Positions 1-49,039 of a stretch of DNA of 49,039 bases are shown in pieces. The stretch's first letter is position 1. Every line of letters starts with the position of its first letter. The notes below the pieces were generated by a model. It worked only from the letters and a program-made list of their open reading frames with translations, was not told the DNA's origin and made no database searches. The position numbers and the translations under genes are program-made. This DNA is from an uncultured Opitutia bacterium (GTDB lineage: Bacteria > Verrucomicrobiota > Verrucomicrobiia > Opitutales > Opitutaceae), in contig CAIONS010000022.1 of the NCBI GenBank assembly GCA_903859715.1, forward strand, positions 1-49,039, written 5' to 3'.

Positions 1-71
1 ATGCTCTTCCCTCCGTCCACCTCCCGCAGGAGGCGGACTTTGTCTTCGGTATTGTAGCGTTTTCCTTTCAT
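1..71 (-). CDS. IS3-type transposase OrfA, N-terminal fragment (cut by window edge)
   Basis: Only 23 codons are visible, starting MKGKRYNTEDKVRLLRE. The basic MKxKRY start followed by a helix with an LLRE pattern is typical of the OrfA (HTH_Tnp_1) proteins of IS3-family elements, which bind the element ends and are usually frameshift-fused to an OrfB DDE transposase. OrfB would lie outside the window. The family call rests on a very short stretch and on the position next to a broken gene. Confidence 0.55.
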   Translation of the reverse strand, partial: MKGKRYNTEDKVRLLREVDGGKS

Positions 72-100
72 GGTCTGGGTCCTTTTTAGGGGCCCAGACC
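72..100. repeat. Perfect hairpin in the insertion-sequence end
   Basis: GGTCTGGG (72-79) is the exact reverse complement of CCCAGACC (93-100). The 13-base spacer adds C81-G91 and C82-G90. It lies immediately upstream of the minus-strand transposase start at 71, so it could limit transposase translation or reading through from outside. That role is inferred only from its position. Confidence 0.6.
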
Positions 101-109
101 GACTCTTCA

Positions 110-343
110 AGCGGCCCGAATAAGCGGGATCACGTCACAATGCTGCGCCTGCTAGCACGTGAAGGCGAGGGACTGGCACTGGTGCCGCCCGTCGTGGTGC
201 GCGATGAAATCGAGAGTGGCGTGCTGGTGGAGACGCACCACATCCCACAGATCAGGGAAAAGTTTTATGCCATCACGCCGAGCCGGCGGTTCCCCAATCC
301 TCTGGTGGGCGAACTTGTGGCCCGGATGGCAGACATAGGTTGA
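110..343 (+). pseudogene. NhaR-like LysR regulator, C-terminal remnant
   Basis: The readable part from 140 codes for 67 residues including GEGLALVPPVVVRDE and FYAITPSRRFPNPLV. These resemble the end of the effector domain of NhaR-type LysR regulators, which activate the Na+/H+ antiporter gene nhaA. A full protein is about 300 residues, so the DNA-binding domain and most of the sensor domain are gone. The frame stays open upstream to about 101, where the IS-like end begins. No nhaA is in the window. It is best read as a dead gene fragment; the family is fairly secure and the exact regulator is not. Confidence 0.65.
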
Positions 344-456
344 CGATTCTGAGCCGAGAAATCCGCGACTGAACCACATCGTTTGAAAGCCTACTCCCCC
401 GCCGTGTCCCGGGAGGGCGCCGTGCGTTTGTAGATGGTGGTTGCGATCTTCCGGTC

Positions 457-2241
457 GTGATGGCGAACCGGCCAACCCTCGAGCAGCGCTTTGGTCTGGT
501 AATATTCCTGGATATGCACGGCTGCAGGTTGCTCAGCCCGACGGATGACCACTCGGATGCATCAGCCTCCGGCCGGCTCAAAACGAACATGATGATGAGT
601 TTTGCCGAATACGAGCGCAGCAACGTGGCCGAGAAGACACGCTCCAAGTTGCACGCCCAAGCCCGACGTGGCTTATGGGGAGGCGGCTATATTCCGTATG
701 GCTACGACTATGATCGGGAGCGCCAGCGGTTGACCACAAACCCGGCCGAAGCCGCGACGCTGAGACGGATTTTCACCGGCGCGAGCGAGTTGGTCCCACT
801 TGGGCAGATCGCAACGGAACTGGCGCGGGACAATATTGTGACCGGCGTCCGATGGGCGAAAGGCGAGCACCGTGAGCGCAAAAGCGTGGGCGGAAAACCG
901 TTCCGCACCGACATCCTGCGGAAATTGATCCAGAATCCGCTTTATCGCGGCGTCATTCTGCAAGGTGGTAAAGAATTCACCGGCCAACATCAGGCGCTCG
1001 TGAGCGCCGACATCTGGGAGCAGGCCAATGCCGCGATTACGGAAGCAAAGCGGAAACCCAGGCGACCTCTCCGGGCTCGGGACAAGAATTCAAACCTACT
1101 GAAGGGAATCCTCGTGTGTACCGTATGTCGGCAACCGCTCTTTGCCAAGGCGAGCGGGAACGACGCCAATGACGGTCCGCGCTACCGCTACTACCTTTGC
1201 AAGGGCACGCCGAGGATTGCTGACCCTGAGCAGACCTGCCACCTTGGGAACGTGCCGGCAAAACCGTTGGAGGAGCTGGCAGTCGCGTTTCTCAGCTGCA
1301 TTGGCCGGCAGGATTCCACCGTGGACCGGGTCAGCGATCTCCCGCGCATGCTGCGCTCGAAGCAAGGCCAGCTCTCGGGTGACCTGGTCTCGGTGGAGCA
1401 GAATCTTCAGACCATCCAAACCAAGATTCGGAATTGCACCGAGGTCCTGGCGCAGGGGGGTATCGAAATACTGCGCCCGGAATTGGCGGAGCAGGCTACG
1501 CAATTGTTGCGTCAGCGGCAGCCCTTGCTGGTTCGCCGGGAGGAGATACGCCAGCAGTTGCAGACTCTGAACGGCCAGCGCTTCGATGTGGCGCGTCAGC
1601 AGCATGCTTTCGAGCGGTTGGGTCGTGTTCTGGTCACGATGTCCCTCACGGAATTGCGCGCCTTGCTCGTCACGTTGCTCGAGCGCATCGACATCCAGGA
1701 AATCGAGCGCAGCAATCGGTTCAAAATCCTGCTTCCGAGCGACCGGCTCTTTCGGTTGAGCTTCTGGATTCGGACAGAAGCGGTGGTTTCGGCGATGGAG
1801 CGCGGCACCGTCATCGACGATACGACGCCGATGAAACATGGCCAAACCGTAGAGTTAGAAGCCGAAGTCTTGGTCGGCCGTAATCGTCGAACCAAAATCA
1901 TCGCCCCATTTCACATCGATCTTGACGGGCCGGCATTGATGGCGCCACCGGCTCAGGAATCACCCCAACATCCCATTTGCCGGGCAAGACGATGGAGCAA
2001 AGCGATCGCCAACGGCACCGGGGTGCGCGCGTTTGCCCGCACGGAGTGCGTATCTCCATCGCTGGTTTCGCTGCACATGAAGCTACTGAGATTGGCCCCG
2101 GAGATTCAGGGCTTCTTGCGCGACCTGACCTCCCCCAAAGCGCTGCAGCATTTCAGCCTCCGGAAATTGGCAGCGCTCGCCGAGCTTTCGCACGACCGGC
2201 AACTGGTTGAGTTCGCGTCGCTGCGATCCCGGTTCAACTGA
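457..2241 (+). CDS. Large serine recombinase lacking its catalytic N-terminus
   Basis: This is a 594-residue protein read from a GTG start. Residues 14-72 match only the tail of a resolvase catalytic domain (FLDMHGCR, then MSFAEYERSNVAEKTR). A Recombinase DNA-binding domain follows at about 75-190, then a zinc-ribbon with C221, C224, C248 and C261, a long coiled region, and a helix-turn-helix-like C-terminus. The usual first 60-80 residues, with the YxRVSxxx motif and nucleophilic serine, are absent. The frame is open upstream only to a stop at 370-372, and that stretch holds no serine motif. Such enzymes integrate or excise mobile elements, and the tRNA-Gln gene 200 bases downstream is a plausible target. 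It is probably inactive for strand cleavage. Confidence 0.8.
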   Translation: MMANRPTLEQRFGLVIFLDMHGCRLLSPTDDHSDASASGRLKTNMMMSFAEYERSNVAEKTRSKLHAQARRGLWGGGYIPYGYDYDRERQRLTTNPAEAATLRRIFTGASELVPLGQIATELARDNIVTGVRWAKGEHRERKSVGGKPFRTDILRKLIQNPLYRGVILQGGKEFTGQHQALVSADIWEQANAAITEAKRKPRRPLRARDKNSNLLKGILVCTVCRQPLFAKASGNDANDGPRYRYYLCKGTPRIADPEQTCHLGNVPAKPLEELAVAFLSCIGRQDSTVDRVSDLPRMLRSKQGQLSGDLVSVEQNLQTIQTKIRNCTEVLAQGGIEILRPELAEQATQLLRQRQPLLVRREEIRQQLQTLNGQRFDVARQQHAFERLGRVLVTMSLTELRALLVTLLERIDIQEIERSNRFKILLPSDRLFRLSFWIRTEAVVSAMERGTVIDDTTPMKHGQTVELEAEVLVGRNRRTKIIAPFHIDLDGPALMAPPAQESPQHPICRARRWSKAIANGTGVRAFARTECVSPSLVSLHMKLLRLAPEIQGFLRDLTSPKALQHFSLRKLAALAELSHDRQLVEFASLRSRFN

Positions 2242-2269
2242 GTCCGGCCTAAACCGCTCCGTGGCCGAG

Positions 2270-2409
2270 TGTGCAACGCCCGTAGGTGTTGCACACCACT
2301 TTCCCGTTTCTCCGACGCGGCCTGTGCAACAGATACAAATAACGCCACCCAGTGTTGCACACCCACCTTGTCCGCCCGTTGATCTTCCGTGTGTTGGACA
2401 CTGTGCAAC
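2270..2409. repeat. Cluster of alternating TGTGCAAC / GTTGCACA motifs
   Basis: The octamer TGTGCAAC occurs at 2270-2277, 2323-2330 and 2402-2409. Its reverse complement GTTGCACA occurs at 2288-2295 and 2354-2361, with a one-mismatch copy GTTGGACA at 2393-2400. Orientation largely alternates and spacing is irregular. The cluster fills the gap between the recombinase and tRNA-Gln. It could be the binding sites of the recombinase or a regulator, or the remains of an attachment region. Confidence 0.6.
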
Positions 2410-2420
2410 ACCGGCACCTC

Positions 2421-2437
2421 GATTTGTATTACAAATC
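2421..2437. repeat. Perfect 17-base palindrome beside the tRNA 3' end
   Basis: GATTTGTA (2421-2428) and TACAAATC (2430-2437) are exact reverse complements around one central base. It lies four bases beyond the CCA end of the minus-strand tRNA-Gln. It could be a processing hairpin or a recombination core. No T-run follows on the minus strand, so a standard intrinsic terminator is unlikely. Confidence 0.55.
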
Positions 2438-2441
2438 TCGA

Positions 2442-2515
2442 TGGCTGCCCGACATGGATTCGAACCATGACTAGGCGAGTCAAAGTCGCCTGTGCTACCA
2501 TTACACCATCAGGCA
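2442..2515 (-). tRNA. tRNA-Gln (anticodon TTG)
   Basis: The minus strand folds as a complete 74-base cloverleaf. The 7-bp acceptor is TGCCTGA with TCGGGCA. The anticodon stem GGCGA/TCGCC encloses loop CTTTGAC with anticodon TTG. The T-arm carries GGTTCGAATCC, the discriminator base is G, and CCA is encoded. It reads Gln codons. It stands alone, with the recombinase remnant on one side and the YdeI-like gene on the other, and it is intact, so any integration here has preserved the gene. Confidence 0.95.
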
Positions 2516-2654
2516 GTGAGGTGAGGAAGGGCAACGGTGCGGCGCCCGCCACCCCGGTCAAGGCCGTAAACTTGATCCATCATCACGCCCTGCACCGCGG
2601 ATAGCAGGCAATTCAACCTTGAGCGCACCCCTGCTTCCGTTACCCAAAACCAGC

Positions 2655-3230
2655 ATGAATCCCAAGGTTGATCAGTTTCTGAGCGAGACCCCGGAGTGGC
2701 GGGAGGAAACGAAGAGATTGCGGGCGATCGCCCTTCGCTGCGGGCTGACCGAGGAATTGAAGTGGGGTAAACCCTGCTACAGTTTCCAAGAAAGCAACGT
2801 GGTCATCCTCCAGGGGTTCAAGGAATCCTGCGCGCTCCTGTTCTGCAAAGGTGCCTTGCTAAAGGATCCCAAGGGCCTCCTGGAAAGGCCGGGCGAGAAT
2901 ACGCAAGCCGCCCGTCGGATCCGGTTCACGCATGTCCGGGAGATCGTGAAGTTGGAGCCAACCCTACACGCTTACATTCTGGAAGCCATTGCAGCGGAAA
3001 AAGCCGGCTTGGAGGTGGAGTTTAAGAAGAGTCCGGAACCTGTTCCCAAGGAGCTTCAGGAAAAACTGGATGAAAGCCCCGCCTTGAAAGCTGCCTTTGG
3101 GGCCCTGACGCCGGGACGGCAGAGGGCCTACATCCTTTATTTTTCCGCGGCCAAACAATCCCAAACCCGGAGTGCGCGGGTGGAAAAGTGCCGGCCGCAG
3201 ATTATGAAGGGAAAGGGACTGAATGACTAG
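2655..3230 (+). CDS. YdeI/DUF1801 family protein
   Basis: A 191-residue protein from ATG at 2655; an upstream TTG at 2619 would add 12 poorly motivated residues. The N-terminal half is a DUF1801-type domain (LKWGKPCYSF, then ALLFCKGALLKDP). The C-terminal half is the YdeI tail with the conserved LTPGRQRAYILYFSAAKQ and KGKGLND motifs. The B. subtilis relative YdeI is known only as a small cytoplasmic protein tied loosely to peptide resistance; no reaction is established. It stands alone between tRNA-Gln and a palindromic repeat. The family is secure, the function is not. Confidence 0.85.
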   Translation: MNPKVDQFLSETPEWREETKRLRAIALRCGLTEELKWGKPCYSFQESNVVILQGFKESCALLFCKGALLKDPKGLLERPGENTQAARRIRFTHVREIVKLEPTLHAYILEAIAAEKAGLEVEFKKSPEPVPKELQEKLDESPALKAAFGALTPGRQRAYILYFSAAKQSQTRSARVEKCRPQIMKGKGLND

Positions 3231-3259
3231 GGGACGTCTTCAGCCCCGATTGTCCCAGC

Positions 3260-3356
3260 GGTTGTCATTCTGAGCGTAGCGAAGAATCCAGTGAGATTCC
3301 GCTGCGAGCTTTGATCATATCCAATTGGATTCTTCACTTCGTTCAGAATGACAACC
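3260..3356. repeat. Long inverted repeat, TGTCATTCTGAGCG family
   Basis: Arms 3260-3290 and 3326-3356 match in 28 of 31 positions as an inverted repeat, with a 35-base spacer. The arm core TGTCATTCTGAGCG plus GCGAAGAAT recurs at 17261-17289. It lies between the 3' ends of two convergent genes, so it may end transcription from both sides or act as a REP-like element. Apart from it, the 3231-3390 gap shows nothing. Confidence 0.8.
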
Positions 3357-3390
3357 GTTGAGTCTCCTGGATCGCGTCCTCCGCAGCGCA

Positions 3391-4926
3391 TCACGCCGAG
3401 ATGACGCCGATCCGGATCGCACCCAGGCCGCCCGCGAGCGCATAGACCCGCCCTACTCCTTCGATCCGCAGCAGCCGGGCCAGCGCGGCACTCCGCAGGC
3501 CGCGACGGCAGGCCAGAATAGCGGGGCCTTTACCCGCCAGCTCCCGGATGCGGATGAGATCAACCATCGGCACGGCAATGGCACCGGCTGGCGCGGTCGC
3601 AGCGTCGAGCGCCTCGCCGGCTTCCAACAGCGCGATCATCTGCACGGGGCCGAGGGCAGCGATGTCTTGGGGCTGGAGGATGAGAGGGAAATCGTCGGAA
3701 GATTCGGAACGCGGCGGGGGCGCCGCGTCTCCAGGGGTTTCGGTCTGCTGGGCTAATCCGCAGACCGGGCACGCCGGATCCGCCGGGCGCTCGATGCCGT
3801 AGGACGAGGCGTCGAGCAGGTTGATCAACCGGGTCTGCTTGAAATCGATCGGATCTGTCAGACGCAGAATCAGCTTCAGCGCCTCGGCGGCTTGCATGAT
3901 GCCGAGCACCCCGACCGCCGGCGCGAAGACCGGGCCGCCCGAGCAGTTCGGCGCCGTCTCCAGCTGGGCCGGTTTCCGGCCGGACCACAGGCAGTGCAGG
4001 CAGCCCTGCGCGCCGGGTTCAAAGAGGTTCAACTCGCCCTCGAACCGATAAACCGCCGCTTGCACGAGCGGCACGCCGGCCTGACGGCAGGCGTCGTGCA
4101 GCAGGAACCGCGTCGCGAAATTATCCGTGCAATCCAGCACCGCCGTGCGCCCGGCCACGAGCGCGAGCACGTTGCCCGGCGTCACGTCCGCGTCGCGGGC
4201 CTCGACCTGCACCAGCGGGTTGTGCATCCGCAGCCGGGCCGCGGCGACCGACACCTTCGCAGCTCCCACGTCGTCCGCGGTGAACAAAATCTGACGGTGA
4301 AGGTTCGATACTTCCACCCGGCCGGCATCCACCAAGGTCAGCCGCCCCACCCCGGACGTCGCGAGGTACAGCGCCGCCGGACAACCCAGCCCGCCGATCC
4401 CGACTACCAATACGCTGGCCGCCGCCAGCGCCGCCTGCCCGGACGCGCCCACTTCGGGCAGCGAAGCCTGTCGCTCGTAATAGTTTCCCGGCGAGAGCCG
4501 TCCGGCGGTGGACTCCGTGGTGCAGTTCACCCACTCGGCGATATTTCCCGGGTGATGCTCCTTTTTCCACACGGGCAGCCGGCGCTTGATCTCCTCAATC
4601 ACCTGCCGGCAGGCGAGAAACGCGCCGTGCCGGTGCGGCGAGGCTACGCCGATCCACACCGCCAGCTCGCCGATCGCCAGCGAGCCGGTGCGATGGACGC
4701 ACAGCACTGTGCAGCCGGGATGCGCCTCCTCAGCCTCGGCCGTGATTGCATCGCCCTCGATCCGGGCAAGCTCGTCGAACGCCTCGTAGTCGAGCTGCGT
4801 GACCGGCCGGCCGCCGTGGTGATTGCGCACCCAGCCCTCGAACACCACGCACGCGCCCGCCTCGGGGCGTTCGAGCCGGGCGCGCAGCGCGGCGCTGTCG
4901 ATCGGTTGGTCGGTCAGTTCGAACAT
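3391..4926 (-). CDS. MoaE-MoeB-rhodanese fusion protein
   Basis: One unbroken 511-residue frame joins three enzymes of molybdopterin synthesis. Residues 1-140 are MoaE, the large subunit of molybdopterin synthase, with the RLPVWKKEHH active-site region. Residues 145-390 are a MoeB/ThiF adenylyltransferase, with LPEVG, nucleotide-binding GIGGLG (176-181), a TDN motif at 267-269, and zinc pairs C309/C312 and C386/C389. Residues 410-511 are a rhodanese-like domain with a CRRGLRS loop and candidate persulfide C473. In known systems MoeB adenylates the C-terminal Gly of MoaD, sulfur is loaded, and MoaE uses it on precursor Z (cPMP). The start at 4926 is four bases past moaD. The linker is short and no internal start is needed. 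It ends the moa operon. Confidence 0.88.
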   Translation of the reverse strand: MFELTDQPIDSAALRARLERPEAGACVVFEGWVRNHHGGRPVTQLDYEAFDELARIEGDAITAEAEEAHPGCTVLCVHRTGSLAIGELAVWIGVASPHRHGAFLACRQVIEEIKRRLPVWKKEHHPGNIAEWVNCTTESTAGRLSPGNYYERQASLPEVGASGQAALAAASVLVVGIGGLGCPAALYLATSGVGRLTLVDAGRVEVSNLHRQILFTADDVGAAKVSVAAARLRMHNPLVQVEARDADVTPGNVLALVAGRTAVLDCTDNFATRFLLHDACRQAGVPLVQAAVYRFEGELNLFEPGAQGCLHCLWSGRKPAQLETAPNCSGGPVFAPAVGVLGIMQAAEALKLILRLTDPIDFKQTRLINLLDASSYGIERPADPACPVCGLAQQTETPGDAAPPPRSESSDDFPLILQPQDIAALGPVQMIALLEAGEALDAATAPAGAIAVPMVDLIRIRELAGKGPAILACRRGLRSAALARLLRIEGVGRVYALAGGLGAIRIGVISA

Positions 4927-4930
4927 GGCG

Positions 4931-5185
4931 TCAGCCTCCGGCCACCGGCGGGATAAACACCACGCGGTCGCCCGTCGACAGCGGCGTCTCCATCGTCGCG
5001 TAGCGTTCGTTGATCGCGACCCGCAGCAGGTCGGCGGGAAATTGGAGCCCGCGTCCGGCCTGCAGCTCCCGGTAAAGTTCCGCCGGCGTGCGGGCCGCCG
5101 TGGCGCAGTCCAGCGTGGAAACGCCGGCTTGCTCGCGTAGCACGGCGAAAAATTTAACCTGCACCTGGCGCGTCGAGTCAGCCAT
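4931..5185 (-). CDS. moaD: Molybdopterin synthase sulfur carrier MoaD
   Basis: An 84-residue ubiquitin-fold protein (VQVKFFAVLREQAG at the start, then GDRVVFIPPVAGG). It ends in the Gly-Gly that is adenylated by MoeB and converted to thiocarboxylate, which supplies the dithiolene sulfur of molybdopterin. Its length matches the family. The stop at 4931 lies four bases before the MoaE-MoeB start, and the start at 5185 is seven bases after moaA, so it is translated within the operon beside both partners. Confidence 0.93.
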   Translation of the reverse strand: MADSTRQVQVKFFAVLREQAGVSTLDCATAARTPAELYRELQAGRGLQFPADLLRVAINERYATMETPLSTGDRVVFIPPVAGG

Positions 5186-5192
5186 GGCCGGA

Positions 5193-6173
5193 TCAGCCGC
5201 CGATTTCCGACATCCCGCGCGTGGACGGAATGAGGTGCTGCTCGAGTCCGTGACCCCACGGCTTGTCGAACACCGCCTCGCGGATGCGGGCCGTGATCGC
5301 CGCATCGTCGGCGCCGCCGCGCAGGAGCGGACGCAGGTCCACCTCGGTGTCGCGCAGCAGGCAGAGGCGCAGCAGGCCCTCGGCGGTGAGGCGCAGGCGA
5401 TTGCAGTCGGCGCAGAAGGGCTTGGACACCGGGCTGATGAAACCGATGCAGCCCGCGGCGCCCGCGATGCGGTAGAGGCGTGCCTCGCCGTCGAGCCGGC
5501 CGTGGTTGACGAGTTCGAGCGGACCGTAGGCCGCCGTGAGGACGGCGTGCAGTTCCTCCTCGGTCACCATGCTCTGGGTCTGGAACCCGGCGTTGTTGCC
5601 GAAGGGCATCTGCTCGATGAAGCGCACCTGCCACGGCTGATCGAGCGTGTAGCGGGCGAGCGCGACGACATCCTCGCGGTCGTTGTTGCCGCGCGAGACC
5701 ACGGCGTTGAGCTTCACGCGCAGCCCGGCGCGCGCGGCGGCATCGAGCCCGGCCAGCACGCGCTCCAGTTTGCCCCAGCGGGTGATCTGGCGGAATTTCT
5801 CGGGGTCGAGCGTATCGAGGGAAATGTTCACCGAGCGCAGGCCAGCGGCACGCAGCGGCGCTGCCAGTTCGTCGAGCAGGATGCCGTTGGTCGTCAGCCC
5901 GATGGTCTCGATGCCGGGCGTGCGCGCGGCGTGGCCAACCAAGTCGACAAGTGCGGGCCGCAGCGTGGGTTCGCCGCCAGTGAAGCGGATCTTGCGGAAA
6001 CCAACCGCGGCAAACAGCCCGATCAGCCGGTGCAGTTCGTCATCGGACAGCAGTTCCTCACGCGGGCGGAAGGTCATCTTCTCCGGCATGCAGTACACGC
6101 AGCGGAGGTTGCAGGCATCCGTCAGGGAGATGCGGAGGTAGTCGATGTTGCGGTTGTAGCGGTCGAAGGGCAT
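5193..6173 (-). CDS. moaA: GTP 3',8-cyclase MoaA
   Basis: A 326-residue radical SAM enzyme that turns GTP into 3',8-cyclo-GTP, the first step of molybdenum cofactor synthesis; MoaC completes cPMP. The N-terminal 4Fe-4S cysteines C21, C25 and C28 stand in DACNLRCVYCMPE. TGGEPTLRP follows. The C-terminal cluster motif is CADCNRLRL with a further Cys in LLRLCLL. The protein ends in Gly-Gly, as functional MoaA does. Length and motifs are normal. It lies three bases after mogA and seven before moaD. Confidence 0.96.
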   Translation of the reverse strand: MPFDRYNRNIDYLRISLTDACNLRCVYCMPEKMTFRPREELLSDDELHRLIGLFAAVGFRKIRFTGGEPTLRPALVDLVGHAARTPGIETIGLTTNGILLDELAAPLRAAGLRSVNISLDTLDPEKFRQITRWGKLERVLAGLDAAARAGLRVKLNAVVSRGNNDREDVVALARYTLDQPWQVRFIEQMPFGNNAGFQTQSMVTEEELHAVLTAAYGPLELVNHGRLDGEARLYRIAGAAGCIGFISPVSKPFCADCNRLRLTAEGLLRLCLLRDTEVDLRPLLRGGADDAAITARIREAVFDKPWGHGLEQHLIPSTRGMSEIGG

Positions 6174-6176
6174 CGG

Positions 6177-6668
6177 TTACGTCCGGAGCTTGGGCCGGAA
6201 ACCCGCGATGTGGTCCAGCGCCTCGGCGATGGCCGGGACGAGAAGCGGCAGGCACTCGGCCACGGCCGTGGGCCGGCCGGGGAGATTGATGATCAGCGAA
6301 CGCCCGCGAATGCCCGCGGTGGCCCGCGAGAGAATCGCGGTCTTCACGGCAGCGTAACTCGTCAGGCGCATGATCTCGCCAAAACCCGGCAGCTCCTTCT
6401 CCAGCACGGCGCGCGTGGCCTCGGGGGTGAAATCGCGCGCCGACGGACCCGTGCCGCCAGCGGTCAGTACAAGGAGGCATTTCTCCTCGTCCACCAGCCG
6501 GCGCAATTCCTGTTCAAGCTTGGGTTGGTTATCCGGCAACAGCACGCGAGTCCACTCCAGCGGCTCGGCGAACGCCTGTTCGACGATGCGCTCGATCTCC
6601 GGGCCGCTCGCGTCGGGATAGACGCCGGCCGCGGCACGATCGCTGAGTTTCACGCGGGCGACTTTCAT
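6177..6668 (-). CDS. mogA: Molybdopterin adenylyltransferase MogA/MoaB-like
   Basis: A 163-residue MoCF_biosynth-domain protein. The hallmark TAGGTGPSARDFTPEAT binds molybdopterin and ATP; ILSRATAGIRGRSLIINLPG is the second conserved block. It adenylates molybdopterin before molybdate insertion by MoeA, and no moeA is in the window. Its start (6668) overlaps the moaC stop by ATGA, which indicates coupled translation. MogA and MoaB are hard to separate by eye; a plain MogA-like domain is the safest statement. Confidence 0.88.
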   Translation of the reverse strand: MKVARVKLSDRAAAGVYPDASGPEIERIVEQAFAEPLEWTRVLLPDNQPKLEQELRRLVDEEKCLLVLTAGGTGPSARDFTPEATRAVLEKELPGFGEIMRLTSYAAVKTAILSRATAGIRGRSLIINLPGRPTAVAECLPLLVPAIAEALDHIAGFRPKLRT

Positions 6669-7129
6669 GACTTGTGTTTCTCGACCACGCGGATGCCGCC
6701 GATCGACATGCCCTTGTCGACTGCCTTGCACATATCGTAGAGCGTCAGCGCCGTCACGGACACCGCGGTCAGGGCCTCCATCTCGACGCCGGTCTTGCCG
6801 GTCGTGCGGGCGGTCGCCTTCACGACGATGCCGTCGGTCTCGATCTTGAACTCGATCTCCATCGCGGTCAGCGCGAGCGGATGACAGAGGGGAATGAGCG
6901 TGCTGGTGGCCTTGGCCGCCTGGACGCCGGCGATCTTCGCGACCGTGAGCACATCTCCTTTGGGCAAGGCCTGGAGCCGCAGTTGCCGGATGGTCGTCGG
7001 ATCGCAGGTCAGCCGGCCCACCGCCACCGCCACGCGGACCGAATCGGGCTTCGCTCCCACGTCGACCATCCGGGCGTTGCCCGTGGCGTCGAGGTGACTG
7101 AAGCCCGTGGAGGAAGAGGAGGATTTCAT
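6665..7129 (-). CDS. moaC: Cyclic pyranopterin monophosphate synthase MoaC
   Basis: A 154-residue protein that converts the MoaA product 3',8-cyclo-GTP into cPMP. Conserved blocks are HLDATGNARMVDVG, AAKATSTLIPLCHPL, TGVEMEALTAVSVTALTLYDMCKA and the GMSIGGIRVVEK end. It is the first gene of the minus-strand moa operon (moaC, mogA, moaA, moaD, moaE-moeB). A Moco riboswitch was looked for upstream; I could not see one, only a dispersed inverted repeat. Confidence 0.96.
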   Translation of the reverse strand: MKSSSSSTGFSHLDATGNARMVDVGAKPDSVRVAVAVGRLTCDPTTIRQLRLQALPKGDVLTVAKIAGVQAAKATSTLIPLCHPLALTAMEIEFKIETDGIVVKATARTTGKTGVEMEALTAVSVTALTLYDMCKAVDKGMSIGGIRVVEKHKS

Positions 7130-7164
7130 GGATGACGGAAGCGGAATAATTCAGTCGGATTTTT

Positions 7165-7262
7165 ACCACGAAAAACACGAACTACACGAAAATGAGGAGG
7201 CTTGGAGCAGCCCAATCTCTTACGGCAGGTATTCTTTTCGTGTAGTTCGTGTTCTTCGTGGT
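7165..7262. repeat. Long inverted repeat, ACCACGAA family
   Basis: Arms 7165-7192 and 7235-7262 match in 27 of 28 positions as an inverted repeat around a 42-base spacer. The arm reads ACCACGAA, then AACACGAACTACACGAAAA. It fills the gap between modC and moaC, on the same strand, and could end mod transcription or mark the operon boundary. Confidence 0.8.
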
Positions 7263-7287
7263 GACCTCCGATTGTCTGGGATCCGAC

Positions 7288-8031
7288 TCAAGCAGATCCA
7301 TCATTGAGTGGACTGAGATCAGTCGGTTTAGCCAGCTCATGATGCGGCCTCGGGCTGACGATAAACAACCCCGAAGGCGGGCCGCGCCGCACACAACGGC
7401 CCAGTTCCAGCACGAGCACGTCATCGCAGAGCGCGACTATCTCATCGGCGCTGTGGCTCACGAGCAGCATCGGGATTTTGAACTCATCCCGGATCAATCG
7501 CAGGTACGGCAAGATCTGATCCTTGAGTTCACGGTCGAGGCTGGCGAGGGGCTCGTCGAGCAGGAGCAGGTGCGGCGCAGCCAGCAGGGCCCGGCCGAAC
7601 GCCACGCGCTGCCGCTCGCCGCCGGACAGCGACCCGATGCGGCGCGCGACGAGCGACCCGAGGTTCAGCACGTCGAGAACATGCTCGTAGGAAATGCCGG
7701 GACGGGTCACGTGCGAACGCGCCCGCTGGCTATAGCAGAGGTTCTCCCGCACATTGAGATGGGTGAACAACGCCGAATCCTGCGGGACAAATCCCACGCC
7801 GCGGCTCTCGGGCGGCCGGAAAATGCGCGCGGCGGAATCGGTGAGCACGGTGCCGTCCAAGCTGATGCGTCCGTCCACCGGCCGCCGCAGTCCGGCAATG
7901 GTCTCGAGCAGGGAGGTCTTGCCCGCGCCCGAGGCGCCAAACAGGCCCGTGACCGGTGCGTCCAGCCGCGCATCGAGCTCCAAGACAAACGAAGTCAGCG
8001 GGAGCCGCAGGTGGGAAATCTCCAGGCTCAT
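7288..8031 (-). CDS. modC: Molybdate ABC transporter ATPase ModC
   Basis: A 247-residue ATPase that powers molybdate import. Walker A is GASGAGKTS (32-40), a Q-loop lies in VGFVPQDSALF, the signature is LSGGERQRVAFGRALL, and Walker B is LLLLDEPLASLD with a later switch His in LLVSHSADE. E. coli ModC carries an extra C-terminal molybdate-binding domain of about 100 residues (350 in all); this protein stops after the ATPase core. The chosen start (8031) forms an ATGA overlap with modB; a longer start at 8067 would extend deeper into modB. Confidence 0.88.
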   Translation of the reverse strand: MSLEISHLRLPLTSFVLELDARLDAPVTGLFGASGAGKTSLLETIAGLRRPVDGRISLDGTVLTDSAARIFRPPESRGVGFVPQDSALFTHLNVRENLCYSQRARSHVTRPGISYEHVLDVLNLGSLVARRIGSLSGGERQRVAFGRALLAAPHLLLLDEPLASLDRELKDQILPYLRLIRDEFKIPMLLVSHSADEIVALCDDVLVLELGRCVRRGPPSGLFIVSPRPHHELAKPTDLSPLNDGSA

Positions 8032-8720
8032 GCAGTCGCCCTCCGCAGCAGACGCTCGCTGCACCATACCGCAGCGAAAGCCAGGGCCACCGAAACCGCC
8101 AGGAAGGCGACCGCCTCACCGTCGCGGCCGAGTTCGACGGAGTGATAGATGGACAGCGCGAGGGTCTCCGTCTTGCCGGGAATGAACCCGGCCACCATGA
8201 CTGTCGCGCCGAATTCACCCAGCGCGCGGGCAAACGCCAGCACCGCACCGGCGATCACGCCCTGCCGTGCCAGCGGCAGCGTGATCGTCCAGAATACGCG
8301 CCACGGCCCGGCGCCGAGCGTGCGGGCCACGTGCTCGACGCGGGGGCTGACATTTTCAAAGGCTACCCGGACCGTACGCACCAGCAGCGGAAACGACATG
8401 ACGGCCGTCGCGATCACGACCGCCTTCCACGTGAACACGATTTCAATACCCAGGCTGTTCTCCAGCCAATGGCCGATCAGCCCGCGCCGGCCGAAGAGGT
8501 GCAGGAGGATCAGGCCGGTGGCCACCGGCGGAATCACCAGCGGCAGGGCGACGAGGGTTTCGACCAGGGATTTGCCCGGCCATTGGCGCCGGGCCAGGAG
8601 CCAGGCCAGGGCAATGCCGGGTGGAAGAATCACGAGCGTGCTGGTGACCGCGACCCATGCCGTGAACCAAGTGATCTGCCAGAGATCGGACGACACAGGG
8701 AAATCAGGGCTGAGGGACAA
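8028..8720 (-). CDS. modB: Molybdate ABC transporter permease ModB
   Basis: A 230-residue inner-membrane permease with about five hydrophobic helices. The cytoplasmic EAA-type loop reads VEHVARTLGAGPWRVFWTITLPLARQGV, which couples to ModC. ALGEFGATVMVAGF is a hallmark of the ModB/CysT group. The TTG start at 8720 overlaps the modA end by 17 bases; a GTG at 8696 is a reasonable alternative that removes the overlap and eight residues. Gene order modA-modB-modC fixes the role. Confidence 0.9.
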   Translation of the reverse strand: MSLSPDFPVSSDLWQITWFTAWVAVTSTLVILPPGIALAWLLARRQWPGKSLVETLVALPLVIPPVATGLILLHLFGRRGLIGHWLENSLGIEIVFTWKAVVIATAVMSFPLLVRTVRVAFENVSPRVEHVARTLGAGPWRVFWTITLPLARQGVIAGAVLAFARALGEFGATVMVAGFIPGKTETLALSIYHSVELGRDGEAVAFLAVSVALAFAAVWCSERLLRRATA

Positions 8721-9459
8721 AGCCGAATTTCACGAACACCGCCCGACCCTCGGCCGAGGCCAGCAGAGCCAGGAAACGCGCAGCACCCGCGGGATTCTTG
8801 CCGTCTTTGACGAGGGCCACGGGATAGGAAATGCGCAGACCGTCGGCGGAAGAAATCTCATAGCCCACCCTCACCTTCCGTGAAATCAGCGCGTCCGTCT
8901 TGTAGACGATGCCCGCGTCGGCATTGCCGCTCTCGACAGCAGCAAGCGCGCCGCGGACGTTTTCAGTGGACACCGCCTTGGCCCGGACCGCCTCCCACCA
9001 ACCCTTCTTCTGGAAATATTCCCGGGCGTAGATACCGGCCGGGACGGTGGCCGGCTCGGCGAGGGCCACACGTCGCACCGACGGGCCAGCGAGATCGGCG
9101 GCCGATTTCAAAATCAGCGGACTGTCAGTCGCGACGACGATGACGAGCGTGTTGCCCAGCAGACTCCGCCGCGTGGCCGGGACGATCAGGCCGGCCTTGG
9201 CGAGGTCGTCCATTTTCGCCTCATCCGCCGAGAAAAACAGGTCGGCTGGCGCGCCGGCCTTGATTTGCCGCGCGAGCGTGCTGGAGGCCGCGAGGTTCAG
9301 GTGCACGGTGTCGCCGGTCGCCTTCTGATAGCTGGCGGCGAGGACCTGCAGCGCATCGGACAGGCTCGCGGCGGCAAAGACATTCAATTCGGCGGCACGG
9401 GAGCTTGCGGCCAGCGCGAGACCCAGGACGGCTGCGACGGCGAAACGGCGTAGGTTCAT
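8704..9459 (-). CDS. modA: Molybdate-binding periplasmic protein ModA
   Basis: A 251-residue solute-binding protein. Residues 1-22 form a signal peptide (basic MNLRRF, a hydrophobic stretch, ASSRAA cut site). The mature start ELNVFAAASLSDAL and the ASSTLARQIKAGAPADLFFSAD block are diagnostic of ModA, whose Ser and Ala backbone groups hold MoO4. ENVRGALAAVESGNADAGIVYKTDA follows. It starts two bases after the preceding exported protein gene and hands molybdate to ModB. Confidence 0.93.
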   Translation of the reverse strand: MNLRRFAVAAVLGLALAASSRAAELNVFAAASLSDALQVLAASYQKATGDTVHLNLAASSTLARQIKAGAPADLFFSADEAKMDDLAKAGLIVPATRRSLLGNTLVIVVATDSPLILKSAADLAGPSVRRVALAEPATVPAGIYAREYFQKKGWWEAVRAKAVSTENVRGALAAVESGNADAGIVYKTDALISRKVRVGYEISSADGLRISYPVALVKDGKNPAGAARFLALLASAEGRAVFVKFGFVPQP

Positions 9460-9461
9460 GA

Positions 9462-10007
9462 TTACGGTTGGGACTTGGGAAGGGCGATTCTCTTCCGCTC
9501 GCCGGTCGACAGCGAAATCACCTCGAGCGAAACCACCTGACGGATGGACCGTGCCGGGCGCTTGTCCCCGGGACAAACCAGCCGCAGCGGCCCGGCGTTC
9601 TCCGGCAGCGGCGCGCCGTCCATGTGGTCGGCCAGCAAGATGGTCTGCTCGCGAAACGCGGGATCGAACTCTGCCAGCGAAAACAGGACGACATAGCCGT
9701 CGGCCGCGCGCACCCGGACGACAAGCGCCAGGGCGGTGCCACGGAATTTCTCGCCCAATGGAATGCCGACGAGGGCCAGCACATCGTGGGCGGCCACGCC
9801 GCGATAGTGATGCGGTTTCCCGTGGTCCACGACGTCGGTCTCGGCCGCGGCCAGCTGAGCGAGATCGGCGGCGGATATATCCTTGTGCTGGTCGCCGAAG
9901 GTGACGCTGAGGAGGGAGTCGGCAGCCCTCAGACCTGGACCGGCCAGAACGCAGAATGCCAGCAGTCCAACGGAGCGGGCGGATCTCGGAAATGACGGGC
10001 GCATCAT
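9462..10007 (-). CDS. Small exported molybdopterin-domain-like protein
   Basis: A 181-residue protein; the ATG at 10007 gives a good signal peptide (RSARSVGLLAFCVLAGPGLRA). The body, with HHYRGVAAHDVLALVGIPLG, ADGYVVLFSLAEFDP and GPLRLVCPGDKRPARSIRQV, resembles the sulfite-oxidase/YedY-like molybdopterin-binding fold in a short version. The usual N-terminal cysteine that binds molybdenum is not visible; the only mature Cys sits in LVCPGD. It leads the modABC operon, two bases before modA, so a link to molybdenum handling is inferred from context. A true redox activity is uncertain. Confidence 0.65.
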   Translation of the reverse strand: MMRPSFPRSARSVGLLAFCVLAGPGLRAADSLLSVTFGDQHKDISAADLAQLAAAETDVVDHGKPHHYRGVAAHDVLALVGIPLGEKFRGTALALVVRVRAADGYVVLFSLAEFDPAFREQTILLADHMDGAPLPENAGPLRLVCPGDKRPARSIRQVVSLEVISLSTGERKRIALPKSQP

Positions 10008-10070
10008 GCGCCCATGACTGGGCGAAGCCGCCGACCTCTTCAAGTGAATAGGTCGGCGTTGACTTCAGTG

Positions 10071-10132
10071 GTAGGGCGGGTCTCCGACCCGCCTTTTGAA
10101 TGTCCGAAAGGCAGGTCAAAGACCTGCCCTAC
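10071..10132. repeat. Four-arm GTAGGGCGGG repeat element
   Basis: Two small hairpins, GGCGGGTC-TCC-GACCCGCC (10075-10093) and GGCAGGTC-AAA-GACCTGCC (10110-10128), sit inside one larger inverted repeat (GTAGGGCGGGTC at 10071-10082 against 10121-10132, 11 of 12). The same design recurs at 25688-25748, with relatives at 22356-22443 and 21046-21108. It lies in the divergent gap between modE and the mod operon. No ModE-box-like sequence was seen beside it. Confidence 0.8.
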
Positions 10133-10196
10133 TTCAAGCCCGCTCTCACCTCCTGATTCTGTTTGCTAGCCCGCGCCGGCCAAATTGCATCGGCCC

Positions 10197-10553
10197 ATGC
10201 CCGCCAAGGTCATTTCGGTCGTGCCCCGGCTTCGCCTCTACCGCGGGCGCAGCTTTGCCTTCGGGCCGGGCAAGGCGGACCTGCTGGAGCACATCGCGCG
10301 CACTGGCTCGATCAGCGAGGCCGCCAAGGCGATGGAGATGTCGTACATGAAGGCCTGGACATTGGTGAAGAGCCTCGAGCGCGGTTTCACCGAGCCACTC
10401 GTGATCAAAAGCCGCGGCGGTCATCAACGCGGCGGCGCCGTCCTGTCGGACACCGGGCACAAGGTGCTGGCCGTTTACCGGGAGATGGAGGCCGCGAGCC
10501 GGGTGGCGACGCAGGACGCCGGCGTGCGGTTTAACGGATTGCTCAAGCCGTAG
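10197..10553 (+). CDS. modE: ModE-type winged-helix regulator without molybdate-binding domain
   Basis: A 118-residue protein matching the N-terminal winged helix of ModE (LRLYRGRSFAFGPGKADLLEHI, TGSISEAAKAMEMSYMKAWTLVKSLE, then GGAVLSDTGHKVLAVYREME). ModE of E. coli (about 260 residues) has two more molybdate-binding domains; they are absent here. It faces away from the mod operon across 189 bases, so it probably controls that operon, but how it would sense molybdate is not visible. ATG 10197 is preferred to the TTG four codons earlier. Confidence 0.82.
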   Translation: MPAKVISVVPRLRLYRGRSFAFGPGKADLLEHIARTGSISEAAKAMEMSYMKAWTLVKSLERGFTEPLVIKSRGGHQRGGAVLSDTGHKVLAVYREMEAASRVATQDAGVRFNGLLKP

Positions 10554-10649
10554 GCGGCCGCGGCAGTTGAAAGTTGGAGGGTGAAAGGTGAAAGACCGGA
10601 AATAGCAGCATTCTCTTTCAACCACGTCTACCGCTCGGTGTAGACGCCC

Positions 10650-11603
10650 TCAGCCCGACCCGATCAGCCAACCGGTCAGGAAGACCAGCACGCCGCCCAC
10701 CACCACTTGGAAGATCGCAGAGAGCAGCGGAGTGTCCATGTAGCGACGGCGCAGCCAGGAAATCACGGCGAGTTCGACGGCCACGACTGCGAGCGCGATG
10801 CTGGTGGCCAGATGAAAGTCGCGGATGAGATACGGCAGCGTGTGGCCCAAGCCGCCGAGGGCGGTCATCAACCCGCAGACCGTACCGCGCAGCCACGGCG
10901 TGCCACGGCCGCTCAGCTTGCCATCGTCCGACAACGCTTCGGCAAAGCCCATGCTGATGCCCGCGCCGACCGACGCCGCCAGACCCACCTTGAAGGTCTC
11001 CGCCGTGCTTCCGGTGGCAAACGCAGCAGCGAACAGGGGCGCGAGTGTCGAGACCGAGCCGTCCATCAGCCCGGCGAGGCCCGGCTGCACAAAGCGCAGC
11101 ACAAACAGGCGGCGCGCCGCGGAGTCCTCGTGGTTCAGCTCGCCCGACGCGGCCTGGGCCGCAGTGAATTCACCGGCGGCAGTTTCATGACGTCCTTCCT
11201 CCTGGGCCAGGTCGCCCAACAGCTGGCGGACGCCCGCGTCCGTGGTCCGCAGGATGGCCGCTTCATAAAAACGCCGCGCCTGGATCTCCATCACCTCCGC
11301 CTCCTCGCGCATCTGCTCGGGCCGGAGTGTCTTGGTGAGCCAGAAGGAGCGGCGCACGACGAAGCCCTTCACGTCCTGCCGCCGGATCAGCGGGATGTGC
11401 TCACCGAATCGCTGGCGGTACAGATCGATCAGCCGGCGGCGGTGCCCGTCCTCCTCCTCCGACATGTGGGTGAAGAGTTCCGCGGAGGCCGGGAAATCCT
11501 TCTGAAGCGCTTCCGCGAAATCACGGTAAATGCGGCTGTCTTCCTCCTCGGCCGTGACGGCCAGGGCGATAATCTGGGCTTCAGTCAGGTCGCGGAAATG
11601 CAT
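10650..11603 (-). CDS. mbfA: MbfA-like ferritin/VIT1 fusion, iron exporter
   Basis: A 317-residue two-part protein. Residues 1-160 form a ferritin-like four-helix domain with diiron-type Glu/His sites ([41 protein letters not shown]). Residues 170-317 are a CCC1/VIT1 membrane domain with about five helices ([23 protein letters not shown]). The layout matches MbfA of Bradyrhizobium and Agrobacterium, an inner-membrane iron exporter active under iron or peroxide stress. It is a single gene, back to back with none. No Irr or Fur box was identified upstream. Confidence 0.87.
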
Positions 11604-11729
11604 CGTCGACCTTTGAATAGAACTGCGAAGTGCCGTGAATCAACGCGAATGAAAAGAGACTGAGTCTCTTGGAGAGGATCGTTACGGTCGTGGAGACAAA
11701 CCAGAAACCGACTCACCAACCTCCGATCA

Positions 11730-11817
11730 TTTTACAGGAGGTAACGGAGAGAACGGAAGATGGATTCATCAAGGGCCTGCAGCTGACTTTCTGTTTCCTC
11801 CGTTACCTCCTGTAAAA
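11730..11817. repeat. Inverted repeat with perfect 20-base arms
   Basis: Positions 11730-11749 and 11798-11817 are exact reverse complements (arm TTTTACAGGAGGTAACGGAG) around a 48-base spacer; the inner flanks remain partly complementary. It lies between the mbfA start and the alpha-mannosidase end, in a 248-base gap that holds nothing else recognisable. Confidence 0.85.
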
Positions 11818-11851
11818 ATGGATCCGCTTCAGGAATCAGATAGTCGTTCGT

Positions 11852-14584
11852 TCACAGTCCAGCCACGCTCAACGTCACGATCTGCTTCGGCTTCAGCGAT
11901 ACTGTTACCGCGCCTTTCGCCACGGCGAGTTCGCCATGAGGATTGCCCTCGAAGTCGATGGTTTGGACCTGGGCGGGCCGCTTGGCCAGAGGACCGGTAA
12001 GCTGGAGTGTCGCCGAGATCTTCTTCGTGTGCGGATTGAACATCCGGACTTCCATGACCGGGCCGACCTGCCGCGCGCTTGTGACGACCGCCGGGCCTTC
12101 CAGGCGGAAAAAGCCGGTCGTGGCCGGCAGCGAACGATCCGGGCGGTAGATCGCGAGATCCGCCGGGCGGAGCTGCACGACGCGCAGGCCGGCGGCGATC
12201 CGCTGGCCGAGTTCGCACAGCTGCGTGCGGTCGGGCGCGCCCGTCAGCGGCTTGACGAAGTAATGGAACGTCATCGGTCCGCGCATCTGGCCGTTGGGCT
12301 CGCCGTCGGTGAACACCGTGCGTCGTGTGCCGCGGAACAGCGTCAGCGCCACCGGCCGCTCCGCCGTGTCACGCACCGTCGTCTCGAGCAGCGCATCAGC
12401 AATCACGGCAAGGCCCGACTTGGTGTCGTGCACCGCGGTCCAGCTCTGCTGCGGCACCGTTTCGACATTCAGCTCGCGGTACTCGTGGTTGTCTTTCGGC
12501 AACGCAATCGGCCGCTCGACGACATCGAACGCCGTGTCCGTCAGAAACGTCTCCGTCTTGGCGCCGCTGGGGAACAGCACGCGGACGCGGTGATCGTTGG
12601 CCGTGTTGTCCACGGTCGTCTTCACCTCCACGTAATCCTGGCCCGGACGCAGACTCACTAGGCTGTCGAGCACGAGGGGAACGAAGATCTCCGACCGCGC
12701 CATGCCGTCCGCCTTGAGTTCGGCAGGTACGCGCATTTCCGTGCGGACCCGGAACGTGGTCAGCATCGGTCCGCTGTGGACGAGCGCCACATCGGCCCGG
12801 CAGGCGACCGAGGTGAAGATCTGGTCGTTGACCGCGATGCCGTGATACCAGCCATCACCGATGTCGGCCCGGTCCTCGAACGTGAGCAGGCGCTGGTAGA
12901 CCCGCTTCGTATGCCGGTCGGTGAGCGTGAGCGTGCCGTTGTCCTCGATCACGACCTCCAGATGCTCGTTCGCCATCGAGCGATCGCCGGTCACAAGCGC
13001 CGGTTCGTCGGGGTAACGCGTTGGCTTGCCGGGCGCCACAGCGCGAACGGTGAGCGTCGTATAGCCGAGGGCCGGCACCGCCACGGACAGTGCAACGGAG
13101 ATGTGATGGCTCATCACACCTTCCGGAAAGCGGGTCGTTCGGATCCGCTGACGGATCCGGTTCATCGTTTGCCCCAATCGCTGATAGGGAACCTCGCGGC
13201 CCCCGGCATCATGAATCGTGAACCCGGGCTTCGGCTCGAAGCCGAAGAACTCATTGAAGGTGGGCCACGTCGTGGGGATTTCCAGGGTGATTTCCGTCAC
13301 GTCGGAGAAATCCCGGGCCAGCGGATTGAACACGGTCACGCGCAATTCGTCATCGGTCAGATTGCCTGCGACACTGGCGGCGAGCTGGCTCGTGGCCTCG
13401 ACGGCCAGCCGGTCGGCGATCATCCGGCACTGGTCGAAGCGGTACTCCATGTCCTTGTGGATCTGGTCGGGACTGCAGCCATCGATCGAGTCGTGCGCGT
13501 GGTTCTGCATCAACGCCCGCCACGCGGCCTCGAGGTAGCCCGGGGCAAACTCCACGCCGAGCGCGGTGCCCGCGAAGGCGGTGAAGGGTTCGGCCCAGTG
13601 GCAGAGCAACGTCTGGCAAAGACCGTTCGCCTGCTTGAGACGAACGCGACTCGAGAGCACGCCGGGGATGACCCACTGATTGCAGTAGTCGCACTGCTCC
13701 TTCGTCGGAATCGCGCGACCCGCGGCGCGGAGTTCGCCCTCAAGGACAGTCGTGATGCGGTCCCGTTGCTGGAGGAGAATCTGCTGGTACACATCGAGAC
13801 TGGTGTGCTCGACCGTGTATTTTTTGCTCTTCGCAAACTCGGCGAACAGGAGCGCATAGCGCTTGGGATTCCATTCCTGGTGGTCGCAGGACTCATGAAT
13901 CAGGATCGCGTCCACGTCGGTGGCCTTGGCCTCCTGGTCCAGGAAGGCGCGCGCAAGCCGGGCCATCTCCTCGGGATTATCCTCGATGTTGGGCCCGTAC
14001 TCGTGGCCACGGTTCACCTGGTGGGCGAACGTGCCGTAGCCGACGTTGCCAAACTTGTGGACCGGAATCTCGGTGCCATCGGCCCCGCGCCAGAGGAAAT
14101 TGCGATGGACGGTGTCATTCACGCCGCGCCACAGATACGCCACGGGCACGCCGGATTGCGCGAAGATCTGAGGCAGCTGGCTCGTGTGGCCGAACATGTC
14201 GGGCACATAGCCGGCGCTCGACGGCACGCCGCCCCAAGCGCGCGCGCTCTGCCGGCCCACAAGCAGATTGCGGATCAAGGCCTCGCCCGAGACGGTGAAC
14301 TCGTCGGGCATCGAATACCACGGGCCGATCACGAGCTTGCCCGCGTGGATCAGTTTCTCGACCTGCGCCCGCCGGTCGGGGCGGATCTCAAGATAATCGT
14401 CGATCAGGATCGACTGTCCGTCAGTCAGAAACGGCCCCTTCAGCCGGCCATCCTCAAGACCTGCGATCGTGCGATCCATCAGCTTCACCAAAGCGTAGCG
14501 GATCCCCTGGAAGGGCTCGCGCCATTCGCGATCCCAGTGGGTGCTGAGGGTGTAGTGGACAGGGCGTTTCTTGGGGGTGCTCAT
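11852..14584 (-). CDS. GH38 alpha-mannosidase
   Basis: A 910-residue glycoside hydrolase of family 38, which removes terminal alpha-linked mannose with a zinc-assisted retaining mechanism. Zinc ligands H16 and D18 are in THWDREW; the nucleophile is D129 in GYVPDMFGHTSQ; a further ligand His lies in the NHAHDSIDG block. The N-terminal catalytic domain, three-helix middle and large C-terminal beta domain match bacterial GH38 length. There is no signal peptide, so it acts in the cytoplasm on imported sugars or oligosaccharides. It is the last gene of the minus-strand sugar cluster, set apart by a palindromic repeat. Exact linkage preference cannot be read. Confidence 0.92.
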   Translation of the reverse strand: MSTPKKRPVHYTLSTHWDREWREPFQGIRYALVKLMDRTIAGLEDGRLKGPFLTDGQSILIDDYLEIRPDRRAQVEKLIHAGKLVIGPWYSMPDEFTVSGEALIRNLLVGRQSARAWGGVPSSAGYVPDMFGHTSQLPQIFAQSGVPVAYLWRGVNDTVHRNFLWRGADGTEIPVHKFGNVGYGTFAHQVNRGHEYGPNIEDNPEEMARLARAFLDQEAKATDVDAILIHESCDHQEWNPKRYALLFAEFAKSKKYTVEHTSLDVYQQILLQQRDRITTVLEGELRAAGRAIPTKEQCDYCNQWVIPGVLSSRVRLKQANGLCQTLLCHWAEPFTAFAGTALGVEFAPGYLEAAWRALMQNHAHDSIDGCSPDQIHKDMEYRFDQCRMIADRLAVEATSQLAASVAGNLTDDELRVTVFNPLARDFSDVTEITLEIPTTWPTFNEFFGFEPKPGFTIHDAGGREVPYQRLGQTMNRIRQRIRTTRFPEGVMSHHISVALSVAVPALGYTTLTVRAVAPGKPTRYPDEPALVTGDRSMANEHLEVVIEDNGTLTLTDRHTKRVYQRLLTFEDRADIGDGWYHGIAVNDQIFTSVACRADVALVHSGPMLTTFRVRTEMRVPAELKADGMARSEIFVPLVLDSLVSLRPGQDYVEVKTTVDNTANDHRVRVLFPSGAKTETFLTDTAFDVVERPIALPKDNHEYRELNVETVPQQSWTAVHDTKSGLAVIADALLETTVRDTAERPVALTLFRGTRRTVFTDGEPNGQMRGPMTFHYFVKPLTGAPDRTQLCELGQRIAAGLRVVQLRPADLAIYRPDRSLPATTGFFRLEGPAVVTSARQVGPVMEVRMFNPHTKKISATLQLTGPLAKRPAQVQTIDFEGNPHGELAVAKGAVTVSLKPKQIVTLSVAGL

Positions 14585-14603
14585 GGGTAAAGGGAGGGGA
14601 AGG

Positions 14604-14705
14604 TTAACCGCGAAGGACGCGAAGAGCGCAAAGTTCGGAGCAAGCCAGAATAAGTCGACTTCGGATTGAGTCTGGCTTCGCGCTCTTTGCGTCCTTCGCG
14701 GTTAA
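14604..14705. repeat. Long inverted repeat, CGCGAAGGACGC family
   Basis: Arms 14604-14633 and 14676-14705 match in 28 of 30 positions as an inverted repeat (arm begins TTAACCGCGAAGGACGC). It fills the gap between the aldolase/dehydrogenase gene and the alpha-mannosidase gene on the same strand, and could attenuate or end transcription between them. Confidence 0.82.
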
Positions 14706-14716
14706 TAAAATCACGT

Positions 14717-16690
14717 TCAGATCACACGATCATTCCCGCCATCGACGGGGACCTGCGCGGCGGTGGTCTTGGCGAAGAGCGGGCCGCACATCTCGGCGGC
14801 CAGCTCGGCGACGTCGCGGCTGGTGACCTCGGTCTTGAGGACATTGTTGGTTTTGTACTGCTCGACCGTCAGCCCGTAGTGCTTCGCCCGGGATTCGAGG
14901 ATCGCTGGCGTCCAGATCGCCGTGTCGAAGACCATATTGGGATGGAGCGAGTTGATGCGAATGCGGTCCTTCCCCCACTCCAGCGCGGCGACGCGGGCCA
15001 GCTGGTTGACGGCGGCCTTCGAGGCCGAGTAGGCCGCCGCGCCGGGACCCGGCGCGGGCACATTCTTCGAACCGATCACGACCACCCGGCCGCCGTTCGG
15101 CGCCAGCTTCAGCAACGGATACGCCTCGCGCATCATCAGGAAATTGGCGTCGAGATTCACGGTCATTACCTTGCGCCAGAGGTCGGCGCCCATCTCGGCA
15201 ATGGAGGCGCCCGGCGGGAATATGCCCGCGTTCAGCACCAGCATGTCGAGGCCGCCAAACGCACGCACGGCCTCTTCCAGCGCGGCGCTGATCCCCGCTT
15301 CCTCAGTAAGATCGCAGACGATGCCGCGGAAATCGGGCCGGGTGTAGAGCGTCGTGATTGCCGGATTGATATCCAGGCCCACGACCGCGGCGCCACGTTT
15401 GAGGAGCGAGTCGACGCACGCCTTGCCGATGCCCGAGGCGGCGCCGGTTACGAGCGCGATCTCGCCGGCAAACATCGCAGGCTTGCCCGCGTTGCGCAGC
15501 TTGGCCTGCTCAAGGTCCCAGTACTCCACGTCGAAAATATCGGCGGCGGGCAGCGCCTGCCAGCCGCCGAGTGCGGTGGCGCGCTGGATGATTTCCATCG
15601 TGTGATGGTAGATGTCGCTGGCGATGGCAGCATCCTTGGCGGTGCGACCGGCCGTGCAGAGGCCGAGCTCCGGATCCAAAATGACCCGCGGCGCCGGATC
15701 GAGCATCGTGAGCTTCTGGCCCGACTTCACGGCGAGTGCCGTAAAATAATCCGTGTAGGCCGCGCGGTAGGCCTTCAAGTCGCGGCCAACCAGCGGAAGG
15801 CGCTTCGTGCGAATCACGTGATCGGGCGTAGCCGGACCCTGCTGGGAAATCACCGCGAGATCAGCACGCTGCACGAAATCGAACGCCGGCGCGTCGGTGT
15901 GCGTGGCGAGGATGGCGGGTGCACCCATGGCGGCGGACAGTTCGCGACGCAGCGTGGCCAGCTTGGCCCGTAACGGCGCGGCGGCAGGCGCTCCCTTCGA
16001 TACGGGCAATTCCAACGCGCGGTGGTTCGCGAGATAGTTCTCCGCGAGCGTGGCCAGCTCGATCATCCGTTCGTAGGCAAGCTTGGCGGTGTCACCAAAG
16101 GTGAACAGGCCGTGGTTCATCAGTACCAGGCCGATGGTACCCGCGTGCGCGTGACGCGGGTACAGTTCGGCGCACAGCCGTGCCAGCTTGAAGCCGGGCA
16201 TCACATAGGGAATCACCACGACTCGGTTGCCATAGATCTCCGCGACTCGTTTCTCGCCGTCGGGCGTATTCGTCACGGCGATCAGGGCATCGGCGTGCGT
16301 GTGATCGACAAACTTTCCCGGCAGGAGCGCGTGCAGGATCGCCTCGACCGACGGCATCGGCGCGGACGGATTGGTCAGGCAGACCTTCAGCTCCTTCGCC
16401 ATCTGCAGGTCGGAGAGCTGCGGCAGCTCCGCGAGCCGGAGCAGATGCGGCAGGCGGCACGGCGAGAAGCCCGCGGCCTCGATCGTCTCGAGGTCCCAGC
16501 CACTGCCCTTGACGTAGAGGATGTCCTCCGGCTCGCCGAAAATATTCGGCTCGCAGACCTTCACGGAGGTATTGCCGCCGCCGTGAAGGACGAGCGACGG
16601 ATCGCGGCCCAGCAGGCGGGAACTGTACACCCGCTGTCCGAGATCGCCGGGGTAGGCGGCAGCTTCCTGATCGTTCCAGAGGCTTTTCAT
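14717..16690 (-). CDS. Bifunctional class II aldolase / short-chain dehydrogenase (RhaEW-like)
   Basis: A 657-residue fusion. Residues 1-230 are a class II (AraD/RhaD-type) aldolase with zinc histidines H130 and H132 in VDHTHAD and H193 in MNHGLF. From about residue 425 an SDR domain has the NAD site TGAASGIG and the catalytic YSASK. Relatives such as B. subtilis YuxG/RhaEW cleave L-rhamnulose-1-phosphate to dihydroxyacetone phosphate and L-lactaldehyde, then oxidise the aldehyde to lactate. Here no rhamnose isomerase or kinase is adjacent, so another ketose-1-phosphate is possible. Its start overlaps the isomerase stop by ATGA. Confidence 0.88.
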   Translation of the reverse strand: MKSLWNDQEAAAYPGDLGQRVYSSRLLGRDPSLVLHGGGNTSVKVCEPNIFGEPEDILYVKGSGWDLETIEAAGFSPCRLPHLLRLAELPQLSDLQMAKELKVCLTNPSAPMPSVEAILHALLPGKFVDHTHADALIAVTNTPDGEKRVAEIYGNRVVVIPYVMPGFKLARLCAELYPRHAHAGTIGLVLMNHGLFTFGDTAKLAYERMIELATLAENYLANHRALELPVSKGAPAAAPLRAKLATLRRELSAAMGAPAILATHTDAPAFDFVQRADLAVISQQGPATPDHVIRTKRLPLVGRDLKAYRAAYTDYFTALAVKSGQKLTMLDPAPRVILDPELGLCTAGRTAKDAAIASDIYHHTMEIIQRATALGGWQALPAADIFDVEYWDLEQAKLRNAGKPAMFAGEIALVTGAASGIGKACVDSLLKRGAAVVGLDINPAITTLYTRPDFRGIVCDLTEEAGISAALEEAVRAFGGLDMLVLNAGIFPPGASIAEMGADLWRKVMTVNLDANFLMMREAYPLLKLAPNGGRVVVIGSKNVPAPGPGAAAYSASKAAVNQLARVAALEWGKDRIRINSLHPNMVFDTAIWTPAILESRAKHYGLTVEQYKTNNVLKTEVTSRDVAELAAEMCGPLFAKTTAAQVPVDGGNDRVI

Positions 16691-17241
16691 TTTTTAGCTT
16701 CGATGACCTTGGTGGTGCGGCCGATCGCGGTATCCGTGAAGATGTCGTTTTCGTCCGTGCTATGAGTGGAGAACTCGGACACCACCGCGCCCTGATCACC
16801 GGCCTGGAACCAGTGCTTGGTGTCGGGGAAGATGGTGTATTGCTCGCCGGGCTGGAGGACGACCTCGTGCCAGATCGTATAGGTCGACTCGCGCCCGACC
16901 GGCGGACGGCAATGCGGCGACGCGGTAGGTTGGCCCTCGACGTAGAGATAAACCGTGCCCCAGCGGCAGCGGAAAGTCTCCTCCTTGCCGGGCTGGCCGC
17001 CGACGGAGGGATGCAGGTGCTCGGGACAGGTCTGTCGCGGCCACATCGCCAGCTCCTTCGCACAGCACCGCTGCGTGTTCACATAGACGAGCACACCGAG
17101 ACCGGTGCGGGTGAATTCGCTCAGGCCGAAATCGGCGACCTCGATCTGATGGTGTTCGGCGGGAGTGATGACGAGGCTGGCCTTCCGGAAGTAAGCGGCC
17201 GCCTCGTCCTGGCGCTGTTTGAGCTCTGCTTGGGTGATCAT
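16687..17241 (-). CDS. D-lyxose/D-mannose isomerase family (cupin)
   Basis: A 184-residue cupin. The block CPEHLHPSVGGQPGKEETFRC contains the metal-binding His-x-His and Glu of D-lyxose ketol-isomerases (EC 5.3.1.15); RWGTVYLYVEG and FPDTKHWFQAG follow. Family members interconvert D-lyxose with D-xylulose and D-mannose with D-fructose using Mn2+. With an alpha-mannosidase in the same cluster, mannose to fructose is the attractive reading, but the substrate is inferred. It is translationally coupled to the bifunctional aldolase. Confidence 0.85.
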   Translation of the reverse strand: MITQAELKQRQDEAAAYFRKASLVITPAEHHQIEVADFGLSEFTRTGLGVLVYVNTQRCCAKELAMWPRQTCPEHLHPSVGGQPGKEETFRCRWGTVYLYVEGQPTASPHCRPPVGRESTYTIWHEVVLQPGEQYTIFPDTKHWFQAGDQGAVVSEFSTHSTDENDIFTDTAIGRTTKVIEAKK

Positions 17242-17260
17242 GGGGTTTGGGTGGGGTATC

Positions 17261-17289
17261 TGTCATTCTGAGCGCAGCGAAGAATGACA
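17261..17289. repeat. Short palindrome, TGTCATTCTGAGCG family
   Basis: TGTCATTCT (17261-17269) and AGAATGACA (17281-17289) are perfect inverted arms around GAGCGCAGCGA. The sequence repeats the arm core of the element at 3260-3356. It lies between the isomerase gene and the preceding PhyH gene, in a 67-base gap. Confidence 0.78.
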
Positions 17290-17308
17290 ATCAGGGGTGT
17301 CAGGTTAA

Positions 17309-18073
17309 CTATTTCCATTGCTCGCAGCCGCGAAAGGCCATCTGCGCGTCGCCGCCGACGTAGCGGGGGAAGGGTTTGTAGTCGTTGATACCGGGGACGG
17401 CCTGGCCGCGCAGCAGAAAATCGCAGCCCCACGGCTGCGTGATGCGCGTGGTCGTGGGGATGTAGCGGATGGTGAGGCCGCAGCGGCGCTTCGGGGAAGT
17501 GTTCGCGTTGGAACCGTGGATCACGTTGGGGTGATGCACGGAGAGATCGCCGGCCTTGAGGATGATGTCGACCGCCTTCGATTCATCGACGAAGGACGCG
17601 TCGATCTCCGAGTTGAGCACGTTTGTGACGTCCTTCCGCTCCTTCAGCTGCTGGAGCTTGAGGTGCTGCGTGCCGGGGATGACGCGCATGCAGCCGTTTT
17701 CCGGCGTGGAATCGTCCACGGCGAGCCACACGGTCACGACCTCCATCGGATCGAGCGGCCAGTAACTCCCGTCCTGGTGCCAGAGCACGGGGAGTCCGTT
17801 GCCGGCGGGCTTGCAGAGGTAATGCGAGGCGAAGAGCGCGATGTTGGGACCGATGAACTCCTGCGCGACATCCAGCAGGCGGCCATCGCCGACGAGGCGC
17901 ACCCAGAACGGATCGTTCGGGATGAGATCCTGCCACAGTTGCTCGGGCCGGCGGCCGGGATTCTTCCGCATGAGCCATTCGACATGGTCGCTGGCTTCCT
18001 TGATCAGCGCGGGATCGAGGACGTTGCGGGCGATGACATAGCCATCGCGGTTGTACTGATCGAGGAGCTTCAT
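17309..18073 (-). CDS. PhyH-family Fe(II)/2-oxoglutarate oxygenase (copy 1)
   Basis: A 254-residue phytanoyl-CoA dioxygenase-like protein. The metal triad is visible as WHQDGSYW (His and Asp) and a distal His in VIHGSNANTSP, with the 2-oxoglutarate-binding Arg in the KRRCGLTIRY stretch. The fold is complete and no signal peptide is present. Such enzymes hydroxylate varied small molecules; the substrate cannot be read. It resembles copy 3 at 24830-25630 (both have NGC(M/L)RVIPGTQ), which suggests an old duplication. Inverted repeats flank it on both sides. Confidence 0.87.
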   Translation of the reverse strand: MKLLDQYNRDGYVIARNVLDPALIKEASDHVEWLMRKNPGRRPEQLWQDLIPNDPFWVRLVGDGRLLDVAQEFIGPNIALFASHYLCKPAGNGLPVLWHQDGSYWPLDPMEVVTVWLAVDDSTPENGCMRVIPGTQHLKLQQLKERKDVTNVLNSEIDASFVDESKAVDIILKAGDLSVHHPNVIHGSNANTSPKRRCGLTIRYIPTTTRITQPWGCDFLLRGQAVPGINDYKPFPRYVGGDAQMAFRGCEQWK

Positions 18074-18092
18074 GGGTTGGGGTATCTTAATA

Positions 18093-18182
18093 TGGAACTC
18101 AGGAAATCAGGAATGGAACCTGGATACCTTGAGCACCAGCGAAGCGGTTTCAGATGGCTTGTTCCAGTGTTCCTGAGTTCCA
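18093..18182. repeat. Inverted repeat with perfect 13-base arms
   Basis: TGGAACTCAGGAA (18093-18105) and TTCCTGAGTTCCA (18170-18182) are exact reverse complements around a 64-base spacer. It lies between E1-beta and PhyH copy 1, on the minus-strand path of transcription. Confidence 0.78.
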
Positions 18183-18185
18183 CAG

Positions 18186-19202
18186 TCAATTCTGGGCGAG
18201 GCGCCGGGCGGCTTCGACGATGCGGGGGACGTCGGGGCGGTAGGCGTTTTCGAGGATCGGGGTGAAGGGCACGGGCACGTCGGGCGAGGCCACGCGCACG
18301 ACCGGCGCCATCAGGCTGTCGCTGCAGTGCTCCATGATGCCGGCGGCGATTTCGGCGCTGACTCCGCCGGTCTTCGGTCCCTCCTCGACGATGATCACTC
18401 GGCCGGTCTTGCGGAGCGATGCGCCGATCGTGTCGTAATCAATGGGAGACAGGCTGCGCACGTCGATCACCTCGGCCTCGATGCCTTCGGCGGCAAGTAG
18501 TGTCGCGGCAGCCATCGCGTAGTGCGTCATCAGGAGCCAGCCCAGGATCGTGACGTGCTTCCCCTCGCGGCGCACGGCGGCTCGGTCGAGCGGCACGACA
18601 TAATCCTCGTCGGGGATCTCGCTGGTCGCATCGACGGCGCCCGGTTCGGCGCGCGCACCCTTGGAGCCGTAGAGGAGCTTGTGCTCGAAGATCATCACGG
18701 GGTTGTCGTCGCGCACTGCGGCCTTGAGGATCCCCTTGGCGTCGTAGGCGTTCGATACGGCGACGACCTTCAGGCCAGGCACGCCGGTGAAATAGCGCTC
18801 CATGCTCTGCGCATGCTGCGAGCCGCGTCCGGTCGCGCCGATGGGGGCGCGCATGACCATGGGGACCTTGACGGTGCCGCCCGACATGTAGCGCATCTTC
18901 GCCGCGTTGTTGATCAGCTGGTCGCTGGCGAGAAACAGGAAGTCGCCGTACTGCATGTCGGCGATCGGCCGCATGCCCATCATCGCCGCGCCCACCGCCA
19001 TGCCGGTGAAGCCGAGCTCGGCGATCGGCGTGTCGATGATCCGGCCGGGGAATTTCTCCGCGAGCCCGAGCGTAACGGTGAAGGCGCCGCCCCACCCGCC
19101 CGGCACGCCGATGTCCTCGCCAATGCAAAACACCGCGGGGTCACGGGTCATTTCCTCCGCGATGCCGTCGCGAAGCGCCTCTGCTATGCCTTGTCGTTTC
19201 AT
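18186..19202 (-). CDS. 2-oxoacid dehydrogenase E1 component, beta subunit
   Basis: A 338-residue thiamine-diphosphate enzyme subunit, AcoB/PdhB type. Hallmarks are FCIGEDIGVPGG (catalytic Glu), DTPIAELGFTGMAVGAAMMGMRPI and RAPIGATGRGSQHAQSME. With E1-alpha it decarboxylates a 2-oxo acid and passes the acyl group to the E2 lipoyl arm. Unusually a PhyH gene (19216-20040) is wedged between the two E1 genes. Pyruvate, acetoin or a branched 2-oxo acid are all possible from sequence; pyruvate or acetoin types look closest. Confidence 0.9.
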   Translation of the reverse strand: MKRQGIAEALRDGIAEEMTRDPAVFCIGEDIGVPGGWGGAFTVTLGLAEKFPGRIIDTPIAELGFTGMAVGAAMMGMRPIADMQYGDFLFLASDQLINNAAKMRYMSGGTVKVPMVMRAPIGATGRGSQHAQSMERYFTGVPGLKVVAVSNAYDAKGILKAAVRDDNPVMIFEHKLLYGSKGARAEPGAVDATSEIPDEDYVVPLDRAAVRREGKHVTILGWLLMTHYAMAAATLLAAEGIEAEVIDVRSLSPIDYDTIGASLRKTGRVIIVEEGPKTGGVSAEIAAGIMEHCSDSLMAPVVRVASPDVPVPFTPILENAYRPDVPRIVEAARRLAQN

Positions 19203-19215
19203 AATTTTAAAAGAT

Positions 19216-20040
19216 TCAGGTTTCGCGATGGGCCACCGGGCTGCCCTGCAGGTCGTTGAAATCGTTCAGATAGCCGGCGTCCTGCCATTTCACGCCGTCG
19301 CGCAGACCGGATTTCTCCGTGCGCAAGTGAATCGCGAAGCTCACGCGCGGACCCGGGCCGAGGTTGGGGCCGCTGCCATGAACCGTGAGACGGTGGTGAA
19401 AGCTCACACCGCCCGGTGGAAGCACGGCGGCGACCTCCGACCAGGCGCCGCCGCCGCTCTTTTCCTGAATGCGCTGTTTCAGCGCATCGAGGTGATCGCT
19501 GAAAAAGTCGCCCGCCTTGAGCAGGCCCCAGTGGTTCGAGCCGCGGACAAAGCGCATCGGGCCGGATTCGGCGGTGACATCGCTGATCGCGACCCACGCC
19601 GTGAAGATCTCCCCCTGCAGCGCGCCGTCCCAGTATTCCTGATCCTGGTGCCAGCCGACATTCACGCCGCCCTGGCCGCCGGGCGGCTTGATCAGGAGCT
19701 GGGTCGCGAACACCTGGATCATCTTCCCTCCCGTCAGCGCGGCGGCCCAGCGCCCGATGGCGGGATGGCTGACGAGCTCGTAAATGGTCCGATCCGAACG
19801 GTGCGCATTGTCGATTTTCACCAGCGACTTCGGCGGCTCCTTCGAAGCCTTGGGCACGCCGGCCGGCGGAATTCCGGTCTCGTACTCACCGGCGTAGACC
19901 GCGTCGATCTGCTGCCGCACGCGCCCGAGGAGCTCGGTGGGGATAAGGCGCGGAGCGATGAAAAAACCGTCCCGGGCAAACTGCGCCGCCGCCGCGGTCT
20001 TCATGGTCTCGGTCAGGAAAGGACTGGTGGAGGTGCTCAT
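19216..20040 (-). CDS. PhyH-family Fe(II)/2-oxoglutarate oxygenase (copy 2)
   Basis: A 274-residue PhyH-like protein with GWHQDQEYW (metal His and Asp) and TVHGSGPNLG followed by Arg in PGPRVSFAIHL. It is more distant from copies 1 and 3. The start at 20040 leaves four bases after the E1-alpha stop; an ATG at 20058 would overlap that gene. Its place between E1-alpha and E1-beta suggests its product or substrate belongs to the same pathway, but no reaction can be named. Confidence 0.85.
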   Translation of the reverse strand: MSTSTSPFLTETMKTAAAAQFARDGFFIAPRLIPTELLGRVRQQIDAVYAGEYETGIPPAGVPKASKEPPKSLVKIDNAHRSDRTIYELVSHPAIGRWAAALTGGKMIQVFATQLLIKPPGGQGGVNVGWHQDQEYWDGALQGEIFTAWVAISDVTAESGPMRFVRGSNHWGLLKAGDFFSDHLDALKQRIQEKSGGGAWSEVAAVLPPGGVSFHHRLTVHGSGPNLGPGPRVSFAIHLRTEKSGLRDGVKWQDAGYLNDFNDLQGSPVAHRET

Positions 20041-20044
20041 GGGA

Positions 20045-21028
20045 TCAGGCGAAGACATCGGTGGTCAGGTCCGCGAGTGTGGGTTGCGGCGCCTGCTTGG
20101 CGTTTTCAACGCCGGTGGTGATCTGCTGGTCGATGTCCGCCTTGATCGCGTCGAGGTCGGACTGGCTGACATCGCCACGAGCGAGCAACTGCACCGCGAA
20201 GCGCTCGATGGGATCGCGGGCAAACCACGCCTCGCGTTCATCCTTTGCCTGGTAATGGCAGGCGTCGCGCCGGGAATGGCCGGTGCGCCGGTACGTCAGC
20301 AGTTCGAGCAGCACGGGGCCTTTACCTGCCCGGCATTCCTCCGCCGCGCGCTGCGCCGCGGCATAGACCGTGAGCACGTCGTTGCCGTCGACCGTCTCGC
20401 CGCGAAACCCGTAGGAAGCCGCGCGATCCGAAACGCGCGGGTTCTTCATGACCTTGTCGATACGGGTCGAGGCGCCGTAGAGATTGTTTTCGCAGACAAG
20501 AATCACGGGCAGATCCCAGATCGCGGCCATGTTCACGCCCTCGTGGAACGCGCCTTCCGCCACAGCACCATCACCGAAGAAGCACGCGACGACCTGCGGA
20601 CGGCGCTGCAGCTTGAACGCCAGCGCCATGCCCGCCGCGAGCGGAATACCGCCCGCGACGATGGCGATGCCGGGGACCATGCCCTTGTCCATGTTCCCCA
20701 TGTGCATCGAGCCGCCCTTGCCCTTGCAGCAGCCGGTGGTGGCGCCGAACAGCTCGTCGAGCATTTCCTGGACGGTCAGGCCTTTCGCGAGCGCATGACC
20801 GTGGCCGCGGAACGTCGAGGTGATGAAGTCGTCGGACCGCAGCGCCGCGCACACGCCAACCGCCGTGGCCTCCTGCCCCTGGCACTGGTGGATCGTGCCG
20901 GGCATCGTGCCCTCGAGGAACAGGAACTTCACGCGCTCCTCGAACTCGCGGATGAGCACCATCTGCTCGTAGAATTTCAGGGCGAAGGCGCGGTCGTGCG
21001 CGGCGGCGGGAGAAGAGGACTTGGTCAT
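20045..21028 (-). CDS. 2-oxoacid dehydrogenase E1 component, alpha subunit
   Basis: A 327-residue thiamine-diphosphate subunit, AcoA/PdhA type. The cofactor motif is FFGDGAVAEGAFHEGVNMAAIWDLPVILVCENN in pieces: GDG at its start and NN at its end. The phosphorylation-loop-like region reads YRRTGHSRRD. GTIHQCQGQEATAVG and the TFRGHGHALAKG block are standard. The start MTKSSSP at 21028 fits the family length. It works with E1-beta (18186-19202) and probably the E2 at 25793-26821; no E3 gene is present. Confidence 0.9.
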   Translation of the reverse strand: MTKSSSPAAAHDRAFALKFYEQMVLIREFEERVKFLFLEGTMPGTIHQCQGQEATAVGVCAALRSDDFITSTFRGHGHALAKGLTVQEMLDELFGATTGCCKGKGGSMHMGNMDKGMVPGIAIVAGGIPLAAGMALAFKLQRRPQVVACFFGDGAVAEGAFHEGVNMAAIWDLPVILVCENNLYGASTRIDKVMKNPRVSDRAASYGFRGETVDGNDVLTVYAAAQRAAEECRAGKGPVLLELLTYRRTGHSRRDACHYQAKDEREAWFARDPIERFAVQLLARGDVSQSDLDAIKADIDQQITTGVENAKQAPQPTLADLTTDVFA

Positions 21029-21045
21029 GGTGAGGAAAGGGACAG

Positions 21046-21108
21046 GTAGGGCGAATCCTCCGGATGAACCGCTGGGGTGCGCAGCTCGTCGCGGACGACC
21101 CGCCCTAC
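21046..21108. repeat. Degenerate GTAGGGCG repeat element
   Basis: The ends GTAGGGCG (21046-21053) and CGCCCTAC (21101-21108) are exact inverted arms around a less ordered interior. It is a worn member of the family seen at 10071, 22356 and 25688. It lies between a glycosidase-like gene and E1-alpha. Confidence 0.68.
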
Positions 21109-21137
21109 CAAATTGAGAAAGAAAAGACTCATGGATT

Positions 21138-22337
21138 TCAGCCGCCCAACACGAACCGGTGGACGATACGGATGAAGTTGGCGGGATATTCGCAGTAGGT
21201 GTTGATGAGATAGCTGCCGAGATCGCCGCTGCGCTCGGAGTAATAGCGTTCCCGCCAGTACCAGTTGTTGGCCCGGCCGACGCGCGCCACCTGCCGCAGC
21301 GATTCGAGCACACCTTCGCGGTCGCCCATCACCGAGCGCGCCCACGCCTCGAGATACCAGACCCGGCCCATCGCCGCCGTGTCATGGCGGTCGAGGAACA
21401 TCATCTCCCAGTCCTCGTAGGTCTCCGGCCGTGTAGAGATGCCGGTGGGAATCCCATTGTAGACGAAGTCCCGGTTGGCGCGCAGTTGCGGCCAGAGGAC
21501 CTTGACCTGCTCCGGCGTCGCCGTGCCAGTGGCGATGGCGGCCCAGTCCACATCCGTCAGGCCGTGGGACGAGATCGCGCCGTGCTTCGGATGGATGTAT
21601 TCCACGCAATGATCGCCGGCCCAGAATTTTTGCCGGAAACACGCGGTGATCCGGTCCGCGACCATCCCGTAGGCCTGGTCACCCGTCAGCCGGGCTGCCA
21701 TCCGCAGGGCGTCGGCCGTGTAGCATTGGGTAACCCCGTCATGATCGAGCCGCGGCGGCCGCTCCACATAATAGCCGCCGCCGCGGACGAGTCCCGCGGG
21801 AGTCACCTGCTTCACGAGCCAGTCCGTCACATGGGACAAGGCCGGGAGCTGGGCCGTCAGCCATGCCTGGTCCCGCGTCTGCCGGAAGATAACGTCGGCC
21901 ATCTGGATGAACGTGACGTTGGCCAGCACCATCAGCGGGTTGCCGGGAAACCAGTGCGAATACACGCCGCCGTTGGCGGCCATGACCAGGGGGAATTTCT
22001 CCTCCGTCTGCGGCAGGCCCATGTAGATCGTCTTGCCCGCGTCGCTGGGGATGATCGCAAACGGCAGCAGGCCGTCCTCGCGCAGGAACGACTTCACGTA
22101 CTCCCAGCTCGCCAGCACCTCGTCCCGGCGGCCGAGCCACAGCAGCGCCTCGGCGGACTGGCCCCAGTCCAAGCCGGGGAATGTCGTGTTGCTGCCATGG
22201 CCCTGAGTGGGATCGGCGCAGACGGAGAAATAGCCGAAGAAGATCTTCGGGTTCAGGGCCGCGAGGAGGCTCTTGTCGGCGCACTGGCGGTAGGCCTCGG
22301 CCAATTCAGGTTCCAGCTGGGAGGGAGCGGTGGTCAT
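21138..22337 (-). CDS. (alpha/alpha)6-barrel glycosidase-like protein
   Basis: A 399-residue protein without signal peptide. Repeating helix pairs and motifs such as FPGLDWGQSAEALLWLG, NGGVYSHWFPGNPLMVLANV and YTADALRMAARLTGD look like a six-hairpin glycosidase core. No family-specific catalytic pair could be fixed with confidence. It starts eight bases after the larger glycosidase gene, so the two probably act together on one glycan. It could instead be a non-catalytic or lyase-type barrel. Confidence 0.6.
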   Translation of the reverse strand: MTTAPSQLEPELAEAYRQCADKSLLAALNPKIFFGYFSVCADPTQGHGSNTTFPGLDWGQSAEALLWLGRRDEVLASWEYVKSFLREDGLLPFAIIPSDAGKTIYMGLPQTEEKFPLVMAANGGVYSHWFPGNPLMVLANVTFIQMADVIFRQTRDQAWLTAQLPALSHVTDWLVKQVTPAGLVRGGGYYVERPPRLDHDGVTQCYTADALRMAARLTGDQAYGMVADRITACFRQKFWAGDHCVEYIHPKHGAISSHGLTDVDWAAIATGTATPEQVKVLWPQLRANRDFVYNGIPTGISTRPETYEDWEMMFLDRHDTAAMGRVWYLEAWARSVMGDREGVLESLRQVARVGRANNWYWRERYYSERSGDLGSYLINTYCEYPANFIRIVHRFVLGG

Positions 22338-22345
22338 GGGAAATT

Positions 22346-24814
22346 TTATCTGGCTGTAGGGCGGGATCGCTGACCCCGCCTTGTCTTTCTTGCCTTGCTT
22401 GAATCCAGCGACGTTCGCGGCGGGGTCGGCGACCCCGCCCTACATTTCGTTCGGACGAGTTCGCCGGCGGGGATGGAAAATTCAGCCACGACCTGGCCGC
22501 TCGCGCGCTCGATCAACCGGGCTTTCCCCGCCGTGTCTGCCGCCGCCAGCACCTCGCGGCCGGCGACCAGCCAGAAAACAGGCGCATCGCTCTCGAGGCG
22601 GTAGGCTTCCTGGCGCTCCGCGGAAACGACGACCTGCTTCCATTTCGTGGTGACGCGCGTGGTCGTGTAGAGCGTTTTCCCGGCGCGGACCGCGAGCAAG
22701 GACAGCGGCGCGCCGCGATACGGCAGCCGCGAGATCGCCGCCCAGCCCCAGCCGGTCGGCAGGGTCGGATTCACTTCGAGTCCCTCGGCATGAGGCGTGA
22801 GCCCGAGCAGGCCCTCGTAGGCCGTCCACAGGTAGCTGCCGTGGATGAACGTGCTGCGCGGGTGTCCGCGCTGCAGCAGGTCATCGCCGTTAAAGTATTC
22901 CGGGAATTCACCGGGTGTGACGTTGCAGCGGTCGAAATCCGGCCGATCCGCCAATCGCCGGGTGCTGTGGAGCGCCTGCACGATGAGATCGGGCAGGCCG
23001 ACATCCGCCGCGGCGCGCGCTGCCCACAAGGCGAGGTTCGGCCATACCCCGCCCTGCAGTCCGTAAGTGGCGGGATCGGCTTTCGCCACGTACCCCTTTT
23101 GCTCAGGCGTAATCGTGCGCATCCCACCCGGGCCGGCCGGAGCGCCCAGCCAGAACGGCGGGCTGAACAGCTTTTCGAGGATGGCGCGCGCCGTAGCGCG
23201 CGGCGCCACGCCGAACAGCGCGGGAAACAGCAGGTCACCCGTGAGATCATCCACGCGCCGGCCATCCGGGTTGATCATCAGGAGATAAAACGGATTGTGC
23301 GCTGACGTGGAGCGCAGGTGGCGGTTGATCGCGCCGTGCAGGTCGTCCGCGGCGGCGCGGAGCCGCACCGCGTTGCGGCGGTCTCCCGTCGCCTCCGCGA
23401 GTTCGGCCGTGAGCAGTAGCGCGCGGTAGCACTCGCCGTTAATCTCGGTGACCGCGCCGGAGAGCTGGTAATTGCCCGTGCAGTTCCGCCAGCCGCAGAG
23501 CCCGCGCACAAACATGTCCCGCGACCGGCACCAGACGAGCCCGGCGTCGTTGCGCTGGGCCAGGATGTAATTCGCGGAACGCAGCAGCGCGGAATATACC
23601 GAGTCGAGAAAGCCGCGGTCACCCGACAGCGCATAGTAATGATGCGCGGCGATCAGCAGGAGCGGCGTGTTGTCATTGATGTTGAGCCCGTAGTCGTCGC
23701 GAAACAACGGCTCGCTCGACGCCAGCAGATACTCGATCGATTTTCCATTGGGCTCCATCCCTTCGCGAAACCAGAAGTCGAGCAGCCGGCGCGACCAGCC
23801 CTGCGCATAGTAATCGGTGCCGGCCAAGAACCAGAACGTGTCGCGCCCGACCAGCACATCGGACGGCGGGCAGTTGCTGAAACCGGGACCGCGGCGGTAC
23901 TCCTGCCAGTCCTTCAGCTGGTTGATCTTCGCCCAGTGCACGCCGCCGTTGAGGAACGCGTCGGGCGTCCAGAGCCGGCAGGTGTCGAGGTGTCCTTGGA
24001 TCGCATGCGCCGTCTCGTCTGCAATGACATGCAGCCGGCGCAGATGGCTGGCCGGGCTGCCGGCGTCGGCCGTGAAAACCTCGTCCACCGCGCCCACGGG
24101 GGCCGAGCCTCCCGGAGCATAAGCAAAGGACAGCCCGCACTCGCGGCCGCCGGCCCAGGCGAACTCCGCGATACATTCCGTCCGCCCTTCCGCCGCCGGC
24201 TGGAAGGCAAATGAAAGCACGCTGCCGCTGCCCCAGAGCACGCCGGTGACATGGTTTGCGTAATGAATCGCAAGATAACGGTGCCCGCCCTGCTCGGCCT
24301 CGGACACTTTCGCGCCCGGCGGCAGCATGAGATGCGTCCGCACCATAGTGGCCGCCAGCGGTGTCGCGGCCGTGAACAGATAATGCGCCGAGCGCAGGTG
24401 GTTATTCTCGAAAGGAAGGATGAAGCGTTTGGCGACCGTCACCTTGCCCTGGCGCAACGTGGTCGTCTGGCCATCGGGCGCGAGGGTGGTCTCCACCGGA
24501 AGGTACGCCCCGCCCTCCGCTCCGACCAGCTCCACCTGCCAGCCCAACAGATAATACTGCTGGTCCCGCGCGTCGCGCAGCCCCAGCCGCGCTGTCCCGG
24601 GCTCGCTGATCACGTCGGAGTTGCGGTCGAGCGTGACGTAGACCTGCGCGTTGCCAAACGAATGACCGCGTTTCAGGCGTTCGACCGGGAAGGTGTAGCT
24701 GAGCCGGGGGTCTGGACGCGTGACCGTAGCAGCCGACGTGAGGAGGCTGGGCTTGGCCGCTCCACTCAAGCCAGCCTCCTTACGTCGGCTGCTACGATTG
24801 GTCTCTTGCTTCAT
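22346..24814 (-). CDS. Glycogen-debranching-like six-hairpin glycosidase with repeat-coded ends
   Basis: An 822-residue cytoplasmic protein: an N-terminal beta-sandwich (about 30-270) and an (alpha/alpha)6 barrel (about 290-700) with GFSNCPPSDVLVGRDTFWFLAGTDYYAQ, NINDNTPLLLIAAHHY and TEINGECYRALLLTAELAE, plus a C-terminal sheet. This is the layout of amylo-1,6-glucosidase-like and rhamnosidase-like clans; the exact family is open. Residues from about 6 to 30 are read from the palindromic repeat at 24725-24796, and about the last 30 residues from the repeat at 22356-22443. The start ATG 24814 lies 15 bases after copy 3 of PhyH; a GTG at 24826 would add four codons. Confidence 0.72.
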   Translation of the reverse strand: MKQETNRSSRRKEAGLSGAAKPSLLTSAATVTRPDPRLSYTFPVERLKRGHSFGNAQVYVTLDRNSDVISEPGTARLGLRDARDQQYYLLGWQVELVGAEGGAYLPVETTLAPDGQTTTLRQGKVTVAKRFILPFENNHLRSAHYLFTAATPLAATMVRTHLMLPPGAKVSEAEQGGHRYLAIHYANHVTGVLWGSGSVLSFAFQPAAEGRTECIAEFAWAGGRECGLSFAYAPGGSAPVGAVDEVFTADAGSPASHLRRLHVIADETAHAIQGHLDTCRLWTPDAFLNGGVHWAKINQLKDWQEYRRGPGFSNCPPSDVLVGRDTFWFLAGTDYYAQGWSRRLLDFWFREGMEPNGKSIEYLLASSEPLFRDDYGLNINDNTPLLLIAAHHYYALSGDRGFLDSVYSALLRSANYILAQRNDAGLVWCRSRDMFVRGLCGWRNCTGNYQLSGAVTEINGECYRALLLTAELAEATGDRRNAVRLRAAADDLHGAINRHLRSTSAHNPFYLLMINPDGRRVDDLTGDLLFPALFGVAPRATARAILEKLFSPPFWLGAPAGPGGMRTITPEQKGYVAKADPATYGLQGGVWPNLALWAARAAADVGLPDLIVQALHSTRRLADRPDFDRCNVTPGEFPEYFNGDDLLQRGHPRSTFIHGSYLWTAYEGLLGLTPHAEGLEVNPTLPTGWGWAAISRLPYRGAPLSLLAVRAGKTLYTTTRVTTKWKQVVVSAERQEAYRLESDAPVFWLVAGREVLAAADTAGKARLIERASGQVVAEFSIPAGELVRTKCRAGSPTPPRTSLDSSKARKTRRGQRSRPTAR
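22356..22443. repeat. GTAGGGCGGG repeat inside the glycosidase 3' end
   Basis: GTAGGGCGGG and CCCCGCC make one hairpin at 22356-22380; GGCGGGGTCGGCGACCCCGCC makes another at 22419-22439; the outer ends GTAGGGC and GCCCTAC pair. It is read through in frame, adding an Arg/Pro/Ser-rich tail to the glycosidase, which stops at 22346 just beyond the element. Confidence 0.78.
24725..24796. repeat. CGTAGCAGCCGACG inverted repeat inside the glycosidase 5' end
   Basis: Arms 24725-24750 and 24771-24796 match in 25 of 26 positions (arm begins CGTAGCAGCCGACGT). It lies wholly inside the reading frame of the glycosidase, near codons 6-30, and has no stop in that frame. A solitary half copy stands at 32250-32275. 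Confidence 0.85.
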
Positions 24815-24829
24815 CGGCGTGGGCACGTC

Positions 24830-25630
24830 TCAGGCCGTGTGCACCGGCTCGCCGCCGCGGTACGACTTGGTCGGGTCGGCGTATTTATTGCCCGCGCGGT
24901 CCTGCCCGCGCGCCAGGTAGATGTTGAATTTCGCCGCGGCGAAGTGCGGATGATTCTCCGGGGTGAACTTCACCGTCGCCGGAAAATAGCGCACCGTCAG
25001 CACGGCGCGGCGCGTGGATCCGGTGTTGGGATTCGAGCCGTGGATGATCTTGCCGTGATGGATCGACGCCTCGTTGGGCTGCAGGTCGATGTCGACGGCC
25101 TTGGTCTCGTCCATCTGCGCCTTCTGGATCTCGATCGGAAACACCTCCTTGTCGGGCCGGGCGACATCCGCGTAATCCGAGTAACCGTGCCGCTGCGTAC
25201 CCGGAATCACGCGCAGGCAGCCATTCGCCGGCAGCGAGGGCTCGAGTGCCAGCGTGATCGAGGCCACCTCCATCGGAGTCAGGGCCCCCTTCCAATACGC
25301 CGAATCCTCATGCCATGGCACGCGCTTGCCGACCGCGGCGGGCTTTTGCAACAGGTGGCAGGCGAACACGCCGATGTCCGGCCCGATGAGCGGCTCCACC
25401 AGGTCAAGCATCTCCGGAGCGAAGATCCACTCGAACATGCGCGGATCGGCCCAGTGGGGACAATCGATGATGGCAGGCACCTCCGCGCCTTTGTTAGCCT
25501 CGGCGAACTTCCCGGCACAAAACGCCTGCACGCGGGAAAATTTCTCGGGCGAAAAAACCGGCTGGTGCAGGATCAGGTAGCCGTCGCGGTCGTAGCGTTT
25601 AACCAGATCCGGGGTGACGATGGAAGGCAT
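24830..25630 (-). CDS. PhyH-family Fe(II)/2-oxoglutarate oxygenase (copy 3)
   Basis: A 266-residue PhyH-like protein. WHEDSAYW gives the metal His and Asp, IIHGSNPNTGS the distal His, and RRAVLTVRY the cosubstrate Arg. It resembles copy 1 in the NGCLRVIPGTQ block and overall length, and differs from copy 2. It heads a three-gene group with the two barrel glycosidases, downstream of the E2 gene and a palindromic repeat. Oxidation or O-demethylation of a sugar derivative is a possible role that only context suggests. Confidence 0.87.
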   Translation of the reverse strand: MPSIVTPDLVKRYDRDGYLILHQPVFSPEKFSRVQAFCAGKFAEANKGAEVPAIIDCPHWADPRMFEWIFAPEMLDLVEPLIGPDIGVFACHLLQKPAAVGKRVPWHEDSAYWKGALTPMEVASITLALEPSLPANGCLRVIPGTQRHGYSDYADVARPDKEVFPIEIQKAQMDETKAVDIDLQPNEASIHHGKIIHGSNPNTGSTRRAVLTVRYFPATVKFTPENHPHFAAAKFNIYLARGQDRAGNKYADPTKSYRGGEPVHTA

Positions 25631-25687
25631 GGGGTTTGAGGTACGGGTTTTAAAAGGCGGGACATTACGAGCGCAGTGATCTCCGAG

Positions 25688-25748
25688 GTAGGGCAGGTCT
25701 TTGACCTGCCCTCAGCGGCTCAGAGGGCGGGTCAAAGACCCGCCCTAC
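25688..25748. repeat. Four-arm GTAGGGCAGG repeat element
   Basis: Reading along: GTAGGGCAGGTC-TTT-GACCTGCCCT, then 11 bases, then AGGGCGGGTC-AAA-GACCCGCCCTAC. Each half is a near-perfect hairpin and the halves are also inverted copies of each other. It separates the E2 gene from PhyH copy 3. It is the best-preserved member of the family. Confidence 0.85.
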
Positions 25749-25792
25749 TCCAGACAGTACCGCAGAATGACGAAGCCGGTTGGTATTCATAC

Positions 25793-26821
25793 TCACAGTG
25801 CTTCCAATTCGCGCACGATCTCGCTGAGAAAATCCGCGGCGTACTTGCCGTTCACCACGCGGTGGTCGGCCGACAGCGTGAGGGTCACGCGGTTCTGCGC
25901 CACAATCCCGCCCGCCTCCACCACGGCGGTGGGCGTGACGCGGCCGATGGCCAGGATGGCGGCCTCGGGCGGGCTGACGATGGCGGTGAACGCCTCGACG
26001 CGCGTGGCGCCGAGATTGGTGATCGTGAGCGCCGTCGGACGGAGCTTGCGGGCCTCGGGATCGCCGGCCCGCAGTTTTTCCACCTTGGTGCGCAGCTCGT
26101 CGGAAATCTGCCGCGGTGTTTTCGTGGACGGATCCGCCAGTGCGATCACGTACAGTTCACCCTCGTGATCCACCGCCACCCCGATGTCCGCCGTGCCGGC
26201 GGGCTTGAGGTGGTCCGTGGCAAAGCGGCAGCCCATGCGGTCAAATTTCTTCAGGGCCCGGGCAACGGCCTGCGCAAAGAAGGCGTCCCACGCCAGCTTG
26301 GCGGGCGCCGCGGCGGTGCGCTGGCGGATCATCGGCTCGGCGTTGACCGAGGCCTGCAGATAAAAGTGCGGCGCCGTCTGTTTGCTCTCCTGCATCCGGC
26401 GCGCCACCGTGAGCTGCGTGGCGGTCAGCGGAATCGTTGCGCCAGTGGGTGCGCCGGCCGGCTGGCCGGCAGCCGCACGGTTTTTCGCGAACATGCCGCC
26501 CGCGGGCTTGGCGCCGGAGGGTGCTGCAGCGGCGGGCGCGGGCGAGGCCGGCGCGACGACCGGAGCCGGTTTAGGCGCAACGTCTGCCGTCTCGATCACG
26601 GCGATGACCTGGCCCGCGATGATCGCTTCGCCCACTGCGGCTCGCGCTGCTTTCAGGATCCCGGTGGCGATCGACTCCACCTCCATCGCCGCCTTGTCGG
26701 TTTCGACCTCAAGGAGAGGCTGCCCGCGTTTGACCGGCTCACCTACCCCTACAATCCAACGGATCACCTTGATCTCGGAGTCCGTCGTCGCCAAGTCCGG
26801 CATCTTGAATTCGATTTCCAT
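25793..26821 (-). CDS. 2-oxoacid dehydrogenase E2 acyltransferase, short form
   Basis: A 342-residue dihydrolipoyl acyltransferase. Residues 1-77 are one lipoyl domain with the modified Lys in EVETDKAAMEVES. An Ala/Pro linker follows, then directly the catalytic domain (LTATQLTVARRMQESKQTAPHFYL onward). The peripheral subunit-binding domain of about 35 residues that normally docks E1 and E3 is not present. The active-site motif reads DHRVVNG, where most E2 proteins have DHRVVDG; His is kept, Asp is Asn. It starts two bases after the PfkB gene, far from the E1 genes but in the same cluster. Confidence 0.88.
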   Translation of the reverse strand: MEIEFKMPDLATTDSEIKVIRWIVGVGEPVKRGQPLLEVETDKAAMEVESIATGILKAARAAVGEAIIAGQVIAVIETADVAPKPAPVVAPASPAPAAAAPSGAKPAGGMFAKNRAAAGQPAGAPTGATIPLTATQLTVARRMQESKQTAPHFYLQASVNAEPMIRQRTAAAPAKLAWDAFFAQAVARALKKFDRMGCRFATDHLKPAGTADIGVAVDHEGELYVIALADPSTKTPRQISDELRTKVEKLRAGDPEARKLRPTALTITNLGATRVEAFTAIVSPPEAAILAIGRVTPTAVVEAGGIVAQNRVTLTLSADHRVVNGKYAADFLSEIVRELEAL

Positions 26822-26823
26822 GG

Positions 26824-27780
26824 TCAGAGTTTCCCCGTCGCCACCGGCAGCGGATGAGCGGCGATAAACGCCGTGGCCTCCTCCGCAGCGAAGACGCCAT
26901 CCGTCGTGCCCACCGCGCGGGTCGCGGAGGCCCCGAGCGCACTGCCATAGCGCAGCTGGTCGGCCAGATCGCCGCCCCGGCGAATGGCGGCAATGATGCC
27001 CGCCCCGAACGCGTCGCCCGATCCCGACGGATCGATCACGTTCGCCGGATAGGTGCCGCACCGCCAATACTGTCCATCGCGCCCGGCAATGGCCCCGGCC
27101 TTGCCCTGAGTGATGATGACCGTGTGCGCGCCTGCGGCTTGGAAGAAGCGCAATTGGTCGAGCGGATCGGCGAGCCCTGTGATCAACTGGGCTTCGTCGT
27201 CGTTCGGCAGAAAATAATCGATGTGCGGCAGCAGCGCGGCGAGTTCGTCGCGCGCACGCCAGGTTTGCGGTACGACCACATCCACCACGGTCGTCACGCC
27301 TTTCGTCCGGCAGAATTTCAGCAGCTCGGCGAGTTCGCCGGTATCGATCCCGGGCATGGCAAACAGGCCGCCAAAATAGAAGAGCTTCAGGCCCGCGACC
27401 CAATCGCGCCGGATATGGGCGACGGTCAGCGCGCGGTTCGCCCCGAAGACGTGGAGGTAACGCCGGTCCTGACCTTCCACGAGCAGGATCACCGTCCGGC
27501 TGGTCGGATATTTATCGGTGCGGACGAGCGGCTGGCAGCCCACGCCGTGCCGCTCGAGGCCCGCCTGCAACGTGCGGGCGGAGTCGTCCTCGCCGAGGCA
27601 GCCAAGCACCTCGACCGAGAATCCCTGGCGCGCGAGGTCGATGGCGACGTTGGCGGCGCAGCCGCCCACCTTGACCGGCATCGCGTCGAGCGCGAGCAGG
27701 CGGCCCTCGCGCGGAAGTTCGCGCATGGGCCCGCAGATAATGTCCTCCACCATAATGCCGGCACAGCCGATTTCAGTCAT
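26824..27780 (-). CDS. PfkB-family sugar kinase
   Basis: A 318-residue ribokinase-fold kinase. The N-terminal substrate signature is KVGGCAANVAIDLARQGFSVEVLG; the C-terminal ATP/anion-hole motif with the catalytic Asp is DPSGSGDAFGAGII. It phosphorylates a sugar or sugar-derived hydroxyl; family members include fructokinases, 2-keto-3-deoxygluconate kinases and IolC. It lies three bases after the aldolase gene, so the natural guess is that it makes the phosphorylated ketose which that aldolase splits. The specific sugar cannot be read from sequence. Confidence 0.88.
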   Translation of the reverse strand: MTEIGCAGIMVEDIICGPMRELPREGRLLALDAMPVKVGGCAANVAIDLARQGFSVEVLGCLGEDDSARTLQAGLERHGVGCQPLVRTDKYPTSRTVILLVEGQDRRYLHVFGANRALTVAHIRRDWVAGLKLFYFGGLFAMPGIDTGELAELLKFCRTKGVTTVVDVVVPQTWRARDELAALLPHIDYFLPNDDEAQLITGLADPLDQLRFFQAAGAHTVIITQGKAGAIAGRDGQYWRCGTYPANVIDPSGSGDAFGAGIIAAIRRGGDLADQLRYGSALGASATRAVGTTDGVFAAEEATAFIAAHPLPVATGKL

Positions 27781-27783
27781 GAT

Positions 27784-28671
27784 TCAGGTTCTCCCGCAGC
27801 AACCGAGGTTTTCAATGCGTTCCAAAACCGCGTCCCGCACCGCGAGCCGGCCCGCCACCATCACGTCCTGCGGCCCGCCGATGCCGAGCAGTTCGTGCGG
27901 ATTGGCCTCACCAGACGCCAGCGCGGCCCGCACTGCCCGCAGGTAGTGCTGCTTGAGATAGGTCCCGTAATTCACCTTCGTCACGCCGAGGCCGATCGCC
28001 TGTCGCAATGAATCCGCGTCGATGCCGGTGCCGCCATGCAGCACGAGCGGCCGGTCGACCCGCCGCCGGATCGCATTCAACCGGTCCAGGTCCAAGGCCT
28101 GGGCGCCGGCGAGCCTGATGTGAACGTTGCCCACGCTCACCGCGAGCAGGTCGACGTCGGTGGCGGCCACGAAGCGCGCGGCAATTTCCGGGTCGGTCAT
28201 TTCGCCGCCCGGCGCGACTTCGCCGGAAGCGCCGCAGGGCAGTTCGCCGAGTTCGGCTTCCACTGCCACGCCGAGCGCGTGAGCGTGGTGCGTAATCCCC
28301 TGCACGCGCCGCACGTAGTCCTCGTACGGGGCCGCGGGATCGGCGGGCATGATGAGGTTGAAACCAACCTCGGCGGCGAGCCGCACCCAGTCGTCATTGG
28401 GACACTCGTTGAAGATCAACCCGCAGGGCACCGCGGCCGACTGCGCGGCGGCGCGGCCCAGTTCGGCGTACCAAGCCAGCCGTTCGGTCGCCCGGCGCGA
28501 CGGCCGGCTGAGGAAATCGCCGTTGAACCCGATGATGATCGGCGCGCGGGAAACCTCCGCGGCATCGATCACACCCTGCAGCGATTCGAGGTTCCAGCTC
28601 TCGAAATAGCCGAGTGCATAGCCGCCCGCACGGGCGCGTTGCATCAGGATCTTGATGGATTCAAGCGGCAT
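27784..28671 (-). CDS. Class II aldolase-like protein with altered active site
   Basis: A 295-residue FbaA/KbaY/GatY-type TIM barrel. The conserved VEAELGELP, zinc His in SVGNVHIR, LVLHGGTGI (second zinc His) and GVTKVNYGT (phosphate-binding Asn) are present. Where KbaY-type enzymes have L-D-H (catalytic Asp and first zinc His) this protein reads F-N-E in GLIFNECPNDDWV. Two of the three zinc histidines are therefore kept and the Asp/His pair has become Asn/Glu. It may cleave a different sugar phosphate, use Glu as a metal ligand, or be a different lyase. It overlaps deoR by 11 bases and precedes the kinase. Confidence 0.85.
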   Translation of the reverse strand: MPLESIKILMQRARAGGYALGYFESWNLESLQGVIDAAEVSRAPIIIGFNGDFLSRPSRRATERLAWYAELGRAAAQSAAVPCGLIFNECPNDDWVRLAAEVGFNLIMPADPAAPYEDYVRRVQGITHHAHALGVAVEAELGELPCGASGEVAPGGEMTDPEIAARFVAATDVDLLAVSVGNVHIRLAGAQALDLDRLNAIRRRVDRPLVLHGGTGIDADSLRQAIGLGVTKVNYGTYLKQHYLRAVRAALASGEANPHELLGIGGPQDVMVAGRLAVRDAVLERIENLGCCGRT

Positions 28672-29473
28672 GGGCGGTCCTTTTGACGGCGGGCTTCGGC
28701 CCGGCGGCGACGTGCACCTTGCAGCCCGCCTTCTCGAGTTGGGCCAGGTCGGCGCGGCGCGTCTGGCTGTCAGTCACCACAGTGTGAATCTGCGCGGTCT
28801 CCAGCACCTTGCTGAGCGCGCGCTGGCCGAATTTCGAGTGATCCACGAGCAGCACCAGCTCGACGCACTGCCGGGCGATGATCTGCTTGATGCGGAAGTT
28901 GGGCAGCGAGGACTCGAACGTGCCTTTCGCCGGGAGGAAGCCCTTGGTGCTGACAAAGGCCAGGTCCACGAAGAGGGTTTTCGCCGCGTCCTCCGCCTGG
29001 GGTCCGACATAGCACAGGCTGTTCGCATCGTAATGACCGCCGAGGCCGGTGACGGAAATGTCGCTGTTCTGGCCGAGCTCCATGCAGGCCAGCACCGAGT
29101 TGGTCACGATGGTCAGGCCCTTTTTTCCCTGGGCAATCAACCGGGCGAGCTCGAGGCAGGTCGTGCTGCCGTCGAGGAAGATCGTGGCCCGGTCCCCGAT
29201 CAGCTCCAGCGCCCGGCGGGCGATGGCCCGCTTGGCGTCGCGCTGCTGCCCGAGCCGGGAATGCACCGCGGTCTCATACAGGTACGACGGGGCATGGGCC
29301 CGCTGCACCCCGCCCACGGTGCGGATGACGCTGCCCTGCTTCACCATTTCCTCGAGGTCGCGCCGGATGGTCATCGTCGACACCCGGATGGCCGCCGCCA
29401 ACTCCTCGTAGGAGCAGGTGCCCGCCTGTTCCAGGCGGTCCTGGATGAATTGCCGGCGATCCGAAGGGGTCAT
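28661..29473 (-). CDS. DeoR-family sugar-operon repressor
   Basis: A 270-residue regulator. The N-terminal helix-turn-helix is YEELAAAIRVSTMTIRRDLEEM with the family motif TIRRDL; the C-terminal DeoRC sensor contains IFLDGSTTCLELARLI and TNSVLACMELG, which bind sugar phosphates in relatives. The start MTPSDRR at 29473 is preferred over one 21 codons upstream. It is the first gene of the minus-strand cluster and overlaps the aldolase gene, so it most likely represses its own operon until a phosphorylated intermediate appears. A matching palindrome lies at 29543-29559. Confidence 0.9.
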   Translation of the reverse strand: MTPSDRRQFIQDRLEQAGTCSYEELAAAIRVSTMTIRRDLEEMVKQGSVIRTVGGVQRAHAPSYLYETAVHSRLGQQRDAKRAIARRALELIGDRATIFLDGSTTCLELARLIAQGKKGLTIVTNSVLACMELGQNSDISVTGLGGHYDANSLCYVGPQAEDAAKTLFVDLAFVSTKGFLPAKGTFESSLPNFRIKQIIARQCVELVLLVDHSKFGQRALSKVLETAQIHTVVTDSQTRRADLAQLEKAGCKVHVAAGPKPAVKRTAHAA

Positions 29474-29542
29474 GGGGTCCGGCCGGAAACGAAAAGCAAC
29501 GAAGGGGTCACGCAAGCCACGGGGTTTATTTATCACACGTGA

Positions 29543-29559
29543 ATGTTAAATCTTAACAT
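29543..29559. promoter_or_regulatory. Candidate DeoR-type operator (17-base palindrome)
   Basis: ATGTTAA (29543-29549) and TTAACAT (29553-29559) are perfect inverted half-sites with a three-base centre. It lies 70 bases upstream of the deoR start. On the minus strand a weak promoter can be drawn with TTAAGA inside the palindrome as -35 and TAAATA as -10, 18 bases apart. The site is AT-rich in GC-rich surroundings. The rest of the 309-base gap 29474-29782 shows nothing else. Confidence 0.55.
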
Positions 29560-29782
29560 CGCGAGGAAAAAATCTGTCATGCCCGGAAATCGGTGGCTGC
29601 ACGACTTTGGGCGTGCGCCCGGTGCATTGCTGGCTTTGATCCGGCCATTCCCATGCCCTACCCCGGCACTCCTTTCCACCCGGCCTGTAGCCACCGTCGG
29701 GGAGTGAATTTTTCTCCCACACCGAGACCGGTTGTGCCGTAGGAACAGGGGAGAAACCGTTATCCCCCGCTCCCCTCCCCTC

Positions 29783-32218
29783 ATGTCCATCCTGCTCTAT
29801 GAATTCCAGCTGGCCCTGCGGCGCCTCACGCGGCGGCGGGTCCAGTCCGGGCTGATGCTGGCGACGTTCACCATCTCGATCGCCCTGTCGCTCATCAGCT
29901 GGTCTCTCTTCCATACCATCTTCCTGCAGAATCCCGAGTTTGATCCGCCGGGCGCGCTGCGTCTGATCGGGCAGACCGGGCCCAAGGCGCCCCGGCGGAT
30001 GGTGGGCTACGCCAATTTCACCTCCTCCACGCGGGAGGATTTTCTCGCGTGGAAGGAGCAGCAGACGGTCTTCAGCGATTTTGCCGCCGTCATGCTGTAC
30101 AACTCGATCTTCGTCACGACGGAGAACGGCCTGGAACGCCTGCTGAGCGCCAACGTCTCCAGCGACGCCCTGCGCCTGGTGGGCGCGCAGCCCCTGCTGG
30201 GCCGGCTGTTCACGCCCGACGAGGACAAGCTGGGCTGCGGTCCGGTCGTGATACTCAGCGAGGGCACGTGGCGGAACAAGTTCGCGGCCGACCCCGCGAT
30301 CATCGGGCGGGCCGTCAAGGTGGACGGTGTGGCGGCAACGGTCGTGGGCGTGATGCCGGCTTCGTTCCGTTTTCCCAACGACCAGGAAATGTGGGAGCCG
30401 CTGGGGTTCAGTCCGTTCGAACGCTCCGCCGACGTGCCGGTGATTGATATCATCGCCCGGCTGAGGCCTGGGATCACCGACGCGCGCGCCGCCGAGGACC
30501 TGCGTCAAATCACGGAGCGCCGGGGCTCTGCCACGTATGCGGCGCGTTTCGAGCTGCATCCGATCGTCACTCCTTTCCGGGAATACTACCTCGCCCCGGA
30601 GCTGCATCGCAGCGCGCTCGTGCTGTTTGCCCTGTCGCTGGTCTTCATCCTCGTGAGCTGTGCCAACGCCGCCAATCTCGTGATGATCGATTTCTTCGGG
30701 CGGACGGCGGAAATCTCCTCATCCCTCGCCCTCGGCATTCCCCGGGCCGCCGCCATCCGCGGCTTATGTTTCCAGCTTTTGGTCACCGCCGGCATCGCCG
30801 CGACGATCGGGACCGGCGTCCTGCTCGCGGCCGCGCCGCACGTGCATCAGGCGCTGGCGTTGTCCAATGCGCCGTATTGGCTGAAATTTTCCCTGCAGTG
30901 GCATCATCCCATGATGGCGGTGGGGCTGGCGGCGCTGTCGGCGGGCTTCGCCCTGTTTGTCCCGCTCGGTTACCTGTTTCTCGTCAGTCCAGAGCAGATC
31001 ATCCGCGACGGCGCCGGGTCGAGCCGCGGCACCGGCCGCGCGGTCGGGCGGCGGGTGCTGCTGCTCGGCCCGATCGCGCTGCTGACGGTCCTGGCTATCT
31101 CGGCGGGTTTGCTCCTGCGCTCCAGCCACAATCTCAACGAAGACCAGTGGGGCTTTGATGCCCGGCGGATCTTCAACGCCAAGACAGCCATGAAGGAGGC
31201 CGAGTTCTCCGTCACGCAACGGCTGCCCGTACAGCTGCGCCTGATGGACGAGATCGACCGCCTCCCCGGCGTGGCAGCCGCGGCCGTCATGGGCGGCGCC
31301 ATCGGCTACAGCGGGCCACCCAATATGTTCTATGCCACGACGGCGGACGGTCTCGCCGAGGGCCGCGCGGAAGGCGGCGCACAGTCGGCGCCCGTTTCGC
31401 CCGACATCTTTGCCGTCTTCGGGACCCCGTTCATCGAGGGCGAGACCTTCGCACGGGACGAAAAGCCGGGTGGGATCAACTACGCCGTCATCAACGCCTC
31501 GCTGGCCCAGCGGCTGTGGCCCCACCAGAGCGCCTTGGGCCGGACGTTTTTCACGCGCCGCGGCCCGAAGGATCCGGCCCTCCCGGCGGTGGTCCGGGGC
31601 GTGGTGCGCGACTTCCAGGCCGCCGGGCCCAAGGCCGCGGTCAACGACGCGATCTACACCTCGCTCGTGCAGTATTGCCCGTCGTATCTGTTCATCTACG
31701 TCCGCGGCGAGCGAACGCCCCCGACGATCGATGACATCACCCGGGCCGCCCGCCGCGTGGATCCCCGCCTGCCCATCTACCTGCCAGCCACCCTGCAAGG
31801 CGTGATCGAGAAGGAACTCGGCACCGTGCGCCTTACCATGCAGCTGACCACGGTCTATGCCGTGGCGGCCGTGCTGCTCTGCGCCATCGGCGTCTATAGC
31901 CTCACGGTTTCCCAGATCCTCCAACGCCGGCGTGAATTCGGGATCCGGATGGCGCTTGGCATCGAACCCAACCGGCTGTGGGTTCGCTTCGCCCGCGGGC
32001 ATCTGCTCACCGCGGCTTCCGGCGTGCTGCTCGGCTTGGGCGCGGCCATGGCCGTGGCCCATGTGCTGCAGTCGCTGCTGTTCGGGGTGAAGGAACGGGA
32101 TCCGCTCACGTTTGTAGCCGTCACCCTGGTCATCCTGCTGGTTTCCGCGCTCGCCTGCGTCCCCAGCCTGTTCCGCCTTCAGCGGATCAATCCGGCAGAA
32201 TGTTTGCGCAGTTTGTGA
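29783..32218 (+). CDS. ADOP-type ABC permease (MacB/FtsX family)
   Basis: An 811-residue membrane protein starting MSILLYEFQLALRRLTRRR. The first half has a helix (about 20-45), a periplasmic MacB-type domain (DFLAWKEQQTVFSDFAA; LGRLFTPDED; VVGVMPASFRFP), then three helices near 280-410; the second half repeats this pattern to the end (QILQRRREFGIRMALG; PLTFVAVTLVILLVSALACV). This duplicated layout is the ADOP group, common in Acidobacteria and Verrucomicrobiota, and usually lacks its own ATPase gene, as here. The substrate is unknown; MacB relatives drive mechanotransmission across the envelope. Confidence 0.85.
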   Translation: MSILLYEFQLALRRLTRRRVQSGLMLATFTISIALSLISWSLFHTIFLQNPEFDPPGALRLIGQTGPKAPRRMVGYANFTSSTREDFLAWKEQQTVFSDFAAVMLYNSIFVTTENGLERLLSANVSSDALRLVGAQPLLGRLFTPDEDKLGCGPVVILSEGTWRNKFAADPAIIGRAVKVDGVAATVVGVMPASFRFPNDQEMWEPLGFSPFERSADVPVIDIIARLRPGITDARAAEDLRQITERRGSATYAARFELHPIVTPFREYYLAPELHRSALVLFALSLVFILVSCANAANLVMIDFFGRTAEISSSLALGIPRAAAIRGLCFQLLVTAGIAATIGTGVLLAAAPHVHQALALSNAPYWLKFSLQWHHPMMAVGLAALSAGFALFVPLGYLFLVSPEQIIRDGAGSSRGTGRAVGRRVLLLGPIALLTVLAISAGLLLRSSHNLNEDQWGFDARRIFNAKTAMKEAEFSVTQRLPVQLRLMDEIDRLPGVAAAAVMGGAIGYSGPPNMFYATTADGLAEGRAEGGAQSAPVSPDIFAVFGTPFIEGETFARDEKPGGINYAVINASLAQRLWPHQSALGRTFFTRRGPKDPALPAVVRGVVRDFQAAGPKAAVNDAIYTSLVQYCPSYLFIYVRGERTPPTIDDITRAARRVDPRLPIYLPATLQGVIEKELGTVRLTMQLTTVYAVAAVLLCAIGVYSLTVSQILQRRREFGIRMALGIEPNRLWVRFARGHLLTAASGVLLGLGAAMAVAHVLQSLLFGVKERDPLTFVAVTLVILLVSALACVPSLFRLQRINPAECLRSL

Positions 32219-32249
32219 AAACCGGATCTCCCCTGGCACTTCTCTCAAT

Positions 32250-32275
32250 CCAGCCTCCTCACGTCAGCTGCTGCG
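32250..32275. repeat. Solitary half copy of the CGTAGCAGC repeat
   Basis: These 26 bases match 24771-24796, the right arm of the repeat inside the glycosidase gene, in 23 of 26 positions. No left arm lies nearby. It sits in the 70-base gap between the convergent ADOP and RND genes. Confidence 0.7.
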
Positions 32276-32288
32276 AGCCGGGAAAATC

Positions 32289-35200
32289 TCACACCACGGC
32301 CGGCGCCACGGCCACGGTGGTGCGATGGCGGGAGCGGTTGCGCAGCTTGTCGAGCGCCACGTAGACCACCGGGGTCGTGAACAGCGTGAGGACCTGGGAA
32401 AGAATCAGGCCGCCCACGATCGAGATGCCGAGGGGTTTGTGCAGTTCCGCCCCCACCCCGCTCTCGATCGCCAGTGGCAGGGCGCCGAACAGCGCCGCCA
32501 TCGTGGTCATCATGATCGGCCGGAACCGCACCACACACGCGCGATAAATAGCTTCCTCCGGCGTCAGACCCTCCGTCCGCTCCACCTCGAGGGCGAAGTC
32601 GATCATCATGATCGCATTCTTCTTCACGATGCCGATGAGCAGGATGATGCCGATGTCCGCAATGATGGACAACTGGTAGTTGCAGACCAGCAGGGCCAGG
32701 AGCGCGCCCACGCCGGCCGACGGCAGCGTCGAGAGGATCGTGAGTGGATGGATCAGGTCCTCATACAGCATGCCGAGGATGATATACACTGCGAGCAGAG
32801 CGGCGCCGATGAGCAGCGGCTCGCTGGAGAGCGACTGCTGGAAGACCTTCGCGGTGCCCTGGAAACTGCCGTGAATCTCCCCGGGCAGGTGCAGCCGGGC
32901 GCTGATCGCCTCGAGATCCTTCGTGGCGGCGCCCAGCGAATAGTCGGGGTCGAGATCGAACGAGATGGTATCGGCCGGAAACTGGCCCTGGTGGTTGACC
33001 GAGAGCGAGGTGTTGCCGCGCACGACGTGCGACACCGCGCTCAGCGGCACCATGTTGCCGGTCGAGGACTTGACGAAGATCTTGTCGAGCGAGGCGGGAT
33101 CCAGCTGGTAGCGCGGCGAGGCCTCCAGGACCACATGGTGCTGTGTCAGCGACGTGTAGATGGTGGAGACCTGGCGCTGGCCGAAGGCATCGTACAGCGT
33201 GTTGTCGATCGCGCTGAGCGTGAGCCCGACCCGCGAAGCCGCGGTCCGGTCCACCACAACCTGGGCCTGCAGGCCGGTGGTCTGCAGGTCGGAGGTCACG
33301 GCCAGGAAATGCGGGGCCTTCTGCAGCTCCAGTAGCAGGGCGTTGGACCACTGGTGAAGTTCATCCAGATTCGAGCCAGTGAGACTGTACTGGTAGAGGC
33401 TCTTGGAGCTGCGGCCACCGATGCGCAGGTCCTGCGAGGGCTGAAGGAAGAGCCCGACGCCCTCCACCTTGGCCAGGGCCCGGCGGAGCTGGCCGATGAC
33501 CGTCTGGATATCCACCTTGTGGGTCTGCTTGTCCGGGGCGCGTTCCTCGAGCGGCTTCAGCTGGATGAACATGCGGCCGCTGTTGCTGCCACCGCTCATG
33601 AAGGAGACGACGGCATCGATGGAGGGATTTTTCAGGATGATGTCCGTGACCTGCTGCTGCTTGGCCTGCAGCGACAGGAAGGAAATATCCTGCGAACCTT
33701 CCACCACGGCCACCATCTGGCCCGTGTCCTCGATCGGGAAGAAAATCTTGGGGACAACCACATACAGGCCGACCGTGGCAACCATGGTCATGATCGTCAC
33801 GCCCAGCATCAGCCGCTCATGCGCCAGCACCCAGGTCAGTGCGCGGCTGTAGCTGTTCTGCATGGCGAGGAAGCCGGACTCCAGGGCGCGGAACAGCCGG
33901 TTGGGCTTCTCTTCCGAGGCCTCGTGCCGGAGGAACCGGCTGCACATCATGGGGGTGAACGTCAGCGAGACGAGGGCCGAGACGAGCACCGCGCAGGTGA
34001 GCGTGACGGCGAATTCGTGCAGATAGAGTCCGATCTGCCCGGTCATGAAAATCAGCGGAATGAACACCGCCACGAGGGATAGCGTGATGGAGACGACCGT
34101 GAAGCCGATCTGGCGGGCGCCCTTGAGCGCAGCCTGCATCGGGGGTTCGCCTGCTTCGACATAGCGGACGATGTTCTCGATGACCACAATCGCATCATCC
34201 ACGACAAAGCCGACGGCCACGGCCAGCGCCATGAGCGAGAGATTGTCGAGGGTGTAGCCCACGAGGTACATCACTCCGAAGGTGCCGGCCAGCGAGAGCG
34301 GGACCGTGATGCTGGGGATCACGGTGGCCCAGAAGCGCCGGAGAAAGACGAACACCACCATGACCACGAGCGCGACCGAGATAAGTAGGGTGACCTCGAT
34401 ATGCTGGACGGAGGAGCGGATCGTACCGGTGCGGTCGATGGCCACGCGCATCTTGATCGCCGGCGGCATCCATCTCGTCATCTGCGGAATAAGGGCGCGG
34501 ATGTGGTCCGCCGTCTCGATCACATTCGCGCCCGCCTGCTTGAACACAATCAGCTGCACGCCCGGCTTGCCGTTGGACCAGCCGCCCTGGCGGGCGTTCT
34601 CGGTGGCATCGATCACCGTGCCGAGGTCACCGAGCCGGACCGAGCTGCCGTTCTTCTGGTAGGCCACCAGCGGTCGGTAGTCCTTCGCCTCGCTGAGCTG
34701 GTCATTGACATGGACCGTGTACGATGTGTCCGGCCCATCGATGCTGCCCTTGGGCAGGTTCGCGTTGGAGGAGCTGACAAAGGAGCGGATGTTCTCCAGC
34801 CCGAGCCCCATGGTGGCAAGGTAGGCGGGATCCACCTGGACCCGCACCGCGGATTTCTGGGCGCCACTGACCGTGACCTGGCTGACGCCGGCCACCTGGC
34901 TCACCTGCTGGGCGATGACATCGGTCGCGTAATTATAAACGTCACCCGGCGACATCGTCTCCGAGGAAAGCGCGAGGATCATGATCGGCGCGTCCGACGG
35001 ATTCGATTTCCGGTAGCTCGGCAACGTGACGAGGTTGCCGGTCGGGAGGTCGCCCGCGGCAGCATTGATCGCGGCCTGCACGTCGCGGGCTGCGCTGTCG
35101 ACATCGCGGCTGACATCGAACTGGATCGTGATGTTGGAGCTGCCCAGCGAGCTCGTGGAAGTGAGTTCGCTCACGCCCGCAATCTGGGCAAAGTGGCGCT

Positions 35201-35402
35201 CGAGCGGCGCGGTGACCGATGTGGCTACGGTGACCGGGTCGGCACCGGGCAGATTGCCGCTGACGCTGATGGTGGGCAGCTCGATCTGCGGCAACGGCGC
35301 AATCGGCAGGGCCAAGAACGCGACCCCGCCGGCCAGCAGCAGGCCGAGCGCCAGCAGGGAGGTCGCGATGGGACGGCGGATGAAAGGCTCCGACAGGTTC
35401 AT
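32289..35402 (-). CDS. RND efflux pump subunit, MdtC-like
   Basis: A 1037-residue HAE1-type RND transporter, with 12 helices and two large periplasmic loops. The start is MNLSEPFIRRPIATSLLALG at 35402. The proton-relay aspartates are in helix 4 (DNLSLMALAVAVGFVVDDAIVVIENIVR, the DD pair), and GFTVVSITLSLVAVFIPLIFM follows. It pairs with the next gene upstream, from which it is separated by one base. Adjacent paired pumps behind one adaptor are the MdtABC/MuxABC arrangement, which exports drugs, bile salts or metals as a mixed trimer. No outer-membrane channel gene is here. Confidence 0.9.
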   Translation of the reverse strand: MNLSEPFIRRPIATSLLALGLLLAGGVAFLALPIAPLPQIELPTISVSGNLPGADPVTVATSVTAPLERHFAQIAGVSELTSTSSLGSSNITIQFDVSRDVDSAARDVQAAINAAAGDLPTGNLVTLPSYRKSNPSDAPIMILALSSETMSPGDVYNYATDVIAQQVSQVAGVSQVTVSGAQKSAVRVQVDPAYLATMGLGLENIRSFVSSSNANLPKGSIDGPDTSYTVHVNDQLSEAKDYRPLVAYQKNGSSVRLGDLGTVIDATENARQGGWSNGKPGVQLIVFKQAGANVIETADHIRALIPQMTRWMPPAIKMRVAIDRTGTIRSSVQHIEVTLLISVALVVMVVFVFLRRFWATVIPSITVPLSLAGTFGVMYLVGYTLDNLSLMALAVAVGFVVDDAIVVIENIVRYVEAGEPPMQAALKGARQIGFTVVSITLSLVAVFIPLIFMTGQIGLYLHEFAVTLTCAVLVSALVSLTFTPMMCSRFLRHEASEEKPNRLFRALESGFLAMQNSYSRALTWVLAHERLMLGVTIMTMVATVGLYVVVPKIFFPIEDTGQMVAVVEGSQDISFLSLQAKQQQVTDIILKNPSIDAVVSFMSGGSNSGRMFIQLKPLEERAPDKQTHKVDIQTVIGQLRRALAKVEGVGLFLQPSQDLRIGGRSSKSLYQYSLTGSNLDELHQWSNALLLELQKAPHFLAVTSDLQTTGLQAQVVVDRTAASRVGLTLSAIDNTLYDAFGQRQVSTIYTSLTQHHVVLEASPRYQLDPASLDKIFVKSSTGNMVPLSAVSHVVRGNTSLSVNHQGQFPADTISFDLDPDYSLGAATKDLEAISARLHLPGEIHGSFQGTAKVFQQSLSSEPLLIGAALLAVYIILGMLYEDLIHPLTILSTLPSAGVGALLALLVCNYQLSIIADIGIILLIGIVKKNAIMMIDFALEVERTEGLTPEEAIYRACVVRFRPIMMTTMAALFGALPLAIESGVGAELHKPLGISIVGGLILSQVLTLFTTPVVYVALDKLRNRSRHRTTVAVAPAVV

Positions 35403-35403
35403 C

Positions 35404-38400
35404 TCAATGCGTGGCTTCCGGAGCCGCCGGGGTCGTGACCGGGACCGGCGCAGCCGGTTTCTTGGCACCGGTGATCCAGCGGCTCAGGCGATCCATGTAG
35501 AGATAGATGACCGGCGTGGTATATAGGGTGAGCACCTGCGAAAGCAGCAGGCCGCCCACCATGGTGATGCCGAGCGGTCGCCGCAGTTCGGAGCCGGTGC
35601 CACTCTCGATCGCCAGCGGCAGCGCGCCGAGCAGCGCCGCCATCGTTGTCATCATGATCGGCCGGAAACGCAGCAGGCACGCCTGGTAGATGGACTGTTC
35701 CGGCGGGAGTCCCTGCTCGCGCTCGGCCTCGAGGGCGAAGTCGATCATCATGATCGCGTTTTTCTTCACAATGCCGATGAGGAGCACGACGCCGATCAGC
35801 GCCACCATGGAGAAGTCGATCCCGCAGAGGCTCAGCGCGAGCAGCGCCCCCACCCCGGCCGAGGGCAGCGTCGAGAGAATCGTGATGGGATGGATGTAGC
35901 TCTCGTACAGGACGCCCAGCACGATGTAGACGACGACCAGCGCGGCGAGGATCAGCCACGGCTCGCTCTCCAGGGAACTCTGAAACTCGGCGGCGCTGCC
36001 GGAGAAATTCGTCTCCACCGTGTCGGGCACGCCGACATCACGCTTGGCCTGCTGCACCGCCAGCACGGCGTCGCTAAGGAAGTAGCCACTGCGCAGGTTG
36101 AAGGAGATCGTGGCGGCCGGAAACTGACCCTGGTGGGTGATCACGAGCGGGGCCGTCCGCAGCGTGATGGTCGCAAAGGAACTCAGCGGCACCAGCGTGG
36201 CTGCGGCGGTGGTCGTGGCGCCGGCGCCGTTGGCCGGGACGTAAATCCGGCTGAGCGCCGAGGGATCGCGCTGGTACTCCGGCGTGACTTCCATGATCAC
36301 GCGGTACTGGTTGAGCTGCGTGAAGATGGTGGAGATGATCCGCTGGCCCAAGGCGTCGTAGAGCGTGTTGTCGATGTCCGCCGGAAGGATGTTGAGCCGC
36401 GAGGCCTTGTCGCGGTCCACCGCGATGTCGATCTGGTAGCCGTCGGTCTGCTGGTCGCTGGCGACGTCGGTCAGTTCTGCGCTCTGGCGCAGCTTGTCCA
36501 CGAGAAGCGGAGTCCATTTCGCGAGTTCGTCGGCGTCCGCATCCTCGAGAATGTACTGATACTGCGTGCGGCTTACGCGGCTGTCGATCTGGAGGTCCTG
36601 CACGGCCTGCATGTAGAGGGTGATGCCCTCGACGTTCTTCACCTTTTCGCGGAGCCGGGAGATGATCTGCGCGGCGGACGACGAGCGGTGCTCGCGCGGC
36701 TTCAGGTTGATGGAGAGCCGGCCGGTGTTGAGCGTGGCATTGATGGTGCCGGTGCCGACAAAGGAGGAGACGCTCTCGACATCCGGATCCTTCATCACGA
36801 TGTCGGCGATCGCACGCTGGTGGGTAGACATCGCCCGGAAGGAAATATTCTGGGCGGCATCGGTCACGCCCGTGATGAGCCCAGTGTCCTGCTCCGGCAG
36901 GAGTCCCTTCGGGATGTAGACATACAGGGCCAGGGTCGCGATGAGCGTGACAATGGCCACGGCCAGCGTGAGCGGCTGATGCCGCAGCACCCATTTCAAC
37001 CCGTGGTCATACCACGCCAGCATGCCGTCGAAAAACCGCTCGGTCACCTGGAAGAACTTGCCGTGCGGCTCCTCGCTCTCGGGCTTCAGCAGCCGGGCGC
37101 ACATCATGGGGGTCAGCGTCAGTGACACGACCGCGGACACGACGACCGCCACGCTGAGGGTGATGGCGAACTCGCGGAAGAGCCGGCCCACCACGCCGGA
37201 CATGAAGAGCAGCGGGATGAACACCGCGATCAGCGAAACCGTGAGCGAGATGACGGTGAAACCGATCTGCTTCGCGCCCTTGAGGGCCGCGTCGAACGGC
37301 TTTTCGCCGAGCTCGATGTAGCGGACGATGTTCTCGATCATCACGATCGCATCATCCACCACGAAGCCCGTCGCGATCGTCAGCGCCATGAGGGAAAGGT
37401 TGTCCAGGCTGAACCCGGCGAGCTGCATCACGCCGAAGGTGCCGATGATCGCGAGCGGCAGGGCGATGCTGGGAATGACGGTGGCCCAGAGCTTGCGCAG
37501 GAACAGGAAGATCACGAGCACCACGAGGATGATCGTGAGCACGAGCGTGAACTGCACGTCCGACACCGAGGCACGGATGGTGGTGGTGCGGTCCGTCAGG
37601 ACGGTGACGTGAACGCTCGGCGGGATCGAGGTGAGCAGCGAGGGCAGCAGCTTCTTGATGCGATCCACCGTCTGGATGATGTTGGCACCGGGCTGGCGCT
37701 GGATATCGACGATCACGGCGGGCCGGTCGCCATACCAGCCGGCGAGCTTGGTATTCTCGACGCTGTCGATGACGCGGCCGACATCCTTCATGCGGATGGG
37801 CGCACCATTGCGATAGGCGACGATGACATTGAGATAATCCGACGCCGAAACGAGCTGGTCGTTGGCGTTGATCGCGTAAGCCTGATGCAGGCCGTCGAAG
37901 CTGCCCTTGGGCGCGTCGACATTGGCGTTGCCGATGGCGGTGCGGATGCCCTCGAGACTCAGGCCCTGCGCGGCGGTCTTCGCGGGATCGATCTGCACGC
38001 GCACGGCGGGCTTCTGGTTGCCCTCGATGCTCACGAGGCCGACGCCGGTGACCTCACTGAGCTTTTGCGCGAGCAGGGTGTCGGCGTAGTCGTTCACCTT
38101 GTCGATCGGCACGGTGTCCGAGTAAACGGCCAGCGTAAGGATCGCGGTGTCCGCGGGGTTGACCTTGTTGTAGACCGGCGGATTGGGCAGGCCCTGCGGC
38201 AGGACGCCGGAGGCGACATTGATCGCGGCCTGCACGTCCTGCGATGCGCTGTCGATGCTGCGGTCGAGGCTGAACTGCAGCGTGATCGTGCTGACACCGA
38301 AGGAGCTGACCGAGTTCATGGAACTCAGCCCGCTGATCTGGCCGAACTGCTGTTCCAGCGGCGTCGTGATCGACGAGCACATGACGTCCGGCGCGGCGCC

Positions 38401-38556
38401 CGGCAGCTGGGTCGTGACCTGGATGGTCGGAAAGTCGGCGTTGGGCAGCGCCGAGATCGGCAGCATCAGGTAGCCCAGCAGGCCAAGCAGCACGACGGCC
38501 GCCATCAGCAGCGACGTGGCAATGGGACGCCGGATGAAAATCTCGGAAACGTTCAT
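35404..38556 (-). CDS. RND efflux pump subunit, MdtB-like
   Basis: A 1050-residue HAE1-type RND transporter starting MNVSEIFIRRPIATSLLMAA. The second pump gene is clearly related (IRRPIATSLL; VDDAIVxIENIVRY; GALPLAIESG) but not a recent copy. Helix 4 carries GFVVDDAIVMIENIVRY with the proton-relay Asp pair. It starts eleven bases after the adaptor gene and ends one base before the MdtC-like gene, so all three are surely co-transcribed. Substrate range cannot be inferred. Confidence 0.9.
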   Translation of the reverse strand: MNVSEIFIRRPIATSLLMAAVVLLGLLGYLMLPISALPNADFPTIQVTTQLPGAAPDVMCSSITTPLEQQFGQISGLSSMNSVSSFGVSTITLQFSLDRSIDSASQDVQAAINVASGVLPQGLPNPPVYNKVNPADTAILTLAVYSDTVPIDKVNDYADTLLAQKLSEVTGVGLVSIEGNQKPAVRVQIDPAKTAAQGLSLEGIRTAIGNANVDAPKGSFDGLHQAYAINANDQLVSASDYLNVIVAYRNGAPIRMKDVGRVIDSVENTKLAGWYGDRPAVIVDIQRQPGANIIQTVDRIKKLLPSLLTSIPPSVHVTVLTDRTTTIRASVSDVQFTLVLTIILVVLVIFLFLRKLWATVIPSIALPLAIIGTFGVMQLAGFSLDNLSLMALTIATGFVVDDAIVMIENIVRYIELGEKPFDAALKGAKQIGFTVISLTVSLIAVFIPLLFMSGVVGRLFREFAITLSVAVVVSAVVSLTLTPMMCARLLKPESEEPHGKFFQVTERFFDGMLAWYDHGLKWVLRHQPLTLAVAIVTLIATLALYVYIPKGLLPEQDTGLITGVTDAAQNISFRAMSTHQRAIADIVMKDPDVESVSSFVGTGTINATLNTGRLSINLKPREHRSSSAAQIISRLREKVKNVEGITLYMQAVQDLQIDSRVSRTQYQYILEDADADELAKWTPLLVDKLRQSAELTDVASDQQTDGYQIDIAVDRDKASRLNILPADIDNTLYDALGQRIISTIFTQLNQYRVIMEVTPEYQRDPSALSRIYVPANGAGATTTAAATLVPLSSFATITLRTAPLVITHQGQFPAATISFNLRSGYFLSDAVLAVQQAKRDVGVPDTVETNFSGSAAEFQSSLESEPWLILAALVVVYIVLGVLYESYIHPITILSTLPSAGVGALLALSLCGIDFSMVALIGVVLLIGIVKKNAIMMIDFALEAEREQGLPPEQSIYQACLLRFRPIMMTTMAALLGALPLAIESGTGSELRRPLGITMVGGLLLSQVLTLYTTPVIYLYMDRLSRWITGAKKPAAPVPVTTPAAPEATH

Positions 38557-38566
38557 GACGGCGAAC

Positions 38567-39772
38567 TCAGGAGGAAGCCGGGCGCTTGTGCTTGGGCTTG
38601 TCGCCGGTGTCGCCCGGCTGGGCCGGAGCGGCTCCGGCCGCCGGCGCCGGGGGCGCAACCGTCACCGAACTGCCGTCCTGGAGTTTGTACTGGCCGTCGA
38701 CGACCACCAGTTCGCCGGGCGCGAGACCCTTGTTGATCAGCGCAAATCCGCCGTCGATCTGCGCCACATCCACCGTGCGCACAGTCACCGTCGAGTCCGC
38801 CTTGATCACGAAGGCAAACGAGCCCTGTGGACCGCGCTGGATCACGCTCGAGGGGACAACAATGCCGCCCTGGCGGATTTCCACGCGGAGACGGACATTC
38901 ACGAACTGGCCCGGCCAGAGGGCCAGTTTTTCATTCGGAAATGTGGCCTTGAGCTTGATGGTGCCCGTGGTCGGATCGATCTGGTTGTCCACGACGCTGA
39001 GCACGCCCTCGTCGAGCGGTGAAAGGCTGTCGCGGTCGTAGGCGATAGCCGCCAGCTTGGCTCCCGCCGTGAGGAGCTTTTGGATCTGCGGCCAGTTTTG
39101 CTGCGGCAGGGTGAACACCACGGCGATGGGCTTGAGCTCCGTGATGACCACCAGGCCATTGGTGTCGGTGGAATGGATCACATTGCCGCCGTCAATCTGC
39201 CGCAGGCCGGTGCGGCCGGCGATCGGGGCGGTGATGCGGGTATAATCGAGCTGCACCTGGGCGGATTCCGCCGCGGCTTCGTCGGCCTGCACGGTGGCGG
39301 TCAACTGCGCGACCAGCGTCTTTTGCGTATCGTAGGTCTGCTGGTCGATGAGCTTGCGGTCATTCAGGAAAAGCTCGTCGTCCCGCTTCATGTCGCGCTG
39401 CGCATTGTCGAGCTGCGCCTGGTCCATGGCCTTCTTGGCCTTCGCCTGGTCGAGGGCCGCCTGCTGGGTCCGGGGATCGATCTGCGCCAGCAGGTCGCCC
39501 GCCTGGACGTCCTGCCCTTCCGCAAACACCACCTTTTGCAGCGTGCCATCGATCTGGCTGCGCACGGTCACCGTGTTGAAGGCCGCGACGGTGCCGATGC
39601 CATCGAGATAGATCGGCGTGTCCTTTTTCCGGACCTTGCCGCCCACGACGACGACCTGCGGCGCCCCGCGGCCGGCCGCGGCGCCCGCGGCGTTGCGGTG
39701 CGAGAAACGATAAATCAGGACGACGCCGACCAAGCTGGCGGCAGCGATGGAAATCCAGAGTTTTTTCGACAT
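38567..39772 (-). CDS. RND periplasmic adaptor, MdtA-like
   Basis: A 401-residue membrane fusion protein. An N-terminal membrane anchor ([19 protein letters not shown]) is followed by the lipoyl half-motif [26 protein letters not shown], an alpha-hairpin ([20 protein letters not shown]), the second lipoyl half with [20 protein letters not shown], and a beta barrel. It ends with a Pro/Ala-rich tail. It bridges the two RND pumps to an outer-membrane channel encoded elsewhere. TetR lies four bases upstream and probably controls all four genes. Confidence 0.9.
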
Positions 39773-39776
39773 AAAA

Positions 39777-40376
39777 TCAGGAGGTGGAAGTGGCAGTCGG
39801 CGCGGTCAATCCGGCGACGAGACAGTGCATCAGCGGGGCGACTTTGTTCCGCGGGTCGCCAAAAGGCTGGTTCAACAGCATCCAGGGCATGACAAACGGC
39901 GCGCCGGCCAGCAAAATCAGTTCCGCGCGTTCCGCGGCATCCCCGTCGGGGATCTCGCCGCGCACCTGGCCCGCCTGAAGAATCTCCATGACCATCCGCC
40001 GGATCTCGCCGAGCACTTGGATGCGCAAGGCCGGCATTTCCCGGGTTACCGCCATGCTGAGCTCGAACAGCAGCGGGGCCTGCTTGATCTGCCGGCGCGT
40101 GGTATCGATGCTGGCACCGAAAAGCGCGGTCAGCGCCGGCGCCACATGCGGGCCGGCGAGCTCGACCGCCTCATGGCAGGCATCATACAGCTGCGTGAGG
40201 TCGGTCTTGATCACCGCCGCGGCAATACCCTGCTTGTTTTCGTAATAACGGTAGAGGTTGGCCGCCGACATGTCGCAATCCTCGGCGATTTCCTGCATCG
40301 AAGTCTTGGCAAACCCATAGTGCCGGAACCGGCTGCGCGCCGCGTTGAGGATCTGGGACTGAAGGTTGTCGGCCAT
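39777..40376 (-). CDS. TetR-family regulator of the RND operon
   Basis: A 199-residue repressor. The N-terminal helix-turn-helix is [24 protein letters not shown]; the C-terminal ligand-binding part is variable, with a TetR-C-like [16 protein letters not shown]. It is the first gene of the operon TetR, adaptor, MdtB-like, MdtC-like, so it is likely an autoregulated, drug-sensing repressor. An inverted repeat of GTGAAC and GTTCAC lies directly upstream. Confidence 0.88.
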
Positions 40377-40407
40377 GTGAACTGTAAATACTTTGTTTTC
40401 CGTTCAC
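40377..40407. promoter_or_regulatory. Possible TetR operator
   Basis: GTGAAC (40377-40382) and GTTCAC (40402-40407) are exact inverted half-sites separated by 19 bases, immediately before the TetR start. The position suits autoregulation, but the half-sites are only six bases and the spacing is wide, so the call is tentative. Confidence 0.35.
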
Positions 40408-40562
40408 CTGACGCAAGGCCTTGGTTTCGGTTACAGGCCAAACTGCCCAATTTCCGGTACAGCGGTCAAAAAGTCGTCTCGTTTTGCCGCGCACCCATCT
40501 TTCGCCATCGTCAGGCATCTCGGGAATTGACGTGGATTTTGCCGTGCCGTTTCCTGATCGTC

Positions 40563-41303
40563 ATGCACGTCTCCCCACCCGCGGATCCCCGGGTTAAATA
40601 CAAGCGCATCGTCCTCAAGCTCAGCGGCGAAGTCCTCCGCGGCGGCACTTCCGGCGACCCCATCGACGCCGCCACCCTCGAGAAAATCGGCGCGCAGGTG
40701 AAGGAAATCCACGATCTGGGCGTGCAGGTCTGCGTTGTGATCGGCGGCGGCAACATCTTCCGCGGCCTCAACGGTGAAAAGCGCGGCGTCGACCGCACCA
40801 CCGGCGACTACATGGGCATGCTCGCCACCGTCATCAACGGCCTCGCCCTGATGGACTGCCTGGAGAAAATGGGCGTCACCACCCGCGTCCAGAGCGCCAT
40901 CCCGATGAACCAGATCGCCGAGCCGTTCATCCTGCGCCGCGCCATGCGCCACCTGGAAAAGCTCCGCGTCGTGATCTTCGTCGCCGGCACGGGCAATCCC
41001 TACTTCTCCACCGATACCACCGCCGCCCTCCGCGCGTCCGAGATGCACGCCGACATCATCATGAAGGCCACGAAGGTGGACGGGATCTACAACAAGGACC
41101 CGAAGAAGTTTTCCGACGCCGTCAAATACGAGGAGCTTTCCTTCATCGATGCGCTGAAGCAGCGCCTCAATGTCATGGATTCGACCGCGTTCTCCCTCTG
41201 TCTCGACAACAACGTGCCCATCCTCGTGTTCAACCTCAACGACGAGCACGCCATCCGCCGCGCCGTCCTGGGCGAGAAAATCGGCACGCTGGTCCACAAC
41301 TGA
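40563..41303 (+). CDS. pyrH: UMP kinase PyrH
   Basis: A 246-residue amino acid kinase-fold enzyme that phosphorylates UMP to [19 protein letters not shown] (ATP site), [29 protein letters not shown] and [20 protein letters not shown] are all diagnostic of bacterial PyrH. The ATG at 40563 precedes a short variable start; the frame also stays open upstream of it, but that part is opposite the TetR gene. Usually rpsB-tsf precede pyrH-frr; here TetR and the pump precede it. Confidence 0.95.
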
Positions 41304-41324
41304 ACGCTGGAGCCGAGCGGTCGA

Positions 41325-41436
41325 AGGGTCGAAAAGTCGAGGAGCCGGCCTACGGCACCCTATTCACCGGCCCCTTCAACTCCTCGACTTTTAGCTGAAT
41401 TGTTTTCAGTTTCCGGCCCCTCGACTTTTCGACCCT
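41325..41436. repeat. Inverted repeat with perfect 18-base arms
   Basis: AGGGTCGAAAAGTCGAGG (41325-41342) is exactly complementary to 41419-41436. A third partial copy of the CTCCTCGACTTTT core lies at 41381-41393, and another fragment near 41440. It fills the 157-base gap between pyrH and frr and could separate their transcripts. Confidence 0.8.
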
Positions 41437-41460
41437 CGTCTCCTCGACTCCTCCCACGCC

Positions 41461-42006
41461 ATGAGCCATCCCATACTCACCGACGCCACCACCAAGATGA
41501 AGAAGGCCGTTGATTACACGCTGCATGAGTTCAGTGCGATTCACACGGGCAAGGCCACGCCCGCCATGGTCGAGGGCGTCATGGTCGAGGCCTACGGCTC
41601 GATGATGCGCCTGAAGGAATGCGCCGCGATCAGCACGCCCGACGCCCGCATGATCCAGATCCAGCCGTGGGACGCCGGCCTCGCCAAGGCCATCGCCAAG
41701 GGCATCCAGGAGGCCAATCTCGGCTTCAATCCCATCGTCGACGGCAAGCTCATCCGCATCCCGCTCCCCGAGATGAGCCGCGAGCGCCGCCTGGAGTTCG
41801 TCAAGACCGCGCACAAGCTGGCCGAGGACGGCCGCGTGCACGTCCGCAACGTCCGCCGCGACGTCCTCGAAACCCTCAAGAAAGCCAAGCTGCCCGAGGA
41901 CGAGGCCAAGCGCCTGGAGAAGGACATCCAGACCGCGACCGACAAGGCGATCAAGGACATCGCCGACCATCTCGCCCACAAGGAGAAGGACCTGCTCGCG
42001 GTGTGA
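41461..42006 (+). CDS. frr: Ribosome-recycling factor
   Basis: A 181-residue factor that, with EF-G, splits the ribosome after termination. Conserved stretches are MKKAVDYTLHEFSAIHTGKATP, IQPWDAGLAKAIAKGIQEANLGFNPIVDGKLIRIPLPE and RRLEFVKTAHKLAEDGRVHVRNVRRD. Length is normal (about 185). It follows pyrH, the standard order, across a repeat-filled gap; no clear Shine-Dalgarno was seen before the ATG. Confidence 0.95.
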   Translation: MSHPILTDATTKMKKAVDYTLHEFSAIHTGKATPAMVEGVMVEAYGSMMRLKECAAISTPDARMIQIQPWDAGLAKAIAKGIQEANLGFNPIVDGKLIRIPLPEMSRERRLEFVKTAHKLAEDGRVHVRNVRRDVLETLKKAKLPEDEAKRLEKDIQTATDKAIKDIADHLAHKEKDLLAV

Positions 42007-42071
42007 GCGCGTGGCGCGCTCATGGCCATCGGCTTTAGGCAATAGGCGCTAAGCTTGGTGAATCGAAGCCC

Positions 42072-43196
42072 ATGGCCTCCAGCCTAACGCCCAACGCCAC
42101 GACTGCGCGCCCGAAACGCGTCGTCGTCAAACTCGGCACCGGCGTCCTTACGTCCGGCATCGGCGAGCTCAACACCGCGCGCATCGCCGCGGTCTGCGCC
42201 GACATCGCCGCGCTCCGCGCCCGCGGCACCGAGGTCATTGTGGTTTCTTCCGGCGCCGTCGGCCTCGGCATGGGCCGGCTCGGCCTCACCAAGAAGCCGA
42301 AGGAGATTTCCAAAAAACAGGCCTGCGCCGCCATCGGCCAGTCGCTGCTCATGCAGACGTGGCAGGCGGGCTTTGCACCCCACGGCCTCGCCGTCGCCCA
42401 GGTACTTCTCACCCATGAAGACCTTCGCCTGCGTTCCCGCTACCTCGGCGTGCAGGAAACCCTTCGCCAGCTCATCAGCTACGGCACGATTCCCGTCATC
42501 AACGAAAACGACACCGTCAGCGCGGCCGAGATCAAGTTCGGCGACAACGACACGCTCTCCGCGATGGTCGCGAGCCTCACCGGCGCCGAGCACCTCATCA
42601 TTCTCTCCACGGCACCGGGCCTCGTCGACCTGAAGGGCACGAAGCAGATTGTGCCCGTCGTCGAGCGCATCACGCCCGAGATCGAGGCGATGGCCGGTGG
42701 CACGACCAGCGAGACCGCCACCGGAGGCATGATCAGCAAGATCGCCGCCGCCAAGCTCGCCACCAAATCCGGCTGCGGCGTCTTCATCGCCAGCGGCGCC
42801 GAGCCCGAGATTCTCGCCAAGCTGCTCTGCGGACGCGGGCCCGGCACCTTCTTCGTGCCGAGCGGCCTCCCGCTCGAGGCGAAGAAACACTGGCTCGCCT
42901 ACTTCCAACGCCCCGCCGGCACGCTCCTGGTCAACGCCAATGCCGTCCCCGTCCTCCGTGAGCAGGGCCGCAGCCTCCTCGCCGTCGGCGTGACTGGCAC
43001 GCGCGGCGAGTTCGCCGCCGGCGACATCGTGAACCTCGCCGGCCCGGACGGCATTGTCTTTGCCCGCGGCAAGGTCGCCTTTGGCAGCGACGAGATTCCT
43101 GCGCTCGCCGGCCGGCAGGGCGCCGCCGTCGCCACGCTCTACCCCGCGCGCAAGCGCCTCGAGGTCATCCACCGCAACGACCTCGTGCTGCTCTGA
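42072..43196 (+). CDS. proB: Glutamate 5-kinase ProB
   Basis: A 374-residue enzyme that starts proline synthesis by phosphorylating glutamate. The amino acid kinase domain holds VVVKLGTGVLT, VVSSGAVGLGMGRLGL, LRSRYLGVQETLRQLI, PVINENDTVSAAEIKFGDNDTLSAMVA and ATGGMISKIAAAKLA. A PUA domain forms the last 90 residues (RSLLAVGVTGTRGEFAAGDIVNL). Length is normal. The stop TGATG overlaps the start of the next gene; proA is not in the window. Confidence 0.96.
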   Translation: MASSLTPNATTARPKRVVVKLGTGVLTSGIGELNTARIAAVCADIAALRARGTEVIVVSSGAVGLGMGRLGLTKKPKEISKKQACAAIGQSLLMQTWQAGFAPHGLAVAQVLLTHEDLRLRSRYLGVQETLRQLISYGTIPVINENDTVSAAEIKFGDNDTLSAMVASLTGAEHLIILSTAPGLVDLKGTKQIVPVVERITPEIEAMAGGTTSETATGGMISKIAAAKLATKSGCGVFIASGAEPEILAKLLCGRGPGTFFVPSGLPLEAKKHWLAYFQRPAGTLLVNANAVPVLREQGRSLLAVGVTGTRGEFAAGDIVNLAGPDGIVFARGKVAFGSDEIPALAGRQGAAVATLYPARKRLEVIHRNDLVLL

Positions 43197-43633
43197 TGTA
43201 TCCCACGTTCCGCGCCGCCACCGCTGGCGATCGCGCGTGGTTGTGGGCCACCAAGCGCCGCTGTCTCCGTCCCTACGTCGAACAGACGTGGGGCACATGG
43301 GACGACGCTGTGCAACGGGCCGGCTTCGATAGCAAGTTCGACCCGACCGAAATCCAGATCATTGCCGTCGGCGGCCGCGATGCCGGTTACCTTTCCGCCA
43401 GGCGCGGAGAGCAGGAAATCGAACTCTTCAATGTGATGATCAACCCGGAGTTTCAGAATCAGGGCCTCGGTACCATCGTCCTGCGTGGTCTGCAGACCGA
43501 AGCGCGTTCCGTGGGCATTCCCGTCCGACTCCGGGTCCTGAAGGTCAACCCGGCGCGCCGCCTCTACGAACGGCTCGGCTTCACCGTTACCGACGAGACC
43601 CCGACCCATTTCCAGATGCGCTGGCAGCCCTGA
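43196..43633 (+). CDS. GNAT-family N-acetyltransferase
   Basis: A 145-residue acetyltransferase fold: the acetyl-CoA P-loop region is NVMINPEFQNQGLGTIVLRGL (motif Q-x-x-G-x-G/A as QNQGLG), then RRLYERLGFTVTDETPTHFQMRW, which closes the fold. The start overlaps the proB stop as TGATG, so the two are translationally coupled. The acceptor (amino acid, peptide, antibiotic) is unknown. Confidence 0.85.
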   Translation: MYPTFRAATAGDRAWLWATKRRCLRPYVEQTWGTWDDAVQRAGFDSKFDPTEIQIIAVGGRDAGYLSARRGEQEIELFNVMINPEFQNQGLGTIVLRGLQTEARSVGIPVRLRVLKVNPARRLYERLGFTVTDETPTHFQMRWQP

Positions 43634-43682
43634 TTTTCCCTTGGCGCCTTCGTCGCGACCTGCCACTTCGTCTGGATAGCCC

Positions 43683-44147
43683 ATGTTCGCCAATCGCTCG
43701 ATGCCAGAATCGGTCGTGATTCCCGAACTCGCCTACCGCGATGTGGCTGAAGCCGTGGCGTGGCTGTGCAGTGCGTTTGGCTTTAAGGAACGCCTACGCA
43801 TCGGTGACCACCGGGCCCAGCTCTCGCTCGGCACCGGCTCCGTCATCGTCACCCGGCAGGAACCGACCGGGGTCCGCGTGGAGACCCCCGCACTCGAGCG
43901 CCGGTCCCCTCGGCAGCCCGCGCCCTCGCACTCCATCATGGTGCGGATCGAGGACGTGAATGGGCACCACCGGCACGCGCTGCAACACGGCGCACGCATC
44001 GTGCGGCCGCCGGCCGATCATCCGTTTGGCGAGCGGCAATACACCGCGGAGGATCCCGGCGGACATGTGTGGACGTTTTCCCAGACCCTGGCCGATGTCG
44101 ATCCGGCCACCTGGGGCGGCACCCAGGCCGACAGGCCTGCGCCGTAG
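43683..44147 (+). CDS. VOC-superfamily (glyoxalase/bleomycin resistance-like) protein
   Basis: A 154-residue two-module beta-alpha-beta protein: PELAYRDVAEAVAWLCSAFGF opens module 1 and the C-terminal module has GERQYTAEDPGGHVWTFSQTL, where the Glu and His resemble metal ligands of the VOC fold. It may be a small isomerase, dioxygenase or sequestering protein; sequence alone cannot choose. It follows the GNAT gene by 49 bases. Confidence 0.8.
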   Translation: MFANRSMPESVVIPELAYRDVAEAVAWLCSAFGFKERLRIGDHRAQLSLGTGSVIVTRQEPTGVRVETPALERRSPRQPAPSHSIMVRIEDVNGHHRHALQHGARIVRPPADHPFGERQYTAEDPGGHVWTFSQTLADVDPATWGGTQADRPAP

Positions 44148-44185
44148 CAACCCCGGGCGTCTGCGCCACCGCGGCCCTCTACCGT

Positions 44186-44210
44186 CAATGTCACCTATTG
44201 GGTGACATTG
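44186..44210. promoter_or_regulatory. Perfect 10-bp hairpin before the helicase gene
   Basis: CAATGTCACC (44186-44195) pairs exactly with GGTGACATTG (44201-44210) across a five-base loop. It lies in the 166-base gap between the VOC gene and the helicase gene, about 100 bases before the helicase ATG. No T-run follows, so it may be an operator or an RNA hairpin rather than a classic terminator. Confidence 0.5.
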
Positions 44211-44313
44211 GATTTCCCTTGGATGCGGGTCGGAAGGAACCCGTCCTCCCTGCGGCCGTCACTTTCTCTTTGCGCCCCTTGCGCCTTTTTGCGGCCCTCT
44301 CTAGCTACATTTC

Positions 44314-46323
44314 ATGGAGCTCTCCCTCGACGCCCCGCGCCCGCCTGACGGCATCCCGCCGATTGATTTCCGCGCGCAGCTCAACGACGAGCAGTTCGCC
44401 GCCGTCACCGCCCCGCCCGGGCCGCTCCTCGTCCTCGCCGGCGCCGGCTCCGGCAAGACCCGCACCCTCACCTACCGCGTCGCCTACCTGCTCTCCCAAG
44501 GCGTGAAGCCCGGCGAGATCCTCCTGCTCACCTTCACCAACAAGGCCGCGAAGGAAATGCTCCACCGCGTCCAGGATCTCACCGGCATCGAGCCCCAGCG
44601 GTTCTGGGGCGGCACCTTCCACTCGCTTGGCCACCGCGCGCTGCGGATTTACGGCGAGGCCGTCGGGCTCCCGCGCAACTTCACCATTCTCGATGCCGAC
44701 GAATCCGAGTCGCTGCTCAAGCAGGCCGTCGAAGCCGAGGACAAGCTCTTCTTCAAGGACAAGACCAACCCCCGCCCCGGCCCGCTCTTCAACGTCCTCT
44801 CACTCGCCCGCAACACCCAGCTCCCGCTCGCCGAGACCGTCACGACCAACTTCCCCCAGTACGCCGAGATCTCCCACCGCTTCCCCGCGTTTGCCGCCGC
44901 CTACACGGCAAAAAAACGCGCGCAGAACGTCGTCGACTACGACGATCTGCTCGAACTCTGGCTCGAGCTGCTCACGAAAGCCCCCGAGGTCGCGCAGTAT
45001 TTCGCGCATCGGTTCCGCCATGTGCTCGTCGACGAGTACCAGGACACCAACACGATCCAGGCGCAGATCGTCGACCGGCTCGCCGCGCACCACTGCGTCA
45101 TGGCGGTCGGCGATGACGCCCAGTGCATCTACTCGTGGCGCGGCGCGGACTTTGAGAACATCATGACGTTTCCCGACCGTCACCCGGGCACCGTCATCCA
45201 CCGCATCGAGACCAACTACCGCTCGACGCCCGAAATCCTCAACCTCGCCAACGGTGTCCTGCTCGCCCAGCCCAAGGGCCGCCACTTCGACAAGGAACTC
45301 CGCGCCGCCCGCGGCCACGCGCAGAAGCCCTTTCTCGTCCAGACCATGGATGATCGCGAGCAGGCCGAGTTCATCCTCAAGCGCATCCGGTCGCTCGTGG
45401 AGGACGACGGTGTCTCGATGAACGAGATCGCGATCCTCTATCGTTCGCACTTCCTCGCGCTCGAGGTGCAGCTCGCCCTCTCCCGCGCCGGCGTGCCGTA
45501 CCACATCACCAGCGGCGTGAAGTTTTTCGAACGCCAGCACATCCGCGACGCCGTCGCACTCCTGCGCTTTGTCTATAATCCCAGCGACGCCCAAGCCTGG
45601 CAGCGCGTCGCCGTGCTGCTCCCGAAGATCGGGGAAAAGGGCGCGCAGAAAATCTACACCGCCGCCCACGAGCATGCGCGCCTGCTGCAGAAAAACTTCC
45701 TCGACGTCCTCCCCAGCGATGATGTGAAGAGCAAGGTCGCCAAGGATGCGCGCGACGACTGGCAGAATTTCTGCGACTCTCTCAAGCAGGTGTCCGAGGT
45801 AATGCGCACCGGCAAGCCCAGTGAAGCCGTCGAGACCGCGATCGACGGCTGGTACGGCGACTACCTGAAGGGGGCGTTCGCCGACTATGTGGACCGCCTG
45901 GACGAGTTGAAGGCGCTGATCGGCTTCGCGAGCCGCTTCGACGAGATGCAGGATTTCCTCGCGCAGATCATGCTGCTCAACTCGGAGACGAGCGACCGCT
46001 CGGTCGATCCCGACGCCGATGCCGTGAAGCTCACGACCGTGCACCAGGCGAAGGGACTTGAGTACGATGTAGTTTTCCTGATCGGGCTCGCCGACGGCCA
46101 GTTTCCCGGTCGGCGCTCGATCGAGGCGGGAGACGTCGAGGAGGAACGCCGGTTGTTCTATGTCGCCGTCACCCGCGCACGGAACGAACTGTACCTCAGC
46201 TACCCGAAAATCGCGTCGCGCGCCGGCCCGGGCGGCATGATGCTCACGCCGAGCCGTTTCATCCTCGAATTGCCGGACAACCTCTACGAGCCGCTGAAAA
46301 TCAAGCGGACCTACGCCTGGTGA
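44314..46323 (+). CDS. UvrD/PcrA-like superfamily 1 DNA helicase
   Basis: A 669-residue 3'-5' helicase. Motifs in order: Q-motif LNDEQFAAV; Walker A AGAGSGKT (42-49); Ia LTFTNKAAKEM; Walker B VLVDEYQDTN; III GDDAQCIYSWRGA; IV NYRSTPEIL; V TVHQAKGLEYDVVFLIGL; VI ERRLFYVAVTRAR. It unwinds DNA during repair or replication restart. It is somewhat shorter than UvrD/PcrA (about 720), mainly at the C-terminus. The stop overlaps the start of the esterase gene. Whether it is UvrD, PcrA or Rep cannot be settled by eye. Confidence 0.93.
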   Translation: MELSLDAPRPPDGIPPIDFRAQLNDEQFAAVTAPPGPLLVLAGAGSGKTRTLTYRVAYLLSQGVKPGEILLLTFTNKAAKEMLHRVQDLTGIEPQRFWGGTFHSLGHRALRIYGEAVGLPRNFTILDADESESLLKQAVEAEDKLFFKDKTNPRPGPLFNVLSLARNTQLPLAETVTTNFPQYAEISHRFPAFAAAYTAKKRAQNVVDYDDLLELWLELLTKAPEVAQYFAHRFRHVLVDEYQDTNTIQAQIVDRLAAHHCVMAVGDDAQCIYSWRGADFENIMTFPDRHPGTVIHRIETNYRSTPEILNLANGVLLAQPKGRHFDKELRAARGHAQKPFLVQTMDDREQAEFILKRIRSLVEDDGVSMNEIAILYRSHFLALEVQLALSRAGVPYHITSGVKFFERQHIRDAVALLRFVYNPSDAQAWQRVAVLLPKIGEKGAQKIYTAAHEHARLLQKNFLDVLPSDDVKSKVAKDARDDWQNFCDSLKQVSEVMRTGKPSEAVETAIDGWYGDYLKGAFADYVDRLDELKALIGFASRFDEMQDFLAQIMLLNSETSDRSVDPDADAVKLTTVHQAKGLEYDVVFLIGLADGQFPGRRSIEAGDVEEERRLFYVAVTRARNELYLSYPKIASRAGPGGMMLTPSRFILELPDNLYEPLKIKRTYAW

Positions 46324-47303
46324 AAACGATAGCGCGCCTGTTCTCCGCCACTTTGCTCGTCTCCGCCGCGGCAACCTTTGCGGTGCGCACCGCCGCCCAG
46401 GATGTCGCCGCCGGCACCTTGGTGGACCTGCCCAAGCCGCCAGGAGTCGTTGTCCGCACCGACCTCGCCTATGATGTCGATCCCCTGCAGACACTGGATC
46501 TTTACCTGCCGGCCGGCCGGCCGGCACATCCCCGCCCGGTCATTGTATATGTGCATGGCGGCGGCTGGCGGAAGGGCGACAAAGCCGATGGCCGGCGGCT
46601 GGCCTTCCACTTCGTGGTCCAGGGCTATGCCGTCGCCTGCATCGATTACCGGCTGAGCAGTGCGGCGGAGCATCCGGCGCAGCTGGAAGACTGCAAATCC
46701 GCCGTGCGCTGGCTCCGCGCCAATGCCGACCGCTATGGTCTCGATCCCTTTCATTTCGGTGCCATCGGCGTTTCGGCCGGCGGTCATCTGGCCGCCCTGA
46801 TGGGCGTGCTGAACATCAACCGCCTCTATGAAAGCGGCGCCACCCTCGACCAACCCAGCCGCGTACAGGCGGTATGCGATTTTTTCGGCCCGACGGACCT
46901 GCTGCGGTTGTTTGAGACCTCCAAAAAGCAGGGAACGCCGCAGGCCGATGAAATCGTGCAGCTGCTCGGGGGCGATCCGCACGTCGTGCAAGCGCAGACC
47001 CTCTCGGCCAATCCCATCGGGTTCATTGCCATCGAGGCGCCGCCGTTTCTCATCATCCATGGCGACCAGGACACGGCCGTTCCCCTCGAACAGAGCCAAT
47101 TGCTCTATGCCGCCCTGGTCAAAGCCCACGTCAGCGCGCACCTGCACATCATTCATGGCGCCGGCCACACCGGGCCGGCCTTCATCGCCCCCGACATCAA
47201 TGCGATGGTCGACGAGTTCTTCAATCAGACGCTGAAGCAGGGCGACCGACCGCCCAACCTGAACCCCGCCGCCCTCACGGAAAGCACCGCGGTAAAAAAC
47301 TAA
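46320..47303 (+). CDS. Exported alpha/beta-hydrolase esterase
   Basis: A 327-residue hydrolase with a signal peptide (residues 1-27, [15 protein letters not shown]). The oxyanion-hole motif is [11 protein letters not shown] and the nucleophile elbow is GVSAGGHLA. Further catalytic residues fit Asp in [10 protein letters not shown] and His in [10 protein letters not shown]. It resembles BD-FAE/carboxylesterase-type enzymes that cut acyl or feruloyl esters on plant glycans. The GTG start overlaps the helicase stop (GTGA). Substrate is unknown. Confidence 0.85.
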
Positions 47304-47436
47304 CGGAGCCAGGATCACGCGGTGCCGGGTGAGATTGACGCGCGCCAAACCATCCAATCCGTTACGATTTTCCCCTCCCCCTATCTCCGGAGTTGCGCCA
47401 GCTGGAATGTTGGACTCAGTTGCACCTCTTATTTTT

Positions 47437-48381
47437 ATGTCCGACCCAGTTGAAAACGTCGTCATCATCGGCACCGGCTGCGCAGGCCTCACCGCCGCCA
47501 TCTACACGGCGCGCTCCAGCCTGAATCCGCTCGTGCTCGAGGGCTCGCTGCCCGGCGGACAGCTCACGACGACCAGCGAGGTCGAAAATTTTCCCGGGTT
47601 TCCCCACGGCGTCGACGGCTTCCAGCTCACGCAGAACATGCGCGAGCAGGCCACCCGCTTTGGCACGCGCTTCGAGCAGGCCTTGGTCAGCTCCGTCGAT
47701 TTCACGTCAATGCCGCGCAAGCTTCACCTCGGCGACCGCACCATTCTCGCCCGGACCGTCATCATCGCCACCGGCGCCTCGCCCCGCATGACCGGCATCC
47801 CCGGCGAAAAGGAACTTTACGGCGGCAAGGGCGTGACCACCTGCGCCACGTGCGACGGTGCGTTTTACCGGAAGATGGAGGTCGCGGTCCTCGGCGGCGG
47901 CGACAGCGCGGCCGAGGAAGCGCTGTTTCTCACGCGCTTCGCGAGCAAGGTTTACCTCGTCCACCGCCGCGACTCCCTGCGCGCCTCGAAGATCATGGCG
48001 GACCGGGCCATCGCGCACGAAAAAATCCAAATGGTGTGGGACAGCGTCCCGGTTGAGGTGCTGGGCGTGAAGGAAGGCGCCGTCAGCGGCCTGAAGGTCC
48101 GGCAAGTCAAGACCAACGCCGAGTCGATTCTCCCCGTGAAGGGCATTTTCGTCGCCATCGGCCACATTCCCAACACCGGCCCGTTTGCGCCTCCGCTCGA
48201 AATTGACGAGGGCGGATATTTTGTGCCCCAGCCGGGTTCGCAGGTGCAGACCAACATCCCCGGCATCTACGTCGCGGGCGATTGTTCGGACCACGTTTAC
48301 CGCCAGGCGATCACGGCCGCCGGCATGGGCTGCGCCGCCGCGATCGAGGCCGAGCGCTGGCTCGCCGAGCATCACGGTTGA
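47437..48381 (+). CDS. trxB: Thioredoxin reductase TrxB
   Basis: A 314-residue flavoprotein that reduces thioredoxin with NADPH. The FAD motif reads GTGCAG (12-17; usually GxGPAG), the active disulfide is CATC (C136, C139), and the NADPH motif is [13 protein letters not shown] with the HRRDSLRAS adenosine-phosphate site. The second FAD motif YVAGDCSD follows. Start ATG 47437 is chosen; the longer in-frame start is unlikely because the FAD motif would be too far in. Length is normal. Confidence 0.93.
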
Positions 48382-48440
48382 GGGTCGGGCGCGGAGTTCG
48401 CGCAGCAGGCCAGAACCCTGTGTGCGTCATCGGTCCTCGC

Positions 48441-48455
48441 AAACAGGACCTGTTT
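48441..48455. repeat. 15-base palindrome after trxB
   Basis: AAACAGG (48441-48447) and CCTGTTT (48449-48455) are exact inverted arms around one base, 60 bases after the trxB stop. It could be part of an intrinsic terminator, though the following run CCCGGCTAAAAACGGG is not T-rich. Confidence 0.4.
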
Positions 48456-48509
48456 CCCGGCTAAAAACGGGCACCGCGGAGCAATGACACGAGCATAAAA
48501 CCCCATTGC

Positions 48510-48532
48510 CTAGGGTGCCTGCCCTAGGGTGT
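48510..48532. promoter_or_regulatory. CCTAGGGTG direct repeats before the PAS gene
   Basis: CCTAGGGTG occurs at 48510-48518 and 48524-48532, 14 bases apart, and TAGGG/CCCTA also form an inverted pair across 48512-48527. It lies 60-80 bases before the sensor start at 48593, where a response-regulator site could be. The rest of the 211-base gap shows only the palindrome at 48441. Confidence 0.4.
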
Positions 48533-48592
48533 ACACCTACTTTTCGCGCATGGTCATGCCCGGTAGACTCGTTGGGCCTGAACCGGTGACTC

Positions 48593-49039
48593 ATGACTGC
48601 CGCCCCCATCCCAACCCCCGAAGTCGAGCGCCTCGCCGCTGGCGTCGTTGAGGTCATCACTGAAGTCCGACGCAAAGAGGCCGTGCTGAAGACCGGGGCC
48701 TTGCAGAACGCGATTCTCAACAGCGCCAATTTCTCCAGCATCGCCACCGATGAGAAGGGCGTCATTCAGATTTTCAACGTCGGCGCCGAGCGCATGCTCG
48801 GCTATGCGGCCACTGATGTCCTCAACAAGATCACTCCCGCCGACATCTCGGATCCGCAGGAAGTGATGCGCGCGCCAAGGCGCTGAGCCTCGAACTGGCC
48901 ACCCCGATCACCCCTGGTTTCGAAGCCCTGGTCTTCAAGGCCTCGCGCGGCATCGAGGACATCTATGAGCTCACCTACATCCGCAAGGACGGCAGCCGCT
49001 TTCCGGCCATCGTCTCCGTCACGGCACTGCGCGATGAGC
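48593..49039 (+). pseudogene. PAS-domain sensor (kinase) gene with a frameshift, cut by window edge
   Basis: The first frame runs 97 residues to TGA at 48884-48886 and covers the start of a PAS domain (FSSIATDEKGVIQIFNVGAERMLGY, a region like bacterial hybrid kinases). The plausible continuation is in the next frame: from 48868 it reads ARAKALSLELATPITPGFEA and on through a PAS C-cap (DIYELTYIRKDGSRFPAIVSV) to the window end. Adding one C between 48867 and 48868 restores one continuous frame with the codon ATC. It is either a real one-base deletion or a sequencing error. Confidence 0.8.

Follow-up and report, generated by a model that had tools for sequence, protein, structure and literature searches.

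The text of a 2013 survey (PMC3733652) describes intragenic GTAG REPs (repetitive extragenic palindromes), of which Opitutus terrae has the most, with two in some of its ORFs. Dimers or groups of these repeats code for 20–30 residues. According to the same text, many of the N-terminal cases may be false, as translation possibly begins downstream of the repeat, and the use of the TAG of GTAG as a stop codon is already reported (section 15). Rickettsia palindromic elements (RPEs), which are likewise palindromes lying in frame within unrelated protein genes, provide a second described system (PMC3733652). A third is formed by the stop-proximal REPs of E. coli, which lower translation (Liang et al. 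2015, cited in PMC12306157).

Here, we analyse a window of 49,039 nucleotides (the whole stretch of DNA under study) from a 71-contig draft genome of 3.18 Mb (G000). Two REP pairs of different families very probably inserted independently at tight gene junctions of this window, and would thereby write both ends of one predicted protein. The case is of a kind already described in related bacteria. In common with the O. terrae elements as the text of PMC3733652 presents them, the repeats are short palindromes with a GTAG tag, often occur in opposed pairs, and lie mostly between genes and near 3′ ends. Unlike the cases in that text, two different families are involved, one for each protein end, and orthologues free of the insertions are shown. 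A double-ended protein may already be among the supplementary cases of the survey, and we set the present case apart from the text of the survey alone. The initial annotation had pointed to RPEs as the known parallel, which is apt as to the mode of insertion; the intragenic GTAG REPs of O. terrae are closer (PMC3733652). The 3′ repeat shares a stable hairpin at the gene 3′ end with the E. coli stop-proximal REPs, but differs from the latter, as described in PMC12306157, in that the hairpin precedes the stop and lies within the coding frame. The insertion-free orthologues, the exclusion of a downstream start by sequence, and the persistence of such insertions in a sister species (in purL and ureF) are what is added here, and they make this a clear example, open to checking, of a predicted protein with both ends coded by dispersed hairpin repeats.

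The glycosidase-like gene and its two repeats

The features of the locus are as follows.

22346..24814, minus strand: glycosidase-like ORF, 822 aa from the ATG, with a PF22422 domain and three syntenic orthologues
24812..24814, minus strand: ATG start, upstream of the 5′ repeat and 15 nt past the PhyH stop (17 nt in the orthologue at L010)
24725..24796: family-A GTAG REP pair (5′ repeat), units 24726–24749 (plus) and 24772–24795 (minus), GTAG outward, in frame, residues 7–30
24767..24769, minus strand: TTG, in frame within the 5′ repeat, 5 nt past AAGGAGG; rival start
22356..22443: family-C GTAG REP pair (3′ repeat), units 22356–22380 (plus) and 22419–22443 (minus), in frame within residues 791–822
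22346..22348, minus strand: TAA stop; stop and 3′ flank, TAAAATTTCCCATG, resemble the stop region of the orthologue at L027, TAAATTTCCCATG
24830..25630, minus strand: upstream gene, phytanoyl-CoA dioxygenase family (PhyH), a neighbour also in the three orthologous loci
21138..22337, minus strand: downstream gene, 399 aa, without a Pfam match at 1e-5, likewise adjacent at all three orthologous loci
25688..25748: family-B REP pair at the junction of the acyltransferase (E2) gene and PhyH
21046..21108: REP pair composed of a family-D unit (21046–21066) and a GTAGGGCGGGTC end (21097–21108), at the 399-aa gene–E1 junction

The minus-strand frame runs from ATG 24814 to TAA 22346 with no hidden stop inside, and an additional in-frame GTG is located at 24826. 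Residues 457–642 of the predicted protein match the Pfam profile of the MGH1-like glycoside hydrolase domain (PF22422, E 1.1e-13). Profile matches to GH65 C-terminal and rhamnosidase six-hairpin models are weak and below the cut-off, and the sequence weakly resembles cellobiose phosphorylases and a putative rhamnosidase. The protein is probably to be named no further than "glycosidase-like". It includes the stretch EAGLSGAAKPSLLTSAATVTR and the tail CRAGSPTPPR. An AlphaFold2 model of the protein, made with three sequences, has a mean pLDDT of 41.5, which is too poor for placing the tails or comparing folds.

Both units of the 5′ repeat match the family-A pattern GTAGCAGCCGACGTNAGGAGGCTG exactly, and the peptide coded by the pair is RSSRRKEAGLSGAAKPSLLTSAAT. 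The RNA is predicted to fold far better than shuffled sequence (z −6.1 against 200 shuffles). The crossing of this inverted repeat by the frame had been proposed for about codons 6–30, in agreement with the residues found. Just three in-frame ATG, GTG, or TTG codons precede the conserved core, namely GTG 24826, ATG 24814, and TTG 24769, the last of which lies inside the repeat. Downstream of these, the first in-frame start codon is GTG 24613, which falls within the core, after the conserved block RL.YTF...RLKRGH..GNA.VY..LD. The initial annotation regarded translation from downstream of the 5′ repeat as evidence against its reading; an ATG, GTG, or TTG there would cost conserved core. Because TTG 24769 is the sole start codon from the 5′ repeat up to the core and itself lies inside the repeat, any translation of the gene from an ATG, GTG, or TTG would include some repeat-coded residues. 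In this respect, the gene differs from the doubtful N-terminal cases of O. terrae in the text of PMC3733652, as no start codon separates the 5′ copy from the conserved core. We infer that ATG 24814 serves as the start.

At the other end, the family-C pattern GTAGGGCGGGGTCGCNGACCCCGCC is matched with one mismatch by unit 22356–22380 and with none by unit 22419–22443. Residues 791–822, mostly coded by the 3′ repeat, read CRAGSPTPPRTSLDSSKARKTRRGQRSRPTAR, and the predicted RNA fold has a z of −7.0 against 200 shuffles. The initial annotation, which let this repeat span about the last 30 codons, is borne out by a pair lying within the final 32 residues. The 3′ copy stands in another phase (AAA TGT AGG GCG), so that the TAG of its GTAG is not read as a stop and the frame continues to the TAA behind it. 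This TAA is the first stop behind the repeat, and none occurs before. Given the likeness of the stop and its flank to the L027 stop region, the TAA is probably native, that is, the original stop of the gene.

Orthologous loci free of the repeats

Orthologues were searched for in 100 family genomes, 12 genus genomes, and 252 family genomes, with our own genome counted in each set. Full-length orthologues are present in 3/251 other family genomes: G103 (locus L026), G102 (L027), and G065 (L010), with 73%, 69%, and 66% identity to the window protein, respectively. A scan of named genomes places L026 in Verrucomicrobia MAG RYN_614 and L027 in RYN_616, whose letters are identical to those of G103 and G102 over the shared stretch. 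Weak partial matches in 12 other family genomes (E 1.7e-7 to 7.5e-4) were set aside as distant relatives.

The orthologous proteins have 768–778 residues and contain neither repeat-coded peptide. At all three loci the gene order is kept, with PhyH upstream of the orthologue and the 399-aa gene downstream. At up to four mismatches, no family-A, -B, or -C element is found in the gene or its junctions at these loci, and family D is absent there too. Elsewhere in L026, there is one weak B-like match (four mismatches). The alignment that the initial annotation proposed thus places both segments on the lineage-specific side, and palindrome-free orthologues with the same end peptides, which it held would argue against insertion, are not what L010, L026, and L027 present.

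The orthologues begin with M(S/T/K)...SRL.YTF and end with VRKKLSLRR, VRKKMSRKARP, or VRAKLWAKPARRSRSAAK; their tails are likewise short and basic. By this comparison, a basic C-terminus is old, and the repeat-coded residues are new. Among the orthologues, the N-terminal eight or so residues and the final 5–14 vary, and therefore the exact empty site is unreadable. A genome search of the sister genome, G107, gives no match to the glycosidase gene, which makes fine dating of the insertions impossible. Arrival of the repeats together with the gene was considered and is unsupported, since the three orthologues are without them.

REPs occupy four successive junctions of the operon: E2–PhyH (family B), PhyH–glycosidase (family A), glycosidase–399-aa gene (family C), and 399-aa gene–E1 (family-D unit). 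Families A–D are absent from the corresponding junctions of the orthologous loci (four each in L026 and L027, two in L010). The 399-aa gene–E1 junction of L026 has a different palindrome-like repeat.

Dispersal, gene positions, and possible mobilisation of the families

Family A has 154 genome matches at up to three mismatches, against none for the reversed-pattern control; three of the matches fall in the window, where 100 shuffles give a mean of 0.00. Family C has 109 matches at up to two mismatches (control, 0) and family B, with the pattern GTAGGGCGGGTCnnnGACCCGCC, has 112 (control, 3), where units of both families are near-palindromic and hence countable on both strands. The initial annotation had listed both gene-borne families outside the gene. 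For family A this stands, with a unit at 32251–32274 (two mismatches), although the copy is a lone unit rather than a pair; the copies at 10071 and 25688 belong instead to the related but distinct family B.

All four units in the gene start with GTAG and have complementary stems. Families A, B, and C are high-copy and dispersed (154, 112, and 109 matches in 3.18 Mb), mostly intergenic, and often arranged in opposed pairs (of 80 family-A clusters, 39 are pairs, and in 37 of these the GTAG tags face outward), as GTAG REPs are. The two pairs in the gene also qualify as intragenic, being in frame and absent from 3/3 orthologues, with their translation deduced from the lack of other start and stop codons.

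To describe REP positions at genes, we counted families A–D in 60 stretches around REP matches and one transposase, in 30 search loci, and in the window, a sample that was chosen around REPs and is non-random. Genes were called with a home-made codon-usage script; clusters within 150 nt of a stretch end were excluded, as were duplicates recognised by flanking sequence. In this sample, 108/125 distinct clusters are intergenic and 13/125 reach into a gene at its 3′ end. Each of these 13 elements starts with GTAG at the gene end; the TAG of this GTAG is the stop codon in 12, and in the remaining one the first G of the REP completes a TAG. Unlike RPEs, which belong to another lineage and are likened to our elements by mode of insertion alone, the clusters lie in or across coding cores in 4/125 cases. 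These four involve three genes, with two in the glycosidase gene: inside the core are the repeats of purL and ureF and the glycosidase 3′ repeat, and across the best-scoring start is the glycosidase 5′ repeat. When a family-A cluster falls within a long ORF, it lies upstream of the best-scoring start or, in the glycosidase gene, across it in 8/10 cases. As coding cases of family A, we accepted only purL (mid-gene), ureF, and the glycosidase gene, with no ATG, GTG, or TTG between repeat and core; the TTG inside the glycosidase 5′ repeat is the exception to this rule.

Both enzymes other than the glycosidase carry family A in frame.

L095:1961-2031 (G000 C33:15260-15330): family-A pair in purL; sister-genome locus L170
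L119:2015-2038 (G000 C63): family-A unit in ureF; sister-genome locus L184

In purL (phosphoribosylformylglycinamidine synthase) of G000, the pair occupies codons 121–144, a stretch that is a gap in the alignment with solved homologues. The gene is present in 12/12 genus genomes, with REP units in G000 and G107 and none in the other 10, whose loop differs in length for other reasons. Between G000 and G107, both arms are unchanged (0/48 nt), while 264/2388 positions of the gene (11%) differ, and 22/2317 segment pairs of the same shape are equally clean. Across the genus, the purL stretch from GYFRTYE to ELRGYHK ranges from 17 to 49 residues (L169–L182), and its long, SHAEDAKNAEGSN-like form may derive from another repeat family. 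The N-terminus of ureF reads MKSARATSIKP-RSSRRKEAGLS-TGTDSYAW, and RSSRRKEAGLS is common to ureF and the glycosidase, which answers the suggestion of the initial annotation to look for the same peptide in other proteins of the genome. Past the ureF repeat, the next in-frame ATG, GTG, or TTG is codon 87, counted from the TTG at L119:2096. The gene is found in 3/12 genus genomes; an in-frame pair stands at this place in G107 and a single in-frame unit in G000, and G015 has none. Family A thus stands in frame in further enzymes and has outlasted a species split, so that sister species can be compared to study what such insertions cost and what becomes of them.

The distribution of family A among family genomes is patchy (31/252 at up to two mismatches, many with few diverged matches), with 143 matches in G000, 120 in G103, 76 in G107, 2 in G102, and 0 in G065. 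Family C has no match in G101, G102, G103, and G105, and 79 in G104. Accordingly, family C is absent from both orthologue holders of the same genus (G102 and G103), and family A is abundant in G103, not at this gene. For repeats of different families with different distributions among the orthologue-holding genomes, the straightforward reading is that each was inserted separately, as the initial annotation had inferred.

Insertion by REP mobilisation, with a RAYT transposase, is plausible. Two Y1_Tnp matches are present in G000. The 4.3-kb stretch around the first lacks family-A, -B, and -C units, and the second, which is short (L059:28-550, at the start of C48), is flanked by two family-D units that share one orientation; in G000, no transposase tied to family A or family C was found. 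In G104, the family-C units C28:17868 and C28:18453 (span to 18477) flank a Y1_Tnp match at C28:18030-18275, and this putative transposase is a candidate mobiliser of family C. The distributions of family A and of Y1_Tnp matches across the genus do not follow each other and speak against a simple link between the two: family A is present in G101 and G105, which have no Y1_Tnp match, and G100, G104, G085, G059, and G015 have Y1_Tnp matches without family A.

Probable insertion at tight junctions and its rivals

REP pairs would settle at gene junctions, and the intergenic gaps, 15 nt from the PhyH stop to the ATG and 8 nt from the glycosidase stop to the next ATG, would offer no room. Insertions would then fall into the first and last codons, with the frame staying open by chance. 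At the 3′ end, the TAG stop that is usual elsewhere would be bypassed through the phase of the copy, and the ribosome would proceed to the TAA. Relative to the orthologues, the protein would gain 28 residues near the N-terminus and 18–27 at the C-terminus. Tight junctions would thus account for the placement at both ends, and the enzyme itself need have nothing special about it. The repeat-coded ends are probably tolerated, loose, neutral tails, and from the conserved core and the open frame we infer an unbroken enzyme that would be made and active.

Translation might instead start at TTG 24769 with the REP-borne AAGGAGG as the ribosome-binding site, in which case about half of the repeat would be coded. 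The motif is 5 nt ahead of this TTG, and the codon-usage score peaks from it. However, AAGGAGG is paired within a very stable predicted hairpin, and AGGAGG belongs to the family-A unit itself. In the 60 stretches and the window, just three units have the motif 5–10 nt from a possible start (within 60 nt), and this is the best-scoring start only in the glycosidase gene. Such motifs are also rare before genes by our own start calls (5/173, against 2 in one shuffle per upstream piece; only genes that scored 40 or more and had a closed 5′ end were counted), and by the same spacing and count REPs have little support as general suppliers of ribosome-binding sites. Moreover, ATG 24814 is placed much like the start of the orthologue at L010, and the TTG start, which we consider very unlikely, would still yield 15 translated repeat residues. 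More improbable still is an artefact of assembly or sequencing, in which the repeats are joins or mask a frameshift. The assembly is a draft that seems to break at family-C units, several of which lie at contig ends, but the flanks of both repeats agree with the orthologue gene order, three of the four units are exact to their family pattern (the fourth has one mismatch), and insertions of this kind occur in purL and ureF, independently seen in two genomes.

The somewhat less remote alternative, though unlikely, is that the repeats are kept for a function, as hairpins that bracket the cistron, slow ribosomes or protect the message, and thereby tune the operon. Consistent with this, E. coli REPs at most 15 nt from a stop codon reportedly stall ribosomes (Liang et al. 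2015, cited by PMC12306157), both hairpins fold far better than shuffles, and the purL arms are unchanged in a diverged gene. Against it, three orthologous loci manage without the repeats, the ureF pair is not whole in G000, and purL is a single conserved case for which gene conversion or chance could suffice. The broader proposal that intragenic REPs of this lineage, in frame and with conserved hairpin arms as in purL, are kept as working parts in ribosome movement or message stability, with the glycosidase gene bracketed by two, we regard as highly doubtful. Independent insertion of the two pairs at tight junctions remains the reading we prefer.

Other repeats accompany families A–D. In G000, family-C units are located within about 150 nt of the ends of contigs C4, C30, C36, C46, C47, and C58, an indication that larger copies carrying family-C units are where the assembly breaks. 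In the window, inverted repeats between genes at 14604–14705 and 3256–3360 are of the ACCGCGAAGGACGCGAAG type and a TCATTCTGAGCG type, and a junction repeat at about 7205–7305 of L026 resembles the ACCGCGAAGGACGCGAAG type.
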